Shown here piece after piece: positions 1-64,000 of a DNA stretch of 64,000 bases. The stretch comes from an uncultured Clostridia bacterium (lineage in GTDB: Bacteria > Bacillota > Clostridia > Oscillospirales > Ruminococcaceae). Both the position numbers and the translations under genes were made by a program. The notes under the pieces were generated by a model. It was not told the origin of the DNA, ran no database searches, and saw nothing but the letters and a program-made list of their open reading frames with translations. The stretch is taken from NCBI GenBank assembly GCA_947626755.1, contig CANQTP010000007.1:20175-84174 (forward strand). The letters are read 5' to 3'. The stretch's first letter is position 1. Each line of letters opens with the position of its first letter.

Positions 1-142
1 CTTCCGTTTCGGTTATCCGAAGCGAAGTCCTTACGCCGTCACTGTCCGTACAGACTATAAGCTTTCCCACCAGATCGGGAGCAGCTTCAAGGCAGTCCCT
101 GCAAAAGAATTTCCTTGTCAGGACTTTGCTTTTCAAGATCAT
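1..142 (-). CDS. DNA-3-methyladenine glycosylase (AAG/Mpg family), N-terminal fragment cut by window edge
   Basis: This reading frame is absent from the ORF track because it runs off the window. It translates as MILKSKVLTRKFFCRDCLEA, then APDLVGKLIV and LRITETE, which fits the N-terminus of the AAG/Mpg family (short lead, 'DLLGK', then the 'RIVETEAY' strand). These enzymes excise alkylated purines. Only the first 47 residues are visible, so no catalytic residue can be judged. Its ATG overlaps the TGA of the upstream histidine kinase (ATGA), so it is probably translationally coupled and the last visible gene of that operon. Confidence 0.75.
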   Translation of the reverse strand, partial: MILKSKVLTRKFFCRDCLEAAPDLVGKLIVCTDSDGVRTSLRITETE

Positions 143-2355
143 TCCTCCCTGTTGTCGGAGATGTATTCATTCATCTTTTCAAAAACAGCGTTTATATCCA
201 ACGGCTTGGAAAGATGAGCATTCATTCCCGCCTGACGGCTCCGCTCCTGATCCTCCTCAAAAGCGTTTGCAGTCATGGCAAATATAGGAATAGTCTTTGC
301 ATCGGGACGATCCATTCCGCGTATCTGCATTGATGCGCCGCAGCCGTCCAGATTAGGCATCTGTATATCCATAAGTATGAGATCGTAGTATCCCACTTCT
401 GATCTTTCAAACATTTCCACAGCTTTTACACCGTCCTCGGCTTCTTCGATCTCCGCGCCTGTGGACATTCCCAGAAGTTCAATTGCTATCTCGCGGTTAA
501 GTTCATTATCTTCCGCAAGAAGGATATGTTTTCCGCGGAAATCGTATTCCTTGATATTTGCGGCAAGATCTTTTTCTTCCGCGTCCCTGCGGCTTACCGC
601 AGCGGTCGTTTCCGTTATTCCGAAAGGAATTATCACCGAGAATGTGCTTCCCTCGCCGTAAACGCTTGTTACCGAAACGCTTCCGCCCATAAGCTCCGAG
701 AAGCGTTTTACAATTGAAAGTCCAAGTCCCGTTCCGCCGTATTTATGGGCAGTTCCCGGATCTTCCTGCTCGAAGGATTCAAATATCTTTCCGAAATTTT
801 CCTCTTTTATCCCTATGCCCGTATCTGCAACATCAAATCTGAACCATATGCGGTCGCTCTCATGACCGCCTTCACATACGGAAAATGTTATATTTCCGCC
901 CGCAGAAGTAAATTTCAATGCATTTGAGATAAGGTTTGAAATTATCTGATTCAGCCTGAGCGCGTCTCCAAGAAGCGGAGTGTAAAGCTTTCCGCTTATG
1001 ACGGTTTCAAAGCCGATGTCCTTCTTTTCAGCCTGTATCTGAAAAATATTGTCAAGATTTTCAATAAACTGACTGAAATCAAAAGGCTCGTTCCGTATCT
1101 CCATCTTTCCGCTTTCGATCTTTGACATATCCAGAACGTCATTGATAAGCGCAAGAAGATGTTTTGAAGAAAGCTCAACCTTTTTCAGGCAGTCCTCTAC
1201 CCTTTCAGGCTCGTTGATGTGCTGTTTTGCAATGGTGCTCATGCCGATGATGCCGTTCATAGGAGTGCGTATCTCATGGCTCATTCTGCTGAGGAACTCG
1301 CTCTTGGCAGCGTTTGCGCGTTCTGCCTTTTCGCGGGCAATTCCTGCTTCTTCATTTGCGGCGGCAAGTTCGCGGGCGTGCCTGCTCATATTGAAAAGTA
1401 TCACCGCAAACATCGTTCCGATGATAACAAGCACTATTGCAAGCAGCAGCAAAGCATTCCTGTTAAGTTTCCAGATAAGCTCATTTACGCTCAGATCCAC
1501 CGCGTCATAAGATGTTCCGATCATCATATACCATTCGGTGTCTTTTAAAGGCGCATAGTATACGCACTGAAGTCCCTCGCTGTTGCGGTAGATGGTCATT
1601 CCCGACTTTCCCTCGGAAATATCGGTCTCTATCATATCAACGTTGTATCCGTCCTCAAACTCTGCGTAACGCTCCATCATGGAAAACATATTTGTACCAT
1701 ACGGAAGATCCTTGTCCGCAGAATTGTATATTACCATGCTTCCCTGCTTGGTGATTATGCTTGCATAGGTTTTTCCGCCGCTTCTGCTGAGAGCGAGCTG
1801 GTCGGAAAAATCATCGCTGGAAAATCCTGCTATAGCGGCAATAAAAGTCTTGTCGCCGAACTTTACAGGTTCTGTCAGAGTGCCTATAACTATCATATTC
1901 TCGCCGAAAAACGTTTCGTCATAGGAGATCTGATCGGACTGTCCGTCCAGAAGTTCCGCAAGGAAGCTTAGTTTTGTAACAGCGGAATATGCGCCGTCCT
2001 TGCTGTAATAAATGCCGTTCTCGTCAAGGAAAGCCATAAAATCAAAGCCGTTGTACTCTTCCATGCGCATGAAATAATCCGCCAGTGAATCGCTGTCATC
2101 AAGGTCGTTATCCGAAACGCAGTCAGCAGCGATCTTCAGGTTCGCAAAGTGGGCGGAAAGTCCCGTGTCGAAATGACTTGCGGTCTGCTCCATCATTTCG
2201 CGGAGATATACGCTGTTGATGCTTGCAACAAAATCCGCCGTAACGCCTCTTGCGGAAAAAATCATCCAGACAAAGCAAAGCAGGCACACCGAAATTATAA
2301 CGGCGGTAAGCAGCACCATAAATCTCTTTGACGTTCTTTTTACGGATCGATCCAT
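139..2355 (-). CDS. Membrane hybrid histidine kinase with dCache-like sensor and receiver domain
   Basis: A 738-residue sensor kinase. Transmembrane segments lie near residues 13-35 and 301-321 and bracket a ~260-residue extracytoplasmic region. That region ends in 'YYAPLKDTEWYMMIG', typical of dCache sensors. A coiled coil leads into the HisKA domain, with phospho-acceptor H360 in SRMSHEIRTPMNG. The ATPase domain carries DTGIGI and GTGLGLSI. The C-terminal receiver has LLAEDNE, the acceptor Asp in LILMDIQMPNLDG, and Lys in SKPLD. There is no separate output domain, so a downstream phosphotransfer partner must lie elsewhere. It starts 1 nt after the lipoprotein gene, which suggests that the lipoprotein presents ligand to it (inference). 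Confidence 0.93.
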   Translation of the reverse strand: MDRSVKRTSKRFMVLLTAVIISVCLLCFVWMIFSARGVTADFVASINSVYLREMMEQTASHFDTGLSAHFANLKIAADCVSDNDLDDSDSLADYFMRMEEYNGFDFMAFLDENGIYYSKDGAYSAVTKLSFLAELLDGQSDQISYDETFFGENMIVIGTLTEPVKFGDKTFIAAIAGFSSDDFSDQLALSRSGGKTYASIITKQGSMVIYNSADKDLPYGTNMFSMMERYAEFEDGYNVDMIETDISEGKSGMTIYRNSEGLQCVYYAPLKDTEWYMMIGTSYDAVDLSVNELIWKLNRNALLLLAIVLVIIGTMFAVILFNMSRHARELAAANEEAGIAREKAERANAAKSEFLSRMSHEIRTPMNGIIGMSTIAKQHINEPERVEDCLKKVELSSKHLLALINDVLDMSKIESGKMEIRNEPFDFSQFIENLDNIFQIQAEKKDIGFETVISGKLYTPLLGDALRLNQIISNLISNALKFTSAGGNITFSVCEGGHESDRIWFRFDVADTGIGIKEENFGKIFESFEQEDPGTAHKYGGTGLGLSIVKRFSELMGGSVSVTSVYGEGSTFSVIIPFGITETTAAVSRRDAEEKDLAANIKEYDFRGKHILLAEDNELNREIAIELLGMSTGAEIEEAEDGVKAVEMFERSEVGYYDLILMDIQMPNLDGCGASMQIRGMDRPDAKTIPIFAMTANAFEEDQERSRQAGMNAHLSKPLDINAVFEKMNEYISDNREE

Positions 2356-2356
2356 A

Positions 2357-4288
2357 TCAGCCGATCACCTTGATCCTTCCTTCAATATTTGCAGTGATAG
2401 CTTCTTTGTTATGCTCTTCAAAATATTGTTTTAACGCCTCGGCATAGGTATAGTCAGTCTCCAAAACGAGCGTTACATTTTCGGCAATGGGAGCTTCATC
2501 GCTGTAAACGTTCAGCATTGTGAAACCGTCGCCGTTATTGTTGAAATAGCCGTTTGCCCCTGCCATGTAGCTTGTGACGGCAATGGTATATTTTCCGTTT
2601 TCGTCAAGGGGAGATCCGTCAGGCAAAGTTACTTCCAGCAGCTCTGTAGAACCGTCCTCAGCAGGTTTTCTGAAAGAATAGCAAAGTCCCGAAACGTTAA
2701 GGAAACGTCCCGCAGGAATGCCGTTATCCTGAACGAATCCCGAAATGCCGTTTGAAAGCATCTGACGGATAGTTTCCGCATCGACTTCAAGGACAACAAG
2801 CAGGTTATCGTACGGACAAACCACATCAAGATCCGAACCGAAAACATTGCCTTTATAAAGGCTTCCTCTTATAGCACCGCCGTTTACGAATGCCATTTCC
2901 GCGCCCGTTGCTTCGCGAACAGCGTCCGAAACAAGGTTGCCGATAGCGGTCTCTTCCATTCTGGTATTGAAATTTTCGTAAAGCAGATCCTCCGCAACAA
3001 CGCCGATCAGAGTCTGATCGTACTCGATATTTTCATCGCCGTTTATGTAGTAATCGTCCACCTGAGCAAGCGCAGTTGAAATATCCGTGTCACCTCTAAG
3101 AACAGCGACCATTCTGTTCCCGAAATATCTTGTTACGTTTGAGGGGATCCTTATATTGTAGATAAACCCGCCCTTTGCGCAGTCCTCAATGCCTTCGGGG
3201 ATCCTGTCGCTGTACGGAACAGGTTCTGCAAGATATGAATGCTCCGCGCTCGTGTCCTTTATAAATGCGGACTGTCCTTCCACGGTGGAAAGCAGGTCGA
3301 ATATCCTTTCGCAGGCATCGAGCTTATCGGCGTTTCCGGGATCGGAAAGCGCGGAATTGATGGCAAGATAGGAATCAGGCTGAGCGATTATCCAAGGCTG
3401 ATTGCCGTTTTCGCTGAGGAAAGGTCTCATTTCGTATTCGTACTTGTCAGTAAGCTCCGAAAGCCTGTTAAAAAGGCTTGTATTTGAATATGTCACTAAC
3501 AGAGTACCGTCAAGCATACGCTTTTCAACGGGGACTTCGTTGCCGTTCATTGCAAGTCCCGACAGGTTAAAATATCCCTTTTCGACCATTATGCTGTCCA
3601 GATCGAGACAGTGCTGCATTTTCTCAGAAAAAGACGATTTCTTTTCCTGCATATCTCTGCTCCATATTATTCCATCGGAAACGCCGAGGAAATCGGGGAT
3701 CTGAATTCCCAGAAAATAGGAAGAAATAGTGAGCCACGCAGAATTTATCCCGAAAAGCGAGCCGTCCTCGCCGATACCCACGCCAAGCCCCGCAGCTTTT
3801 TCAAGAAGCTTTGGAATGTCGGACGCCTTTTCGGGAAATTCCAGCCCGTTTTCTTCCATGATAGTCTTATTGAAAATGTATCCGTAATACTGTCCCGGAG
3901 TGGGAATAAAGCAGGATCTGCCGTCTATCATAGTTGACTGGACAATGCCGGACTGGTACTTGTCCGTAAAGGGTTCTGCGGACAGATCAAGGACATATTC
4001 CCGCACTTCGCCCGAGGGCATGGAAGTAGTAACAATATCCATTCCGTGACCGTTTCTCAGGCGGCGTTCGCCTTCGCCGTCAATGGTGGCTTCCATATTG
4101 ATCTCGATCTGAAGATCAATATCGGGATATGTAGTTTCCACCAGCTTTTCAAACTCGGACAGCTCGTTCATATACATCATATTAACAACGATCCTGCCGC
4201 TGCTTTCATTGCTTTCCTTTGCACTGCCGCAGGCTGAAAGGCTTATCAGCACGGAAAGTGAAAGCAATGCTGCAAGAAATTTTTTCAT
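2357..4288 (-). CDS. Lipoprotein: solute-binding-like domain fused to 5'-nucleotidase C-terminal domain
   Basis: This 643-residue protein starts with a lipoprotein signal (LSLSVLISLSAC, lipid Cys near residue 20). Residues ~30-400 resemble an ABC-type extracellular sugar-binding protein ('DIVTTSMPSGEVREYVLDLS', 'YGYIFNKTIMEENGLEFP'). Residues ~420-640 match the 5'-nucleotidase C-terminal substrate-binding domain (ETAIGNLVSDAVREATGAEMAFVNGGAIRGS, GRFLNVSGLCYSF, YTIAVTSYMAGANGYF). The N-terminal metallophosphoesterase domain of true 5'-nucleotidases is missing, so hydrolysis is not expected. No permease genes are adjacent; the next gene is a sensor kinase. A role as a binding or sensing lipoprotein is inferred. 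The ATG follows GGGGGAAG. Confidence 0.8.
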   Translation of the reverse strand: MKKFLAALLSLSVLISLSACGSAKESNESSGRIVVNMMYMNELSEFEKLVETTYPDIDLQIEINMEATIDGEGERRLRNGHGMDIVTTSMPSGEVREYVLDLSAEPFTDKYQSGIVQSTMIDGRSCFIPTPGQYYGYIFNKTIMEENGLEFPEKASDIPKLLEKAAGLGVGIGEDGSLFGINSAWLTISSYFLGIQIPDFLGVSDGIIWSRDMQEKKSSFSEKMQHCLDLDSIMVEKGYFNLSGLAMNGNEVPVEKRMLDGTLLVTYSNTSLFNRLSELTDKYEYEMRPFLSENGNQPWIIAQPDSYLAINSALSDPGNADKLDACERIFDLLSTVEGQSAFIKDTSAEHSYLAEPVPYSDRIPEGIEDCAKGGFIYNIRIPSNVTRYFGNRMVAVLRGDTDISTALAQVDDYYINGDENIEYDQTLIGVVAEDLLYENFNTRMEETAIGNLVSDAVREATGAEMAFVNGGAIRGSLYKGNVFGSDLDVVCPYDNLLVVLEVDAETIRQMLSNGISGFVQDNGIPAGRFLNVSGLCYSFRKPAEDGSTELLEVTLPDGSPLDENGKYTIAVTSYMAGANGYFNNNGDGFTMLNVYSDEAPIAENVTLVLETDYTYAEALKQYFEEHNKEAITANIEGRIKVIG

Positions 4289-4324
4289 AAACTTCCCCCA
4301 GATCCGATAAAATTACACATATTA

Positions 4325-4353
4325 AATGTAACATATTTTGCTGTACTTGTCAA
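4325..4353 (-). promoter_or_regulatory. Promoter of the lipoprotein/histidine kinase operon
   Basis: On the minus strand TTGACA and TACATT are separated by 17 nt. They sit about 35 nt upstream of the lipoprotein start, with a strong GGGGGAAG ribosome binding site between. Confidence 0.6.
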
Positions 4354-4380
4354 GAGTAAGCAAAAATTGTCGTTTTGCTA

Positions 4381-4409
4381 TTGCTTTATGCGGCAAAAAA
4401 TGATATAAT
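4381..4409 (+). promoter_or_regulatory. Promoter of the formate/nitrite transporter gene
   Basis: TTGCTT and a perfect TATAAT are separated by 17 nt. Transcription from here would include the whole heptamer-repeat element at 4414-4601 as a 5' leader. Confidence 0.55.
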
Positions 4410-4413
4410 ATTT

Positions 4414-4601
4414 AGAGTTGAGAGTTAAGAGTGGAGAGTGGAGTTATTGACATAAACTGTCAGTATTCTTTTCTTCGTTTAATGCGGTGCGAGAATAAAT
4501 TGTTAAGATTTTTGCTGTTTTTTTAATTTGAGAGTACAAAGTTGAAATGTTATCTCAACTCTTAACTCTCAACTCTCAACTCTAAAAAAGCTCTCAACTC
4601 T
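4414..4601. repeat. Heptamer-bounded inverted-repeat element, copy A
   Basis: The left end is agagttgagagttaagagt and the right end ctcaactcttaactctcaa; the two are built from TTGAGAG/TTAAGAG heptamers in opposite orientation and could form a long stem. The interior (ttgacataaactgtcagt) shares a short stretch with copy C but lacks the TTTATCTCACGGCAGG block found in copies B and C. The right end stops about 20 nt before a TTG-started gene and abuts its ribosome binding site. No ORF is evident in the element. Confidence 0.75.
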
Positions 4602-4620
4602 ATTTAAAAGGTGTGATATT

Positions 4621-5238
4621 TTGAAAAGGATCATCGACATATTTCTGCGGGCATTGCTTACGGGCTTTGCAATAGGTATAGGCGGGATAGTCTATCTGTC
4701 CTGCGACAATAAATACATAGGCGCATTCCTTTTCGGAACGGGACTGTTTGTAATACTTTCTTTCGGGTTCAATCTTTTTACGGGAAAAGTCGGCTACGCC
4801 GTGGAAAACAAGCCGTCCTACATAATTGATCTGCTTATCATATGGCTCGGAAATCTTGCAGGAACTATGGCAACAGGCGGACTTATCCTCTGCACCCGCG
4901 TTTCGGGAATAAGCGAAAAAGCCGCAGGACTTTGTGAAACAAAGCTTGCGGACGATCTCCTTAGCATACTGATACTGTCATTTTTCTGCGGAATGCTTAT
5001 GTTCATAGCTGCGGACGGTTTCAAAAAGATAGAAAATCCTGTGGGGAAAATGCTGGCTGTGTTCCTGCCCGTAATGGTATTTATTCTCAGCGGATTTGAA
5101 CACTGCGTAGCGAATATGTTCTATTTCACCGCCGCAAAAATGTGGTCGGCAAAAGCTTTCGGCTATCTGATAGTAATGTCCCTCGGGAATGCGGCGGGCG
5201 GAATGTTCATTCCGTTTGTCAGAAAATGGTTTATATGA
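4621..5238 (+). CDS. Formate/nitrite transporter (FNT) family channel
   Basis: A 205-residue integral membrane protein of the FocA/NirC family, pentameric channels for formate, nitrite or related small anions. It shows the family's 'NLFTG' Thr loop and the 'GFEHCVANMFYF' motif with the conserved pore His, plus about six hydrophobic helices. It is shorter than E. coli FocA (about 280 aa), but short FNT proteins are common in Firmicutes. The start is TTG, preceded at a good distance by AAAGGTG. The substrate cannot be told from sequence. In a fermenter, formate or hydrosulfide export is plausible (inference). Confidence 0.85.
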   Translation: MKRIIDIFLRALLTGFAIGIGGIVYLSCDNKYIGAFLFGTGLFVILSFGFNLFTGKVGYAVENKPSYIIDLLIIWLGNLAGTMATGGLILCTRVSGISEKAAGLCETKLADDLLSILILSFFCGMLMFIAADGFKKIENPVGKMLAVFLPVMVFILSGFEHCVANMFYFTAAKMWSAKAFGYLIVMSLGNAAGGMFIPFVRKWFI

Positions 5239-5278
5239 ACGAGCGGCGCGGTTATCTGACAAAATTGCCAAAATTGTA

Positions 5279-5307
5279 TTGCATTTTCTGAAAAAGTGTG
5301 GTATAAT
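5279..5307 (+). promoter_or_regulatory. Promoter of the unknown gene at 5395
   Basis: TTGCAT and TATAAT are separated by 17 nt, and the -10 is preceded by TGG (extended -10). The expected transcript begins near 5314 and carries the hairpin at 5322-5349. Confidence 0.6.
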
Positions 5308-5321
5308 AATTTTTAAGTTTG

Positions 5322-5349
5322 TTTATCCGCCGCGGCGGAGACGGATAAA
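5322..5349 (+). other. 5'-leader hairpin upstream of the unknown gene
   Basis: TTTATCCG and CGGATAAA form the base of a GC-rich stem (CCGCGGCGG inside), followed by AAATTTTAC. It lies between the predicted transcription start and the ribosome binding site, so it could act as an attenuator or a stabilising 5' structure. Confidence 0.45.
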
Positions 5350-5394
5350 TTTTACGGCATAAATGACTACGAACCGCCGAGAATGGAGATTTTT

Positions 5395-6369
5395 ATGGGA
5401 TTCCCTGTTGTTTCACCTGCTATAATGAAAGAGCTTATCGAAAAGATGAAGCCGATGAGATCAGATGAATTCTGCGATGTTATCGTCTCGCCTGCGGCTG
5501 TTGAATATTCTCCCAGACTTTGCCATGAAGAAGTTGTAAGAACTCTGATAGAACAACAAGATATTCTTTCCTATAATATGACTAACCTTCCCGATGAGCA
5601 AAGCGAGCAATTTATCGAACAGAGCCGCAAAGTTACCGAAACTTACCCTACCGCACAGTATTACTGGCAGATCCGTACACTGTTCATGAATATCCTTCAG
5701 AACAGGACTATAAACTTTGAAAAAAGATTCCTGCTGCTGAATTACGCCGTCAAGACCGTTCAGGGTTTTGTAGATAACGGACAGTACAATTTCGTGCCGA
5801 AATTCATTGACGATTTCACCAAGCCCGATGCGGACTACAAGCCTGTTATCGAATTTTTCAAGACGATACGTCCGAACCCGGGATATTCCCTTGCGGACGG
5901 CATTTCGCTGTTAAAATCCCTTAACAAGCCCAACGCTGCGTATAAAGAGGTCATTTCGGAAGTATACAAGAGCATAAACGTTACCGGTCCCGAAACGCTT
6001 AAAATGGCGGATCTCAGGAACTATCTCCTTAAAAGAAAGCAATACAGCGATCTCGTTTCCGGAGAAAAAACGGGATATATGGAAAATGTTGTAATAAGCT
6101 ATGTGTGGTCATACTCTATCCCCCTTGCAAGAGCGGAATTCAACTATTGGGATCATTTCGTATTCTTCTGCTCACTTTACAACGCCATCAAAGTCATGAT
6201 AACCTGCTACGCTCCCGACGGCGATGAAGAAAGATTTGTAAAGGCAATAACCGCTTTTGACACCGCTCTTCGCGCTTCGGACAAGGATCTTATGAGCAAG
6301 ATCATCTACGCCGTAAGAAATGTGGGTCAGAACAACAACGGCGATATGGCAACTCTCACCCTCAGCTGA
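5395..6369 (+). CDS. Unknown, probably all-helical soluble protein
   Basis: I do not recognise this protein. The track starts it at 5383, but TGGAGAT sits eight bases before the ATG at 5395 (MGFPVVSPAIMKELIEKMKP), which I prefer. That gives 324 residues with no signal peptide, no transmembrane segment and no obvious catalytic motif. The sequence is rich in Lys, Phe and Tyr and looks helical, with recurring 'F..F..' patterns. It has its own promoter and a hairpin leader and is followed by another strong hairpin, so it is probably monocistronic. The next gene is a methionyl-tRNA-synthetase-like enzyme, with no visible functional link. Confidence 0.7.
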   Translation: MGFPVVSPAIMKELIEKMKPMRSDEFCDVIVSPAAVEYSPRLCHEEVVRTLIEQQDILSYNMTNLPDEQSEQFIEQSRKVTETYPTAQYYWQIRTLFMNILQNRTINFEKRFLLLNYAVKTVQGFVDNGQYNFVPKFIDDFTKPDADYKPVIEFFKTIRPNPGYSLADGISLLKSLNKPNAAYKEVISEVYKSINVTGPETLKMADLRNYLLKRKQYSDLVSGEKTGYMENVVISYVWSYSIPLARAEFNYWDHFVFFCSLYNAIKVMITCYAPDGDEERFVKAITAFDTALRASDKDLMSKIIYAVRNVGQNNNGDMATLTLS

Positions 6370-6378
6370 TAAATTTAA

Positions 6379-6440
6379 ACGGAGAAACGGCAATGTCCGC
6401 AATGATGCGGGAAATTCCCGTATTCTCCGTATTTTGATAA
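6379..6440 (+). terminator. Large hairpin after the unknown gene
   Basis: ACGGAGAA pairs with TTCTCCGT and encloses a smaller CGGGAAATTCCCG hairpin, followed by ATTTTG. It is a plausible terminator, though the T-run is short. Confidence 0.4.
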
Positions 6441-6464
6441 ATACCATTTTTCGGAGGATCTATT

Positions 6465-8489
6465 ATGGATAATAACAGAAACAACGGCAAGAAAACCGTT
6501 TCAAGGGATGATCGTCCCAAATTTCCGAAAAGAGCCGTTATTACGGGCGGTATGCCCTACGGCAATAAGGAACTGCACTTCGGTCATGTAGGCGGAGTGT
6601 TCGTATTTGCGGACGTTTTTGCACGTTTTCTCAGGGACAGGATCGGCTCGGAAAACGTTATCTTCGTTTCGGGAACAGACTGCTACGGCTCGCCTATTGC
6701 CGAAAGTTACCGCAAGCTTGTAAAGGACAAAGGCTATACAGGCACAATAAAGGATTTTGTCCGTTCCAATCACGAAAGCCAGAAAAAGACTCTTGACGAT
6801 TACGATATAAGCTTAAACCTTTTCGGAGCATCGGGACTGGGCAGGACTGCCGAAGTCCACAACGAAGTCTCCGATCGGTTCATAAGAAAGCTTTACGAGA
6901 ACGGTCACTTGCAGATGAACTCCACACCGCAGTTTTACGATGAAAAGGCGGGAACGTTCCTGAACGGCAGACAGGTCGTGGGAAAATGTCCCGTTCAGGG
7001 CTGTCAGTCGGAGAAAGGCTATGCCGATGAGTGCGATCTTGGGCATCAGTATATGCCGCAGGATCTTATAGATCCGAAAAGCACCATTACAGGCGAAACT
7101 CCCGTTATGCGAGATGTTATGAACTGGTATTTCAAGCTTCCCGAACATCTTGACATTCTAAGGGAATACGCCGACAGCATAAAGCAGAAAGACAACGTCC
7201 GTCAGGTAGTTTACAAGACTATCGGAGAATTCCTCGAACCGCCCGTTATCTACATTATGAACGATTTCCGCGACAAATACGAGGAACTGAAAGGAAAGCT
7301 CGCTTCTCACAAGCTCATTGAAGAACCCAAGAAAACTTCCTTTACCATAGTATTTGACACACTTGAGGACAGAGAAAATTCCTGCACAGTGCTTTCCGAA
7401 GCGGGAATACGCTTCCGCACGGGAAAGACTCTCGTTCCCTTCCGTCTGACGGGAAATATAGAATGGGGCGTTCCCGCGCCTGTTCTGGAAAATGAAGATC
7501 CGCTTACCGTCTGGGTATGGCCCGAATCCCTCTGGGCGCCTATATCTTTCACGCAGGCATATCTTGAATCAATCGGCAGAGACCGCGGAGAATGGAAAGA
7601 TTTCTGGTGTTCAAAGGACGCGCAGGTATATCAGTTCATCGGTCAGGACAACATTTACTTCTACGGCGTTGCGGAAATGGCAATGTTCATGGCTTTACAG
7701 GGCAAAGAAGATCTTTCCTGCGATCCCGACGAAGGCGAACTTCAGCTTCCCATACTTGTGGCAAATCATCACATACTTTTCCTTGACAAGAAAGCTTCCA
7801 GCAGCGGTTCGGTAAAACCTCCCATGGCGGCGGAACTTCTTAACTACTATACAGCGGAACAGCTTCGTATGCACTTCCTGAGTCTCGGACTGGGCATGAG
7901 AAGCGTAAGTTTCCAGCCCAAGCCCCTTAACCCTGCGGCAGATCCCGATGAGGGCGATCCCGTCACAAAGGAAGGTTTCCTGCTTTCAAACGTATTCAAC
8001 AGAATTATCCGCACTTGTTTCTACGACACGCAGAAATATTTTGACGGAAAAATGCCCGTGGGCGCAGTTGACGAGAATATCCTTGCGGATTCCGAAAAAG
8101 CTGTTCTTGAATACGAGCGCTTCATGTACAAGTTCGAGTTCCACCAAGTAACTTATGTTCTGGACTCCTATATCCGCAAAGCAAGCAAATACATGGCAAA
8201 AGCCAAAGCGGACGCTGACAAGGCGGACGACAATTCTCTCCGCAGAGAATGGCTTACTAATGTTTTCCATATGATAAAGACTGCGGCGATCCTGCTCCAC
8301 CCCATTGCTCCCGAGGGAACGGAAATGATCCGCGATTATATGAACGTAAATGAACAGCTCTGGAACTGGGACGGCATCTTCGACACCCTTGCGGACACTC
8401 TCCTCAAAGGCGAGTCCGATCATCAGCTTAAATTCCTTGAACCGCGTGTGGACTTTTTCAAACGTCACGAAAGCCAGTTTGAGAAATAA
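6465..8489 (+). CDS. metG: Methionyl-tRNA synthetase-like class I aminoacyl-tRNA synthetase
   Basis: A 674-residue class I synthetase. The HIGH signature is seen as PYGNKELHFGHVGG near residue 31. It is followed by a Cys-rich knuckle (CPVQGCQSEKGYADEC) at the usual MetRS position, 'NWYFKLPEH' and 'WGVPAP'. The KMSKS loop appears altered to FLDKKASSSG, so the activating Lys/Ser arrangement is unlike standard MetRS. The C-terminal region is a helical anticodon-binding domain, with no C-terminal tRNA-binding (EMAP-like) module. It could be the housekeeping enzyme of this lineage or a diverged second copy. GGAGG precedes the ATG. Confidence 0.75.
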   Translation: MDNNRNNGKKTVSRDDRPKFPKRAVITGGMPYGNKELHFGHVGGVFVFADVFARFLRDRIGSENVIFVSGTDCYGSPIAESYRKLVKDKGYTGTIKDFVRSNHESQKKTLDDYDISLNLFGASGLGRTAEVHNEVSDRFIRKLYENGHLQMNSTPQFYDEKAGTFLNGRQVVGKCPVQGCQSEKGYADECDLGHQYMPQDLIDPKSTITGETPVMRDVMNWYFKLPEHLDILREYADSIKQKDNVRQVVYKTIGEFLEPPVIYIMNDFRDKYEELKGKLASHKLIEEPKKTSFTIVFDTLEDRENSCTVLSEAGIRFRTGKTLVPFRLTGNIEWGVPAPVLENEDPLTVWVWPESLWAPISFTQAYLESIGRDRGEWKDFWCSKDAQVYQFIGQDNIYFYGVAEMAMFMALQGKEDLSCDPDEGELQLPILVANHHILFLDKKASSSGSVKPPMAAELLNYYTAEQLRMHFLSLGLGMRSVSFQPKPLNPAADPDEGDPVTKEGFLLSNVFNRIIRTCFYDTQKYFDGKMPVGAVDENILADSEKAVLEYERFMYKFEFHQVTYVLDSYIRKASKYMAKAKADADKADDNSLRREWLTNVFHMIKTAAILLHPIAPEGTEMIRDYMNVNEQLWNWDGIFDTLADTLLKGESDHQLKFLEPRVDFFKRHESQFEK

Positions 8490-8533
8490 AGGAAAAATTT
8501 CAGGAAAATTTACAGAAAAATTTTCATAACCCC

Positions 8534-8562
8534 TTGCTAAATTTGATAAAATAGTATAAAAT
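8534..8562 (+). promoter_or_regulatory. Promoter of pgk
   Basis: TTGCTA and TAAAAT are separated by 17 nt. A short GGGGtttatgCCCC hairpin lies downstream in the leader before the AAAGGATG ribosome binding site. Confidence 0.5.
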
Positions 8563-8622
8563 AGTAATGATAGGGGTTTATGCCCCGCTCAGCAAACTTT
8601 ATAATGAAAGGATGTCATACCA

Positions 8623-9846
8623 ATGGCAGGATTAAACAAAGTAACAGTTGACGACATCAGCGTCAAGGGCAAGAAAGTCCTCGTAAGAGTTGACTTCAAC
8701 GTTCCCCTCAAGGACGGAAAGATCACCAACGATAACCGTATCGTTGCAGCTCTCCCCACTATCAAGAAGCTTACTTCCGAAGGCGCAAAGGTAGTTCTCT
8801 GCTCTCATCTCGGCAAGCCCAAGAACGGTCCGGAGGACAAATTCTCCCTCGCTCCCGCAGCGGAAAGACTTGCTCAGCTCGTTGATACAAACGTTATCTT
8901 TGCTAAAGATGATACCGTTGTCGGCGACAACGCAAAGAAAGCCGTTGCAAACATGAAGGACGGCGAGATCGTTGTTCTGGAAAATACACGTTTCCGCGGC
9001 AACGAAGAGACCAAGAACGGCGACGACTTTGCAAAGGAACTTGCAGACCTCGTGGACGGTCAGGTATTTGTTATGGACGCTTTCGGTTCTGCACACAGAG
9101 CGCACGCTTCCACAGCAGGCGTTACAAAGTTCGTTAAGGAAACAGCAGTGGGCTATCTGATGCAGAAAGAGATCCGGTATCTCGGAAATGCAGTTGAAGA
9201 TCCTGTTCGTCCTTTCGTTGCAATTCTGGGCGGCGCAAAGGTTGCAGACAAGCTGAATGTTATCTCCAACCTTATCGAAAAGTGCGACACACTTATCATC
9301 GGCGGCGGTATGGCTTACACATTCCTTAAAGCTAAGGGCTACGAGGTAGGAAAGTCTCTGGTTGACGATGAGAAGATCGACTACTGCAAGGAAATGATGG
9401 CTAAGGCTGAAAAAGCAGGCAAGAAACTGCTTCTCCCCATTGATACCACAATTGCAGCAGCATTCCCCGATCCTATCGACGGCGCTATCGAAGTTTCCGT
9501 TGTTGACGCTGACAAGATCCCCGCTGATATGATGGGTCTTGACATCGGCACAAAGACAATGGAACTCTTTGCAGATGCTGTTAAATCCGCAAAGACAGTT
9601 GTCTGGAACGGACCTATGGGCGTATTTGAGAACCCCACACTTGCCAAGGGTACGATCGCAGTTGCAAAGGCTCTTGCAGATACAGACGCTACCACAATTA
9701 TCGGCGGCGGCGATTCCGCAGCAGCTGTAATGCAGCTTGGCTTTGCAGATAAGATGTCCCACATCTCCACAGGCGGCGGAGCTTCTCTTGAATATCTCGA
9801 GGGCAAGGTACTTCCCGGCGTTGCTGTTATTGCTGAAAAGAAGTAA
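8623..9846 (+). CDS. pgk: Phosphoglycerate kinase
   Basis: This 407-residue cytoplasmic enzyme transfers the phosphoryl group of 1,3-bisphosphoglycerate to ADP in glycolysis. Visible signatures are [16 protein letters not shown] at the N-terminus, SHLGKPK, the nucleotide-domain GGAKVADK and [13 protein letters not shown], and GGGDSAAAV near the C-terminus. Length is normal for the family. Codon use shows the bias of a highly expressed gene. It has its own promoter and terminator, so here it is not in the common gap-pgk-tpi operon. The long antisense ORF over it is a shadow. Confidence 0.98.
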
Positions 9847-9862
9847 TAAGACGATAAATAAC

Positions 9863-9897
9863 GAGCGGAGAACGATGAGTTCTCCGCTCTTATTGTT
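9863..9897. terminator. Terminator between pgk and mscL
   Basis: GAGCGGAGAAC gatga GTTCTCCGCTC is a perfect 11-bp stem followed by TTATTGTTT. It lies between two convergent genes and may serve both. Confidence 0.8.
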
Positions 9898-9934
9898 TAT
9901 GTGCAAAACTGCTGCAAAATTCCGTTTTATGTAA

Positions 9935-10411
9935 CTATTCTTCCTTCTTTTCGGAAACTGCGCCGTCTCTGAGAAGATCGCGTATCTCCGCAAGGAGCAG
10001 TTCCTCTTTTGTAGGCTCGGGCTCTGCAGGCGGCTCTTCCGGCTTGGCTTCTTCCTTCTTCTTGAACTTGTTGATAGCTTTTATAAGGAAAAATACGCAA
10101 AGCGAAATAATCAGGAAGTTTATAACTACTTGTATCAGATTGCCGTACCTTATGGCAACTTCCGCAGCTTCCGCAATGCCGAGTTCCTCGTTTGCGGCAA
10201 CCGCTTCTTTGAGGATTATTCTCTTGTCGGAAAAATCTATTCCGCCTGTTATCATTCCGACACAAGGCATTACAATGTCGTTTACAAGAGAATTTACTAT
10301 AGGAGTGAACGCTCCGCCCATGATAATGCCGACTGCCATGTCAATGACATTTCCTCTGGCAATAAATTCCTTGAATTCCGAAACAATGCCTTTTTTCTTT
10401 TCGTCCGCCAT
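9935..10411 (-). CDS. mscL: Large-conductance mechanosensitive channel
   Basis: A 158-residue membrane protein that opens under membrane tension to release solutes during osmotic downshock. The N-terminal helix and first membrane segment show the diagnostic pattern KEFIARGNVIDMAVGIIMGGAFTPIVNSLVNDIVMP. A second membrane segment (LIQVVINFLIISLCVFFLIKAIN) follows. The C-terminal tail is charged and Pro/Glu-rich (KPEEPPAEPEPTKEELLLAEIRDLL), including the cytoplasmic helical bundle. It is transcribed on the minus strand after the C39-like gene, 81 nt downstream, with a GGATGAG ribosome binding site. Confidence 0.95.
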   Translation of the reverse strand: MADEKKKGIVSEFKEFIARGNVIDMAVGIIMGGAFTPIVNSLVNDIVMPCVGMITGGIDFSDKRIILKEAVAANEELGIAEAAEVAIRYGNLIQVVINFLIISLCVFFLIKAINKFKKKEEAKPEEPPAEPEPTKEELLLAEIRDLLRDGAVSEKKEE

Positions 10412-10492
10412 TTTTACTCATCCTTTCGGGTTTGATAATAAAATTTTACAACAATATTATGGATATGCCTGACAAGGATTGTAATATTTTTA

Positions 10493-11110
10493 TTAATTTT
10501 TTTCGGGAAGCTTTACGCTGCTGTCCGCAATAACGCCGCCTGTTATCCCGAAATGCCCGTAAAGTTCGCCGCAGTCGGCATTTCCTATCCCACCCCATGA
10601 TGAAAAAGTCAATGCTCCGCTTTCCGAGATACCCGTTACCGTAATGTAATGCCAATGCGTTTTCCCGCTGCGGATCTCGCCTTTTCTGACGGGATAGGTT
10701 ATCTTATAGGGAAGTTTTTTCCTGTCAAAACCTATCCGCACGATAACGGGGAAACCGGATCGCAGCGACTCGCGAATGAATTTTTCCAGACTTTCCCTGC
10801 TAAAACGCCTTCTGCTCAGAAATCTTACTTCCGCACCGGTAATATGCCTGTTTATAAGCTTCACAAGCCTGCCGGGAAAGATCCCCAGCGGATTTGAAGT
10901 TCTGCGATAAGCTTCGTTATCGCGGAATCTGCTGACAATATCCGCATACTCCGTAAAGCCTATAGAACGCTTTCCCGCCATATAAAGTATCATGTCGCAA
11001 GCTGCGATCATTCCGCAGCCGCTTCTCAGGGAACGCTTTCCGAACAGTGCCTGATCGCCGCCGTACATATAGCTTTCCGCTCTTTTTATCTTTAAATAAT
11101 TGATCTCCAT
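10493..11110 (-). CDS. C39-like (papain-fold) putative cysteine peptidase
   Basis: Residues are counted from the Met at 11110 (MEINYLKIKRAE), giving 205 aa. A Cys in SGCGMIAACDMILYMAG and a His in THWHYITVTG are spaced as in C39-like papain-fold proteins, followed by SSWGGIGNADCGELYG. Substrate and true activity are unknown. There is no signal peptide. The track's longer start at 11128 falls between the -35 and -10 of a consensus promoter and so cannot be on the transcript. The predicted transcription start coincides with the A of the ATG at 11110, implying a leaderless mRNA. Confidence 0.6.
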   Translation of the reverse strand: MEINYLKIKRAESYMYGGDQALFGKRSLRSGCGMIAACDMILYMAGKRSIGFTEYADIVSRFRDNEAYRRTSNPLGIFPGRLVKLINRHITGAEVRFLSRRRFSRESLEKFIRESLRSGFPVIVRIGFDRKKLPYKITYPVRKGEIRSGKTHWHYITVTGISESGALTFSSWGGIGNADCGELYGHFGITGGVIADSSVKLPEKN

Positions 11111-11116
11111 AACCGA

Positions 11117-11145
11117 ATTATACCTCATAATGCCGCAATTGTCAA
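11117..11145 (-). promoter_or_regulatory. Consensus promoter giving a predicted leaderless mRNA
   Basis: On the minus strand TTGACA and TATAAT are separated by exactly 17 nt, a perfect consensus. Six bases (TCGGTT) separate the -10 from the ATG at 11110, so initiation 7 nt downstream falls on the start codon itself. Confidence 0.75.
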
Positions 11146-11210
11146 CAAGTTTTCAGGGCAATATATGCAAATCGCCCAAAACAAAAACTGCAAATTATAT
11201 ACGCAAATAC

Positions 11211-11239
11211 TTGACAAGTCCGCCAAAAAAGTGTATAAT
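11211..11239 (+). promoter_or_regulatory. Consensus promoter of pfkA
   Basis: TTGACA and TATAAT are separated by 17 nt. The predicted leader is about 95 nt long and contains a hairpin at 11266-11300. Confidence 0.8.
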
Positions 11240-11265
11240 TTAAAGTGTTTAAGTGATCTGTATCA

Positions 11266-11300
11266 GCCTTCTTTGTGCGTCATAACGCGCAGAAGCAGGC
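11266..11300 (+). other. Hairpin in the pfkA 5' leader
   Basis: GCCTTCTTTGTGCG and CGCGCAGAAGCAGGC form a mostly paired stem around tcataa. A small CCCC/GGGG hairpin follows before the GGAGGA ribosome binding site. It does not match a riboswitch class that I know. Confidence 0.4.
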
Positions 11301-11340
11301 TTTCCCCCTCGGGGCAATAAATATATTGGAGGATAAAAGT

Positions 11341-12300
11341 ATGAAAAGGATCGGTGTATTGACCAGCGGAGGAGATGCTCCCGGCATGAATGCAGCCGTA
11401 AGAGCTGTAACAAGAGCGGCAATCTCCAAAGGATATGAAGTCATCGGCATAAAGAGAGGCTATAACGGTCTGCTCCACGGAGAGATCGTTCAGCTCGGAG
11501 TGCGTGATGTTTCCAATATCATACAGCGCGGCGGTACTGTTCTGTATACTGCACGCTGCCTTGAATTCAAGGAATGGGATTATGTACTTAAAGCTAAGGA
11601 AAAATGTGACGAACTTAACCTTGTGGGTATAGTTGTTATCGGCGGCGACGGCTCCTTCAGGGGCGCTGCGGATCTTTCCAAGGCAGGAGTTCCCTGCATA
11701 GGTCTGCCCGGAACTATCGACAACGACATCGCCTGCACAGAATATACCATCGGTTATGATACGGCAATGAATACAGCCATGGAAATGATAGATAAGCTCC
11801 GCGACACCGCTATGTCCCACGACCGCTGCTCGGTAGTTGAAGTAATGGGAAGAAATGCAGGCTGGATCGCTCTTAATGTAGGTCTTGCCGTTGGTGCAGT
11901 GGGAGTTCTTGCTCCCGAAGTTCCCCGCAAACTTGACGATATAATCGCCAAAATGGAAAATTCCAAAAAGACAATGAAGCAGCACTTCATAATAGTTGTT
12001 TCCGAAGGCATCGGTCATTCCGAAGAAATTGCCCAAGAGATCAAGGAAAAAACAGGTATCGAGTCCAGAGCTACGATCCTCGGTCACGTTCAGAGAGGCG
12101 GAAACCCCACTCTCCGCGACAGAGTCGTTGCCAGCGAAATGGGTTACTATGCTGTTGATCTTCTGGATCAGGGCATCGGCAACCGCGTTGTTGCTATGCA
12201 GAACCATAAGATCGTGGACTTCGACATAAAGGAAGCTCTTTCGATGAAAAAGCCCTTTGACGTAAATCTCTACAACATCGCAGACAGGATCTCATTCTAA
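11341..12300 (+). CDS. pfkA: ATP-dependent 6-phosphofructokinase
   Basis: This 319-residue glycolytic enzyme phosphorylates fructose 6-phosphate. It has the N-terminal MKRIGVLTSGGDAPGMNAA, the nucleotide loop GGDGSFRGA (Gly after GGDGS supports ATP rather than pyrophosphate), the catalytic PGTIDNDI with its Asp, MGRNAGWIA, and GHVQRGGNP. Length is standard for bacterial PfkA. The start at 11341 is chosen over the track's 11275 because GGAGGA lies just upstream and homologues begin MKRIGVL. No terminator separates it from the THF riboswitch eight bases downstream, so folT may be co-transcribed. Confidence 0.97.
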   Translation: MKRIGVLTSGGDAPGMNAAVRAVTRAAISKGYEVIGIKRGYNGLLHGEIVQLGVRDVSNIIQRGGTVLYTARCLEFKEWDYVLKAKEKCDELNLVGIVVIGGDGSFRGAADLSKAGVPCIGLPGTIDNDIACTEYTIGYDTAMNTAMEMIDKLRDTAMSHDRCSVVEVMGRNAGWIALNVGLAVGAVGVLAPEVPRKLDDIIAKMENSKKTMKQHFIIVVSEGIGHSEEIAQEIKEKTGIESRATILGHVQRGGNPTLRDRVVASEMGYYAVDLLDQGIGNRVVAMQNHKIVDFDIKEALSMKKPFDVNLYNIADRISF

Positions 12301-12308
12301 AAAAATAA

Positions 12309-12424
12309 GCATTTACAGAGTAGGCAAACGCGCGTACAGTGCTTGGCGGACGGGGAGTTGCCGCCTTGACGAAAAACATACTCAGGTATGTTTGCGGTGC
12401 GTTTGCCGCATCCCGCTGAAATGC
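12309..12424 (+). ncRNA. Tetrahydrofolate (THF) riboswitch
   Basis: The sequence fits the THF-I class: AGAGTAG at the 5' junction, GCGTACAGTG (compare GCGUUAAGUG), GGGAGTTG, ACGAA, then GCGGTG and TTGCCGCATCCCGCTG. Stems visible by eye are P1 GCATTT/AAATGC (12309-12314/12419-12424), a perfect 9-bp GGCAAACGC/GCGTTTGCC, GGCGG/CCGCC and AAACATA/TATGTTT. It stands directly upstream of folT, the class's commonest target, and should sense reduced folates. A covariance-model search would settle the assignment. Confidence 0.85.
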
Positions 12425-12432
12425 ATAACAGG

Positions 12433-12515
12433 AGCTTTTCATTATACTGGAAATCAGTATTCTCCCGATTATGCAGTTTAGCATAATTATTAAGGAGGTA
12501 TTATAATGAAAAGCT
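12433..12515 (+). promoter_or_regulatory. Start-codon-sequestering fold below the THF riboswitch
   Basis: AGCTTTTCATTATA (12433-12446) is perfectly complementary to TATAATGAAAAGCT (12502-12515), which contains the folT ATG. Two small hairpins, ATACTG/CAGTAT and ATTATGC/GCATAAT, lie between, and CTCC (12462-12465) can pair with GGAG of the ribosome binding site. This would hide the start codon and is a plausible translational expression platform for the riboswitch. Confidence 0.6.
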
Positions 12516-13075
12516 TTTTTTCAATGTTCAGGCGTTCCGCGGGCGAACTTAAAAATATCCGCTGCCTGACTGCCACGGGAATACTTGTTGCCCTGTTCGT
12601 GATACTGGATATGTATTCCATAAGAATAGGAGATTTTGTCAAGATAAATCTTGCGTTTCTCCCTCTTGCGTCTGTGGGAATGCTGTTCGGTCCCGTGCCT
12701 GCAATGCTTGCGGCTCTGGCAGGAGATTTTGTAGGCTGCTTTGTAAGCGGACAGTCTCCCCTTCCCCTGCTGTCGCTGACAGCAATGGTCGAAGGACTGA
12801 TATACGGAACACTTCTTTATGGGAAGCGTTTCGGTTCACTTGCGGTATTCTCCGTTGTGGCAAGACTTGCGGACTCGCTTATCGTTTCCATATGTCTGAA
12901 TACGTCAGTCCTTATGTATTACGGATTCATGTCGCGCACTGCGGAGCAGTTCCTGACGCGCGTTGTCAAAACAGGCGCGGAACTCATTTTCTTCATTCCC
13001 ATAATTATTTTCGGGTCGCAGATGATACGCACGATCTACGATAATGTTACAAAAGGCAGCCGTTCCCACAATTAA
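12506..13075 (+). CDS. folT: ECF transporter S component, folate-type (FolT)
   Basis: A 189-residue membrane protein with about six hydrophobic segments. It is the substrate-binding subunit of a group II ECF importer that shares an energising module encoded elsewhere. The N-terminus ELKNIRCLTATGILVALFVILD and the following IGDFVKINLAFLPLASVGMLFGP resemble FolT-family proteins. Folate specificity is supported independently by the THF riboswitch just upstream. The ribosome binding site is AAGGAGG at 12492-12498, partly within a pairable region. A membrane location and folate uptake role follow from family knowledge plus context. Confidence 0.88.
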   Translation: MKSFFSMFRRSAGELKNIRCLTATGILVALFVILDMYSIRIGDFVKINLAFLPLASVGMLFGPVPAMLAALAGDFVGCFVSGQSPLPLLSLTAMVEGLIYGTLLYGKRFGSLAVFSVVARLADSLIVSICLNTSVLMYYGFMSRTAEQFLTRVVKTGAELIFFIPIIIFGSQMIRTIYDNVTKGSRSHN

Positions 13076-13100
13076 TAATATAATGAAAGGATAGGTTTTT

Positions 13101-13766
13101 ATGGGACTTTTTTCACCTAATCCTACTAAACAGAAGCAGATAGAGCTTCAGAACATTCTTTTCAATACAAATGAAAAGAAATTAATGGTGTCCCCGGATT
13201 TTCTCCATAATATGGCTGTGAACTACACGTCAAAAAGAATGAAAACAGTCAATAAAATGAATACGGGACTTGTTTCAACAAAGACTCCCAGACATTTCTT
13301 TGCATATTATGACATAATGATGCAGAATCTGGACGAACTTATCACCATTGAACCCTACCACGAGTTCAAAGATCCTAAGCCTTCCGAATTCAAAAAGATG
13401 ATAAATGACAAATTGAACAAATATATCGAAGCAATGCTTAACCGCACATGGAAAGAAGCCAACCGCAAGTTCGGTCTGGGACTTGACGGGAAGCGCGACC
13501 CTCTGCTTTACGGTCCTGTGCTTGATGATATATTAAGATTCAGGCACAGATATTCCGATGTGCTTGTGGAACATATCGACAATACATTCTACAAGTCGGT
13601 GTTCGGCACAAGTTTTCTGGAAAGAGAAGAGCGGCTTGCTGCCGCCGAAGCGGAAACAGTTGAAGAAGAAAACATCGACGGCGAGGAGCATGGCGATATT
13701 CCCGATCCGGACGATGCACTTGCAATGCATGATGAAGACGAAAAGGAGCAGCAGACTGCGGAATAA
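13101..13766 (+). CDS. Unknown soluble protein with acidic tail
   Basis: I do not recognise a characterised family. The protein has 221 residues. The N-terminal two thirds are Lys/Asn-rich and probably helical, with conserved-looking 'TPRHFFAYYDIMMQNLDELI' and 'RTWKEANRKFG'. The C-terminal ~45 residues are strongly acidic (EETVEEENIDGEEHGDIPDPDD) and likely disordered. There is no signal peptide or membrane segment. It starts 25 nt after folT with AAAGGATAG upstream, so it is probably the last gene of that transcript. A strong terminator follows. Nothing in the sequence points to folate metabolism. Confidence 0.7.
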   Translation: MGLFSPNPTKQKQIELQNILFNTNEKKLMVSPDFLHNMAVNYTSKRMKTVNKMNTGLVSTKTPRHFFAYYDIMMQNLDELITIEPYHEFKDPKPSEFKKMINDKLNKYIEAMLNRTWKEANRKFGLGLDGKRDPLLYGPVLDDILRFRHRYSDVLVEHIDNTFYKSVFGTSFLEREERLAAAEAETVEEENIDGEEHGDIPDPDDALAMHDEDEKEQQTAE

Positions 13767-13774
13767 CAATAATT

Positions 13775-13818
13775 CCCTGTATCAAGTGAATTTATCACTC
13801 GATACAGGGATATTTTTT
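13775..13818. terminator. Terminator between convergent genes
   Basis: CCCTGTATC/GATACAGGG encloses AGTGA/TCACT, giving a 14-bp stem, and is followed by TATTTTTTT. It ends the folT transcript and runs into the 3' end of the minus-strand YdcF-family gene. Confidence 0.85.
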
Positions 13819-14573
13819 TACCCGAATACAAATTGATAAATAATTCCGAATATCTCACGGAGCCAATATGTGGGAATCAGCCACAGCGAAGTTTTCACTG
13901 GTATGGCATATGCTTCCAATCCGTACTTTTCCGCGATCATTGAAGCGCGGAACTGATGATAACCGTCCGTCACTATCGCAGCATTCCCGTCAAGACCGTT
14001 TTCAAGCATTTTCTCTTTGGAAAATCGTATATTCTCATCGGTGCTTGTGGATCTGTCCTCAAGAATTATCCTGTCGGGGGAAATGCCGTTTTCCGAAAGC
14101 ACCCGCCTGATACATTCCGCTTCGGAAATATCCTCGTCCGCGCCCTGTCCGCCCGAAGCAATACAGACAGCTTCGGGGTTTTCTTTCAGAAAATTGCAGG
14201 CTGCCGTTATCCGCTTGTTGAGCATTAGGCTCGGAGTTTCACCCTTTACTCTGCACCCGAGAACGATAACCACGGTTTTGCCGTTCGGCGGAGGATTTTC
14301 CGCCGCCGCGATCATTTTCACTGAGATCGCCATCGAAATTACCAGAAATGCCAGAAACAGCACGGCAGCAAACAGTGATACCCCGCGGAAAAATATATTC
14401 TCCCGAAAAAGCGCAAAAAATTTGCTTCTGAAAAATACAAGCAGGAAAAGCAATGCAAACAGCGCCATTCCCGAAATATTCCCGAAATTTATTATCCCTG
14501 CGGTCAAAGGCGCAAAGAACACCAGAAAGCCGCAGATGAAAATTATTTCAAGGCATAAAGGAACAAATGCCAT
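13818..14573 (-). CDS. YdcF/ElyC family (DUF218) membrane protein
   Basis: A 251-residue protein with three or four N-terminal membrane segments (residues ~1-95), then a DUF218 domain: VVIVLGCRVKGETPSLMLNKRI, ASGGQGADEDISEAECI, LEDRSTSTDENIRF and AAIVTDGYHQFRASMIAE. Relatives such as ElyC and SanA act in envelope polysaccharide homeostasis, but the biochemical role of the domain is not established. Its ATG overlaps the TGA of the TSCPD gene by one base, so the two are translationally coupled, last in the PHP-malic enzyme operon. Confidence 0.88.
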   Translation of the reverse strand: MAFVPLCLEIIFICGFLVFFAPLTAGIINFGNISGMALFALLFLLVFFRSKFFALFRENIFFRGVSLFAAVLFLAFLVISMAISVKMIAAAENPPPNGKTVVIVLGCRVKGETPSLMLNKRITAACNFLKENPEAVCIASGGQGADEDISEAECIRRVLSENGISPDRIILEDRSTSTDENIRFSKEKMLENGLDGNAAIVTDGYHQFRASMIAEKYGLEAYAIPVKTSLWLIPTYWLREIFGIIYQFVFG

Positions 14574-14815
14574 CAGAGAGCTTCTCTTAAAGCGTTGGCA
14601 AGCTGATCGGGGCAGGAAGTTCCCTTGCCGCCGCAGTCAATGCCCTGTAAACGTTCAACGGCGTCCTTTACCTTCATTCCCTTTACAAGTGCGGAAATGC
14701 CTTGGGTATTTCCGTTGCAGCCGCCTGTGAACTGAACGTTCTTTATAACGTCTCCGTCAATTTCTATATGAATGTTTCTTGAGCAAACGCCCTTTGGTGT
14801 GTAGTTAATGGTCAT
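14573..14815 (-). CDS. TSCPD domain protein (TIGR03905 type)
   Basis: This 80-residue protein is made up almost entirely of the TSCPD domain. It has the name-giving motif TSCPDQLANAL near the C-terminus, CNGNTQGISALVKGM in the middle, and an N-terminal 'YTPKGVCSRNI'. Such small proteins resemble the C-terminal extension of some vitamin B12-dependent ribonucleotide reductases; their own function is not established. The Cys residues (C11, C33, C61, C68) could bind metal (inference). AAGGAGGAT precedes the ATG, 13 nt after the malic enzyme stop. Confidence 0.85.
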   Translation of the reverse strand: MTINYTPKGVCSRNIHIEIDGDVIKNVQFTGGCNGNTQGISALVKGMKVKDAVERLQGIDCGGKGTSCPDQLANALREAL

Positions 14816-14828
14816 TTTAATATCCTCC

Positions 14829-16007
14829 TTAATTTTTTATCCTTGCTACTCCCGACTTTACCGCCGCGTCCGCAACGGCATCGGCGATGATGTTCGCCAA
14901 ATTCTTATTGAACGCATCGGGAAGTATGTACTCCGCGCAGAGTTCCTCGGGCTTTACCGCCGAAGCAATGGCGTACGCCGCCGCACGTTTCATTTCCTCG
15001 TTGATGTCGCTTGCACGGACTGCAAGCGCGCCCTTGAAAACTCCCGGGAAAGCAATAACATTGTTTATCTGATTGGGATAGTCGGAACGTCCCGTTCCCA
15101 CAACGAACGCTCCCGCAGCTTTCGCATCCTCGGGCATTATTTCGGGAGTGGGATTTGCCATTGCGAAAATTATGGGCTTGTCCGCCATTGAACGCACCAT
15201 TTCCTGCGAAACAAGGTTAGGCTTGGAAACTCCTATAAAGGCGTCCGCACCTTTCAGAGCCTCCGCAAGTCCGCCGCGGACATGATCTTTATTTGTGATC
15301 TTAGCCATTTCGTAGTGTGATGGATTTTCAAAATCGTCTCCGTCACAGATAATGCCTTTTATATCCACCATTATAATGTTGCCTATCCCCAAGGAAATAA
15401 ACTGCTTTGCAATTGCGCAGCCTGCCGCTCCCGCGCCGTTTATAACAAGAGTCATATCCTTGATAGTTTTCCCCGCAACTTTTGCGGCATTCAGCATAGC
15501 CGCCGAAGCAACGATGGCAGTTCCATGCTGATCGTCATGGAAAACAGGTATATCAAGCTTTTCTTTCAGGCGGCGCTCGATTTCAAAACATCTGGGGGCG
15601 GAAATATCTTCAAGATTTATCCCGCCGAAGCTGTAAGAGATAAGTTCGACAGTGCGGACAATTTCGTCCACGTCCTTGGAAGCAACGCATATGGGGAAAG
15701 CGTCCACTCCCGCAAATTCCTTGAAAAGCGCGCATTTGCCTTCCATTACGGGCATAGAAGCCCTCGGACCTATATCCCCCAGACCGAGAACTGCCGTTCC
15801 GTCGGTAATGACCGCCACAAGATTTGCCCGTCTTGTAAGATCGTAGGAAAGGTCGGGATCTTTGGCAATTTCCAGACAGGGCTGCGCAACACCGGGAGTG
15901 TAAGCGTTTGAAAGCTGCTGACGGTCGTTGACTTCACAGCGGGAGATCACTTCTATTTTGCCTTTCCACTTATAATGTTTTTCCAGAGATGACTGCATAA
16001 TGTCCAT
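14829..16007 (-). CDS. NAD(P)-dependent malic enzyme
   Basis: This enzyme of about 392 residues oxidatively decarboxylates malate to pyruvate. Visible are YTPGVAQPCLEI, GTAVLGLGDIGP, the catalytic region MEGKCALFKEFAGVDAFPI, FHDDQHGTAIV, the Rossmann motif VINGAGAAGCAIA, and IIFAMANPTPEI. It is the short bacterial form without a phosphotransacetylase domain. Cofactor preference cannot be read safely. The start at 16007 (MDIMQSS) follows GGAAGT at good spacing; the track's start at 16043 uses a TTG inside the upstream gene. It lies 13 nt after the PHP gene. Confidence 0.95.
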   Translation of the reverse strand: MDIMQSSLEKHYKWKGKIEVISRCEVNDRQQLSNAYTPGVAQPCLEIAKDPDLSYDLTRRANLVAVITDGTAVLGLGDIGPRASMPVMEGKCALFKEFAGVDAFPICVASKDVDEIVRTVELISYSFGGINLEDISAPRCFEIERRLKEKLDIPVFHDDQHGTAIVASAAMLNAAKVAGKTIKDMTLVINGAGAAGCAIAKQFISLGIGNIIMVDIKGIICDGDDFENPSHYEMAKITNKDHVRGGLAEALKGADAFIGVSKPNLVSQEMVRSMADKPIIFAMANPTPEIMPEDAKAAGAFVVGTGRSDYPNQINNVIAFPGVFKGALAVRASDINEEMKRAAAYAIASAVKPEELCAEYILPDAFNKNLANIIADAVADAAVKSGVARIKN

Positions 16008-16020
16008 ACTGATACTTCCT

Positions 16021-16860
16021 TTATTTTTCTTTTTTATTAGCAAGTTTTACGATCCTGTCAATGTTCTTCTTATCGGTCGTATTGCTGCCGATGTGCGTAG
16101 GATAGGCGTTATAAAGTCCGTGGAAATCCGAACCGCCTGTTACGATAAGGTCGTACTTTTCGGCAATTTCCAGCATTTTCTTCTGCTGATCCTCATTTGC
16201 GGAATAGTGGTAAACTTCCACGCCGTCCAGCTTGCCCTTTGCGGAAAGTTCCTCCAGCAGATCCAGAGAATCATAGTAGACAGGGTGTGCCATGACCGCA
16301 ACTCCTCTTGCGGAGTGGATAAGGTCAATGACGAAATTCACATCGGGATATTCTCTTTCAACTATGCAGGAACCTGTTTTCAGGTCGAAAAGTTCATCGC
16401 TGAGTTTGCCGTAGAATTCTGTGGTATATCCGTAATCAATAAGAGCGTGCATTATGTGCTGTTTGAAAATGCTCTTTGAGCCTGTGGCATATTTCATAAC
16501 ACTTTCGGCTGTTATGGGATAGATCTTCATAACATTTTCGACCATTTCGCGGGCGCAAGCCTTGCGGATCTCGCAGGCTTTTATGCAGACGCCTTCAAGC
16601 CTGTCGGGCTTCTGCGGAGCGTAGCAAAGAATATGTACTTTACGTCCGCGTGACTTGTCCCAAGCGGAAAGTTCAACGCCGGGAAGAATTTTAACGCCGT
16701 ACCTGTCCCCTAAAATTTTCGAGCGGGAAATTGACGACATAGTGTCGTGATCGGTAATGGAAATAAACTCGATGCCCGTCCTTTTTGCCTGAACGATAAT
16801 ATCCTCTATTCCCAGAGAACCATCGGAAAGCTTGGTATGACAGTGAAGATCGCCAACCAT
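16021..16860 (-). CDS. PHP-domain phosphoesterase (RNase AM/YciV-like)
   Basis: A 279-residue protein of the polymerase-and-histidinol-phosphatase superfamily. Metal-binding motifs appear in order: DLHCHTKLSDGS at residues 4-15, ITDHDTM, PGVELSA, a GVAVMAHPVYYD His, and the C-terminal VTGGSDFHG. This arrangement matches the YciV/RNase AM group, which acts on 3',5'-nucleoside bisphosphates or short RNA 5' ends. The exact substrate here is not known. It is the first gene of a four-gene minus-strand operon and has a long (~130 nt) AT-rich leader. Confidence 0.88.
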   Translation of the reverse strand: MVGDLHCHTKLSDGSLGIEDIIVQAKRTGIEFISITDHDTMSSISRSKILGDRYGVKILPGVELSAWDKSRGRKVHILCYAPQKPDRLEGVCIKACEIRKACAREMVENVMKIYPITAESVMKYATGSKSIFKQHIMHALIDYGYTTEFYGKLSDELFDLKTGSCIVEREYPDVNFVIDLIHSARGVAVMAHPVYYDSLDLLEELSAKGKLDGVEVYHYSANEDQQKKMLEIAEKYDLIVTGGSDFHGLYNAYPTHIGSNTTDKKNIDRIVKLANKKEK

Positions 16861-17001
16861 ATCTTCAGCTCCTTTTGCAATAAATTTCAGATAGATAATG
16901 TATCCGCAGATCGGGAAAATTTATTGAAAATATTGGAAATTTCAGGGTAAAATACAATAAATGTCAGAAAATCATGATAATCAGGATACACTGCTTTTTT
17001 A

Positions 17002-17031
17002 ATTATACCATAAAACTATAAAACATTGCAA
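17002..17031 (-). promoter_or_regulatory. Promoter of the PHP-malic enzyme-TSCPD-YdcF operon
   Basis: On the minus strand TTGCAA and TATAAT are separated by 18 nt, with TGG before the -10. The remainder of the ~200-nt gap (16861-17001) is AT-rich leader with no ORF that I can support. Confidence 0.6.
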
Positions 17032-17068
17032 GTGTTTTTATGAAATATATCTAAATATAATAGAAAAA

Positions 17069-18016
17069 TTACAGAAATTTCCCCATGAACCACACATTTT
17101 CCGCGCTGAATTCCCTGCCGTTCAGGTAGGAAAGGCAGCCGCTTTCGGAGGTAAGATCAAATTTCAGCTTGTAGGAATACAGCGCCTGTGTTTTTATGCC
17201 GAACTCCCTGTTGATCTTGTTGATGCCGTATTTCCCGTCGCCCAGAAGCGGACAGCCGATATATGCAAGGTGCGCGCGGATCTGATGGGTACGTCCCGTA
17301 TGGAGTTTCACTTCCAGAAGAGACAATCTGTCCGAGGACTTCAGAACGGTATATTCTGTGATTATAGTCTTATTATCGGGAGTTTTCCTGCCGCTGACCT
17401 TCACGGTATTTGAAGCGGAGTCCTTTTCAAGATAAGCCGTGAGAATGTCGTGGCTTTTGTGCGGTTTTCCCACCACAATGCAAAGATAGGTCTTTTCTAT
17501 CTCCCTGTCCTTTATCTTTTGGTTAAGAATACGCAATGACTCGGCGTTTTTTGCGGCAATTACAATTCCGCCCGTATTCCTGTCCAGACGGTTGCAGAGC
17601 GCGGGAGCAAAGCTGTTTTCGCTTTCGGGGGAATACTCGCCTTTTTCGTAAAGATAGCGTTTCAGGCGGTTTATGACGGTATCGGCGGTGTTGTCGTTGT
17701 CCTCGTGCACTACCATGCCGTTTTTCTTGTCTATTAAAATTATATTTTCGTCCTCGTAAATTATGACAAGCTGTGAGGGAACGTTCATAAACTCATTTTC
17801 GGAAGTTGCATCGAAGAATTCATCGTTTATGTACATCTGCACAATGTCGCCTTCGGCAAGTCTGGTTGAAATTTCCCCGCGCCTGCCGTTTATCTTTATC
17901 CGCTTGTTGCGTATAGCCTTGTACATCATGCTCTGCGGAAGTTTCGGAACGGTTTTCGTCACGAACTTGTCAAGGCGCTGCCCGGCGTCATTGGAATTTA
18001 CAGCAAATTCTTTCAT
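17069..18016 (-). CDS. RluA-family 23S rRNA/tRNA pseudouridine synthase
   Basis: This protein of about 315 residues isomerises uridine to pseudouridine in structured RNA. An N-terminal S4 RNA-binding domain (GQRLDKFVTKTVPKLPQSMMYKAIRNKRIKINGRR) is followed by the catalytic domain with VVHEDND and the Asp motif LCNRLDRNTGGIVIAAKN. LHTGRTHQIRAHLAYIGCPLLGD is also present. Target site (RluC- or RluD-like) cannot be assigned. I start it at 18016 (MKEFAVNSND), with AAAGGAT upstream, rather than at 18049. Confidence 0.93.
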   Translation of the reverse strand: MKEFAVNSNDAGQRLDKFVTKTVPKLPQSMMYKAIRNKRIKINGRRGEISTRLAEGDIVQMYINDEFFDATSENEFMNVPSQLVIIYEDENIILIDKKNGMVVHEDNDNTADTVINRLKRYLYEKGEYSPESENSFAPALCNRLDRNTGGIVIAAKNAESLRILNQKIKDREIEKTYLCIVVGKPHKSHDILTAYLEKDSASNTVKVSGRKTPDNKTIITEYTVLKSSDRLSLLEVKLHTGRTHQIRAHLAYIGCPLLGDGKYGINKINREFGIKTQALYSYKLKFDLTSESGCLSYLNGREFSAENVWFMGKFL

Positions 18017-18082
18017 ATCGGAATATCCTTTTCGTAAAATAATCTTCATTATATTATAACATAAAATTTTTTATAAAACACC

Positions 18083-18131
18083 TTTTCAAATTAAACTTTT
18101 TGTAGTATAATTATTTTAGAAACGTTTGTTT
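18083..18131 (+). promoter_or_regulatory. radC-uvrB-uvrA promoter with possible LexA box
   Basis: A weak TTTTCA -35 and a perfect TATAAT -10 (18106-18111) are separated by 17 nt. Just downstream, AAACGTTTGTTT (18120-18131) is one base from the GAAC-N4-GTTT pattern of clostridial LexA sites. It sits where a repressor would block early transcription. Confidence 0.45.
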
Positions 18132-18152
18132 TAAAGGGGCAGCACAGGAACC

Positions 18153-18863
18153 ATGGTAAATAAAGACAATATGTACATTCCCGAAAAGCTTCATGAGGGG
18201 CATAGGGAAAAAATGAAAGCCCGCTTTCTGGAAACGGGTTATTCGGGATTTTCCGAACATCAGATCATTGAAATGATGCTTTTTTACGTCTATGCACAGA
18301 CGGACACAAACGAAATTGCCCACAGACTTATAAATCATTACGGCAGCCTTGCGGGAATATTCGATGCATCATATGAAGATCTTATTGAAAACGGCAGACT
18401 CCCGCCGAGAGCAGCTTTCCTTTTCAAAATGATACCGGGACTTATCCCCATATATCATGATTCAAGATCGCATCTTAAAGTTTACAGCAACATGGAAAGC
18501 CTGAAACGACTTTTTGAACCGTACTTCGTGGGGATCGATCACGAAGAATTTCGTGTTGCCTGTTTTGATGCGGCACTAAGGCTGAATTGCTGTCTGACGG
18601 TGACCCAAGGCAGTCCCACAGGTTCTGCGGTAGATATGAGAAAACTTGCGGAAGCAGCCATCAGGGCAAATGCCGTCTGCATAGCAATTGCGCATAATCA
18701 CCCCAATGGTTCGCCAATGCCGTCCATCGAAGATATTAGGGCGACAAAACTTATCAACGAGGCTATGTCAAATATTGACATAAAGCTTCTGGATCACATA
18801 ATCATCGGGAAAAATGAAACTATTTCCATGCGGGAAAATGCGTTTATAAAAATTTTTGACTAA
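18153..18863 (+). CDS. radC: RadC/JAB-domain protein
   Basis: A 236-residue RadC family protein. An N-terminal helix-hairpin-helix-like region ([34 protein letters not shown]) precedes a JAB/MPN metalloprotease-like domain with the zinc ligands in [18 protein letters not shown]. The biochemical function of RadC is unsettled, and the historical DNA-repair assignment is doubtful for E. coli. Here its co-transcription with uvrB and uvrA, whose start is only 13 nt downstream, supports some link to DNA maintenance. Confidence 0.9.
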
Positions 18864-18876
18864 GGCAGTGTGTTTT

Positions 18877-20886
18877 ATGGAAAAATTCAAGCTTGTTTCC
18901 GAGTATTCCCCTGCGGGAGATCAGCCGCAGGCAATAGATAAGTTGGTTCATGGTCTGGAAAACGGCGCCAAGGAGCAGACTCTCCTCGGTGTTACAGGTT
19001 CGGGAAAGACTTTCACTATGGCGAACGTCATTGCAAGAGTCAACCGTCCCACCCTTATCCTTGCCCACAACAAAATACTTGCGGCACAGCTCTGCTCGGA
19101 ATTCAAGGAGTTTTTCCCCGAAAATGCGGTGGAATATTTTGTATCGTATTATGACTACTATCAGCCAGAAGCTTACGTTCCTTCCACTGACAGCTACATT
19201 GAAAAGGATTCTGACGTGAACGATGAAATAGACAAGCTCCGCCATTCCGCAACGCTGGCACTTTCGGAACGGCGGGACGTTATAATCGTTGCTTCGGTCT
19301 CCTGCATATATTCCCTCGGCTCGCCTATAGATTACCGTACCATGGTAATTTCTCTCCGTCAGGGAATGGAGCTTTCAAGGGACGAACTGTTGGCAAAATT
19401 GGTGGGCATACAATACGAACGCAACGACGTGAATTTTATCCGCAACAAGTTCCGCGTTCGGGGCGATGTGGTGGAAATTTTCCCCGCAGGTTCTACCGAA
19501 CTTGCCATACGGGTTGAATTCTGGGGCGATGAGATAGAGCGGATAACGGAATTCAAGGCGCTTACGGGGGAAATTACCGCAACGCTTTCCCACGCAGCCA
19601 TATATCCCGCTTCACACTATGTAATTTCCCGCGACAAAATGCAGGACGCTATTGCCGAGATCGAACGGGAACTGGACGAGCGGGTGAAATATTTCAAGGA
19701 CAATGACAAACTCATAGAAGCACAGAGAATTGCCCAGCGGACTATGTACGACATTGAAATGCTTCAGGAAATAGGTTTCTGCAAGGGAATTGAAAACTAT
19801 TCACGAATACTTGCGGGACGAGCTCCGGGGAGTATTCCCTACACGCTTCTGGATCACTTTCCCGAAGATTTTCTGCTTATCGTGGACGAAAGCCACGTTT
19901 CCCTGCCGCAGGTGCGGGCTATGAGCGCAGGCGACCGCGGGCGCAAACAGACCCTTGTGGATTACGGTTTCAGACTTCCGTCGGCTATGGACAACCGTCC
20001 GCTGACTTTTGATGAATTTTACAACAAAATAAATCAGGCTATCTTTGTTTCTGCAACTCCCGGATCCTTCGAGCGGGAACATTCCGCACAGATCGTGGAA
20101 CAGGTCATTCGTCCCACCGGTCTGGTAGATCCGGAAATTATTGTAAAGCCTGTTGACGGACAGATAGACGATCTTCTGCTTGAAATAAACGAGCGCACGC
20201 AGAAAAATGAGCGCGTTCTCGTTACCACCCTTACAAAGAAAATGGCGGAAGATCTTACTGCTTATCTTGAAAAAGCAGGAGTCCGCGTCCGATATATGCA
20301 CTATGACATCGACACCATCGAGCGTATGGAAATTATCCGCGATCTGCGCCTTGGCGAATTTGACGTGCTTGTGGGAATAAATCTTCTCCGCGAAGGTCTG
20401 GATATTCCCGAAGTTTCCCTTGTGGCGATACTCGATGCGGACAAGGAAGGCTTTCTGCGGTCGGAAAGTTCGCTGATACAGACTATAGGACGTGCCGCGC
20501 GTAATTCCCATGGTCAGGTAATCATGTATGCGGATTCGGTAACGGATTCCATGTACCGCGCTATCATGGAAACCGAACGCCGCCGCAAATTGCAGACGGA
20601 TTTCAACGCCGAGCATGGAATTACCCCGAAAACCATCGTAAAAGATGTGCGGGACGTTATTGAAATTTCCACAAAAGCCGAAACAGACGCAAAAACCTCC
20701 AAGGCACAGCAGAAGCGCATGACGCCCGAGGAGCGTGAAGAACTTATCAAAAAGCTTACCGAGGAAATGAAGAATGCGGCTAAAATTCTTGAATTTGAGC
20801 ACGCCGCATACCTCCGCGACAGGATAAACGAGCTGAAACAGTCGCCCCACGCGGGGAAAAAGGTATTCGGGAAAAAGAAAGGATAA
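18877..20886 (+). CDS. uvrB: Excinuclease ABC subunit B
   Basis: This 669-residue helicase-like subunit of nucleotide excision repair receives damaged DNA from UvrA and recruits UvrC. It shows Walker [13 protein letters not shown], the beta-hairpin region [25 protein letters not shown], the DEAD-like box [13 protein letters not shown], and the RecA-like motif [18 protein letters not shown]-terminal UVR motif ([27 protein letters not shown]) binds UvrC/UvrA. The start at 18877 ([10 protein letters not shown]) matches homologues. uvrA follows after 5 nt, so the two are coupled. Confidence 0.98.
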
Positions 20887-20891
20887 TCTGA

Positions 20892-23750
20892 ATGGCAAAC
20901 GACAAGATAATCATAAAAGGCGCAAGGGAACACAATCTGAAAAACATCGACATTGAGATCCCCCGTGACAAGTTGGTAGTCATGACGGGGCTTTCGGGTT
21001 CGGGAAAATCCTCGCTGGCGTTCGACACCATCTACGCGGACGGTCAGCGGCGGTATGTGGAAAGCCTTTCCTCCTACGCGAGAATGTTCCTCGGGCAGAT
21101 GGAAAAACCCGATGTGGACAGCATTGAAGGACTTTCCCCCGCCATTTCCATAGATCAGAAAACAACTTCCAAGAACCCCCGCTCCACAGTGGGAACGGTA
21201 ACGGAGATCTACGACTATTTCAGGCTTATGTATGCTCGGATAGGCGTTCCCCACTGCCCCGTATGCGGTCGGGAAATAAAACAGCAGACTGTGGATCAGG
21301 TAGTGGATCAGATAATGGAACTTCCCGAAGGAACCAAGATCCAGCTTCTTGCGCCTGTTATCCGCGGACGCAAGGGCGAACACACCAAGGAACTTGAACG
21401 GGCGCGGAAAGCGGGGTACGTTCGTGTGCGTGTGGACGGCATAATTTACGATCTTTCCGAGGAGATAAAGCTTGAAAAGAACAAGAAGCACAACATTGAA
21501 ATAGTCATCGACCGTCTTGTTATCAAAAAGGGCATTGAAACACGTCTGGGAGACAGCATTGAAACGGTTTCCTCCATTTCGGGGGGGCTTATCATAGCGG
21601 ACGTGAACGGCAAGGAGGATATACTTTTCTCCCAGAACTACGCCTGCCCCGAACACAACATTTCCATTGAGGAACTTGCGCCGAGAATGTTCTCTTTCAA
21701 CAATCCTTTCGGCGCTTGTGAAAAATGCACGGGTCTGGGGGTTTTCCGTAAAATTGACCCCGATCTGATAATCCCAAACAAGGAACTTTCCATACGTCAG
21801 GGAGCAATAAAAGCCAGCGGCTGGTCGACTACCGATGAAGATTCCATCGCCATGATGTATTTCAAGGGAATTGCAAAGCATTACGGAGTTTCTCTCAGCA
21901 AGCCCATAAAAGACCTGCCGAAAGAAGTTGTAGACGCGTTTCTGTACGGCACAAACGGCATGAAGATACGCCTTGAACGTTCCGCGGAGTACGGCGGCGG
22001 CGTTTACGAACAGCCCTTTGAGGGGATCATTCCCAATCTTGAAAGACGTTACCGCGAATCCAATTCCGAATATATCAAAGAGGAAGTGGAGGACTGCATG
22101 ACAGAAAGTCCCTGCCCCGAATGTCACGGACACAGGCTTAAAAAGGAAAGCCTTGCAGTCACAGTAGGCGGAAAGAATATTTCCGAACTTTGCGATCTGT
22201 CGGTGGTGGAATGTCTGGATTTTATAAACGGTCTGGAACTTTCCAAAAGGGACAAGATGATAAGCGGACAGATAATCAAGGAGATAAAGTCGCGGCTTGG
22301 ATTTCTTCGCAGCGTTGGTCTGGAATACCTGACTCTCTCCCGTTCGGCGGGAACGTTAAGCGGCGGAGAAAGTCAGCGCATACGTCTTGCCACGCAGATA
22401 GGCTCGTCGCTTATGGGTGTTTTATACATTCTTGACGAGCCGTCGATAGGTCTGCACCAGCGGGACAATGACAAGCTCATCGCCACGCTGAAACGTCTCC
22501 GCGATCTGGGAAACACCCTTATAGTTGTGGAACATGACGAGGACACCATGAACAATGCGGATTTCATAGTTGATGTGGGCCCTTATGCGGGAATTCACGG
22601 CGGGGAAATCGTCTGCGCGGGAACGGTTGAGGACATCAAAGCCTGTGAACGTTCCATAACGGGGCAATATCTCAGCGGCAAACGCTGCATACCCGTTCCC
22701 GAAAAACGCCGCGCGGGCAACGGACTTTTCCTGAAAGTAAAAGGCGCGGAGGAACACAATCTGAAAAAGATAGATGTTTCCATACCGCTTGGAACATTTA
22801 CCTGCGTGACGGGAGTTTCGGGCTCGGGAAAATCTTCACTTGTGAATGAAATTATCTACAAAAATCTTGCTGGAAGATTGAACCGCGCAAAGATCCGTCC
22901 CGGAAAATTCTCCAAAATGGAAGGGATCGACAACCTTGACAAAGTTATCGCCATAGATCAGTCGCCTATCGGAAGAACTCCCCGCTCCAATCCCGCGACT
23001 TACACGGGGCTTTTCACCGACATTCGTGAACTTTTCGCAGGAACTAACGATGCGAAAATGAAAGGCTACACCAGCGGGCGGTTCTCGTTCAACGTCAAGG
23101 GCGGACGCTGCGAAGCCTGCGAGGGTGACGGAATTATCAAGATAGAAATGCACTTCCTGCCCGATGTGTACGTTCCCTGCGAAGTATGCAAAGGTAAACG
23201 CTACAACCGCGAGACTCTGGACATTCACTATAAAGGAAAATCCATTTACGACGTTCTGGAAATGACTGTTGATGAGGGAGTAGAGTTTTTTGCCAATCTC
23301 CCTAAACTTGCAAGACGTTTACAGACTTTGCAGGACGTGGGACTCGGCTACATCAAGATCGGACAGCCCGCCACAACGCTTTCGGGCGGTGAAGCGCAGA
23401 GAGTAAAGCTTGCAACGGAGCTTTCAAAACGTTCCACAGGACGGACGATATATATTCTGGACGAGCCCACCACAGGACTGCACACTGCGGACGTCCACAA
23501 GCTTATAGAAGTCCTGCAAAAGCTTGTTGACGCGGGGAACACGGTGCTTATTATCGAACACAATCTTGATGTTATCAAGTGTGCCGACTACATTATCGAC
23601 CTCGGTCCCGAAGGCGGCGCAGGCGGCGGAACTGTTGTAAAATGCGGCACTCCCGAGGAGATCGCGGCTTGCAAGGAGTCGTACACGGGGCAATACCTGA
23701 AAAAGATGCTTGCTCCCAAAAAATCGGCAAAACGAACTTCAAAAAAATAA
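20892..23750 (+). CDS. uvrA: Excinuclease ABC subunit A
   Basis: This 952-residue damage-recognition ATPase has two ABC modules. Module one has Walker [13 protein letters not shown], a first zinc finger (CPVCGREI, then CPEH and CEKCTGLG), the signature [19 protein letters not shown] and the Walker B LYILDEPS. Module two has [10 protein letters not shown], the second zinc finger (CEACEGDG and CEVCKGKR), [15 protein letters not shown] and [11 protein letters not shown]. Length is typical. It ends the radC-uvrB-uvrA operon before a perfect bidirectional terminator. Confidence 0.99.
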
Positions 23751-23752
23751 AG

Positions 23753-23785
23753 AATGGGACGGCTTGGACCGTCCCATTAACTATA
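23753..23785. terminator. Terminator between uvrA and hisA
   Basis: AATGGGACGG cttgga CCGTCCCATT is a perfect 10-bp stem between two convergent genes. It overlaps the hisA stop codon. Confidence 0.7.
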
Positions 23786-24547
23786 ATTACAAATTTTCTC
23801 AAAATCAAGTTTCCCGCCGAAGATGTCAAGGGCGCTTCCAACGGTAAAATCAAGCTTTCCCCTGCCAAGTTCTTTGAGAATGTCCAGATCCTCATATGAA
23901 CCTATCCCGCCTGCGTATGTAACAGGAATGCCGTCTATCCCGCCGAGAAACTCCGCCAGCGGCTTTTCAACGCCCTGCGCCTTGCCTTCAACATCAACGG
24001 CATGGATAAGAAATTCATTACAGTATTCCGAAAACATACTGACATCTTCCCTGTCAAGCTTCACATCGGTGAATTTCTGCCATCGGTCGGTAACGATATA
24101 ATAGTCCTCTCCCCTTCTGCGGCAGGAAAGATCAAGAACAAGATGTTCCTTTCCCACAGCGGAAACAAGGTTTTTCAGATTGTCAAAATTTACCTTTCCG
24201 TTCTTGAAAACGTAAGATGTTACTATAACGTGTGACGCTCCCCGTTTCAGGAAATTTTCCGCATTTTCGGCTGTTATCCCGCCGCCTGTCTGGAGTCCGC
24301 CGCTGAACGCTTCAAGAGCGGCATACGCCTGACGGAGATCCTCTTTGTAAAATTCCGAATCCGCAGGATCGAGCAGGATAATATGTCCGCCTGTTATACC
24401 GCGGGTCTTGTAGAGTTCCGCATAATATCCCGCGCCTTTTTCCGAAACGAAATTTTCCTTTGCGGAATTGCTGCTATCCTTAAGACTTCCGCCGACTATC
24501 TGCTTTACCTTTCCGTTGTGAATATCTATACAAGGTCTGAACCTCAT
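23777..24547 (-). CDS. hisA: Eukaryote-type HisA (ProFAR isomerase)
   Basis: This 256-residue TIM-barrel enzyme should isomerise ProFAR in histidine synthesis. It matches the fungal/plant HIS6 type rather than ordinary bacterial HisA: FRPCIDIHNGKVKQIVGG, NFVSEKGAGYYAELYK, GGHIILL, LQTGGGITAENAENFL, ASHVIVTSYVF, LVLDLSCRRRGEDYYIVTDRWQKFTD, EFLIHAVDVEGKAQGV, VTYAGGIGSYEDL and VGSALDIFGG. Bacteria with this form are known but uncommon. It stands alone, with no other his gene in the window, and has its own promoter and a GGAGGAG ribosome binding site. Confidence 0.9.
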   Translation of the reverse strand: MRFRPCIDIHNGKVKQIVGGSLKDSSNSAKENFVSEKGAGYYAELYKTRGITGGHIILLDPADSEFYKEDLRQAYAALEAFSGGLQTGGGITAENAENFLKRGASHVIVTSYVFKNGKVNFDNLKNLVSAVGKEHLVLDLSCRRRGEDYYIVTDRWQKFTDVKLDREDVSMFSEYCNEFLIHAVDVEGKAQGVEKPLAEFLGGIDGIPVTYAGGIGSYEDLDILKELGRGKLDFTVGSALDIFGGKLDFEKICNYS

Positions 24548-24576
24548 TGCAACTCCTCCAAAAATATTATGAATAT

Positions 24577-24605
24577 ATTATACATCATTTTTCCTGCAAT
24601 TTCAA
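24577..24605 (-). promoter_or_regulatory. Promoter of hisA
   Basis: On the minus strand TTGAAA and TATAAT are separated by 17 nt, about 30 nt upstream of the start codon. Confidence 0.65.
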
Positions 24606-24674
24606 TATCGGAATACAAATATATCACGATAAAACAGATATGCTGCAGCAATTGCCGCGGATCATAAAATAAGC

Positions 24675-24703
24675 TTGCATTTTATTTAAAAGTATGATAT
24701 AAT
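24675..24703 (+). promoter_or_regulatory. Promoter of the LysR-family gene
   Basis: TTGCAT and TATAAT are separated by 17 nt, with TGA before the -10. The hisA and lysR promoters diverge within about 100 nt, so the regulator could also affect hisA (inference). Confidence 0.65.
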
Positions 24704-24757
24704 TTTATAGTAAGAGCATGAAGTATAATTTGACCGAATAGTAAAGGAGTTAAAAAT

Positions 24758-25645
24758 ATGATCTCAGAAAGCAATCTGAACAGGTACCGCCTTTTCTGCG
24801 CCGTTGCGGAATGCGAAAGCATTTCCCGCGCCGCCGAAATGAACTACATCAGCCAGCCTGCGATCAGCAAGGCTATCACCAAAATGGAAGAATCGCTGGA
24901 AACTACCCTTTTTGTGCGGAACCACCGCGGAGTTACCCTTACAGACGAAGGTAAGATCCTTTATGAACAGCTGCGCGCTGCTTTTGACATTATAAAAGAA
25001 GGCGAGGACAAGCTCCGCCGCATAAACGAACTCGGCATAGGACGTCTGCACCTCGGCGCAAGCAGTATCCTCTGCAAACATATGCTTCTGCCGTATTTGC
25101 AGGGATTTATCAAGGAAAATCCCCATATTCAGATAACCGTTGACTGTCAGTCGTCCTCAAAGATACACCGTCAGCTTGCCGACGGAAAGGTAGATATAGG
25201 GCTTATGGTAAGACCCGAAACTCCTTCCGATGTGGAATTCCATTTCATAGACGAAATAGAGGACGTTTTCATCGCGACTCCCGACTATATGGAAAACCTC
25301 CGTCTCCGCGAGGAAGGCGATATTTTTGAAGAAGCAAATATAATGCTCCTTGACGGTGCAAATGTTTCCCGTATGCACGTTGACAGATATTTCAAGGAAA
25401 ACAATATAGTTCCCAAACATATCCTCGAAGTCACGGGCATGGATATGCTCATCGAATTTGCACGGACGGGCATAGGCGTTGCCTGCGCCATAAAACAGTT
25501 TGTACAAAAGGAACTGGACAGCGGCGAATTTGTGGAGATACCCCTGTCCGTTCCCATAAACAAACGAGAGGTAGGCTTTGCATACATGAAGAACGCAAAA
25601 CTTACCCCCTCAATGGAAAAATTTCTGAATTATACCGAATTATAA
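24758..25645 (+). CDS. LysR-family transcriptional regulator
   Basis: This 295-residue regulator has an N-terminal winged helix-turn-helix (LFCAVAECESISRAAEMNYISQPAISKAITKMEESLETTLFVRNHRGVTLTDEG). A periplasmic-binding-like effector domain follows (IGLMVRPE, IGVACAIKQFV). The effector is unknown. It is divergent from hisA and converges on the cimA 3' end with only 6 nt between. Either neighbour could be a target, although the ilvB-cimA operon already has T-box control. LysR proteins commonly repress their own gene. AAAGGAG precedes the ATG. Confidence 0.93.
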   Translation: MISESNLNRYRLFCAVAECESISRAAEMNYISQPAISKAITKMEESLETTLFVRNHRGVTLTDEGKILYEQLRAAFDIIKEGEDKLRRINELGIGRLHLGASSILCKHMLLPYLQGFIKENPHIQITVDCQSSSKIHRQLADGKVDIGLMVRPETPSDVEFHFIDEIEDVFIATPDYMENLRLREEGDIFEEANIMLLDGANVSRMHVDRYFKENNIVPKHILEVTGMDMLIEFARTGIGVACAIKQFVQKELDSGEFVEIPLSVPINKREVGFAYMKNAKLTPSMEKFLNYTEL

Positions 25646-25651
25646 TGATAA

Positions 25652-27235
25652 TCAGTGCAGAGCGGAAACGTTCTGCGCTTTGTCTTTCATCAGTTTATAT
25701 TCGATACTGTCGGTGAGGGCGGTCACGGAAGCGTTGATTATATCGGTAGAAGCGCCCACTGTTGTCCAGAGATCCTCGCCGTCGGTGCTTTCAATTAGAA
25801 CGCGGACATTTGCCGCAGTTGCCGCGCTTCCGTCAACAACACGCACTTTATAGTCCACAAGGTGAATATCCGCAATTGACGGATAGAAAACGGTCAGCGC
25901 CTGCCGAAGCGCCTTGTCTATGGCGTTTACGGGACCATCGCCCTCATCGGCGGCAATTTCCGTCTTGTCGCCCACGGCAACTTTTACGATAGCCGAGGAT
26001 GGATTCTGTGTTTCGCCGCTTTTTTCGCCGATTATTTTAAAATAGCTTATGTCGAAGAAATTCTCCGTCATGCCAAGATACTGCTTTACAAGAAGCTCAA
26101 ATGACGCTTCCGCGGCTTCATACTGATAGCCTTTGAATTCCATTTCTTTTAAAAGGTCGATTATAGACTGCGTTTCGGGACTGTCCTTTGTAAGTTCGGG
26201 GGCAATTTCGTTTATTCTCTGGAGAATTGCCGAACGTCCCGCGACTTCCGACAGCAGGATATTACGCTTGTTTCCTATCGTTTCGGGAGGGATATGCTCG
26301 AAACTGATAGGATTTTTCTTTACACCGTCGGCGTGCATACCGCCTTTGTGGGCAAATGCGCTTTTTCCCACAAAAGGCATGGTTCCCGCAAGTTTCATAT
26401 TGCAGACTTCCGCAATAAGCCTTGTTACCTGTGTAAGCTGCGAGATATTTTCCTGCGGAACACATTCATTCCCAAGCTTTGCCTGCAAATTTCCGATAAC
26501 TGTGGAAAGATTGGTATTTCCGCAGCGTTCGCCAATTCCCGTCATTGTTCCTTGGATCTGCACCGCTCCCGCTTTTACGGCGGCAATTGAATTTGCCACT
26601 GCGCAGCCTGTGTCGTTGTGGCAGTGTATTCCAACGGGAATTTTAACCGCAGAAACGGCTTTTGCGGTAATTTCCGCGATCTCATCGGGGAAACATCCGC
26701 CGTTTGTGTCGCAGAGGATAATTTCAAACGCGCCTGCTTCTTCCGCCGCGGAAATGGTTTTCAGGGCGTATTCGGGATTGCGTTTATACCCGTCAAAAAA
26801 ATGTTCCGCGTCAAAGAAAACTTTCTTGTCCTTTTGGGTAAGGTATTTTATAGTGTCGGAGATCATGTTCAGGTTTTCTTCAAGAGTCGTGCCTAAAATT
26901 TCCGTTGCGTGCAGATCCCAGCTTTTGCCGAAAACGGAAACATACTCCACATTTGTATCTGCAAGAGCGTTAAGGTTCGCGTCCTCGGCGCAGGAAATGT
27001 TCTTCCGCCTTGTTGAACCGAAAGCCACGAGCTTTGAATGTTTCGGCGGGAATTTTTCCGCTTTTTTGAAAAATTCCATATCCTTCGGGTTGGAAGCGGG
27101 ATTTCCCGCTTCGATATAGTCTATTCCGAACTCGTCCAGAGCCTTCATCACGCTGAATTTGTCCTCAACGGAAAAGTTCACGCTTTCACCCTGCGCCCCG
27201 TCACGGAGCGTTGAATCAAATATCTGTATTTTCAT
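25652..27235 (-). CDS. cimA: (R)-citramalate synthase
   Basis: This 527-residue enzyme of the isopropylmalate-synthase superfamily joins pyruvate and acetyl-CoA to make citramalate, the threonine-independent entry to isoleucine. The catalytic barrel shows IFDSTLRDGAQGESVNFSVEDK at the N-terminus, LCDTNGGCFPDE, HCHNDTGCAVANSIAAVKAGAVQIQGTMTGIGERCGN and FVGKSAFAHKGGMHADGV. A C-terminal LeuA-type regulatory domain (~400-520) probably confers isoleucine feedback. Its length and the N-terminus distinguish it from LeuA and homocitrate synthase. It lies 9 nt after ilvB, under the same isoleucine T-box. Confidence 0.93.
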   Translation of the reverse strand: MKIQIFDSTLRDGAQGESVNFSVEDKFSVMKALDEFGIDYIEAGNPASNPKDMEFFKKAEKFPPKHSKLVAFGSTRRKNISCAEDANLNALADTNVEYVSVFGKSWDLHATEILGTTLEENLNMISDTIKYLTQKDKKVFFDAEHFFDGYKRNPEYALKTISAAEEAGAFEIILCDTNGGCFPDEIAEITAKAVSAVKIPVGIHCHNDTGCAVANSIAAVKAGAVQIQGTMTGIGERCGNTNLSTVIGNLQAKLGNECVPQENISQLTQVTRLIAEVCNMKLAGTMPFVGKSAFAHKGGMHADGVKKNPISFEHIPPETIGNKRNILLSEVAGRSAILQRINEIAPELTKDSPETQSIIDLLKEMEFKGYQYEAAEASFELLVKQYLGMTENFFDISYFKIIGEKSGETQNPSSAIVKVAVGDKTEIAADEGDGPVNAIDKALRQALTVFYPSIADIHLVDYKVRVVDGSAATAANVRVLIESTDGEDLWTTVGASTDIINASVTALTDSIEYKLMKDKAQNVSALH

Positions 27236-27244
27236 ATTTTTACC

Positions 27245-28921
27245 TCACTTAATTTCAAGGATAGGTTCTGCAATTGACGCGCCCGCGGGAACCATGGGAA
27301 GAACGTTTATATCCTTTCCGATAATGCAGTTTATAAGCACGGGCTTTCCGCAGGAAATCGCCTTTTCCAGAACGGGACGTATATCGCTTTTCTTTGAAAT
27401 AGTCATAGCTTCAATGCCGATCGCTTTTCCAAGCAGTTCAAAATCGGTGGGCTTTTCAAGGGTCGTCTGCGAAAATCTTCCGCCGTAGAAAAGCTTCTGC
27501 CACTGGCGTACCATTCCCAGAACGCTGTTGTTGAAAACAAGTTCAATTACGGGAAGCTGATATTTTGCAAGGGTGGTAAGTTCGTTCATATTCATGTAAA
27601 AACTTCCGTCTCCCGCGCAGTTTACCACAACTTTGTCGGGATTTCCCACCTTGCAGCCGATAGCCGCTCCAAGACCGTAGCCCATAGTTCCCAGACCGCC
27701 CGAAGATGCAAAACTTCTCGGCTTGCGGAAGTTGTAAAATTCCGCCGTCCACATCTGGTGTTGTCCCACTTCGGTGGATATTATGGCTTCGCCGTGAGTA
27801 AGTTCGTCAAGGGTTTCTATCACGTCTTTGGGAAGAACATCGTCGGGGTTTTCCGATACCTGCGAAAGCGGATATTCTTTCTTCCACTCGGCTATCTGTT
27901 TCAGCCATTGGGAATGATCTTTCTTCTTTACAGCCTTGTTGAGTTTTTGGAGAACAAATTCAACATTTCCGCAGATGCGGTAATTTGCGGGAATGTTCTT
28001 GTTTACCTCTGCGGGGTCAATGTCTATGTGGAGAATTTTTGCATTTCCCATAGCGGATTGGAAACTCTGCGCCGAGCAGGTGACGCGGTCGGAAAATCTC
28101 GAACCCATTACAATAAGCAGGTCGCAGTTCGTAAGGGCAAGTGAGGAAGTTTTTGTGCCGTGCATACCCATCATTCCCGTATAACGTCTGTCCGAATTGT
28201 CAAAAGCGCACTGTCCCATAAGCGAAAGAGAAACGGGCGCGTCAATAAGTTCCGCAAACTCGGCAAGTTCGTCCGCCGCATCGCAGGAGACCACTCCCCC
28301 GCCCGCATAAATGAACGGTCTTTCGGAATTTTCTATGACCTCCACCGCTTGGGCAATTTCCGCTTCGTCAACTTCATAGCAGTGCTTCCGGGGAACTTGC
28401 GGAGCATACTCGCATTTTGCGGCGGTAATATCTTTCGGAATGTCTATCAGCACAGGACCTTTCCGACCGTCATTTGCGATAAAGAACGCGTTACGAATGG
28501 CGTCGGCAAGTTTTGTAATGTCCTTTACAATGTAGTTATGCTTTGTAATAGGCATGGTAATTCCTGTAATGTCCACTTCCTGAAAGCTGTCAAGACCAAG
28601 CAGGTCGGTGGTAACGTTTCCCGTAATTGCAACAATTGGGATACTGTCCATGTACGCCGTTGCAAGTCCCGTAACAAGATTTGTCGCTCCCGGACCGGAA
28701 GTTGCGATAACAACGCCTGTTTTCCCCGTTGAACGTGCATATCCGTCTGCGGCGTGGGAAGCTCCCTGTTCATGTGATGTGAGGATATGATCGATCCTGT
28801 CGGAATATCCGTAAAGCGCGTCATAAATATTCAGGACTGCGCCGCCTGGGTATCCGAAAACCGTATCCACGCCCTGTTCCAAAAGACATTCCAGAATTAT
28901 CTGTGAACCGTTTAAAATCAT
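27245..28921 (-). CDS. ilvB: Acetolactate synthase large subunit
   Basis: This 558-residue ThDP enzyme makes acetolactate or acetohydroxybutyrate for branched-chain amino acids. It shows the catalytic Glu region VFGYPGGAVLNIYDAL, SHEQGASHAADGYARSTGKTGVVIATSGPGATNLVTG, and the ThDP-binding CAGDGSFYMNMNELTTLAKYQLPVIELVFNN. Length is normal. No small regulatory subunit (ilvN) is adjacent. The leader is a T-box with an isoleucine specifier, and the next gene makes citramalate, so the operon supplies both the 2-oxobutyrate route and its condensation to isoleucine precursors. Confidence 0.97.
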   Translation of the reverse strand: MILNGSQIILECLLEQGVDTVFGYPGGAVLNIYDALYGYSDRIDHILTSHEQGASHAADGYARSTGKTGVVIATSGPGATNLVTGLATAYMDSIPIVAITGNVTTDLLGLDSFQEVDITGITMPITKHNYIVKDITKLADAIRNAFFIANDGRKGPVLIDIPKDITAAKCEYAPQVPRKHCYEVDEAEIAQAVEVIENSERPFIYAGGGVVSCDAADELAEFAELIDAPVSLSLMGQCAFDNSDRRYTGMMGMHGTKTSSLALTNCDLLIVMGSRFSDRVTCSAQSFQSAMGNAKILHIDIDPAEVNKNIPANYRICGNVEFVLQKLNKAVKKKDHSQWLKQIAEWKKEYPLSQVSENPDDVLPKDVIETLDELTHGEAIISTEVGQHQMWTAEFYNFRKPRSFASSGGLGTMGYGLGAAIGCKVGNPDKVVVNCAGDGSFYMNMNELTTLAKYQLPVIELVFNNSVLGMVRQWQKLFYGGRFSQTTLEKPTDFELLGKAIGIEAMTISKKSDIRPVLEKAISCGKPVLINCIIGKDINVLPMVPAGASIAEPILEIK

Positions 28922-28944
28922 TTTAAAATCTCCCTTAAATAAAT

Positions 28945-29256
28945 TTATAAAATAAAAAAGCCTTCACCTCATGAAAAACCAAGAGGTGAAAGCATTAACT
29001 TCCACGGTACCACTCTTATTCGGTAAAAAACCGCACTCATACACGTCAATCAACGTGCGCCGCTGTAACGGGTGGATCCCGTTCCGTCCTACTTGAAAAA
29101 TTTTCTTAGGAAAAATGTTCCGTTCGGCGGAAAGCTCCGAGGTGATATATTATCGGTGGGAAATACCGTCTCGCACCGCGGGAAAGATCCCTTGCGACGG
29201 CTCTCTGAAATTTCCGTTGACCGTTTTGCTCCTCATCAAAGCATTTAACACATATT
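28945..29256 (-). ncRNA. T-box leader of ilvB-cimA, isoleucine specifier
   Basis: Read on the minus strand, it has Stem I with AGAGAG and GCGAG loop motifs and the conserved T-box AGAGTGGTACCGTGG (complement 29002-29016). It ends in a terminator TTCACCTC/GAGGTGAA followed by GGCTTTTTTA (complement 28950-28990). Pairings GGAAAT/ATTTCC, GGT/ACC and GAGG/CCTC place the specifier loop at ...ATATATCACCTC. That gives specifier ATC (complement 29144-29146) followed by the usual A. Uncharged tRNA-Ile should favour antitermination. Confidence 0.92.
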
Positions 29257-29262
29257 GTTTAA

Positions 29263-29291
29263 ATAATATCACCGTCTTCGGGTTTTGTCAA
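29263..29291 (-). promoter_or_regulatory. Promoter of the ilvB T-box transcript
   Basis: On the minus strand TTGACA and TATTAT are separated by 17 nt, placing the transcript start near 29256, immediately upstream of T-box Stem I. Confidence 0.75.
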
Positions 29292-29382
29292 TGAATTTTC
29301 TGTTAAAATATTATCAAGAATCGGACAAAGGGTTGTCTAAACTTCCGCAGATATGCATAAACTTGTACGGGAGGTAATGTTT

Positions 29383-30525
29383 ATGAAATTTAAAATGCGC
29401 GCTGCGGGAATTTTTCTTGCGCTTGCGGTTTGTGTGTCTTTGGGAAATATTTCCGTATCTGCGGACAAGGAATATACATTCAGCGAAATTCTTATAGAAA
29501 AATCGGGCGGAGCGGTAATAAGCGGCGTTAATGAGGAAACTCCCATTCCCGTTGGAACGGCGGCAAAGTTAATGACCGTGCTTTTAGCGGCGGAGCAAGT
29601 TGAAAGCGGAAAACTTTCCCTTGACGAGAAACTGAAAACTTCCGCATATGCAAACTCCATGCAGGGAGCACAGATCTGGCTGATGCCAAATGAGGAAATA
29701 ACCGTTGACGAGCTTTTCAAATCGGTAATTATAGGAAATGCCAACGACGCGGCGGCTGTGCTTGCGGAAAAGATAGGCGGCACGGCGGATAATTTTGCAA
29801 AGCTTATGAACGGCAAAGCCGCAGAACTTGGCATGGAAAACACCTCATTTACCAATTTCAACGGCTATTATGAAGATGATAAGCAGATCTCCGCCGCAAA
29901 GGATATTGCAAAGCTTTGCGCAAAGCTTTCGGAATACGAGTTCCTGCGGGGATATTTCACCTGTTGGCGGGACTTTGTCCGTGACGGCGGAGCGGAACTT
30001 GTGACGACTAACACTCTTGTGCGGAGTTATAAGGGAATTATCGGCTTCAAAGCGGGATTTACGGAAAATTCAGGATATTATGCAGTCTGCGGGGCGGAAC
30101 GGGACGGCGTTACTTATATAGCGGCTGTTTTCGGCTGTGAAGATGAAGAACTTGCGCTTTCGGAAGCAAAACGGCTGATGAATATGGGATTTTCCGAGTA
30201 TACGGTGTTCGTGCCGCCGCTTCCCGAAAAGATCCCCGCGGAAGTTCCCGTAAAAGGCGGGATGTCCCGCACCGTTCCTTTAAAGCTTGGGAACGTGAGA
30301 AGTGTTGTGCTTCCAAAAGGCGCGGCGGACTCTGTCTCCTCGCGGATAGTGCTTACAGACTATCTTTACGCTCCTGTGGAGATCGGCGATAAAGCGGGAG
30401 AAGTGCAGTTCCTGCGGGGAGATAAGATGATGTTTGCTGTGGATCTGACTGCCGCTCAGCCTGTGGATAAAATGAACGTCCGAAAAGCATTGGTTATTAT
30501 TATCAAAAAACTTTTAACATTTTAG
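29383..30525 (+). CDS. S11-family D,D-carboxypeptidase homologue with altered catalytic motifs
   Basis: A 380-residue secreted protein with a signal peptide (~1-27, ending SVSA). It has the S11 (DacF/PBP5-like) fold: PIPVGTAAKLMTVLL, VIIGNANDAAAVLAEKIGG, a 'GIIGFKAGFTENSGYYAV' strand and a C-terminal beta domain. In the usual family SxxK, SxN and KTG carry catalysis. Here the equivalents are TAAK (T59-K62), NAN (119-121) and KAG (223-225), so the nucleophile Ser is replaced by Thr. It may be inactive or use Thr. The start at 29383 follows GGGAGG; the track's start at 29353 lacks such a site. Confidence 0.85.
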   Translation: MKFKMRAAGIFLALAVCVSLGNISVSADKEYTFSEILIEKSGGAVISGVNEETPIPVGTAAKLMTVLLAAEQVESGKLSLDEKLKTSAYANSMQGAQIWLMPNEEITVDELFKSVIIGNANDAAAVLAEKIGGTADNFAKLMNGKAAELGMENTSFTNFNGYYEDDKQISAAKDIAKLCAKLSEYEFLRGYFTCWRDFVRDGGAELVTTNTLVRSYKGIIGFKAGFTENSGYYAVCGAERDGVTYIAAVFGCEDEELALSEAKRLMNMGFSEYTVFVPPLPEKIPAEVPVKGGMSRTVPLKLGNVRSVVLPKGAADSVSSRIVLTDYLYAPVEIGDKAGEVQFLRGDKMMFAVDLTAAQPVDKMNVRKALVIIIKKLLTF

Positions 30526-30574
30526 TGAGAATACCCAAAAGTTTCGGGATTTTCAGGTTATGTTGAGAAAATCG

Positions 30575-30603
30575 TTGCAAAATTTTTGAATTTATAGTAA
30601 AAT
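30575..30603 (+). promoter_or_regulatory. Promoter of pgi
   Basis: TTGCAA and TAAAAT are separated by 17 nt, about 35 nt upstream of the pgi start. Confidence 0.55.
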
Positions 30604-30637
30604 TAGAGTATAAATGATTTTTAGGAGGAGAAAGGAT

Positions 30638-31972
30638 ATGTCTATCTCACTGAATACTAAGTATCTCCGGGATTTTGTTGCACCTCACGAACTTGAAAAC
30701 GCCAAGGCTGCCGCTATGCTCGCGGCTAAGACCCTTGAGGACAAGTCAGGCGCGGGAAATGATTTTCTCGGCTGGGTGAACCTCCCCACAGATTATGATA
30801 AGGAAGAATTTGAAAGGATCAAGAAGGCTGCCGCTAAGATACGCTCCAATTCGGACGTTCTCATAGTTATCGGTATCGGCGGTTCCTATCTTGGAGCAAG
30901 AGCGGCTATCGAACTGCTCAGATCGCCTTTCTACAACAATCTTAAAAAGGATACTCCCGAAATTTACTTTGCGGGAAACAACATCAGCCCCACCTACCTT
31001 AACGAGATAATTTCTCTCTGCGAGGGACGGGATTTCTCGGTAAATGTGATTTCCAAGTCGGGAACTACCACCGAGCCTGCACTTGCGTTCAGGATCTTCC
31101 GCGAAATGATCGAGAAGAAGTACGGCAAGGAAGGCGCTAAGGACAGGATCTTCTGCACCACCGACAAGGCAAGGGGAACTCTCAAACAGCTTGCGGACAC
31201 AGAAGGCTACGAAACTTTCGTTATTGCGGACGATGTAGGCGGAAGATATTCCGTCCTCACCGCTGTGGGACTTCTCCCAATTGCAGTTGCGGGCTGCGAT
31301 ATTGACGCAGTTATGGCGGGCGCAAAACAGGCTCAGGACGAGCTTACCGCTGATTTTGACCACAACGACTGCTACAAGTATGCGGCACTGAGAAATATTC
31401 TCTATAAAAAGAATAAGTCGGTGGAAATGCTCATTTCCTACGATCCCAGCTTCACAATGATGGCTGAATGGTGGAAGCAGCTTTTCGGCGAAAGCGAGGG
31501 CAAGGACAACAGAGGTATTTTCCCTGCTTCCGCTACCTTCTCAACGGATCTTCATTCGCTGGGACAGTTCATTCAGCAGGGTTCGAGAATAATGTTCGAG
31601 ACAGTGGTCGACATCAAGAAGCCCAAGAAGGATATTTTCCTTGAAAATGAGGCGGAGAACCTTGACGGACTTAACTTTCTGACAAATCAGAATATGTCCG
31701 TTGTAAACCGCAAAGCCTTTGAGGGAACGATCCTTGCTCACACAGAGGGCGGTGTTCCGAACATAGTTCTGGAGCTGGAAGATACTACCGAAAAGAGCTT
31801 CGGATATATGGTATACTTCTTTGAGAAAGCCTGCGCGGTAAGCGGCTATATGCTGGGAGTAAATCCTTTTGACCAGCCGGGCGTTGAAAGCTACAAGAAG
31901 AATATGTTCGCGCTTCTCGGTAAGCCGGGTTACGAGGATCAGAAAGCTGCTCTCGAAGCAAAGCTTGGCTGA
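30638..31972 (+). CDS. pgi: Glucose-6-phosphate isomerase
   Basis: This 444-residue enzyme interconverts glucose 6-phosphate and fructose 6-phosphate. It shows [18 protein letters not shown], the signature [16 protein letters not shown], and the region around [15 protein letters not shown] with the catalytic Glu/His cluster. The final [25 protein letters not shown] carries the second PGI signature. Length is that of the compact Gram-positive form. The start at 30638 is preceded by GGAGGAGAAAGGAT. The track's 30614 start lies inside this leader. Confidence 0.97.
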
Positions 31973-32000
31973 TAAAGCGGTCTGTTTCACCCGCAGAGTG

Positions 32001-32045
32001 CAAACGGGTGTGTTTATAAAAAATGCCTGCAAAGGCGGAACGGAG
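32001..32045 (+). other. Hairpins between pgi and the P-loop gene
   Basis: Upstream of the ribosome binding site, CACCCG (from 31989) pairs with CGGGTG, followed by TGTTTATAAAAAAT and a short GCC/GGC stem. This may be a weak terminator for pgi; no promoter is clear in the gap. Confidence 0.3.
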
Positions 32046-32053
32046 TGTTTTAT

Positions 32054-32464
32054 ATGGTAAAAATTATCACAGGAACTAAGGGTACAGGCAAGACAAAGAT
32101 ACTCATCGACATGATCAACAAAGCTGCAAAGGAAACAAACGGCTATGTTGTTTGCATTGACAAGAGCGAAAAGCTCAGATATGATATTCCAACATCGGTA
32201 AGGATCGTTGATACGGACGCTAACAACATCTATTCTTTTGAAGCGTTCTACGGTCTTGTTGCGGGTCTTGTTGCAGGAAACTACGATATTAAGGAAATAT
32301 TTATTGACTCAATTCTCAAAGTCGGAGGCGCTGATTTTGAGGGATTGGGCGCTATGCTCAACAAGATAGACAAGCTGACGGGCAGCGATGTGGAGGTAGT
32401 ATTTACCGTTTCCGCAAATATTGAAGATCTGCCGGAAAGCGTTTCCAAATATTCTATAAAATAA
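32054..32464 (+). CDS. Small P-loop NTPase-like protein of unknown function
   Basis: This 136-residue protein opens with a clear Walker A (IITGTKGTGKTKILIDMIN, residues 3-21) and has a Walker B-like strand KEIFIDSIL with Asp near residue 80. 'VVFTVSANIEDLPESVSKY' near the end resembles the sensor strand of RecA-like folds. It is short for a RecA or PilT protein, so it looks like a minimal P-loop domain. Similar clostridial proteins are often labelled hypothetical or PilT-like; no function is assigned. The start at 32054 is preceded by CGGAGT, while the track's GTG at 32045 overlaps that site. Confidence 0.75.
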   Translation: MVKIITGTKGTGKTKILIDMINKAAKETNGYVVCIDKSEKLRYDIPTSVRIVDTDANNIYSFEAFYGLVAGLVAGNYDIKEIFIDSILKVGGADFEGLGAMLNKIDKLTGSDVEVVFTVSANIEDLPESVSKYSIK

Positions 32465-32478
32465 TTCCTGTAAAGGTA

Positions 32479-32507
32479 TTGACATACAGGATAATGTATG
32501 TTATAAT
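32479..32507 (+). promoter_or_regulatory. Consensus promoter of yceD-rpmF
   Basis: TTGACA and TATAAT are separated by 17 nt, 27 nt upstream of the yceD start. Confidence 0.8.
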
Positions 32508-32534
32508 ATTCTTTAGCAGTGTTTGGGGTGTGCT

Positions 32535-32990
32535 ATGTTCATTCGCTTGAAACAGCTTTACAATATCGTCGGAGAGAAAGTCAGCATTGACTATACCGTC
32601 GGCGTGGAAAGACTGAACGAAGTAAAGGGATTCTCCTTTTCAAACCCTATCACGGTCAGAGGTACGATAGTAAATCGTGCGGGGATCGTGTCGCTGAAAT
32701 ATTCCGCGGAATTTACACTGCACATCTGCTGTGACAGATGTCTGATAGAATTTGACCGTGACTATTGCTTCGATTTTGAGCATATTCTTGTGCGCTCGCT
32801 CAGCAATGATAATGATGATTCGGAAGAATACATTGTTACGGAAACCGATGAGCTTGATATGGACGAGCTTGTGCTTACGGATTGCCTGTTGTCCCTGCCT
32901 TCAAAAATGCTTTGCAAAGAGGACTGCAAGGGGCTTTGTCCAAAGTGCGGGGCTGACCTGAATCAGGGCGAATGTAATTGCGGCGGTTAG
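32535..32990 (+). CDS. YceD family (DUF177) protein
   Basis: A 151-residue protein of the DUF177/YceD family, genetically tied to 23S rRNA accumulation and almost always encoded just before rpmF, as here. It has a paired Cys motif in HICCDRCLIEFD (middle), an acidic loop, and a C-terminal zinc-knuckle-like CKEDCKGLCPKCGADLNQGECNCGG. The start at 32535 (MFIRLKQLYN) is preferred to the TTG at 32523 because GGGGTG lies just before it. rpmF begins 21 nt downstream. Confidence 0.9.
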   Translation: MFIRLKQLYNIVGEKVSIDYTVGVERLNEVKGFSFSNPITVRGTIVNRAGIVSLKYSAEFTLHICCDRCLIEFDRDYCFDFEHILVRSLSNDNDDSEEYIVTETDELDMDELVLTDCLLSLPSKMLCKEDCKGLCPKCGADLNQGECNCGG

Positions 32991-33011
32991 TATGATAAGG
33001 AGGTGCTGATA

Positions 33012-33194
33012 ATGGCAGTACCAAAGAGAAAGGTATCAAAAGCAAGACGTGATAAGAGACGTTCGGCTGTATGGAAGCTGGATACTCCTGCGTTCTCAAG
33101 ATGTTCTCACTGCGGAGCGCTGACTGCTCCTCACAAGGTTTGCAAGAACTGCGGATTCTATAAGGGCGTTGAAGTTATTAAAGTAGAAGATTGA
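33012..33194 (+). CDS. rpmF: 50S ribosomal protein L32
   Basis: This 60-residue ribosomal protein starts MAVPKRKVSKARRDKRRSAVWKL, the standard bL32 N-terminus. It retains the four zinc-binding cysteines in CSHCGALTAPHKVCKNCG, so it is the C+ (zinc-binding) form. The ribosome binding site AAGGAGGTG is strong. It is co-transcribed with yceD and followed by a clear intrinsic terminator. The track's 33003 start adds three residues not found in homologues. Confidence 0.98.
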   Translation: MAVPKRKVSKARRDKRRSAVWKLDTPAFSRCSHCGALTAPHKVCKNCGFYKGVEVIKVED

Positions 33195-33210
33195 TCTTGC
33201 TTTACGGAAA

Positions 33211-33247
33211 CCGGAGAAGGAGTGATCCTTTTCCGGCTCTTTTTTTA
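33211..33247 (+). terminator. Terminator after rpmF
   Basis: CCGGAGAAGG agtgat CCTTTTCCGG (with G-T pairs) is followed by a run of seven T. It lies just upstream of the heptamer element copy B. Confidence 0.85.
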
Positions 33248-33271
33248 AAGTTTCAATAGAGAGCTTCAATA

Positions 33272-33459
33272 AAGAGTTGAGAGTTGAAAGTTAAGAGTTG
33301 AGATATTGCAGTAACGCTTATATTTTCGGCTTCAATGCTTTTGTAGAAATAACTTTACTTTATCTCACGGCAGGTACAAAGCGAAAAATCACTGAATAAA
33401 GCCTGAAAGCGTGCAGGCTCAGCCTGCTCTTAACTCTCCACTCTTAACTCTCAACTCTA
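33272..33459. repeat. Heptamer-bounded inverted-repeat element, copy B
   Basis: The left end agagttgagagttgaaagtt and the right end ctctccactcttaactctca are inverted heptamer arrays. The interior contains TTTATCTCACGGCAGG and GTGCAGGCTCAGCCTGCTC, both also found in copy C about 15 kb away. The element fills most of the rpmF-DUF512 gap, and its right end abuts AAAAGGGGTG, the ribosome binding site of a TTG-started gene. No promoter for the DUF512 gene is evident outside the element. Confidence 0.8.
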
Positions 33460-33480
33460 TAAAAGGGGTGTGTAATCGGT

Positions 33481-34776
33481 TTGTCGGTAGAAATAAAGTC
33501 TGTTGTAAACGGTTCGCCTGTTTCAGGAACGGGAATAAAGGCGGGAGATATTCTTGCCACGGTGAACGGGCACGAGATCGAGGACGTTCTTGACTATATG
33601 TTCTATTCAGCCGAAAGGCTTGTCAAGCTGGGAATAATTTCAGACGGCGAAAGGAAAACTTTTACCGTCCGCAAAAGCGAGTATGACGATCTCGGACTGG
33701 AATTTGAAACCTTCCTTATGGACAAGAAGCAAAGCTGCTGCAATAAGTGTATCTTCTGCTTTATAGACCAGATGCCGCCCGATATGCGGGAAACTCTTTA
33801 CTTCAAGGACGATGATGCGAGATTGTCGTTTTTACAGGGAAATTATGTTACACTTACGAACCTTTCACAAAAGGATATTGACAGAATTATCCAAATGAAA
33901 CTTGCAATAAATATTTCCGTTCATACCACAAACCCCGAACTTCGGTGCATGATGATGAATAACCGTTTTGCGGGGGAAAAGCTTGACTATCTCAGGCAGT
34001 TTGCGGAAGCGGGCATTTCCATGAACTGTCAGATAGTTCTTTGCCCGGGAATAAACGACGGCGCAGAATTGGAACGCACTCTCACCGACCTTGGAAAGCT
34101 TATGCCGAACATTCAGAGCATTGCCGTTGTCCCCGTTGGTCTGACAAAATTCCGTGACGGGCTTTACCCTCTTGAACTTTTTGACAAGGCGGGCGCGGGA
34201 AAAGCCATTGACCTGATAGAAAGATTCCAGAAAGATTTTCTGGAAAATTACGGCACGCGGCTTGTGTTCCCTTCGGACGAGTTTTACATTACAGCGGAAC
34301 GGGAAATTCCCGATGGGGAATACTATGAGGATTATTCCCAGTACGAAAACGGAGTGGGAATGGTACGCTCGCTTATAGATGAGTTTGAATCGGCTATGGC
34401 GGACGCGGAAAATGCGGAAAGTTCAGACGTTTCCATTGCAACGGGAGCACTGGCGTATGATTTTATTTCGGAACTGGTTGAAAAAGTCCGCGAAAAGTGG
34501 CATAATATTAATTGCAGGGTGTATAAGATACGGAACGATTTCTTCGGGGAAACCATAACCGTTTCGGGACTTATAACGGCTCGGGATATAATTTCCCAGC
34601 TTAAAGGAAAACCTCTTGGAAATACCCTGCTTATTTCCTCAAGCATGATAAAGGCGGACGAGGATATTTTCCTTGACGACCTTTCGATAAATGACGTTGA
34701 AAACGCTCTCGGCGTGAAGATACGCAAAGTTCCCAACGACGGCTATGAGCTTTTTGACGCGATAACCGGAAATTAA
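33481..34776 (+). CDS. DUF512-family PDZ/radical SAM protein
   Basis: A 431-residue protein with an N-terminal PDZ-like segment (SVVNGSPVSGTGIKAGDILATVNGHEI, residues ~5-32). A radical SAM-type centre follows with CCNKCIFCFIDQMPPDMRETLYFKDDDARLSFLQGNYVTLTN. The C-terminal half is the DUF512 domain. CNKCIFC supplies three Cys for a 4Fe-4S cluster. The reaction is unknown for this family, which commonly precedes der in Clostridia, as here (14 nt gap). The start is TTG, with GGGG 12 nt upstream, somewhat far. I see no better start. Confidence 0.88.
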   Translation: MSVEIKSVVNGSPVSGTGIKAGDILATVNGHEIEDVLDYMFYSAERLVKLGIISDGERKTFTVRKSEYDDLGLEFETFLMDKKQSCCNKCIFCFIDQMPPDMRETLYFKDDDARLSFLQGNYVTLTNLSQKDIDRIIQMKLAINISVHTTNPELRCMMMNNRFAGEKLDYLRQFAEAGISMNCQIVLCPGINDGAELERTLTDLGKLMPNIQSIAVVPVGLTKFRDGLYPLELFDKAGAGKAIDLIERFQKDFLENYGTRLVFPSDEFYITAEREIPDGEYYEDYSQYENGVGMVRSLIDEFESAMADAENAESSDVSIATGALAYDFISELVEKVREKWHNINCRVYKIRNDFFGETITVSGLITARDIISQLKGKPLGNTLLISSSMIKADEDIFLDDLSINDVENALGVKIRKVPNDGYELFDAITGN

Positions 34777-34789
34777 AGGAGATGATAGC

Positions 34790-36121
34790 ATGGCTTTGCC
34801 GATAGTTGCGGTAGTCGGACGTCCTAATGTTGGAAAATCCACACTTTTCAACAAACTTGTGGGAAAACGTCTTTCTATAGTTGAGGATACCCCCGGCGTT
34901 ACCCGCGATAGGATCTACTCGGAATGTGAGTGGAGAAACAGGAAATTTATGGTCGTAGACACAGGCGGTATCGAGCCTAACAGCGAGGACGTTATCCTGA
35001 AACAGATGCGGCGGCAGGCGGAACTTGCAGTTGAAAAAGCGGACGTTATCGTCTTTCTTACGGACGTTCGCATAGGCGTTACCGCCGATGATGAGGACGT
35101 TGCCATAATGCTTCGGAAAAGCGGCAAGCCTGTTGTTCTCTGCGTGAACAAATGCGATTCCATAGGCGATCCGCCTGCGGAATTCTACGAATTCTACAGT
35201 CTCGGTCTGGGAGACCCGATAGCGGTTTCCGCTGCTCACGGACACGGCTCGGGAGATATGCTGGACGAAATTTTCAAATATTTTCCCGAAGAGGAAGCCG
35301 AAAATGACGATGAGGAATATATTAAAGTCGCCGTTATCGGCAAGCCAAATGTTGGAAAATCTTCCCTTATAAACCGCGTTGCGGGAGAAGATCGGGTCAT
35401 AGTTTCGGATATTGCGGGAACTACCCGCGATGCCACCGACACAACCGTGGAAAATTCCCACGGAAAGTATATTTTCATAGACACTGCGGGCATACGCAAA
35501 AAGTCCAAAGTTCTTGAAAAGATAGAGCATTACAGCGTTCTTCGGGCATACATGGCGGTGGATCGTTCGGACGTATGCGTTATCCTTATTGACGCCACTG
35601 TAGGATTTACCGAGCAGGATTCAAAAGTCGCGGGTTACGCCCATGAACAGGGAAAAGCCTGCATTGTTGCCGTAAACAAATGGGACGCTGTGGAAAAAAC
35701 GGACAGCACTATGGACGAGTTCAAAGCGAAACTTTCGGAAAATTTCAGCTTTATGTCCTACGTTCCGTTCATATTCATTTCGGCAAAAACAGGACAGCGT
35801 GTTGAAAAGCTCTTTGATATGATAAACGATGTCAACAGGCAGAACAGCATGAGAATTTCCACGGGAATGTTAAATGACGTGCTTTCATACGCCACAACAA
35901 GAGTTCAGCCTCCCTCCGATAAGGGCAGACGATTGAAAATTTACTATATGACCCAGCCGTCCACCCGACCGCCGACGTTTGTAACGTTTGTAAACAGGGC
36001 GGATCTGTTCCACTTTTCCTATCAGAGGTATCTGGAAAATCAGATACGGCAGACATTCGGTCTGGAGGGAACGCCCGTGCGGTTCATTGTCCGCGAACGG
36101 GGAAAAAATGATGATAAATAG
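34790..36121 (+). CDS. der: Ribosome assembly GTPase Der (EngA)
   Basis: This 443-residue GTPase has two tandem G domains and a C-terminal KH-like domain and is needed for 50S subunit maturation. G domain 1 shows GRPNVGKSTLFNKLVGKR, DTGG and NKCD. G domain 2 shows GKPNVGKSSLINRVAGEDR, DTAG and NKWD. The KH-like end includes YYMTQPSTRPPTFVTFVN and RYLENQIRQTFGLEGTPVRFIVRER. AAAGGAGAT precedes the ATG. It is part of the DUF512-der-plsY-gpsA run. Confidence 0.98.
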   Translation: MALPIVAVVGRPNVGKSTLFNKLVGKRLSIVEDTPGVTRDRIYSECEWRNRKFMVVDTGGIEPNSEDVILKQMRRQAELAVEKADVIVFLTDVRIGVTADDEDVAIMLRKSGKPVVLCVNKCDSIGDPPAEFYEFYSLGLGDPIAVSAAHGHGSGDMLDEIFKYFPEEEAENDDEEYIKVAVIGKPNVGKSSLINRVAGEDRVIVSDIAGTTRDATDTTVENSHGKYIFIDTAGIRKKSKVLEKIEHYSVLRAYMAVDRSDVCVILIDATVGFTEQDSKVAGYAHEQGKACIVAVNKWDAVEKTDSTMDEFKAKLSENFSFMSYVPFIFISAKTGQRVEKLFDMINDVNRQNSMRISTGMLNDVLSYATTRVQPPSDKGRRLKIYYMTQPSTRPPTFVTFVNRADLFHFSYQRYLENQIRQTFGLEGTPVRFIVRERGKNDDK

Positions 36122-36132
36122 GAGTCTTGGCT

Positions 36133-36819
36133 ATGGCAAAGCTTATTATTGCGGGAATAATTTCGGTGATCGCTTCCTATCTTCTGGGAAGCTGCAATTC
36201 GTCAATAATTGTAGTCCGTCTGCTGAAACATGAGGACATTCGCGAACATGGAAGCAAGAATGCGGGACTTACAAACACACTTCGCTGTTACGGGAAATTA
36301 CCCGCTCTGCTCACACTTCTGGGCGATCTTGCAAAGGGAATAGTATCTGTTCTTGTGAGCATATTGGTGTTCCGCCTTATTGTGGGAGAGGGCGGCTTTG
36401 ACGAGAAAACCGTGGGCTACATAGCGGGAATTGCCGCGATCCTCGGACACATCTTCCCTATCTATTACGGATTCCGCGGCGGAAAGGGCATACTTGTTTC
36501 CTGCTCAATACTGATAGTCATTGACTGGCAGACATTTGTAATAATAATACCGTTCTTTGCAATTGTTCTGCTAATTTCAAAATATGTTTCGGTGGCTTCG
36601 ATCTCATCGGCAATATTCTACCCGATATTGACGTTCCTGCTCCACTATTTTGTGGAACATATCAGCCTTGACCTCTGTATAACACATACAGTTCTTGTAA
36701 TGATAACAAGCGCACTGCTCATCTATATGCACAGGACAAATATCCAACGCCTGCGAAACGGCACGGAAAACAAGTTTATAAAGAGCAAATCGGAAAGATC
36801 AAGCGGAAAGGAAGGATAA
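36133..36819 (+). CDS. plsY: Glycerol-3-phosphate acyltransferase PlsY
   Basis: This integral membrane enzyme of 228 residues transfers an acyl group from acyl-phosphate to glycerol 3-phosphate, the first step of phospholipid synthesis. The three PlsY cytoplasmic loops are present: SYLLGSCNSSIIV, HGSKNAGLTNTLR (near the G-S-x-N-x-G-x-T-N motif) and the GHIFPIYYGFRGGKG motif. The start at 36133 follows AGGAG; the track's TTG is two codons earlier. Pairing with gpsA, which makes its substrate, two bases downstream is functionally apt. Confidence 0.96.
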   Translation: MAKLIIAGIISVIASYLLGSCNSSIIVVRLLKHEDIREHGSKNAGLTNTLRCYGKLPALLTLLGDLAKGIVSVLVSILVFRLIVGEGGFDEKTVGYIAGIAAILGHIFPIYYGFRGGKGILVSCSILIVIDWQTFVIIIPFFAIVLLISKYVSVASISSAIFYPILTFLLHYFVEHISLDLCITHTVLVMITSALLIYMHRTNIQRLRNGTENKFIKSKSERSSGKEG

Positions 36820-36820
36820 T

Positions 36821-37840
36821 ATGGCAAAATTCACTATTCTGGGAATGGGCGGTTTCGGACTCAGCCTTGCGGTAATGCTTAATAATTTCGGTCACGATGT
36901 GACGGTATGGTCGGCATTTCAGCAGGAAATTGACGACATAAAGCGCGACGGCGAAAACAAGCAGAAACTTCCGGGAGTAAAGATAAGCGATGAGATAATC
37001 CTTACAGGAGATATTTCTTCGGTGACAGGAGCGGATATTGTCATTTTCGGTATACCTACCCGCAAAGTTCGGGAAGTTGCCCAAAAAGCCGCAGCGCACA
37101 TTTCCCCCGAAACGGTTATCGTCAACACGGGCAAAGGCTTGGAAGAAAGCTCCCTTAAAAGAATGAGCGAAGTTATCAGCGAGGAAATTCCTCAAAGTCC
37201 GCTTGTAGTTCTCAGCGGTCCTTCCCACGCGGAAGAAGTTGCGCTGGGGATCCCCACAACAGTTGTTGCCGCTTCAAAAGATCAGAAATATGCCGACTAT
37301 ATCCAGAGTGTGATGTCAAACAATACTTTCCGCATTTACATCAACAGTGACATTGTGGGCTGCGAACTGGGCGGCTCGTTAAAGAACATAATCGCATTGT
37401 GCGCGGGGATCTGCGACGGAATGGGACTTGGCGACAACACCAAAGCGGCGCTTATGACAAGAGGAATTACGGAAATTGCCCGCCTCGGAGTTGCTCTGGG
37501 CGGAAAGTCCGAGACCTTTGCTGGACTTACGGGAATAGGAGATCTGATCGTTACCTGCACAAGTATGCACAGCCGCAACCGCCGCGCGGGAATACTTATC
37601 GGTCAGGGAACTTCTCCCGAAGATGCCGTAAAGCAGGTGGGAACTGTGGAAGGCTACATCTGCACAAAAGCCGCCTATGAACTTGCGCAGAAAACGGGAG
37701 TTGATATGCCCATAACCGAGCAGTGCTACAACGTCCTTTTCGGCGGACTCAGCGCAAAATCCGCTCTCACCAATCTTATGGGCAGACCCAAACGCCATGA
37801 AACAGAGACCATCTGGGTTGACAACAGTTCTGAAAACTGA
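36821..37840 (+). CDS. gpsA: Glycerol-3-phosphate dehydrogenase [NAD(P)+]
   Basis: This 339-residue enzyme reduces dihydroxyacetone phosphate to sn-glycerol 3-phosphate for phospholipids. It has the Rossmann motif ILGMGGFGLSLAVML, VIVNTGKGLE, LSGPSHAEEVALGIPTTVV, and the catalytic-lysine helix GGSLKNIIALCAGICDGMGLGDNTKAALMTRG. GLTGIGDLIVTCTSMHSRNRR follows. It starts two bases after plsY. A perfect terminator follows. Confidence 0.97.
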   Translation: MAKFTILGMGGFGLSLAVMLNNFGHDVTVWSAFQQEIDDIKRDGENKQKLPGVKISDEIILTGDISSVTGADIVIFGIPTRKVREVAQKAAAHISPETVIVNTGKGLEESSLKRMSEVISEEIPQSPLVVLSGPSHAEEVALGIPTTVVAASKDQKYADYIQSVMSNNTFRIYINSDIVGCELGGSLKNIIALCAGICDGMGLGDNTKAALMTRGITEIARLGVALGGKSETFAGLTGIGDLIVTCTSMHSRNRRAGILIGQGTSPEDAVKQVGTVEGYICTKAAYELAQKTGVDMPITEQCYNVLFGGLSAKSALTNLMGRPKRHETETIWVDNSSEN

Positions 37841-37847
37841 TACAAAC

Positions 37848-37886
37848 AACGCCGCGCAAGGACAAACTTTGCGCGGCGTTTTCTTT
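37848..37886 (+). terminator. Terminator after gpsA
   Basis: AACGCCGCGCAA and TTGCGCGGCGTT pair around ggacaaact, followed by TTCTTTCT. It closes the DUF512-der-plsY-gpsA run. Confidence 0.85.
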
Positions 37887-37957
37887 CTCCTGCAAAAGGC
37901 ATTTTTTTGCTTATCGTTGAATAATATATACAGATAAACATTTTGGAGGAATGTATC

Positions 37958-38719
37958 ATGCAGGAAAAAAAGGATATTGGCTCAATGGCAGAAAAATACA
38001 AAGCGGAAATGATGCGGATATACAACAGCAATAAGCCGTCAGCCGCTGCGGAACATCAGAAAATACCGCAAACGGAAAACGTCTGTGAAAGCTGTGCGGA
38101 ACATACAGAAAAATTCGCAGCTCCGCCGATGACGGGCATTCCCTACGAAAACGTTACAGAAGAAGTGTGCAAATTTCCCACTGCCGAAGAACTCATCAAG
38201 GCGGACTGCGACAGCTGCGGAGACAGCACAGCAGTTGAAACAATGTCTCAATGTTTCGGAGAGAGCATTGCCGATACGCGGTTCGATTCGGAAAGAAACG
38301 CGGAAGATCATATGCAGGGCAATTACGATCAGTATTCCGATGATGAAGCAAACGATGAAACATACAGCTGTTATACATCGGAAATGATCGGCAAAGGCTG
38401 CATACAGGCTGAAGTCACGGACGCCGAGGACGGTTCTCCGATAGCGGGAGCTGTAGTTGCCGTTCTGAGAAAAGCGGAGGATTCCGATATACTTGTTGAA
38501 ATGCTTGTGACGGATTCCCGCGGAATGACCGAAACAGCCGAACTTCCCACAGCGGTTTCTCCCGAAGGATCAAAGCCTTGCAGCGAATACATGATAACGG
38601 TGATGAAAAAGGGATTTTACAGTATCAATATGCTTACCGTTCCGATATTTGACACTATAAGATCCATTCAGCCCATTGAAATGACACGAGCCGTGATCGA
38701 ATGCGGCAGAATAAAATGA
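37958..38719 (+). CDS. Unknown protein with C-terminal carboxypeptidase-regulatory-like domain
   Basis: This protein of about 253 residues is counted from the ATG at 37958, which follows GGAGGA. Residues ~1-145 are low-complexity, acidic and Cys-containing, without a signal peptide. Residues ~150-250 form a beta-sandwich-like segment (IQAEVTDAEDGSPIAGAVVAVL, VTDSRGMTETAELP, YMITVMKKGFYSINMLTVPIFDTIRSIQPIEM). This resembles the carboxypeptidase-regulatory/CnaB-like modules of some clostridial peptidoglycan- or spore-associated proteins. The specific function is unknown. It stands alone between two terminators. Confidence 0.7.
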   Translation: MQEKKDIGSMAEKYKAEMMRIYNSNKPSAAAEHQKIPQTENVCESCAEHTEKFAAPPMTGIPYENVTEEVCKFPTAEELIKADCDSCGDSTAVETMSQCFGESIADTRFDSERNAEDHMQGNYDQYSDDEANDETYSCYTSEMIGKGCIQAEVTDAEDGSPIAGAVVAVLRKAEDSDILVEMLVTDSRGMTETAELPTAVSPEGSKPCSEYMITVMKKGFYSINMLTVPIFDTIRSIQPIEMTRAVIECGRIK

Positions 38720-38746
38720 GGTGCGGGATCCGCACCTCATTTTTTA
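38714..38746. terminator. Bidirectional terminator between convergent genes
   Basis: AAATGAGGTGCGG gat CCGCACCTCATTT is a perfect 13-bp stem, T-rich on both sides, between the unknown gene and galE. Confidence 0.88.
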
Positions 38747-39757
38747 CTTTATACCTTCGGGATTTTTTACTGTAAAATTCCAGCTGTCGCGGCACATCTG
38801 CGCAATGTCCGCCTTGGCTTCCCAGCCGAAAAGTGCTTTTGCCTTGTCGGTATTGGCATAGCAGGTGGCAATGTCGCCGGGACGGCGGGGAGCGATCTTG
38901 TAATTGACTTTCTTTCCGGAAGCTTCCTCAAAGGCTTTTACAACTTCCAGAACGCTGGTGCCTTTTCCCGTGCCGAGATTGACGGCTTCCGTGCCTTTAT
39001 GTTTCAATGCGTAATCCACCGCGCAGAGATGTCCCTTTGCAAGGTCAACAACGTGGATATAGTCTCTTACGCCTGTTCCGTCGGGAGTATCATAGTCATT
39101 TCCGTAAACGCTGAGACATGGCAGACGTCCCGAAGCTACCTGTGCAACATACGGCAGCAGGTTGTTTGGAATGCCGTTGGGATCTTCGCCTAAAAGTCCG
39201 CTTTCGTGTGCGCCGATGGGGTTAAAGTAGCGGAGAAGCACAACGCTCCACTCGCTGTCGGCTTTTGCCGTATCGGTAAGGATCTGTTCGATCATGACCT
39301 TTGTGTAACCGTATGGATTTGTTGCAGAAGTAGGATATGTTTCAACATACGGAACGGGGTTATTCATTCCGTAAACTGTTGCGCTTGATGAGAAAACTAT
39401 GGTCTTGCAGCCGTTTTCGCGCATGGCTTTGATAAGTTCGATAGTTCCCGAAATATTATTATAATAGTATTCCACAGGCTTTGCGCAGGACTCCCCTACC
39501 GCTTTAAGACCCGCAAAATGTATTACCGCGTCAATGGAATTTTCCTTGAATATCCTGCTTGTACCTTCAAAGTCCAGCATATCCGTTTCATAGAATCTGA
39601 AGTCTTTTCCCGTAATTTTTTTGATGCGGTCCAGTGCTTCGGGCTTGGAATTTGAAAAGTTGTCCATTACAACTATCTCATATCCCGCATTAAGAAGTTC
39701 AACGCAGGTATGACTGCCGATGAATCCCGCTCCGCCTGTAACAAGTATCTTTCCCAT
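38744..39757 (-). CDS. galE: UDP-glucose 4-epimerase
   Basis: This 337-residue short-chain dehydrogenase/reductase interconverts UDP-glucose and UDP-galactose. It shows the NAD motif GGAGFIGSHTCVELL, the IHFAGLKAVGES region, the catalytic SSSATVYG and YGYTKVMIEQIL (Tyr-x3-Lys), and NPIGAHESGLLGEDPNGIPNNLLPYV typical of GalE. It is 52 nt downstream of an O-antigen-ligase-like gene on the same strand, so its product may feed surface polysaccharide synthesis. Confidence 0.96.
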   Translation of the reverse strand: MGKILVTGGAGFIGSHTCVELLNAGYEIVVMDNFSNSKPEALDRIKKITGKDFRFYETDMLDFEGTSRIFKENSIDAVIHFAGLKAVGESCAKPVEYYYNNISGTIELIKAMRENGCKTIVFSSSATVYGMNNPVPYVETYPTSATNPYGYTKVMIEQILTDTAKADSEWSVVLLRYFNPIGAHESGLLGEDPNGIPNNLLPYVAQVASGRLPCLSVYGNDYDTPDGTGVRDYIHVVDLAKGHLCAVDYALKHKGTEAVNLGTGKGTSVLEVVKAFEEASGKKVNYKIAPRRPGDIATCYANTDKAKALFGWEAKADIAQMCRDSWNFTVKNPEGIK

Positions 39758-39809
39758 ACAGATCTTCCTTTCATGACAATTATTTTTATATGATAAAAAT
39801 TATGCGCTA

Positions 39810-41156
39810 TTATGCGCTTTCCCGCAGATCGTTTTTTCTGCCGAGTTTTATGGGAGTTTGTAAAGATGTATGTATACACATTCCCATAGCTATCCAGAAA
39901 TACGGTACAACATTCGGAAGGCTGCTGTTTACAAATGCCTGAGCCGCATAGCTTGCAACTGCTCCGAATAATATCCAGCTTATATAACGTTCCTGTTCAT
40001 CGTTTGTGTTTATTATATTTTTTACAGATATTACCGAAACATATACAATAAGCGCAATATAGTTTATCCCCGCAAAAATGCCTTCTGTTACGATCGTATG
40101 AAGATATTCATTATGTGCTTTATTGGATATTTCCATGCCTTCATGCCATCTTGGGTTGCCTGTAAATACTTCCGCAAAATTGTCAAGACCTACACCTGTC
40201 AGCCAGTTATGAGGAATTGCTTCCACGCCGAATCTCCAGATATACCCGCGGCGGCTGCCGAAACTGTCAAAATCACGGGTCATATCATTATAGAATTCAC
40301 CGAACATCTGCTTGAAAGTGTCTCTTGTCATTGCTATAACGGCAACTACTGCCGCGTAACATACTATCACTGCCAGAAAAGACATTATATGCGAGTGAAG
40401 TTTTTTCTTATCGTATCCTTTTGAATTCATTACAATAAATGAAACTATATAAAAGCATACTATTGCAATATTTCCGAGCAATGATATACGCGCTTCCGTG
40501 CAGAACGAAACATACATAATAAGAATTGTAAGAACCAGATACAGCAGACGCAGTTTATTGCCTTTTTCCGTAAATATCAGCATTCCTGCACAAACTGCAG
40601 CGAGAATGATCGTCAATCCTGCAAACCAGTTGAAATTAAAAGTAAGTCCATAGCAAAAAGTTTGTATGTGCATACCCGTAATGCTCCCGGGAAGATGTAT
40701 CCCGAAAGATTGCAGAAGCGCGACTATACCGTTAATTGCCGAAACAATTATAAATGTGTAGAGGATCTTTTTTCTCATTGAAATATCATTTAAAGATGCC
40801 GCCGCAAAAAAAACTGAAAAATATAACATAAAGTACAGCGGACGTTCACCGGAAAAGTAAGAGGTAGTATATCCCTGATCCTGCTTTGTAAATATCAGAG
40901 AGATCAAAGCAAAAAATATCAGCAGCAGGAAAAATATATCAGATGGGTATATTTCTTTGCTCTTTAGCCTTAAATACAGCATTGAAGCACAGGAAATAAT
41001 TCCAAAAAAGCTGTAAGAATTAAGTATAAAAGGCAGCGTCAGATATGCCGCTCCCAATAATTGAGAAATAAGTTCGCACAACGGCATCAGTATCATAAAT
41101 GATACAATATAGCCGAAATAAAATTTTTCCGAAGTAACTTTTTTAATCAGATCCAC
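39810..41156 (-). CDS. O-antigen ligase/polymerase-like membrane protein
   Basis: This polytopic membrane protein of about 448 residues has roughly ten to twelve hydrophobic segments. A large extracytoplasmic loop near residues 300-350 contains the family-like 'NWLTGVGLDNFAEVF' and 'KAHNEYLHTIVTEGIFAGINYIALI'. It belongs to the Wzy/WaaL (O-antigen ligase) superfamily; in a Gram-positive it would polymerise or attach a capsular or wall glycan. The donor is unknown. I prefer the GTG at 41156, preceded by AGGGGGA at seven bases, over the track's ATG at 41177, which lacks a good site. Confidence 0.82.
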   Translation of the reverse strand: MDLIKKVTSEKFYFGYIVSFMILMPLCELISQLLGAAYLTLPFILNSYSFFGIISCASMLYLRLKSKEIYPSDIFFLLLIFFALISLIFTKQDQGYTTSYFSGERPLYFMLYFSVFFAAASLNDISMRKKILYTFIIVSAINGIVALLQSFGIHLPGSITGMHIQTFCYGLTFNFNWFAGLTIILAAVCAGMLIFTEKGNKLRLLYLVLTILIMYVSFCTEARISLLGNIAIVCFYIVSFIVMNSKGYDKKKLHSHIMSFLAVIVCYAAVVAVIAMTRDTFKQMFGEFYNDMTRDFDSFGSRRGYIWRFGVEAIPHNWLTGVGLDNFAEVFTGNPRWHEGMEISNKAHNEYLHTIVTEGIFAGINYIALIVYVSVISVKNIINTNDEQERYISWILFGAVASYAAQAFVNSSLPNVVPYFWIAMGMCIHTSLQTPIKLGRKNDLRESA

Positions 41157-41293
41157 CGCAAAATCCCCCTGTTTCATATCTTTTTAATTATAGCAGAATT
41201 GTCTGAATTTTTCAAGCAGATTTTGCACAAACAAAAGTAATGATTTTTGTGAAAAAAGCAGAAAAAATATTTCAAAAAAATTAAAAATTACTC

Positions 41294-41322
41294 TTGAAAA
41301 CCTACTAATCATATTGTATAAT
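41294..41322 (+). promoter_or_regulatory. Promoter of the Rrf2-family gene
   Basis: TTGAAA and TATAAT are separated by 17 nt. The half-repeat ACTA...TAGT spanning the -10 region (CTACTAatcatattgtataaTAGTAT) may be an autoregulatory site, but that is weak. Confidence 0.6.
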
Positions 41323-41356
41323 AGTATTATATCCATGTGAAAGGACGAGTTCCAAT

Positions 41357-41788
41357 ATGAAAATTTCAACCAAGGGAAGATATGCCCTGAGAATGCTTCT
41401 GGATCTGGCTGTATACGGCAAAGATGAGTATGTTGCCCTTAAAGATACCGCCGAAAGGCAGGATATTTCCAAGAAATACCTTGAACAGATAGTTCCGCTG
41501 CTGAATAAATCAGGTCTGCTGAAAACAAACCGCGGCTATCAGGGCGGATATATGCTTTCAAAATCCCCCGACAAATATACCGTGGGCGAGATCCTCCGCA
41601 TTTCCGAAGGGGATCTGTGTCCTGTGTCCTGCCTGCGCTACGAGCCTAACGATTGCCCAAGGGCAGCAGAATGTATGACTCTCCCCGTATGGGAAGGACT
41701 TTACAAAGTCATAACCGAATATCTGGACGGCATCACCTTGCAGGACATTATCGACAAATATGACGGCGGCGAAAACTTTTCAATATGA
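41357..41788 (+). CDS. Rrf2-family (IscR-like) transcriptional regulator
   Basis: This 143-residue DNA-binding protein has the Rrf2 N-terminal winged helix MKISTKGRYALRMLLDLAVYG, DISKKYLEQIVPLLNKSGLLKTNRGYQGGYMLSKSP. Near residues 85-105 the sequence CPVSCLRYEPNDCPRAAEC carries four Cys, so an Fe-S cluster is likely, as in IscR-type members. No isc/suf or cysteine genes are nearby. It precedes pheA by 20 nt. Whether it controls pheA-ispD-ispF is untested. Confidence 0.9.
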   Translation: MKISTKGRYALRMLLDLAVYGKDEYVALKDTAERQDISKKYLEQIVPLLNKSGLLKTNRGYQGGYMLSKSPDKYTVGEILRISEGDLCPVSCLRYEPNDCPRAAECMTLPVWEGLYKVITEYLDGITLQDIIDKYDGGENFSI

Positions 41789-41808
41789 TCGTATCGGAGG
41801 AAAATTTA

Positions 41809-42927
41809 ATGGACTTGAACGAACTCAGAAAGCGCATTGACGCTATCGACAGCGAGATCTTGAAGCTTTTTACCGACAGAATGGAAGTCTGCCGCGCCGT
41901 TGCCGAGTATAAAAAAGAACACTCCCTGCCCGTCATGCAGGGCGGACGGGAAAAACAGGTCATAGAGCGCGTCCGCGAAAACGCTCCCGACGATCTGAAG
42001 GACGGAGCGGCTATGCTTTTCCAGAACATTATGGACATCAGCAAATGTATCCAGAATATGAAGATAGAACATGACAGCAAGCTGTCCGCTCCCAAGCCGT
42101 TCATTCCCGAAAATGCTGGAAAGATCGCCTGTCAGGGAACGTCGGGCGCATATTCCGAAGCCGCCTGCAAAAAGCTTTTCGGGGACAAGCCCGCTGTTTT
42201 TTACACCGCTTTTGAAGATGTTTTCAACGCAGTTGAAAGCGGCGAAGCGGATTTCGGACTTCTTCCGCTGGAAAATTCTACTATCGGGAACATCTCCGAG
42301 ACATACGATCTTATGTCAAAGCACAATTTCAGCATTTGCTCCCTTGTGAGAGTGGAAATAACCCACTGTCTCGCAGCTGCAAAAGGCACTCCCGCTGATT
42401 CGATAAAATATGTTTATTCCAAAGAAGAAGCCCTTGCCCAGTGTTCGGAATTCATAAAAGAAAAGGGACTTGTCCGCAGAGAATATGCAAATACCGCGCT
42501 TTCCGCCGAACTGGTAAGAGACAGGCGGGATCCGTCCCTTGCCTGTATCTGTTCGCGGAACTGCGCAGAGCTTTACGGTCTGGACATCATAAACGACCGC
42601 ATTGCCGATGCTTATCCCAATTATACGCGGTTCATATGTTTTTCAAAAGAGTACATATCCCCTGCCGATGCCGATACCATAACCGTTTGCGTTACCATTC
42701 CCAATACCCCCGGTTCCCTTTACCGTATGCTTACCAAATTCTACGCCGCGGGGCTGAACCTTTCCAAGATAGAAAGCAAGAACATCGCGGGAAGCGATTT
42801 TGAGGTGATGTTCTATCTGGATTTCCAAGGCAGCTGCACAGATCCCAAAGTTGTTGCACTGCTCCACGATTTGGAAAATGAAATGAGCTTTTTCAGATTT
42901 CTGGGAAGTTTCAAAGAGGTACTGTAA
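41809..42927 (+). CDS. pheA: Bifunctional chorismate mutase / prephenate dehydratase
   Basis: A 372-residue fusion that converts chorismate to phenylpyruvate. Residues ~1-85 are an AroQ-type chorismate mutase (LNELRKRIDAIDSEILKLFTDRMEVCRAVAEYK). Residues ~105-285 are the dehydratase (ACQGTSGAYSEAACKKLF, DFGLLPLENSTIGNISETYDL, and the catalytic NYTRFICF). Residues ~295-370 are an ACT domain (TIPNTPGSLYRMLTKFYAAGLNLSKIESKN) for Phe feedback. The usual ESRP motif reads ESKN. The start at 41809 follows CGGAGGA. Confidence 0.95.
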   Translation: MDLNELRKRIDAIDSEILKLFTDRMEVCRAVAEYKKEHSLPVMQGGREKQVIERVRENAPDDLKDGAAMLFQNIMDISKCIQNMKIEHDSKLSAPKPFIPENAGKIACQGTSGAYSEAACKKLFGDKPAVFYTAFEDVFNAVESGEADFGLLPLENSTIGNISETYDLMSKHNFSICSLVRVEITHCLAAAKGTPADSIKYVYSKEEALAQCSEFIKEKGLVRREYANTALSAELVRDRRDPSLACICSRNCAELYGLDIINDRIADAYPNYTRFICFSKEYISPADADTITVCVTIPNTPGSLYRMLTKFYAAGLNLSKIESKNIAGSDFEVMFYLDFQGSCTDPKVVALLHDLENEMSFFRFLGSFKEVL

Positions 42928-42939
42928 AGGAGTTTTCAT

Positions 42940-43632
42940 ATGTCTGATATATCGGTCTCGGTGATAATAGCCTGCGGCGGGAATTCCACCCGCATGGAAG
43001 GGATAAACAAACAGCTTGCGGAGATCTGCGGAATACCTGTTGTTATACGTTCAATGCTTGCATTTGACGGCATAGAGGAAGTTTCCGAAATTATTGCCGC
43101 CGCAAGAGAAGAGGATATTCCCGAAATAGAGCGGCTTGCAAAGCAATATAATGTTACAAAGTTCGCAAAGGCTGTAAACGGCGGAGAAACGCGGCAGCAG
43201 TCGGTTTTCAACGCATTCATGCAGACGGACAAAGCAACGAGGTATATTGCCGTTCATGACGGAGCGCGTCCGCTTGTTTCCGCAGAACATATAAAAAAAT
43301 GCATAAAGGACGCTTCTGTGTTCGGCGGAGCAATTTTAGGCGTTCCCGTGAAAGACACACTGAAAGTCGTAAACGGCGGACTTATAACCGACACTCCCGA
43401 CAGGCGGAGCCTTTATATCGCACAGACTCCCCAGATATTCAGGCGGGATCTGTTTGTAAAGGGCATAAATTTTGCAAAAGACCACGATCTTGATTTTACG
43501 GACGACTGTCAGCTTGCGGAAGCCGTAGGCGTAAAAGTCTGCGTTTCCCCATCGGATTATATCAATATAAAGATCACCACACAGGAAGATCTGGATATTG
43601 CGGAAGCGTTCCTGAAAAGGAGGGAAAGCTGA
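42940..43632 (+). CDS. ispD: 2-C-methyl-D-erythritol 4-phosphate cytidylyltransferase
   Basis: This 230-residue MEP-pathway enzyme transfers CMP to methylerythritol phosphate. The N-terminal nucleotide-binding segment is [20 protein letters not shown] (family SAAGxGxRMGxxxxKQ; here ACGGNSTRM). [35 protein letters not shown] and TQTPQIF-like [11 protein letters not shown] follow, then TDDCQLAE. Its stop overlaps the ispF start by one base (TGATG), so the two enzymes are coupled. Confidence 0.95.
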
Positions 43633-44111
43633 TGATCCGCATAGGTCACGGTTATGATGTCCACAGGCTTACGGAGGGGCGAAAGCTGATCCTCGGCGGC
43701 GTTGAGATCCCACATGAAAAGGGCTTGCTGGGACATTCCGATGCGGACGTTCTCGTCCACGCGATAATGGACGCACTCCTTGGCGCGATTGCCCTTGGAG
43801 ACATAGGAAAGCATTTCCCCGATACATCTTCAGAATATGAAGGCGCGGACAGCATTGAACTGCTAAAAAAAATCGGCGGGATAATTTCCGAAAACGGCTT
43901 TTCAGTGGGAAATATCGACAGCACTATAATTTGCCAAGCGCCGAAATTGGCAGGATATATCCTTAAAATGCGGGAAAATATAGCTTCCGCGCTGAAATGC
44001 GATATTTCCCGCGTAAGCGTGAAAGCCACCACCGAAGAAGGACTTGGATTTTCAGGAGCAAAAGAGGGCATTGCCGCTCACGCGGTATGCGTTGTTGCCG
44101 ATAATAATTAA
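43632..44111 (+). CDS. ispF: 2-C-methyl-D-erythritol 2,4-cyclodiphosphate synthase
   Basis: This 159-residue trimeric zinc enzyme of the MEP isoprenoid pathway shows the family start [63 protein letters not shown], with both metal-binding His/Asp clusters. [23 protein letters not shown] ends it. It is directly coupled to ispD and followed by a terminator. Confidence 0.98.
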
Positions 44112-44146
44112 GCGCTCCCCTTTTCAAGAGAAGCGCTTTTATTTTA
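44110..44146 (+). terminator. Terminator after ispF
   Basis: AAGCGCT and AGCGCTT pair around a partly paired CCCCTTTTCAAGAG loop, followed by TTTATTTTAATTT. The stem begins inside the ispF stop codon. Confidence 0.7.
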
Positions 44147-44629
44147 ATTTATCGCGGCAATTGCAATATTTAAATACGCCGCAAATAATACCCAGATAAA
44201 ATATGGAATATTTAAATTTCCCGCAAATATTTTTATTTTCCGAAAATCGACTATCATTTTTAAAATAAGCACAAGCAGGAAAATTATTATCCCCGCCGAG
44301 AGCCATAATTTTTCAAATCTGAAAAATACTATGCTCCATGAAAAATTTACAAATAATTGCGTGCGGTAATTTTTTAATGCGGATCTAATATCGTCCTCGT
44401 AAGCTTGGGAATTTTTTATCATGTATGCGGAAATTCCCATAACGGCATAAAGTATCGTCCAGACTACGGGAAATAACCAAGCGGGCGGCAGAAGCGGCGG
44501 CTCGCGGTATTTTATAAAAGATCCCCCGAAGCCGCCTGTCAGCAGCGCGGAAAGCGCGCCTGCAAGTTCTGCGGAAATTATGTATATAAACAGTTCTACA
44601 AAATTTATTTTATTTTTTTCGCTTTTCAT
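44144..44629 (-). CDS. tspO: TspO/MBR family membrane protein
   Basis: This 161-residue five-helix membrane protein has the diagnostic loop 'YREPPLLPPAWLFPVVWTILYAVMGISAYMI'. Later conserved Trp/Asn positions include NFSWSIVFFRFEKLW (family NxxWSxxFF) and the last helix YFIWVLFAAYLNIAIAAIN. TspO proteins bind porphyrins and are linked to stress, but the physiological function is unsettled. Its ribosome binding site GGAGGG lies within a hairpin arm that ends at the ATG, so translation may be conditional. Confidence 0.92.
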   Translation of the reverse strand: MKSEKNKINFVELFIYIISAELAGALSALLTGGFGGSFIKYREPPLLPPAWLFPVVWTILYAVMGISAYMIKNSQAYEDDIRSALKNYRTQLFVNFSWSIVFFRFEKLWLSAGIIIFLLVLILKMIVDFRKIKIFAGNLNIPYFIWVLFAAYLNIAIAAIN

Positions 44630-44676
44630 AAGACAGCCCTCCGTTTTTTAATTTTTATGCGGAAAGGCTGTCTTTT
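44630..44676 (-). promoter_or_regulatory. Hairpin sequestering the tspO ribosome binding site
   Basis: On the minus strand AAGACAGCCtTTCCG pairs with CGGAGGGCTGTCTT, immediately followed by ATG. The GGAGG ribosome binding site is inside the 3' arm. The same structure could act as a weak terminator for the anti-sigma gene upstream. Confidence 0.55.
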
Positions 44677-44683
44677 ATGATCT

Positions 44684-45799
44684 TTAAAAAATATTTTCTA
44701 TTATTTCTTTTGTTTCGGGACTTACGCCGCTGTCAATTATTACAGGCTGAAATTCATCAAGGACAATATACCTGTGACCCGCCGCCTGAACCGTTCGGGA
44801 ATAAACGATTTTATTTCCCGTGCTGTCGGTAAATATTGCATAAATATCAGCGAGAAAACGTCCGTTTTCATAATCGAGCCGCAGATTTTCATTCAGAAAT
44901 TCATCGCAGTATATGCCGCTTTCTCTTATTTTTGCAAACCTTTCATTCAACAGCAAAATGTATTCTTCATTTTTCTTTATGCTGTCGGAAAAACTATTTA
45001 CATTTCCGCCGTTATTTATAACGCTCCGCACAATATCCGCCTGAAATACATCGGAGGGTTTGAAAGAAACATCAAGTTCGTAATTTATAAATATATTGAA
45101 ATCATCATTTGTATCTTCGGTGCTGCAATTTATGGTATATAATGAAAAGTTGTAGTCGTAAGCTTCATATTGTATATAAAATGTCACATCGGGCAGCCCT
45201 TCGGTTTTTACAACAAACTCGCAGTCGTGCCATATTCCGCCGCTGTATGTCCTGTCAAAATCTATTTTCGTATTTTTATCCTTGATGTAATTATAATATT
45301 TTTTTATCATGTTTTTGCAGTGTTCGCGGCAGGGATCGGCAATATCTGTTTTCGTTCCGTTTTTTATCATAGCAGATGTTATTAAAACAGAATTATTTAT
45401 ATCAAGATTTTTTACCGCATTTTCCGCATCGCCGCTGCAAATGCTTTCCATTATTTTTTTTGCTTCATTGGTATAATGTATTCCGCTTATGGAATCGTAA
45501 CGATCGTTTATTCCACTATAAGCCAGAAATCCTTCCCAGCCTGCAAATACCGCAAGGCACAGCGCAAGGGAAATTGCAAGAAATTTATGGCGGGAAAGCT
45601 TTTTCTTCAATTTTTTAAACGGCTTTTCGGGGGAATTTTTTACTTCTTTTTCTGACTTTACCTCGCTTTTATAGTCCTTTAAAAGTGAGGAACACACGGG
45701 ACATTCCGCGATGTGCTTTTCTATTTCCGCGGAAGTTTCCGCAGAGCAAAGCCCGTCACAGTAATTGGGCAGCAGATCCTGCACAACAGCACATTTCAT
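44684..45799 (-). CDS. Zinc-finger anti-sigma factor with extracytoplasmic domain
   Basis: This 371-residue membrane protein has an N-terminal ZAS-type zinc finger (CDGLCSAETSAEIEKHIAECPVCSSLL; His-x3-Cys-x2-Cys) that would hold the cognate sigma factor. A basic linker and one transmembrane helix (FLAISLALCLAVFAGWEGFLAY, ~72-93) follow. The ~270-residue outer domain shows no family I recognise and may sense the signal. It begins 4 nt after the sigma factor stop, the classic order for an ECF pair. Confidence 0.85.
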   Translation of the reverse strand: MKCAVVQDLLPNYCDGLCSAETSAEIEKHIAECPVCSSLLKDYKSEVKSEKEVKNSPEKPFKKLKKKLSRHKFLAISLALCLAVFAGWEGFLAYSGINDRYDSISGIHYTNEAKKIMESICSGDAENAVKNLDINNSVLITSAMIKNGTKTDIADPCREHCKNMIKKYYNYIKDKNTKIDFDRTYSGGIWHDCEFVVKTEGLPDVTFYIQYEAYDYNFSLYTINCSTEDTNDDFNIFINYELDVSFKPSDVFQADIVRSVINNGGNVNSFSDSIKKNEEYILLLNERFAKIRESGIYCDEFLNENLRLDYENGRFLADIYAIFTDSTGNKIVYSRTVQAAGHRYIVLDEFQPVIIDSGVSPETKEIIENIF

Positions 45800-45803
45800 A
45801 ACA

Positions 45804-46289
45804 TCATTTCCTTTCGTTAAGTTTTTTCAAAATCATTTCCTTTGCGCGGAAAAATGTTACCCGCGCCCAGCCGTCCGACTTTTCAAAAATATCTCCTATT
45901 TCCTTGTAGGAAAGTTCGCTGAATATCCGCAGGGAAAATACTTCCTTGTACGGCTCTTCAAGGGTGTGAAGTATCTTGTGTATATCAAGGATCTGTTCCT
46001 TGTTTTCATACCGCAGGACAATATTATCCTCGTCGGGGATCTCGCTGTCCTCAACGGAAATATTTTTACGCTCGCTTTTCCGCAGATAGTCAGTATAAAG
46101 ATTTTTTGCAATTTCGCAGAGCCAGACGGACATTTTGCAGTTTCCTTTATAATTGTCGATATTTTTTACCGCGCGGTAAAATGTTTCGGAAGTCAGTTCT
46201 TCGGCAATATCCGCGTTTCGGCATCTGTTTAACAGAAAGCCGTAGACGGTCTTTGCATAAAGTCTGTATATTTCTTCAAGGTCGGACAT
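45804..46289 (-). CDS. ECF-type RNA polymerase sigma factor
   Basis: This 161-residue extracytoplasmic-function sigma factor consists of region 2 (YRLYAKTVYGFLLNRCRNADIAEELTSETFYRAVKNIDNYKG, MSVWLCEIAKNLYTDYLRK). Region 4 follows (EPYKEVFSLRIFSELSYKEIGDIFEKSDGWARVTFFRAKEMILKKL). I choose the ATG at 46289 (MSDLEEIY), spaced seven bases from AAAGGGGG. The track's ATG at 46295 is too close. A candidate self-recognised promoter lies just upstream. Its regulon beyond itself and the anti-sigma gene is not visible. Confidence 0.92.
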   Translation of the reverse strand: MSDLEEIYRLYAKTVYGFLLNRCRNADIAEELTSETFYRAVKNIDNYKGNCKMSVWLCEIAKNLYTDYLRKSERKNISVEDSEIPDEDNIVLRYENKEQILDIHKILHTLEEPYKEVFSLRIFSELSYKEIGDIFEKSDGWARVTFFRAKEMILKKLNERK

Positions 46290-46313
46290 CTTCATACCCC
46301 CTTTGTCAATTAA

Positions 46314-46339
46314 GACGTATTACGATCGGAAATGTTACA
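46314..46339 (-). promoter_or_regulatory. Candidate ECF-type promoter of the sigma/anti-sigma operon
   Basis: On the minus strand TGTAAC, 16 nt, then CGTC. The AAC/CGTC signature matches ECF promoters of the Bacillus SigX/SigM/SigV kind, and no TTGACA/TATAAT pair is seen in the gap. It begins within the T-run of the preceding terminator. Confidence 0.6.
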
Positions 46340-46368
46340 AAAAATCCTCGGATAAAATTATCCGAGGA
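46338..46368 (-). terminator. Terminator after the XRE regulator gene
   Basis: TCCTCGGATAA tt TTATCCGAGGA is a perfect 11-bp stem followed on the minus strand by TTTTTTG. Confidence 0.88.
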
Positions 46369-46379
46369 GAATTTGTTAT

Positions 46380-46958
46380 TTATTTCTGTTTTTTGCTTTT
46401 TGTTTTTTCGGTCTTTGCGGTTTTGGCTGTTTTAGCTTTTCTTGCGGTTTTTTCGGGTTTCTCGGCTGTGGGAACTTTTTTCATAAAATTCATTCCGTCA
46501 AACATATTTACGACCGTTTCCCCGGGCTGCCTCGTGCAGCGGGCATATTCTATCATAATAAGCGATCTGATCGTCTCGATCGCATTTGCATCAAGTCTGG
46601 TGAATACTTCGGGACAGCTTTCCGTAAGACTGAGCATCATCTTTTCCGCAGAAGTATCTTCAAAATTTATGCTGTCAATAAACTTATGCGGAAATGCGTC
46701 CGTTCCGCGGACAAGATCATGAGTTTCTTCCTTATTATCAAAAAAGAATATCAGCGACAGATAGGTACTCCAGCCCATAGGACGGTCTCCGCGCTCTATT
46801 GCGCCGTATGTCTGGCGCGAAACACCTATTACATTTGCAACATCGTCCTGAGAAATACCCGCTTTGAGACGCAGAAAAGGCAGTTCCTTTTTCAGTTCGG
46901 CTATATAAGTTTTTCTTTCAGCTGTTGTCAGCAGCTTTTTGAATGCCTGTTTTTTCAT
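46380..46958 (-). CDS. XRE-family helix-turn-helix regulator with Lys/Ala-rich tail
   Basis: A 192-residue protein. Residues ~24-70 form an HTH_3 domain (LPFLRLKAGISQDDVANVIGVSRQTYGAIERGDRPMGWSTYLSLIFFF). The middle is unassigned, and the C-terminal ~30 residues are a basic repeat (EKPEKTARKAKTAKTAKTEKTKSKKQK) that could bind nucleic acid. The start at 46958 (MKKQAFKKLL) follows GAGGTGAT; the track's start at 47036 begins upstream of any site. It is monocistronic and lies next to the ECF operon, though a regulatory link is unproven. Confidence 0.85.
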   Translation of the reverse strand: MKKQAFKKLLTTAERKTYIAELKKELPFLRLKAGISQDDVANVIGVSRQTYGAIERGDRPMGWSTYLSLIFFFDNKEETHDLVRGTDAFPHKFIDSINFEDTSAEKMMLSLTESCPEVFTRLDANAIETIRSLIMIEYARCTRQPGETVVNMFDGMNFMKKVPTAEKPEKTARKAKTAKTAKTEKTKSKKQK

Positions 46959-47007
46959 AAATATCACCTCATGAAAAAATTGTTGAATATTGGATTCTAT
47001 GTCCATA

Positions 47008-47036
47008 ATTATACAATAGATAACGCAAAATCTCAA
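47008..47036 (-). promoter_or_regulatory. Promoter of the XRE regulator gene
   Basis: On the minus strand TTGAGA and TATAAT are separated by 17 nt, about 45 nt upstream of the chosen start. Confidence 0.6.
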
Positions 47037-47099
47037 TAATTTTCACAGTAAATTTGCATAATATTAACAGAAAATATAATAAATGTCCTCTTACTTTCC

Positions 47100-47128
47100 T
47101 TGACAAATGCGGAGTTTTGAGTTATCAT
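47100..47128 (+). promoter_or_regulatory. Promoter of the hisS T-box transcript
   Basis: TTGACA and TATCAT are separated by 17 nt, upstream of T-box Stem I. Confidence 0.65.
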
Positions 47129-47139
47129 TATATAAAACT

Positions 47140-47400
47140 ATTAAAAGCTGTGATCGGGACAGTAACGGATACCCCGTTCCAAAGAGAGGGCGGCATTGCG
47201 CTGAAACTGCCTGTTCGGTTATCCTGTGAAACACACCCGTGAGCTTCCATGTGTAAATCGTGTAATTTTTTCACGAAAAGCATGGGCGTTTCCCGCGTTA
47301 AGGAACAATGAGGTCTGCAATTCTTTTGCTTTGCAGATGAAATTGGGTGGTACCACGGTTTTTCTGCCGTCCCTTTGCGGGGCGGCTTTTTGATTTTTTG
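47140..47400 (+). ncRNA. T-box leader of hisS, histidine specifier
   Basis: Stem I is seen with CGGG/CCCG at its base and AGAGAG near 47184. The specifier CAC (47232-47234) is followed by A, just before the CCCG strand. The T-box GGGTGGTACCACGG lies at 47345-47358. The terminator GCCGTCCC/GGGGCGGC (47366-47386) is followed by TTTTTGATTTTTT. Uncharged tRNA-His should raise hisS expression, and possibly that of genes downstream. Confidence 0.92.
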
Positions 47401-47418
47401 TTATAAGGAGAATTTATT

Positions 47419-48732
47419 ATGTCGGTTATTGCAAACAGACCATACGGCACAAAGGACGTTCTTCCCGCAGAAGTAAACAAGTGGCAGACTGTGGAACGCT
47501 GCGCCGCCGAAACTGCCGAGTATTTCGGGTTCAGGGAGATACGTTTCCCCACATTTGAAAATACAACACTTTTCAAGAGAAGCGTAGGCGACACCACAGA
47601 CGTTGTGCAGAAAGAAATGTACAGCGTTACCGCAAAGAGCCGCGACAACGGCAAAGATCCCGAAGAATTTACTCTCCGTCCCGAGGGAACGGCAGGCGCG
47701 GCAAGAGCGGCTATCGAAAACGGACTTCTCAACGAAGCACTCCCGCAGAAAGTTTATTACATGATCTCCTGCTTCCGCCACGAAAAGCCGCAGGCGGGCA
47801 GACTGCGGGAATTTCACCAGTTCGGCGCGGAAATGTACGGCAGTAAGGACGCTTCCGCCGATGCGGAAGTCATCGCTCTGGCGCGTTCGCTTCTGGACAG
47901 TCTGGGACTGGAAAATGTGGAGCTTTTCATAAACTCCATCGGCTGTCCGAAATGCCGCGCGGAATACCACAAGGCTCTGAAAGAGTATTTCGGGAAGCAC
48001 AAGGACGAACTCTGCCACACCTGTCTCGACCGTTTAGAGCGTAATCCCATGCGTATCCTTGACTGTAAAAGCCCTATCTGTCAGGGAATAGCCAAGGACG
48101 CGCCCGTTATCCTTGATTTTCTCTGTGAGGAATGTTCCGCGCACTTTGAAAAGCTGAAAACTCTGCTTAACGATATGGGGATAAAATTCAGCGTTGACCC
48201 GAAGATCGTCCGCGGGCTGGATTATTACACCAAAACAGTATTTGAATTCATAACCAACGACATCGGCGCACAGGGAACTGTCTGCGGCGGCGGACGTTAT
48301 GACGGACTTATCGAACAGCTTGGGGGAAATCCCCTGCCCGCGCTCGGATTTGCCATGGGACTGGAAAGAATTATAATGACCATGGAAAACGCAGGCGTGG
48401 AATTTGTTCCCGAAAATAAGTGCGAACTTTACATTGCGACCATGGGCGAAGCGGCACAGCGGAAGGCGGCAGTTCTTACAAATGATCTCCGCGCCGACGG
48501 ATTCTTTGTGGAGACCGACACCATGAACCGCGGACTCAAACCGCAGATGAAGTATGCCAACAAGATAGGTGCGGTGTTCACAATGGTTCTCGGCGACAAC
48601 GAACTTGAAACAGGAAAGGCAAAACTCAAGAACATGGAAACAGGCGAGCAGACCGACATTGCCCTTGACGAAAGATTTGCGGAGAACTTCTATTACAATA
48701 TCACATCTTTAAAGTTGAAATTGGACAGTTGA
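47419..48732 (+). CDS. hisS: Histidyl-tRNA synthetase
   Basis: This 437-residue class II synthetase shows the HisRS N-terminus RPYGTKDVLPAE, motif 2 YYMISCFRHEKPQAGRLREFHQFGAEMYG and the histidine-specific VRGLDYYTKTVFEF. Motif 3 is LPALGFAMGLERIIM. A C-terminal anticodon-binding domain spans ~340-437. A Cys cluster (CPKCRAEYH, CHTC, CEEC) near residues 178-240 is a zinc-site-like feature seen in some clostridial HisRS. It is controlled by the His T-box. aspS, its usual partner in Firmicutes, is separated from it here by a repeat and a phosphoesterase gene. Confidence 0.97.
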   Translation: MSVIANRPYGTKDVLPAEVNKWQTVERCAAETAEYFGFREIRFPTFENTTLFKRSVGDTTDVVQKEMYSVTAKSRDNGKDPEEFTLRPEGTAGAARAAIENGLLNEALPQKVYYMISCFRHEKPQAGRLREFHQFGAEMYGSKDASADAEVIALARSLLDSLGLENVELFINSIGCPKCRAEYHKALKEYFGKHKDELCHTCLDRLERNPMRILDCKSPICQGIAKDAPVILDFLCEECSAHFEKLKTLLNDMGIKFSVDPKIVRGLDYYTKTVFEFITNDIGAQGTVCGGGRYDGLIEQLGGNPLPALGFAMGLERIIMTMENAGVEFVPENKCELYIATMGEAAQRKAAVLTNDLRADGFFVETDTMNRGLKPQMKYANKIGAVFTMVLGDNELETGKAKLKNMETGEQTDIALDERFAENFYYNITSLKLKLDS

Positions 48733-48742
48733 GCCCTGCTCC

Positions 48743-48946
48743 AGAGTTGAGAGTTGAGAGTTAAGAGTTGAGAGTTAAGATGTTGACATAAAACGTTAGT
48801 GTTCCGGTCTCAATTCAATATAAAGCGGAGTTGGGACATAGATTGCATCTTGCTTTATCTCACGGCAGGCATTAATTTGAAAATCACAAAACTTCGCCTG
48901 AAAGGGTGCAGGCTCAGCCTGCTCTCAACTCTCCACTCTTAACTCT
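48743..48946. repeat. Heptamer-bounded inverted-repeat element, copy C
   Basis: The left end agagttgagagttgagagtt and the right end ctctccactcttaactct are inverted heptamer arrays. TTTATCTCACGGCAGG, CCTGAAAG and GTGCAGGCTCAGCCTGCTC are shared with copy B. ttgacataaa.cgttagt is shared in part with copy A. The right end abuts GCGAGGTG, the ribosome binding site of the phosphoesterase gene. The track's N-terminal MQAQPALNSPLLTL extension is translated repeat and is not real. Confidence 0.8.
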
Positions 48947-48965
48947 GAAAAGCGAGGTGTTAAGT

Positions 48966-49496
48966 ATGATTTATTATACTGCGGATCTTCATATCGGGCA
49001 CGCAAATATTATAAAATACTGTAACCGACCTTTTGAAACCGTTGAGGAAATGGATCAGACCATTATTGACAACTGGAACAGCGTTGTGCGGGAAGATGAT
49101 GATGTTTACATTGTCGGAGATGTGTTTTTTAAGGGCAATCCCAATATTTTTATGCCGAAAATGAAAGGCAGGAAACACCTTATAGTCGGCAATCATGACG
49201 CTAACCTTGTAAGCACCGCAAGCTACTGCAAACATTTTGAAACGATCAAAAAATATCTATGCATTGAAGATAAAGGACGTCATGTGGTGCTGTTCCACTA
49301 CCCCATACTTGAATGGTCAGGCTATTATCACGGCACTTACCACGTTTACGGACATATCCACAACAACGACAATGAAACAAATCACATAATGACAAAAGTC
49401 CCCAACGCGTTCAACGCAGGCGTGGACGTGAACGATTTTACACCGCAAACCCTCGATCAGCTTATTGCAAGGCATAAGCTTGATCTTCAAAATTAA
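48966..49496 (+). CDS. Calcineurin-like metallophosphoesterase
   Basis: A 176-residue phosphoesterase. Metal-binding motifs appear in order: YYTADLHIGHANII (D-x-H), VYIVGDVFF (GD), IVGNHD (GNHD), VVLFHYPI and HVYGHIHNN (GHxH). The group 'HANIIKYCNRPFETVEEMD' is common in small predicted phosphodiesterases of unknown substrate, some encoded on phages or mobile regions. It starts at 48966 with GAGGTG upstream, right after repeat copy C. It sits between hisS and aspS, which suggests a later insertion. Confidence 0.9.
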   Translation: MIYYTADLHIGHANIIKYCNRPFETVEEMDQTIIDNWNSVVREDDDVYIVGDVFFKGNPNIFMPKMKGRKHLIVGNHDANLVSTASYCKHFETIKKYLCIEDKGRHVVLFHYPILEWSGYYHGTYHVYGHIHNNDNETNHIMTKVPNAFNAGVDVNDFTPQTLDQLIARHKLDLQN

Positions 49497-49524
49497 ATCT
49501 TATTTCTGAAAGGAAGTTTTTAAA

Positions 49525-51303
49525 ATGGCAGACACTATGAAAGGTCTGAAAAGAACACACTACTGCGGCGAAGTCCTCAAAGCGGGACAGACCGTTACCG
49601 TTGGCGGATTCGTTGACACCGTCCGCGATAAAGGCGGGATAATATTCATCGTTCTCCGCGACAGAACAGGCGTTGTTCAGCTGACTTTTGACGAAACCAG
49701 CGACAAGGCGGTCTTTGAAAAAGCGTCTTCCTGCCACTCGGAATATGTTGTAATGGCAAAAGGCGTTGTCCGCGAACGTGAAAGCATCAACGAGAAGATC
49801 GCCACGGGACGCGTGGAAATTTTCGTTGACGATCTGCGTATCCTCGCAAAAGCCCAGACCCCGCCTTTTGAAATTGTTGACAACACAAACACCAACGAGG
49901 AACTCCGTCTCAAATACCGTTATCTTGATCTGAGAAGAAAAACTTTGCAGGATAACATTATAACCAGAAGCAAGATCGCAAGATCCGCCCGCGAATATTT
50001 CTATGAAAACGGATTTATCGAGATCGAAACTCCTATGATGATAAAATCCACTCCCGAAGGCGCGCGGGATTATCTCGTTCCTTCCAGAGTACACCCGGGA
50101 AAATTCTATGCTCTGCCCCAGTCTCCGCAAATTTACAAGCAGCTTCTGATGATAGCGGGATTTGACCGCTATGTGCAGCTTGCAAGATGTTTCCGCGATG
50201 AGGATCTCCGCGCGGACAGACAGCCCGAATTTACACAGATAGACCTTGAAATGTCCTTTGTGGACGTGGAAGATATTCTGCAAATGGGCGAAGGATTTGT
50301 AAAGCGTATCTTTAAAGATGTTCTGGATATTGACATTCCCACACCGCTGCCGAGACTCACATACACAGACGCTATGAACCGTTACGGTTCGGACAAGCCC
50401 GATACGCGTTTCGGAATGGAGATACAGGATATTTCAGATCTTGTGAAAAACTGCGGCTTCGGAGTGTTCACTTCCGCAATTGAAGCGGGCGGCTCGGTTC
50501 GGGCGATCGTTGCAAAGAACGCCGCTGCCGTTCTCACAAGAAAGGAAATAGACAAGCTTACAGAATATGTCAAAGGCATAGGCGCGAAAGGACTTGCCTA
50601 TGTCCGCTGGGTAGAGGACGCTCCAAGCTGCTCTTTTGCAAAATTCATGGCAGAGGGCGAGCTTGAAAACATTCTGAAAGCCCTCGGCGCGGAAAAGGGA
50701 GATGTTGTGCTTATCGTTGCGGACAAGAACAGCGTAACGCTTCCCACACTGGGCGCGCTTCGTCTGAAAGTGGGAAAACAGCTTGACCTTATCCCCGAGG
50801 GAAAGTTCAATTTCCTGTGGATAACCGAGTTCCCGTTCTTTGAGTATGACGAGGAAAGCGGCGAATGGCTCGCAATGCACCACCCGTTCACAATGCCCAT
50901 GGACGAATGTCTGCAATATCTTGACAATGCGCCCGAGAAAGTTTTCGCAAAGGCTTATGACCTCGTTCTGAACGGCACGGAACTTTCCAGCGGTTCTATA
51001 CGAATTACCGACTATGAACTCCAACAGAAAATGTTCAAGGCTCTCGGCTTGACCGATGAGGAAATAGAAGCAAAGTTCGGATTCCTTGTAGACGCTTACA
51101 AATACGGCGCCGCTCCCCACGGCGGAATGGGTATCGGACTTGATCGTCTTACCATGATAATGTGCGGTGCGGACAGTCTCCGCGATGTAACGGCGTTCCC
51201 GAAAGTACAGAACGCTTCCGAGCTGATGTCCGCCTGTCCGTCGCCTGTTGACAAGGACAGTCTGGATATTCTGGGCATTTCGGTAAATGCAAAAGAAGAA
51301 TAA
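49525..51303 (+). CDS. aspS: Aspartyl-tRNA synthetase
   Basis: This 592-residue class II synthetase of the bacterial type has an N-terminal OB-fold anticodon domain (VTVGGFVDTVRDKGGIIFIVLRDRTGVVQL), LRLKYRYLDLRR, and motif 2 FDRYVQLARCFRDEDLRADRQPEFTQIDLEMSF. A GAD insertion domain spans ~300-420, and motif 3 is GGMGIGLDRLTMIM. The length and GAD domain indicate the bacterial rather than the archaeal form. It probably belongs to the hisS T-box operon historically. No promoter of its own is obvious. Confidence 0.98.
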   Translation: MADTMKGLKRTHYCGEVLKAGQTVTVGGFVDTVRDKGGIIFIVLRDRTGVVQLTFDETSDKAVFEKASSCHSEYVVMAKGVVRERESINEKIATGRVEIFVDDLRILAKAQTPPFEIVDNTNTNEELRLKYRYLDLRRKTLQDNIITRSKIARSAREYFYENGFIEIETPMMIKSTPEGARDYLVPSRVHPGKFYALPQSPQIYKQLLMIAGFDRYVQLARCFRDEDLRADRQPEFTQIDLEMSFVDVEDILQMGEGFVKRIFKDVLDIDIPTPLPRLTYTDAMNRYGSDKPDTRFGMEIQDISDLVKNCGFGVFTSAIEAGGSVRAIVAKNAAAVLTRKEIDKLTEYVKGIGAKGLAYVRWVEDAPSCSFAKFMAEGELENILKALGAEKGDVVLIVADKNSVTLPTLGALRLKVGKQLDLIPEGKFNFLWITEFPFFEYDEESGEWLAMHHPFTMPMDECLQYLDNAPEKVFAKAYDLVLNGTELSSGSIRITDYELQQKMFKALGLTDEEIEAKFGFLVDAYKYGAAPHGGMGIGLDRLTMIMCGADSLRDVTAFPKVQNASELMSACPSPVDKDSLDILGISVNAKEE

Positions 51304-51305
51304 TA

Positions 51306-51346
51306 AAAACTGCTGTATTCCGCAGGGAGTACAGCAGTTTTCTTTT
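51306..51346. terminator. Terminator between aspS and the GH5 gene
   Basis: AAAACTGCTGTA and TACAGCAGTTTT form a perfect 12-bp stem with T-rich flanks. It lies between convergent genes. Confidence 0.85.
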
Positions 51347-52775
51347 ACTTTACGGTTTCCATTATCGCTTTGACTATCTCGGGATAGAACCACTTAAGAG
51401 TTGCTCTGTCAAGAAGTCCCAGTCCCTCACCTTCCGAAGGAGGACAGATCGTGTTGTTATCCCACCAACAGCAGGGAACGCCGTATTTTTCAGCTGTGGA
51501 AAGATAATATTTTACAAGTTCCACACGATCGGAAGTATTATCCTTGTTAAGTGAACCAAACTCGTCCATTATAACGGGTATGCCCTTGCTGAGGAATACT
51601 TTGTCTATGTTGGAGAATGCATTATCTATCTCCCACTTGCCTCTGTCGGTAAGTTTTGTCTCATCGGAATACCTGTTAAGCGCCATATTATACGGAAGAT
51701 AAGCGTGTACCGAAACTATTATCCTGTCATCGTCGGGAAGTTCCAGATCGGACATGGGAGCATATCCCGAATTTGCACCGTAGGGCGTAAGAATGAGAAA
51801 ACGTGTCTTGTTGTTTCCGCCCGTTGAACGAACGGTATCCACAAATACTTTGTAGAGATCGTTCAGGACTTTGCGTTCGTTCGCCGTTCCGCCTGTCCAC
51901 TCGGAAGCCGAGCCTTCGGTGCGGGGTTCGTTCATGCCTTCAAAAATCAGCTTTTCATCATAATCCTTGAACCGCTCGGCTATCTGCTTCCATACGTTTC
52001 CGAACTTTGCAGAAACGGTTTTTTTGTCATTTTCGGTAAGTTTTATCCAGCTGAGATCGTGGTGAGTGTTCAGGATAACGTACATACCGTTGTCATATGC
52101 GTAGTCAACTACTTCCTGAACTCTGTCCAGCCAAGCTTTGTTGATGTTTCCGTCCTTATCCATGTGGTTGCCCCATGACACGGGGATACGCACCGTATTG
52201 AAGCCTGCTTTTTTGACTGTATCTATGATAGACTTTGTGGTCTTGACTTTCTGCCAAGCAGTCTCATAGTCAAGATCGTTTGTGAGCCATGTACAATTGC
52301 TTGGATCAAGGGTATTTCCCAGATTCCAGCCCACGGTCATTTTCCCGAGAAGTTCATTTCCTGCGGAATAATTATTGCTTGAAGCGGTTTTCTTGGTCTC
52401 GGTCTTGGTCTCGGTCTTAGCAGTCGTTGTTTTTGCTGCCGCAGAAGATGATTTCTTCTTTACGGTTACTTTGCACACAGCCTTGTACTTCGTGCCCTTG
52501 ATCGTTGCGGAAATAACTGCCGAGCCTGCTTTCTTTGCAGTTACTTTTCCTTTTGATACGGAAGCTATCGAGCTGTCAGAACTCTGCCATACAACAGTTG
52601 CGGTCTTGAATCCGGTGACTGTTCTTTTAAGAGTGTATGTATTTCCCACAGTCAATGAAAGGCTTGTCTTGCTGAGCTTGATGCCCTTTTCCGATGCGGC
52701 GGAAACATTTGCCGGGAACATCATCAGGCACATAAGCAAGGTCAGAATGACAGCTGCCAATTTTTTGAATTTCAT
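51345..52775 (-). CDS. Secreted GH5 endoglucanase-like enzyme with N-terminal Big_2 domain
   Basis: A 476-residue secreted protein with a signal peptide (~1-27, ending VSA). A bacterial Ig-like Big_2 domain spans ~32-103 (IKLSKTSLSLTVGNTYTLKRTV to KAVCKVTVKK). A Ser/Thr/Lys linker (~104-135) is followed by a GH5 barrel (~140-470). Catalytic features are GWNLGNTLDP, VRIPVSWGNHMD, HHDLSW, the acid/base Glu in FEGMNEPR, and the nucleophile Glu in PVIMDEFGS. Subfamily and substrate (beta-glucan most likely) are inferred. There is no dockerin or wall anchor, so it is probably free or held by Big_2. Confidence 0.93.
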   Translation of the reverse strand: MKFKKLAAVILTLLMCLMMFPANVSAASEKGIKLSKTSLSLTVGNTYTLKRTVTGFKTATVVWQSSDSSIASVSKGKVTAKKAGSAVISATIKGTKYKAVCKVTVKKKSSSAAAKTTTAKTETKTETKKTASSNNYSAGNELLGKMTVGWNLGNTLDPSNCTWLTNDLDYETAWQKVKTTKSIIDTVKKAGFNTVRIPVSWGNHMDKDGNINKAWLDRVQEVVDYAYDNGMYVILNTHHDLSWIKLTENDKKTVSAKFGNVWKQIAERFKDYDEKLIFEGMNEPRTEGSASEWTGGTANERKVLNDLYKVFVDTVRSTGGNNKTRFLILTPYGANSGYAPMSDLELPDDDRIIVSVHAYLPYNMALNRYSDETKLTDRGKWEIDNAFSNIDKVFLSKGIPVIMDEFGSLNKDNTSDRVELVKYYLSTAEKYGVPCCWWDNNTICPPSEGEGLGLLDRATLKWFYPEIVKAIMETVK

Positions 52776-52808
52776 AAAGATCCTCCTTGCAAAAAATTAT
52801 CTGCTTAC

Positions 52809-52837
52809 ATTTTAACATAAAATACCGAAGTTTTCAA
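52809..52837 (-). promoter_or_regulatory. Promoter of the GH5/Big_2 gene
   Basis: On the minus strand TTGAAA and TAAAAT are separated by 17 nt, followed by the AAGGAGGA ribosome binding site. Confidence 0.6.
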
Positions 52838-52893
52838 TAGTTTTACAAAATAATTTATATGTGTGAAAAAATAATTAAAATATTTCCTGCCTG

Positions 52894-52922
52894 TTGAAAT
52901 TCGGGAAGCAATTTGCTATAAT
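52894..52922 (+). promoter_or_regulatory. Promoter of the lipid kinase gene
   Basis: TTGAAA and TATAAT are separated by 17 nt. It diverges from the GH5 promoter. Confidence 0.65.
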
Positions 52923-52960
52923 TTATATAAGATAATATTCTGAAAGGCAGTTAATGCAGA

Positions 52961-53896
52961 ATGAAAAAAATGCTGTTTGTTTTTAATCCCCATTCGGGAA
53001 AAGGTCTTATACGTCAGCATCTTCTTGAAATACTGGACGTATTCACAAAGGACGGCTATGAAGTTACCGCTTACCCCACACAGGCGCGGAACGATGCTTT
53101 TGAAAAAGTCTGCTCCCGCGGCGGAGATTTTGACGCCGTTGTATGCAGCGGCGGAGACGGCACTCTAAACGAGACCATCAAGGCGCTTATGAAGTCCGAA
53201 AAGCGCATTCCGCTGGGATATATCCCCTCGGGAACAATGAACGATTTCGCGTCAAGCATCGGTATCCCGAAAGATATGCCCGAAGCGGCTGCCGTTGTGG
53301 CAAAAGGCGAACCCATAAGCGTTGACATCGGCTCCTTTAATGATGAATACTTTACTTACATTGCGGCTTTCGGAGCGTTTACGGACGTAAGCTATGAAAC
53401 TCCTCAGCAGATGAAGAATATGTTCGGAAGTCTCGCGTATATAATGGAAGGAATGAAGCGGCTCAACACCGCAAAATCCTATCATGTCACCGTAAAAAAC
53501 GGCTCGGAAGTCATTGAGGACGATTTTATCTTCGGAATGGTCTCAAACTCCACTTCCGTTGGCGGATTCAAAGGGATCAGCGGAACGGAAGTAAAGCTTG
53601 ACGACGGCGTTTTTGAGGTAGTGCTCATCAGAACTCCCAAAAGCCTTGCGGAGTTCCAGCAGACGATAAACGCATTCCTCAGGAGAGAGATGGATTCCCA
53701 GTATTTTGTAAATTTCAAATCCGATCATGTGGAATTCAGTTCCGAGGACGATCTCCCATGGACACTGGACGGAGAATACGGCGGAAACTGTCGGAACGTG
53801 ACGGTAAAAAACAACTGCCGGGCAATAGACATATTCACTCCCCATTCGGGCGGAGTGGAAGCTGCACTTTACTCGGGAGCAGCGGAAACGGAATAA
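52961..53896 (+). CDS. Diacylglycerol kinase-family lipid kinase (YegS/DgkB type)
   Basis: A 311-residue soluble kinase with a DAGK catalytic domain: FVFNPHSGKGLIRQHL at the N-terminus, the nucleotide loop VVCSGGDGTLNETIKALM (GGDGT) near residue 65, and IPLGYIPSGTMNDFASSIGIP. A C-terminal beta-sandwich contains DDLPWTLDGEYGG. Members phosphorylate diacylglycerol or related lipids and recycle it in Gram-positives. The exact lipid is not readable. AAAGGCAG precedes the ATG. It is monocistronic. Confidence 0.92.
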   Translation: MKKMLFVFNPHSGKGLIRQHLLEILDVFTKDGYEVTAYPTQARNDAFEKVCSRGGDFDAVVCSGGDGTLNETIKALMKSEKRIPLGYIPSGTMNDFASSIGIPKDMPEAAAVVAKGEPISVDIGSFNDEYFTYIAAFGAFTDVSYETPQQMKNMFGSLAYIMEGMKRLNTAKSYHVTVKNGSEVIEDDFIFGMVSNSTSVGGFKGISGTEVKLDDGVFEVVLIRTPKSLAEFQQTINAFLRREMDSQYFVNFKSDHVEFSSEDDLPWTLDGEYGGNCRNVTVKNNCRAIDIFTPHSGGVEAALYSGAAETE

Positions 53897-53902
53897 AAAT
53901 TG

Positions 53903-53937
53903 ACCGTGTACAGGCAAACGCCCGTACACGGTTTTGC
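53903..53937. terminator. Terminator after the lipid kinase gene
   Basis: ACCGTGTAC aggcaaacgccc GTACACGGT is followed by TTTGC. It lies between convergent genes. Confidence 0.7.
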
Positions 53938-53948
53938 ATTATAAAAAA

Positions 53949-55082
53949 TCATTTCAGATTTGTGGTAAGTCCGTTTATGGAAATGCTCGGGTCGTCAAGG
54001 TCGATTACAAGACACCGTCTGCCGTTGATAACGCTTGTACGGACTTTATCCGTTGCATCGCGGCTGATATTTATGGTGATCTCGGGAGTTGCAAGAACGG
54101 TCTTTTTCTCAATGAGATTTTCGGCAATAAGTCCTTCGGCATCTCCCGCTTTTTCCTTGAAAACCGCAGGCAGCGCGTCCAGCTTTTCACTGCTTACGCC
54201 TGCGTCAAAAAGAATGTCATGGAGCTTGTTATCGTCTATCAGCGGAAGCTCCGTCTCATTTCCCGAATTCTTTACAATATCGCGTATGGATTCATTGACC
54301 TGAGTTATTACGGTGTAGCTGAGTTCATCGGCTACAACATCTGTCAGCACCTGACGGAATGTTTCCTTCTCGTTCTGGCAGGACATTGTGAATCCGCAGC
54401 CGAGGACATCTTCCACGACCGAAATGTTCGGCTTCTTGGGAGTAGAAGTGTAGTACATCACATTGTTCACATCGGGGCTCCTGTCGCTGAAAACAGGATA
54501 AAGGAAACCGTCCGTAGGCTTGCGGCTTATAATGAGTTCGTTGTTTATCTTCTTGATGATAGCGTTATTTTCGCTGTCAAACATAAGTCCGTCATCGTTT
54601 GTACCGACGGGGCATACAGCCGTGACTATGAAGTTATACTCATAGTCGGCCTCGTCGTATGTATCGCCGTTTTTGTCCTTTTTAGCAATGCTGTAGGAGC
54701 AGTATCCGATAATAACGGTATATGCCTTTTCATACTCCATGTTGTTGATGATCCTTTCAAGCAGACGTGCGTTGGCGGTCTCATCTTCCAGCTTGCCTTT
54801 AAGCGCCGCATAGAGAATATTCTGCGCGCCGCCTTCCTCGTATTCCTCATTGGGAAAACTGTATTCCACAAGATTTTTCCCTGCGCTTCCGCTGAGGACT
54901 TTTTTCAGGGATTCCAGCATGACCGCGCCTTCGTCCTCGGGAATAAGCGCGTAGAGTTTGTTTTCGTTACAGCGGATATTCTTCTGCGTATCGACATATG
55001 CGGAGATAATGTGGTTAAGCGTAAAAAATCCGCTTGAATCGGAAAAATTCTTTTTTATTTCTGCAATTTCTTTTTTATTCAT
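53949..55082 (-). CDS. DUF4317 family protein
   Basis: This protein of about 377 residues is counted from the ATG at 55082 (MNKKEIAEIKKNFS), with AAAGGAAC upstream. It matches the DUF4317 family of Firmicutes, known only as conserved hypothetical. There is no signal peptide or membrane helix. The central portion has EADYEYNFIVTAVCPVGTNDDGLMFD and DRSPDVNNVMYYTSTPKKPN. A GAAC-N4-GTTT site inside its promoter hints at SOS control, which would be new information on this family. The function is unknown. Confidence 0.85.
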   Translation of the reverse strand: MNKKEIAEIKKNFSDSSGFFTLNHIISAYVDTQKNIRCNENKLYALIPEDEGAVMLESLKKVLSGSAGKNLVEYSFPNEEYEEGGAQNILYAALKGKLEDETANARLLERIINNMEYEKAYTVIIGYCSYSIAKKDKNGDTYDEADYEYNFIVTAVCPVGTNDDGLMFDSENNAIIKKINNELIISRKPTDGFLYPVFSDRSPDVNNVMYYTSTPKKPNISVVEDVLGCGFTMSCQNEKETFRQVLTDVVADELSYTVITQVNESIRDIVKNSGNETELPLIDDNKLHDILFDAGVSSEKLDALPAVFKEKAGDAEGLIAENLIEKKTVLATPEITINISRDATDKVRTSVINGRRCLVIDLDDPSISINGLTTNLK

Positions 55083-55115
55083 TTTCAGATGTTCCTTTCT
55101 TTTATTACAAGATAT

Positions 55116-55144
55116 ATTATACCACATAAACGAATGTTCGTCAA
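55116..55144 (-). promoter_or_regulatory. DUF4317 promoter with embedded LexA-like box
   Basis: On the minus strand TTGACG and TATAAT are separated by 17 nt. GAACATTCGTTT (complement 55128-55139) occupies the spacer and fits the clostridial LexA pattern GAAC-N4-GTTT exactly. Confidence 0.55.
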
Positions 55145-55174
55145 GCGGACGGGAATAATTTTTCCAAAAAGCTA

Positions 55175-55203
55175 TTGCAATTCGCTAAAAAATATGGTAA
55201 AAT
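55175..55203 (+). promoter_or_regulatory. Promoter of the fructose-6-phosphate aldolase gene
   Basis: TTGCAA and TAAAAT are separated by 17 nt, with TGG before the -10. Confidence 0.6.
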
Positions 55204-55236
55204 ATTTTTAATAAATTATTGAAAGGATCGATACCA

Positions 55237-55884
55237 ATGAAACTTTTTATTGATACAGCTAATGTAAACGACATAAGAGAAGCCAACGACTGGGGCGTTA
55301 TCTGCGGCGTTACCACAAATCCCTCCCTTATCGCCAAGGAAGGACGTGTTTTTGAAGAAGTGGTAAAGGAGATAACAAGCATCGTTGACGGACCTATCTC
55401 CGCGGAAGTAATTTCCCTTGAAGCAGACAAGATGGTCGAGGAAGCCATTCCGCTTTCCAAAATACACAAGAATATCGTTATAAAGCTCCCTATGTGCGCA
55501 GAAGGTCTGAAAGCCTGCAAAAAGCTCACCGCTATGGGAATAAAGACAAATGTAACGCTTGTTTTCTCTGCTGCACAGGCTCTGCTTGCGGCAAATGCGG
55601 GAGCAACTTATGTTTCGCCGTTCCTCGGCAGACTGGACGACATCGGCATGGAAGGCATGGCACTGATCTCCGAGATAGTTGAAATTTTCAACGCTCAGGG
55701 TATCAGCACGGAAATAATTGCCGCTTCTATCAGGAATCCTATCCATGTTACAACGGCTGCGCGTCTCGGCTGCGACATTGCCACCGTTCCTATGAACGTT
55801 CTCCGTCAGATGATAAATCACCCTCTGACAGATGCGGGCATCGCACGTTTCCTGAAAGACTGGGAAGGCGCAAAGAAAGCGTAA
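55237..55884 (+). CDS. fsa: Transaldolase-like fructose-6-phosphate aldolase
   Basis: A 215-residue TIM-barrel protein of the TalC/FSA group: [36 protein letters not shown], the Schiff-base Lys in KNIVIKLPM (near residue 85), [34 protein letters not shown], and a C-terminal [29 protein letters not shown]. Proteins of this length act either as transaldolase or as fructose-6-phosphate aldolase; sequence alone does not separate the two. The start at 55237 follows GAAAGGATC. The track's TTG at 55219 overlaps that site. Confidence 0.9.
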
Positions 55885-55901
55885 ATTTCAATTTCATATA
55901 G

Positions 55902-55939
55902 AAAACGGGCTGTACAGTTGAAATGTACAGCCCGTTTTT
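55902..55939. terminator. Terminator between fsa and the surface-protein gene
   Basis: AAAACGGGCTGTACA gttgaaa TGTACAGCCCGTTTT is a perfect 15-bp stem, T-rich on both sides, so it is probably bidirectional. Confidence 0.9.
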
Positions 55940-55953
55940 GTGCCTTTACGCCG

Positions 55954-58900
55954 TCAGCGTTTTTTCTTTCCGAGAATTGCCGCCGCAGATACAGCAGCAA
56001 AAATACAACATACAAGAGCCGCACTGCCCGAATAATTCTTTACCGCGCCAAGCTCATCATTTCCCGAAACGATCCCCGCAGCCGAACTTGCATCTTCCGT
56101 GCCGCTGTCGGACTTGCCAATGACCGCCGGTTCAAGTCCTATACCGTGTCTCGGGACCGGCACTGTATTTTCCGACTGCTGAGACGGTTCACTGTCCTTA
56201 GATGCAATAACATATATGCTGAAATGATCCGTTGTAAAACTTATTGTTCCATCGTCCTTTACAGCATTCATACTTTCGGAAGTCCCGCCGCTTATGTGAA
56301 AAACTTCAAGTTCTGCATTGCTGTCGGCGTCTTCGGGAATTTTAAGAGTGACCTTTACCGTTCCGTCGGGCTGAACTTCTTTTTCGCCGTTATACATAAG
56401 TTTTATATCATACGCCTTTATGGCTGTATAACCGCTGATCGTTCCCGCTTCGGAAATATCCGATGTATCTTCTTCAACGCTCAGGAAAATATAGCCGTCG
56501 CTCGGGCAATCGCTCTTATCATCGGCAAATATATATTTTATCTCGCTGCCCTCTGCCGACTCTATCAGGACTGTGCCATCGCCGTTTTTCAGGCTGCCTG
56601 CATCGTAAATGGTCTTTTTGCCGTCTCTTTCTATGGTAACTTCGCCATCGGACGGAAGAATGATCTTTCCATCGGGAGAAACGGTGATTCCGCTGCCCGT
56701 TATTGTTGTATCGTCACCGATCCGAACGGTATCCCCTTCCGAAATTTTTATTTTTCCGTCTTTGTCAATAGTCACGCTTTTGCCCGTGACCGTAATATCT
56801 TTGACGATCACTTCATCGGTGGAAATTGTTCCGTCCGCGTTTATCGTTCCGCCCTTTGGAAGTTCAACATAAATATCTCCTATCTGAACGGTGTCCTTTT
56901 CCGAAACTTTTATACTTCCGTCCGTGTTAAACTCAATGTTATTTTCGTTTGAAACCGTAGTACCGCCGATAACAGCTTTTTTTGTTTCGATAGTGCCGTC
57001 TGTGTCAACTTTTCCGCCGCTTGGAAGTGTTATCTCCGTTTCGCCTTTTTTAATAGTTCCGTTTTCGGGAACAATGATATTTCCTTCTTTGTCAACTGTT
57101 ACGCTTTCGCCTTTGACCGTAACATCTTTGACGGTCACTTCAACGGCGGAAATCATTCCGTCCGCGTTTACCGTTCCGCCCTTTGGAAGTTCAACATCAA
57201 TATCTCCCACCTGAACGGAATCATCTTCCGAAACTTTTATATTTCCGTCTTTATCAAATACTATCTCGTTTTCGCTTGTAACTGTAGTATTTCCCGCAAC
57301 AGCCTTTTTCGTAATGATATTTCCGTCCTTATTAACAGTTCCGCCGCTTGGAAGTATTATCTCCGTTTCGCCCTTTTTAACAATTCCATTTTCGGGTACT
57401 GTGATATTTCCGTCTTTGTCAACTTTTACGCTTTTGCCCGTGACCGTAATATCTTTGACGATCACTTCATCGGCGGAAATCGTTCCGTCCGCGTTTACCG
57501 TTCCGCCCTTTGGAAGTTCAACATAAATATCTCCTATCTGAACGGTGTCCTTTTCCGAAACATTTATATTTCCGTCTTTGTCAAATTTAACATTATCTTC
57601 GCTTGAAACTTTGGTACCGCCGATAACAGCTTCTTTTGTTTCGATATTTCCGTTCTTATTAACAGTTCCGCCGCTTGGAAGTGTAATAACGCTGTCGCCG
57701 ATCTGAACAGTATCATCTCCCGAAACATTAATACTTCCGTCTTTGTCAAAATCAATATTATCTTTGCTTGTAACCGTAGTACCGCCGATAACAGCTTCTT
57801 TTGTTTCGATAGTGCCGTCTGTGTTAACTTTTCCGCCGCTTGGAAGTGTTATCTCCGTTCCGCCTTTTTTAATAGTTCCGCCTCCGCCTGCGAGGACTGT
57901 GATATTTCCGTCACTATCAACGGTAAACTCGCCCGTGACCGTAACATCTTCGACTTTAATTTCCTCGGCAATAATATTTCCTTTATTATCAACAGTTCCG
58001 CCGTCGGGAAGTGTTATTTCCGCTTCACCTTTTTGGAATTTTCCTTCGGGAGGAATTTTAACGTTACCGTCCGTTGTGATCTGTACGTTATCTGTTTCCG
58101 TACCCTCAAAGGTAATGCCCTCATCTTCGCCGTTAAGAAGAACGATCTCTTTGCCGCTGATAGTGCCGTCGGGAGAAATTGTCCCGCCCTGAGGAAGTTC
58201 AACATCACTTGAACCTCTTTTTACTTCACTGTCTCCGGTAACGGTAATACTTCTGTCAGGTCCTATGGTATAATTTTCACTGTCAATTTCTATACCGTTT
58301 GAATTTGAAAAATGCTCTTCATCTTCTTCACCCGAAAACAATTCTACTCCTTTTCTTCCGCATACAGTACCGCCGTTAAGAGTTATATGTCCGTCTTTAA
58401 CTTTATTCTGTACACCCGCTGCTGTACCGCTTATAATTCCGCCGTTTACTTCAAGGTATTGTGGAAGATTATCGCCGCCATAAAGGTAATAATCATTCAT
58501 GATACCTACTCCGTCACTGCCGGTACCTTTTATAATAGCATCGCCGCTTACAGTTACATTTCCGTCTTGGTTTAAAACACCGACTTTAGTACCCGAAATT
58601 TCACCGCCTGATATTTTCACATCACCTATGTAATTGTATATCCCGTAATATTTTGTTCCATTTATAGCACCGCCCTCTATGATACATTCACTTGCTATAG
58701 CAGGATTATCTATGCCGTATAAGCTGCCTTCAAGCGTACCGCCCTTCACTGTCAATATCCCTCTGTTATCTACTGCTCTTTTTGAGCCGCATATTTTTCC
58801 GCCGTAAACATTCAAAGAACAGCGTACTTCGCCCGCGTTCCATCCACAAACTTTAATTGTCTGATCTTCACTTTCACCACCAATTATTGACCCGCTCCCA

Positions 58901-59583
58901 TTGTCATATAAATTAAGAATAGTAGGTACATATACACTACCGGGATTATAATAACGGCCGGTATCTATTTCTATATAACCGTTAGTACAAGTAACGCTTT
59001 TTCCGTTAAGATAGAGGTTGATCGTACCGCCCGGTTTAATTGTACATTTTTCACTGAGCATAACATTATCCGCAAGATACCAGTTTCCCTCTGTCGTAGG
59101 CAAACTTTCCGTTTCTGTCCATTCTGTAAATTCTATGTTGTTATAGATAATCGTTTTATCACTTTCAAGCGATAACATATCAATTCCATTATCCGCGCAT
59201 ATCTCACAGTAATAATTGCACGGCGAACCTGCGGTTTCTTCCTTGTAACCGCAAAGTTCATCATGGACGTGAGAACAGTTCAGCGTTTTTGTTATGCAGC
59301 CGCTTTCTTCGGTGCAGACGTGCGTACATGGATCTGTGCAGGACTCATCACATATATGCACGCAATTTTCCGTTATTATGTAACAATCTTCGGTATGTTC
59401 ATGACCGCAGTCGGCGCCTTCGGACGCTTCTGCATATCCGCATTCGGCAGTGTGTTCCGTATGGTGGGGACAAAGTCCGCCTGTATATTCCGATACATCT
59501 TCAGCTGTGCCTGTTATGGAAACGGCTGAAAAGACAGATAATGCCGTCAGTGTGCTGATAATTCTGCGTATTATTCTGTTCAT
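55954..59583 (-). CDS. Large repeat-rich secreted/surface protein with Cys/His-rich head
   Basis: About 1209 residues from the ATG at 59583, preceded by GAGGTG. It has a signal peptide (~1-27). A Cys/His-rich region (~35-145) carries 'CPHHTEHTAECGYAE', 'CGHEHTEDCY', 'CTHVCTEESGC' and 'CSHVHDELCGY' and is probably metal-binding. A right-handed beta-helix-like stretch with GGTLEGSLYGI and GGEISGTKVG repeats follows (~170-440). An array of ~45-50-residue repeats ('V.LP.GGTVN.DG.I....V....T', ~470-1000) comes next. After a beta-rich domain it ends in a membrane helix and KKKR. There is no LPxTG. Likely cell-surface; ligand unknown. Confidence 0.85.
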   Translation of the reverse strand: MNRIIRRIISTLTALSVFSAVSITGTAEDVSEYTGGLCPHHTEHTAECGYAEASEGADCGHEHTEDCYIITENCVHICDESCTDPCTHVCTEESGCITKTLNCSHVHDELCGYKEETAGSPCNYYCEICADNGIDMLSLESDKTIIYNNIEFTEWTETESLPTTEGNWYLADNVMLSEKCTIKPGGTINLYLNGKSVTCTNGYIEIDTGRYYNPGSVYVPTILNLYDNGSGSIIGGESEDQTIKVCGWNAGEVRCSLNVYGGKICGSKRAVDNRGILTVKGGTLEGSLYGIDNPAIASECIIEGGAINGTKYYGIYNYIGDVKISGGEISGTKVGVLNQDGNVTVSGDAIIKGTGSDGVGIMNDYYLYGGDNLPQYLEVNGGIISGTAAGVQNKVKDGHITLNGGTVCGRKGVELFSGEEDEEHFSNSNGIEIDSENYTIGPDRSITVTGDSEVKRGSSDVELPQGGTISPDGTISGKEIVLLNGEDEGITFEGTETDNVQITTDGNVKIPPEGKFQKGEAEITLPDGGTVDNKGNIIAEEIKVEDVTVTGEFTVDSDGNITVLAGGGGTIKKGGTEITLPSGGKVNTDGTIETKEAVIGGTTVTSKDNIDFDKDGSINVSGDDTVQIGDSVITLPSGGTVNKNGNIETKEAVIGGTKVSSEDNVKFDKDGNINVSEKDTVQIGDIYVELPKGGTVNADGTISADEVIVKDITVTGKSVKVDKDGNITVPENGIVKKGETEIILPSGGTVNKDGNIITKKAVAGNTTVTSENEIVFDKDGNIKVSEDDSVQVGDIDVELPKGGTVNADGMISAVEVTVKDVTVKGESVTVDKEGNIIVPENGTIKKGETEITLPSGGKVDTDGTIETKKAVIGGTTVSNENNIEFNTDGSIKVSEKDTVQIGDIYVELPKGGTINADGTISTDEVIVKDITVTGKSVTIDKDGKIKISEGDTVRIGDDTTITGSGITVSPDGKIILPSDGEVTIERDGKKTIYDAGSLKNGDGTVLIESAEGSEIKYIFADDKSDCPSDGYIFLSVEEDTSDISEAGTISGYTAIKAYDIKLMYNGEKEVQPDGTVKVTLKIPEDADSNAELEVFHISGGTSESMNAVKDDGTISFTTDHFSIYVIASKDSEPSQQSENTVPVPRHGIGLEPAVIGKSDSGTEDASSAAGIVSGNDELGAVKNYSGSAALVCCIFAAVSAAAILGKKKR
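56560..58200 (-). repeat. In-gene tandem repeats of the surface-protein gene
   Basis: Two alternating repeat types are seen at the DNA level. Long blocks are nearly identical: the segment around 56789-56905 recurs at 57447-57563 with about three changes, and the block 'cgccgcttggaagtgttatctccgtt' recurs several times. Such near-identity favours copy-number change by recombination or slippage. Confidence 0.85.
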
Positions 59584-59617
59584 TTGGATCACCTCAAAAA
59601 TATTGATTTATATGTAA

Positions 59618-59648
59618 ATTATATCACACGTATATATATATATATATA
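59618..59648 (-). promoter_or_regulatory. Surface-protein promoter with (TA)9 tract in the -35/spacer region
   Basis: On the minus strand an extended -10 TGATATAAT (complement 59618-59626) is preceded by CGTG and an uninterrupted (TA)9 (59631-59648). That tract occupies where the spacer and -35 would be, and no TTGACA-like -35 is present. Change in TA number would alter promoter geometry. Confidence 0.6.
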
Positions 59649-59730
59649 GCTTATGAATGATTTCTGAACATTAAGCGACAATTTTCGGGATAGCTTTCTT
59701 CATATTATTCTTCTGATCCGTTTCGGTTAC

Positions 59731-59757
59731 AGAAAGACCCGATCGTTTAAGATCGGG
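59731..59757 (-). terminator. Terminator after the polysaccharide deacetylase gene
   Basis: On the minus strand CCCGATC ttaaac GATCGGG is followed by TCTTTCTGT. It isolates the deacetylase transcript from the surface-protein promoter. Confidence 0.7.
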
Positions 59758-59764
59758 CAAAAAT

Positions 59765-60397
59765 TCAGTGATAATAACGTTCCGTCTGCATGGCGCTTGT
59801 GTAAAGTATCCCGCTTTGGGGAGTTATGTTCTTTTCCTTGAAAAGTCCCGATACGGTAACAAAGCGGTAATTTTCCTTTTGCAGTTCGGGAATTATCATT
59901 TTTAATGCATCGACAGTGCGGAAATTTCCCTCCGCGTCGTGCAGGAGAATTATAATTCCGTCTTTCGATTGTGCAATTATCCGCTTATAGCGTTCTTCGG
60001 CGGAAACTTCGTCAAGGTAATCTTCCGCGCCTACTCCCTGAATAAACGGCAGATCGATATTCTCAAACATCGTTTCGTTTACCGCTATGTAGGGCGGACG
60101 GAAAAATTTCGGACGTACTCCCACTGCTTTTTCCACCGCATCGGAAGTAAAATTTATTTCCGAGGAAATTTCTTCGACAGACATTTTTGTCATATCAGAA
60201 TGTGTCTTTGAGTGGTTGTGGATCTCACAGCCGAGACTGAAAGCCTTTTGCATGACTTTTGCCGAGTCGGCGTTGATGTTTTCCCCGCAGACGAAAAAAC
60301 TTGCGGGGATATGGTGTTCTTCTAGAATATCAAGCACCTGCGGAGTGGTCACGGTATTAGGTCCGTCATCAAATGTAAGGGCAATTATTTTATCCAT
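59765..60397 (-). CDS. Polysaccharide deacetylase (CE4/NodB family)
   Basis: A 210-residue NodB-homology enzyme. Motif 1 is LTFDDGPNT, with the catalytic base and metal Asp. Motif 2 HNHSKTHSDM gives the two metal His. Motif 3 is RPPY, and LLHD near residue 150 supplies the catalytic His. Such enzymes remove N-acetyl groups from peptidoglycan or other glycans. No signal peptide or membrane anchor is visible, so an intracellular site or unconventional export must be considered. It is 9 nt downstream of the MATE gene, with AGGAGG overlapping that gene's end. Confidence 0.9.
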   Translation of the reverse strand: MDKIIALTFDDGPNTVTTPQVLDILEEHHIPASFFVCGENINADSAKVMQKAFSLGCEIHNHSKTHSDMTKMSVEEISSEINFTSDAVEKAVGVRPKFFRPPYIAVNETMFENIDLPFIQGVGAEDYLDEVSAEERYKRIIAQSKDGIIILLHDAEGNFRTVDALKMIIPELQKENYRFVTVSGLFKEKNITPQSGILYTSAMQTERYYH

Positions 60398-60406
60398 AGA
60401 AACCTC

Positions 60407-61768
60407 CTATGCGTTTTGTGGTTCGGGTGTTTCGTTCTTTTTTATAAGACGTTTTCTGCAAACGAAATATGCGGGGATAAGGAAAATATCCGCAAGTATC
60501 CATGCAGCGGGCGAGGAAAAGCAGGCTGCCGCAAAGCCGTAGATATTTACCAGATAAGCAATGCCGCCCCTTGCTGCCATTTCCATAATTCCTGCAAATG
60601 TAGCCGTGGGCGAGAATCCCATTCCCTGAATGAAGAAGCGGACGATGTTCACCAGCGCAAGTGGGAAGTAGAACGCCGAAAGGGTGGTAAGATACTGTTT
60701 TACAAGGGGAAGCATATAACGGCTGTTGTCGTCAAGGAATATCATCGCAAGATGTTCTCCTGCAAAGAACAGAACCACAAAAGCAAATGCGGAATAGATA
60801 AGTCCAAGGATCGTGCATGAGCCGATGCCCTTGTTGAGCCTGTCCCATTTCTTCGCGCCTACGTTCTGTCCCGCGTATGTTGCCATTGTAGAACCCATAG
60901 CGTCAAAGGGACAGCACATGAACATTGAAAGCTTGTTTGCGGCGGTGATAGCCGTTACATAAGTTTCCCCCAGACCGTTTACAGCCGTCTGGAGAACTAC
61001 GCTTCCGATAGCCGTTATGGAATACTGCAGTCCCATAGGAAGTCCCATTGTGCAGAGCCGTCCCACGTGTTTCGGGCTGAATTTCCAGTCCCCTTTCTCG
61101 GGTTTCAAAATCCCGTAACCGTGACAGACTCTTTCCAGACAGCCGAATCCAGACACGAACTGGGCAATTACCGTTGCCAGAGCCGCTCCGAAAACGTCCA
61201 TCTTGAAACATACTATAAATATAATGTCCAGAACGATATTTACCACCGAAGAAATAACAAGCCAGCTTACAGGAGTTTTGCTGTCGCCGAGGGAGCGGAG
61301 TATTCCCGCCGTCATGTTGTAGAGGAAATATCCGGGAATTCCCGCAAATATGGTAAAAATATATGTGTAAGCCCGATCAAAAAAGTTAGGCTGAGTGTTC
61401 ATAATCGTTAAAATATCGCTGCAAAATATCAGAGTCAGCGCGGTAATTATCGCCGCGAAAGCTATGCAGAGCCAGAGTGAATTTGTAACATATCTGCGGA
61501 GCTGAGTATGATCGCCCGCGCCGTAAGCCTGCGCCACGGGAATTGCAAAGCCGTTGCAGATACCCATAACGAAGCCGATTATAAGGAAATTTATAGAACC
61601 TGTACAACCCACCGATCCGAGGGCATCGCCGCCGAGGAAACGCCCCACAATAGCGGTATCTGCGGCGTTATAGAACTGTTGGAAGAGAAATCCGAAAAGC
61701 AGAGGAACGCCGAATCCGAGAATAAGTTTAACAGGTCTGCCGTTTGTCAGATCCTTTGTTGCAGCCAT
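60407..61768 (-). CDS. MATE-family multidrug/organic cation exporter
   Basis: A 453-residue membrane protein with twelve predicted helices in two homologous halves, typical of the MATE family: LILGFGVPLLFGFLFQQFYNAADTAIVGRFLG in helix 1-2, PVAQAYGAGD, and the second-half equivalent MCCPFDAMGSTMATYAGQNVGAKKWDRLNKG. These are Na+- or H+-driven antiporters. The substrate is unknown. I start it at 61768 (MAATKDLTNG), with GGAGCG upstream, rather than at 61846, which would place 26 residues upstream of the ribosome binding site. Confidence 0.92.
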   Translation of the reverse strand: MAATKDLTNGRPVKLILGFGVPLLFGFLFQQFYNAADTAIVGRFLGGDALGSVGCTGSINFLIIGFVMGICNGFAIPVAQAYGAGDHTQLRRYVTNSLWLCIAFAAIITALTLIFCSDILTIMNTQPNFFDRAYTYIFTIFAGIPGYFLYNMTAGILRSLGDSKTPVSWLVISSVVNIVLDIIFIVCFKMDVFGAALATVIAQFVSGFGCLERVCHGYGILKPEKGDWKFSPKHVGRLCTMGLPMGLQYSITAIGSVVLQTAVNGLGETYVTAITAANKLSMFMCCPFDAMGSTMATYAGQNVGAKKWDRLNKGIGSCTILGLIYSAFAFVVLFFAGEHLAMIFLDDNSRYMLPLVKQYLTTLSAFYFPLALVNIVRFFIQGMGFSPTATFAGIMEMAARGGIAYLVNIYGFAAACFSSPAAWILADIFLIPAYFVCRKRLIKKNETPEPQNA

Positions 61769-61825
61769 AAAAACGCTCCATTCATTGCAAATGTGACATC
61801 GCCGTTTTTGTGCGGTGTTGCATTT

Positions 61826-61854
61826 ATTATAGTGCGGAATATACAAAATTACAA
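61826..61854 (-). promoter_or_regulatory. Promoter of the MATE-deacetylase operon
   Basis: On the minus strand TTGTAA and TATAAT are separated by 17 nt. A partly palindromic GCGGTGTTGC lies in the leader. Confidence 0.6.
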
Positions 61855-61926
61855 TGTAAATTTTAGATATAATTTTTGAATTTTTTTGTTTTGGCGATAT
61901 TTTACGACAGGATTTACAGAAAACTA

Positions 61927-61954
61927 TTGCATTTTGTAAAATCTGCTGTATAAT
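61927..61954 (+). promoter_or_regulatory. Promoter of the GH5 mannanase-like gene
   Basis: TTGCAT and TATAAT are separated by 16 nt, followed by a TTGAAAGGG ribosome binding site. Confidence 0.55.
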
Positions 61955-61988
61955 TATGTATGTAGAATTTTTTTGAAAGGGTGTTCAT

Positions 61989-63023
61989 ATGAAAAGAATA
62001 TTTTCCGCAGTTCTCGGAATGTTCATAGCAGTGTCCCTCGCCGCCTGCGGCAATACCGAAAACGCAGAAACGGAAGTTGCCGATGTTTCCGAAGCGGCAA
62101 CATCAGCAGAAAACGTTTCCGCCGCGGGGTTTAAAGTTGACGGCACAAAACTTCTTGACGCCAATGGGAACGAGTTTATTTTCCGCGGAATAAATCACGC
62201 GCATTCATGGTTCAGGGAACAGGACACAGTCGCTCTGGACGCCATTGCCGCAACGGGCGCAAATTCCGTCCGTATCGTCCTTGCAAACGGCATACAGTGG
62301 CAAAAAGACGATCAGGCAACTATCGAAAATTTAATACAGATGTGCCGCGACAGGAAAATGATAGCAATTGTCGAAGTCCATGACAGCACAGGCGACGACA
62401 GCGCGGAAACTCTTGAAAAGATAACCGATTACTGGATCGAAATGAAGGACGCTCTCATCGGGAACGAGGACTGCGCTATCCTGAACATTGCCAATGAGTG
62501 GGTAGGCACATGGGACAGCGAAAAATGGCGCGACGGCTACGTTGCAGCGATCCCAAGGCTCCGCGAAGCAGGCATTGAAAACACCATTATGGTGGATTCC
62601 GCAGGCTGGGGACAGTACGGAAAGTCAATTCAGGATCACGGAAAGGAAGTTTTTGATTCCGACCCGTTACAGAACACCATGTTCTCCGTCCATATGTACG
62701 GAACGGCGGGAAAGAACGAAAAAACCATCAGTTCCAATCTTGAGGGAGCAACTTCCCAAGGGCTTTGCGTTTGTGTGGGAGAGTTCGGATATAATCATTC
62801 GGACGGAGATGTGGACGAAGGCTATATCATGCAGTACTGCAATGACAACGGCATCGGATATTTAGGCTGGAGCTGGAAAGGCAACGGCGGCGGTGTGGAA
62901 TATCTTGATATTGCCAACGAATGGGACGGCTCGGTGCTTTCCGCAGACTGGGGCGAAAATCTTATCAACGGCACCAACGGTATCAGGGAAACTTCAAAAA
63001 TTTGCAGCATATTTGAACAGTAA
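61989..63023 (+). CDS. GH5 (subfamily 8-like) beta-mannanase lipoprotein
   Basis: A 344-residue lipoprotein with a signal and lipobox VSLAAC (Cys20), a short acidic linker, then a GH5 barrel. It closely follows bacterial GH5_8 mannanases: VDGTKLLDANGNEFIFRGINHAHSWFREQ, TGANSVRIVLANGIQWQKDD, and VEVHDSTG. NIANEWVGTWD has the acid/base Glu, FSVHMYG follows, and VGEFGYNHSDGDVDEG has the nucleophile Glu. LGWSWKGNGGGVEYLD is also present. Lipid anchoring suggests it trims mannan oligosaccharides at the cell surface. Substrate is inferred from subfamily resemblance. Confidence 0.92.
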   Translation: MKRIFSAVLGMFIAVSLAACGNTENAETEVADVSEAATSAENVSAAGFKVDGTKLLDANGNEFIFRGINHAHSWFREQDTVALDAIAATGANSVRIVLANGIQWQKDDQATIENLIQMCRDRKMIAIVEVHDSTGDDSAETLEKITDYWIEMKDALIGNEDCAILNIANEWVGTWDSEKWRDGYVAAIPRLREAGIENTIMVDSAGWGQYGKSIQDHGKEVFDSDPLQNTMFSVHMYGTAGKNEKTISSNLEGATSQGLCVCVGEFGYNHSDGDVDEGYIMQYCNDNGIGYLGWSWKGNGGGVEYLDIANEWDGSVLSADWGENLINGTNGIRETSKICSIFEQ

Positions 63024-63040
63024 AACAGAAGGGAAATTTT

Positions 63041-63269
63041 ATGATAGAAAATTTATTTAAGGAGCTTTGTGAATGTGAGCAGACAGAAGCGCCGGCTCCG
63101 GGAGGTTCACGGGCAGGGGAAAATTTTGACGAGAATTCCGATTATGATGTGTATATTTACTGTACCGAGCCTGTTCCCGAAGATCTTCGGCGGGAAATAC
63201 TTTCGCGTTACTGTTCCGTTCGCCGATGATCTTCGTGAGATCGTAACGGAGTTGGAAAAGATCTTATAA
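63041..63269 (+). pseudogene. Nucleotidyltransferase remnant with internal deletion
   Basis: The first 62 codons encode the start of a MNT-type nucleotidyltransferase: KELCECEQTEAPAPGGSRAGENFDENSDYDVYIYC, with the GS-R-x-D-x-SDYD catalytic signature. 'PVPEDLRREILSRYC' follows, then the frame closes. A second frame continues directly as FADDLREIVTELEKIL and looks like the natural C-terminus of such a protein. Full-length relatives are about four times longer, so the middle has been lost. A ribosome binding site GAAGGGAAA is still present. Confidence 0.7.
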
Positions 63270-63306
63270 GTTTTTATATGGGAAAATATGTTAAAATATC
63301 AACATT

Positions 63307-63345
63307 TGTATGCGGCACTTCCCTGCCGCATACATTTATTCCCTT
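63307..63345 (+). terminator. Hairpin after the nucleotidyltransferase remnant
   Basis: TGTATGCGGCA cttccc TGCCGCATACA is a perfect 11-bp stem followed by TTTATTCCC. Confidence 0.6.
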
Positions 63346-63425
63346 GATCTTACATATTCAGGAATACATATTTTCAAATCATTGACAGTGCAGAAAAATT
63401 TCTGCAAAAAAATTTGAAAAAACCC

Positions 63426-63454
63426 TTGACAACATACTTTTTATGTGGTATAAT
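63426..63454 (+). promoter_or_regulatory. Consensus promoter of the tRNA cluster
   Basis: TTGACA and TATAAT are separated by 17 nt, with TGG before the -10. It lies 25 nt upstream of tRNA-Gly, as expected for a strong stable-RNA promoter. Confidence 0.85.
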
Positions 63455-63478
63455 TATTCCTGTCGTTGAAAGTTATGT

Positions 63479-63552
63479 GCGGGTGTAGTTCAATGGTAGA
63501 ACTCCAGCCTTCCAAGCTGGTCGCGTGGGTTCGATTCCCATCACCCGCTCCA
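63479..63552 (+). tRNA. tRNA-Gly (anticodon TCC), CCA encoded
   Basis: The acceptor GCGGGTG pairs with CACCCGC. The anticodon loop CTTCCAA is closed by CCAGC/GCTGG, and GTGGG TTCGATT CCCAT forms the T arm. The discriminator T is followed by an encoded CCA. Confidence 0.96.
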
Positions 63553-63556
63553 TTTT

Positions 63557-63633
63557 GCGCCTTTAACTCAGTTGGATAGAGTAACTGCCTTCTAAGCAGT
63601 AAGCCACTGGTTCGAGTCCAGTAAGGCGCGCCA
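63557..63633 (+). tRNA. tRNA-Arg (anticodon TCT), CCA encoded
   Basis: The acceptor GCGCCTT pairs with AAGGCGC. The anticodon loop CTTCTAA is closed by ACTGC/GCAGT, and CTGG TTCGAGT CCAG forms the T arm. Discriminator G and CCA are encoded. It starts four bases after the tRNA-Gly CCA. Confidence 0.96.
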
Positions 63634-63685
63634 AACTGAACTTGGAGGCAGAGCCGTTTTGTCTCCGGGCTCTTTATTTTAATAT

Positions 63686-63763
63686 GGTGGGTGTAGCTTA
63701 GTCGGTTAAAGCGTCGGATTGTGGTCCCGAAGATCATGGGTTCGAATCCCATCTCCCACCCCA
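63686..63763 (+). tRNA. tRNA-His (anticodon GTG), CCA encoded
   Basis: The anticodon loop TTGTGGT gives GTG. The encoded G at -1 (63686) opposite discriminator C fits tRNA-His identity. The T arm ATGGG TTCGAAT CCCAT is perfect. Two stems carry mismatches as I fold them: T6 opposite T67 in the acceptor stem, and A31 opposite C39 closing the anticodon loop. Confidence 0.93.
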
Positions 63764-63779
63764 TATTATTCAGGTCATT

Positions 63780-63812
63780 AAGCCGCTGCGATTTTGCAAG
63801 CGGCTTTTTGTC
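63780..63812 (+). terminator. Terminator of the tRNA cluster
   Basis: AAGCCGCT and AGCGGCTT pair around gcgattttgca, followed by TTTTGT. Confidence 0.85.
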
Positions 63813-63852
63813 TGTCAAAAAACAAATTTAAAATATGTTTTGAAACAATCTG

Positions 63853-63882
63853 AAGCCGCTGCTCTTGCAGCGCCTTTTTGTT
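63853..63882 (+). terminator. Second, imperfect copy of the tRNA terminator
   Basis: AAGCCGCTGC tctt GCAGCGCCTTTTTG resembles the first terminator (same AAGCCGCTGC arm) but the base of the stem is mismatched. Beyond it, 63886-64000 is AT- and purine-rich with no feature I can support. Confidence 0.5.
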
Positions 63883-64000
63883 TTGTCATATTTCCCGACA
63901 AGCTTTAATAAATATGTATAAACATATAGAGTAGAGCAAAACACCGAACTCAAAGGCAGAAAAATTGAAGAGAGCAGGAAAAACAAAAGAAAAAGCAAGT

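Follow-up and report, generated by a model that had tools for sequence, protein, structure and literature searches.

As listed in Table 1, the window (the whole 64-kb stretch of DNA that was analysed) carries on its minus strand a gene for a large repeat-rich protein. A promoter region with a perfect TA repeat lies upstream of this gene, followed further upstream by a polysaccharide deacetylase gene. The N-terminal part of the protein comprises a signal peptide and then a Cys/His-rich region; 109-aa repeats, visible in the DNA as tandem repeats of 327/162 bp, make up further parts of it, and the C-terminus is formed by a hydrophobic segment and KKKR. An LPXTG motif is absent from the sequence. 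By these features the product would be an exported surface protein anchored C-terminally by the predicted hydrophobic segment. For residues ~150–360 a structure model computed from a two-sequence alignment was rich in strands (pLDDT mostly 70–90), and this region appears beta-solenoid-like; Foldseek searches with the model returned beta-helix matches alone, all of them insignificant (E of at least 0.1). Pfam and NCBIfam also matched the protein to P-type ATPases, with the matches falling in the 109-aa repeats and no single stretch passing alone for Pfam and for two of the three NCBIfam families. This identity was rejected as repeat-driven.

Elsewhere in the window we observed three elements of ~180–200 bp (4414–4590, 33273–33460, and 48743–48946) bounded by inverted heptad arrays, (AGAGTTG)n/(CTCTCAA)n, the second and third copies having their inner sequence in common. 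Rfam searches identified a THF riboswitch (12314–12420), a T-box leader (47141–47377), and three tRNAs (63479–63760).

Read along the minus strand, the deacetylase gene and its terminator are followed by a 22-nt box ending in TTCATAAGC, by (TA)9, by the 7-nt CGTGTGA that separates the repeat from the −10, and by TATAAT; a 34-nt stretch containing the ribosome-binding site then leads to the ATG at 59583. As the deacetylase terminator lies between the two genes, the tract promoter is most simply taken to be the surface gene's own. The deacetylase was matched in 21 of 21 genomes in a search of the genus. In the nearest relative (G019, ~90% DNA identity in the flank), different genes are found between the deacetylase and a transaldolase-like gene, which suggests that the surface gene and its promoter are accessory. 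A table of hexamers and spacings for the window promoter revealed no good −35 at the present tract length. The original prediction had assigned a (TA)9 tract to the spacer and −35 region of this promoter, behind an extended −10 and with no normal −35, and had named a large repeat-rich surface protein as the target. The sequence bears out each of these points, the tract being exact and far beyond chance and the gene downstream encoding an exported repeat protein of 1,209 aa.

Table 1. Features of the surface protein locus and its promoter (positions in the window).
Feature	Position	Strand	Basis or remark
Exported surface protein, 1,209 aa	55954..59583	−	ORF and translation
Ribosome-binding site GAGGTGATCC	59586..59595	−	Sequence
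Extended −10 TGATATAAT	59618..59626	−	Sequence; TATAAT at 59618–59623
(TA)9 microsatellite	59631..59648	−	Exact sequence; spacer/−35 zone
Sequences flanking (TA)9 at 59631–59648: AATCATTCATAAGC ... CGTGTGATATAAT			
22-nt box (TRTTYACARAATWTTAAYAARC-like)	59649..59670	−	Abuts tract upstream; conserved in three species
TTCATA, weak −35-like hexamer	59652..59657	−	4/6 vs. TTGACA; 3 nt distal to tract
Intrinsic terminator of deacetylase gene	59737..59758	−	Terminator scan; fold −14.1 kcal/mol, z −3.9
Polysaccharide deacetylase, upstream neighbour	59765..60397	−	Pfam PF01522

Under a first-order Markov model trained on the window, such tracts are expected 4e-7 times per 64 kb and 2e-5 times per 3.31-Mb genome. 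No other TA/AT run in the window exceeds 4 units, and among eight A/T-only runs of at least 18 nt the (TA)9 is the single one made of alternating TA. In the whole genome, nine TA runs of at least 6 units were found: two short ones, with 6 and 7 units, and seven with 9–21 units. This gap and the long tail behind it would be expected if tracts slip once they exceed a threshold length, and a heavy length tail of this kind would be typical of a slipping microsatellite. An extended −10 stands directly at the tract in two of the seven, namely the window tract (C7) and a 14-unit tract (C15) that lies 9 nt from TATGGTATAAT and precedes an FkbH-type gene. The others include a 21-unit tract upstream of the complete promoter of a chemotaxis receptor gene (C16), an 11-unit tract upstream of a sigma-28-like promoter, TAAA-N15-GCCGATAT (C30), a tract before a membrane-protein gene (C62), and one adjoining a two-component locus (C152). 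TGCA directly borders four of the seven tracts (L006, L007, L009, and L010), in each case as TGCA then ATAT on one strand.

The remaining tract, (AT)10 at C33:13387–13406 (L008:2988–3007), runs in frame through a gene for a WaaS/CpsH-family glycosyltransferase. A homologue in G020, 63% identical, is without four residues exactly at the position of these 10 units, and a gain or loss of 1 or 2 units would bring a stop by codon 223. Judged by its sequence, this gene is probably a frameshift contingency locus of the classical kind. It indicates that TA tracts of this genome can occupy length-sensitive places.

Tract lengths were compared in a set with one genome per species, in which length differences are those between species and between paralogous promoters. 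An element of ~300 bp, with ~85% identical flanks and a sigma-28-like promoter (TAAA-N15-GCCGATRT), occupies different loci in two species (L007, L099, and L100); its TA tract measures 22 bp in the own genome and 32 and 16 bp at the two G019 sites. In another species (G009, L089–L094), six promoters with nearly identical flanks have TA tracts of 17–25 bp, and secreted paralogues stand behind five of the six. Four of these paralogues were scanned and carry fn3 and/or BspA-LRR domains, with BspA-type leucine-rich repeats in two. The G009 promoters contain a TTTAAAC-N5-GTTTAAA-like dyad between the tract and the −10, the tract ending 32 nt from the −10.

Counterparts of the window promoter were found in two further species. 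A gene of G015 (MAG contig CANQPX010000032.1) encodes the same ectodomain as the window protein over 1,021 bp at 91% identity, with a sharp start; the beta-solenoid part common to the two proteins spans ~340 aa. The G015 gene has a different N-terminus and lies at a different locus, beside a receptor-like gene. As the core genes adjoining the window locus are ~78% identical between the two genomes vs. 91% for the ectodomain, the latter has probably been exchanged. The G015 promoter contains 13 TA units, 6 nt from TACAAT and followed by ATGTGATACAAT; this is the sole tract of at least 8 units detected in that genome by two anchored searches. TGTGATAYAAT is common to both promoters. A lipoprotein gene of G018 is preceded by a tract of 11 units, which is followed by ATTGGTGATATAAT and stands 8 nt from TGATATAAT. 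Both the G015 and the G018 promoters were also recovered when the window promoter served as a DNA query. The 22-nt box is 15–16/22 identical per pair among the three species (p ~3.5e-4 or less per pair vs. intergenic 22-mers, for a box recognised after the fact in three sequences), at distances of 25, 30, and 32 nt from the −10. Ordinary alignment of the G015 and window promoters gave no homology outside the tract region; short box and −10 alone agree, and we do not claim orthology of the two. Two anchored searches found no tract of at least 8 units in 15 of the 21 genus genomes, which argues against such tracts being a general by-product of the base composition of the genus.

The arrangement was also counted in wider genome sets, some of the statistics having been picked after the sequences had been seen. 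In 398 family genomes, tracts with an extended −10 behind them were counted at nine distinct sites (seven outside the own genome) vs. none for the reversed pattern. TTKACA-(TA)n-TANAAT, with spacers of 13–23 nt, occurs at 11 sites in 394 order genomes vs. none for the control; five of the 11 precede proteins with an evident predicted signal peptide, including two paralogous, putatively TasA-like ones. Two paralogous genes for putative secreted TasA-like proteins in G531 (L125 and L128) have TTGACA-(AT)n-TATAAT promoters with unlike spacer lengths. A stricter pattern gave no site outside the own genome among 243 class genomes and two sites for its reversed control, and we conclude that the arrangement is not general. 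At their distal border, 7 of 17 tracts have a hexamer with at least 5/6 matches to TTGACA, vs. 9.7% of controls (P 7e-4). Of 13 genes preceded by tracts in the genus, 11 appear to be exported; with the G009 paralogues collapsed, the count is 7 of 9 vs. 21 of 90 in the background (P 0.002), as judged by a home-made signal-peptide rule against this small background.

With a length beyond chance, a place in a promoter, and a surface-type gene behind it, the window tract has the sequence features of a promoter-repeat contingency locus. With little more than even confidence, we read the (TA)9 as a hypermutable microsatellite in the promoter of an accessory surface gene, where changes in length would alter transcription and make the locus phase-variable. 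On the evidence of sequence, the window locus is probably a new contingency locus and the tract probably serves as an on/off or dimmer switch that is prone to slippage; phase variation is a well-supported hypothesis short of proof. Slipped-strand mispairing would change the number of TA units within the population, and this number would in turn affect expression. Of two routes by which the length could act, the −35/−10 spacing is the likelier, though short of even odds, and the distance of the 22-nt box the less likely.

By the first route, the tract would be an expanded spacer of a sigma-A promoter. TTCATA lies 28 nt from the −10 now and would lie at 18 nt with 4 units and at 16 nt with 3, so that a promoter of 3–4 units should be the strongest. 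With any length from 8 to 14 units, TATATA (3/6) stands 17 nt from the −10; at 8 or more units it would fill the −35 zone, and transcription would rest on the extended −10. At 5–7 units the −35 zone takes in GC from the tract border and the hexamers are poor, predicting a poorer −35. A 4/6 match near the tract border arises in 57% of random draws, and TTCATA means little on its own; the presence of TTCATA (window), TTAACA (G018), and TTAATA (G015) at one place, 3 nt from the tract border, lends some support to the spacing mechanism. The earlier expectation that loss of five or six units would bring TTCATA to 16–18 nt is correct as arithmetic and fails as a single-step switch, a multi-unit deletion being needed. 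As TATATA stays in place throughout the range of 8–14 units, gaining or losing one unit at the present length of 9 should have next to no effect on the promoter by way of −35 spacing. The proposed likeness to the Haemophilus TA switch holds for the TA tract in the promoter zone and not for the steps: from the present 28 nt, and with the same −35 at 8–14 units, one-unit changes do not pass through 16–18 nt. Phase variation itself retains the tract, its promoter place, the exported target, and counterparts of other lengths, against one-unit steps that leave the predicted −35 unchanged. A more accessible prediction would be a drop in promoter activity on shortening of the tract from 8 units to 7.

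Neutral slippage, which we consider somewhat unlikely, is the main rival to a length-dependent promoter: TATA-like seeds in promoter DNA that is AT-rich and under weak constraint would expand with little effect, the extended −10 sufficing without a −35. The predicted −35, being the same from 8 to 14 units, speaks in its favour. Tracts occur also at sites without an obvious promoter (C152; G018 C1:21962), and TATAAT can seed TA runs, the G260 and G212 tracts lying 2 nt from a TATAAT. Neutral expansion is opposed by the excess of exported-protein genes, by the good −35 hexamers at distal borders, and by the upstream box common to three species. A further point against it is the matching tract position in two genes with a common ectodomain whose promoters have no homology by ordinary alignment.

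The second route, by which the tract would set the distance of the conserved 22-nt box, a possible regulator site, from the −10, amounts to a switch of the nadA type. A putative regulator would bind the box, and changes in the tract would shift the box in distance and helical phase relative to the −10, giving graded expression. The retention of the box in three species at 25, 30, and 32 nt would fit such a switch, as would the G009 tract, upstream of its dyad and ending 32 nt from the −10; a precedent is nadA, in which TAAA repeats shift the spacing of NadR sites (PMC3899988). Against this, the box was recognised post hoc in three sequences; since a −35-like hexamer forms its end, it may simply be the −35. 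We regard a distance switch as unlikely.

Still less probable is a static promoter element, in which the tract would be an easily melted or flexible UP-like region of exactly maintained length. A/T-rich DNA often lies upstream of a −10, and the C16 and G321 tracts are located ahead of a complete promoter, but the lengths differ widely between related promoters and an UP element needs no perfect repeat. An assembly artefact in the repeat length is highly improbable: assemblers can miscount repeats and this is a draft assembly of 198 contigs, yet 18 bp is far under read length and similar tracts recur in independent assemblies of related species.

Extending the phase-variable reading beyond the window, we tentatively propose that a mobile or repeatedly evolved module, consisting of the 22-nt box, (TA)n, and the extended −10, makes accessory surface proteins phase-variable genus-wide. 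If so, it would form, together with the tracts of the BspA-like paralogues and the in-frame glycosyltransferase tract, a microsatellite-driven set of switchable surface genes. Searches of the open-access literature returned no paper describing phase variation by simple repeats in Clostridia or in gut metagenomes. Were the reading true, gut Clostridia, which are abundant commensals, would diversify their surface proteins by repeat slippage in the manner of mucosal pathogens, and counts of TA units at a few sites in metagenome reads that already exist would suffice to read the switch. The promoter module of three species and the G009 paralogue family provide a ready set of loci for testing.

Known promoter repeats offer several parallels. 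The fimbrial hifA/hifB promoter of Haemophilus influenzae contains (TA)9–11 tracts (PMC2651432, PMC3899988) and resembles the window promoter in having a TA tract of similar unit number in the −35/−10 zone of a gene for a surface structure. The hif promoter is divergent, with the repeat setting the −35/−10 spacing, whereas the window tract precedes one gene and is combined with an extended −10 and a 28-nt spacing to a weak −35 candidate that would require the loss of five or six units; its host is a gut Clostridia bacterium. In Neisseria meningitidis, (TAAA)n near the nadA promoter changes the spacing of the distal and proximal NadR sites (PMC3899988). Both loci have a repeat near the promoter that sets, or in the window might set, the spacing of sites; nadA differs in its tetranucleotide and in its regulator NadR, compared with a dinucleotide tract reaching 7 nt from the −10 and a putative regulator site in the window. 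The porA gene of the same species, encoding an outer-surface protein, has a poly-G repeat in the −35/−10 spacer (PMC3899988), a location like that of the window tract, but its repeat is a mononucleotide changing in one-base steps, and for porA the effect on transcription was shown experimentally. The vlhA promoters of Mycoplasma gallisepticum, which belong to paralogous surface-protein genes and have conserved flanks around a variable (GAA)n (PMC6258824), match the G009 family in conserved flanks, variable repeat, and paralogues; the vlhA repeat is a trinucleotide that lies ~40 nt ahead of the start, and activity is highest with 12 units. We lean slightly towards a length-dependent promoter in the window, with a repeat that would work like those of hif, porA, nadA, and vlhA.
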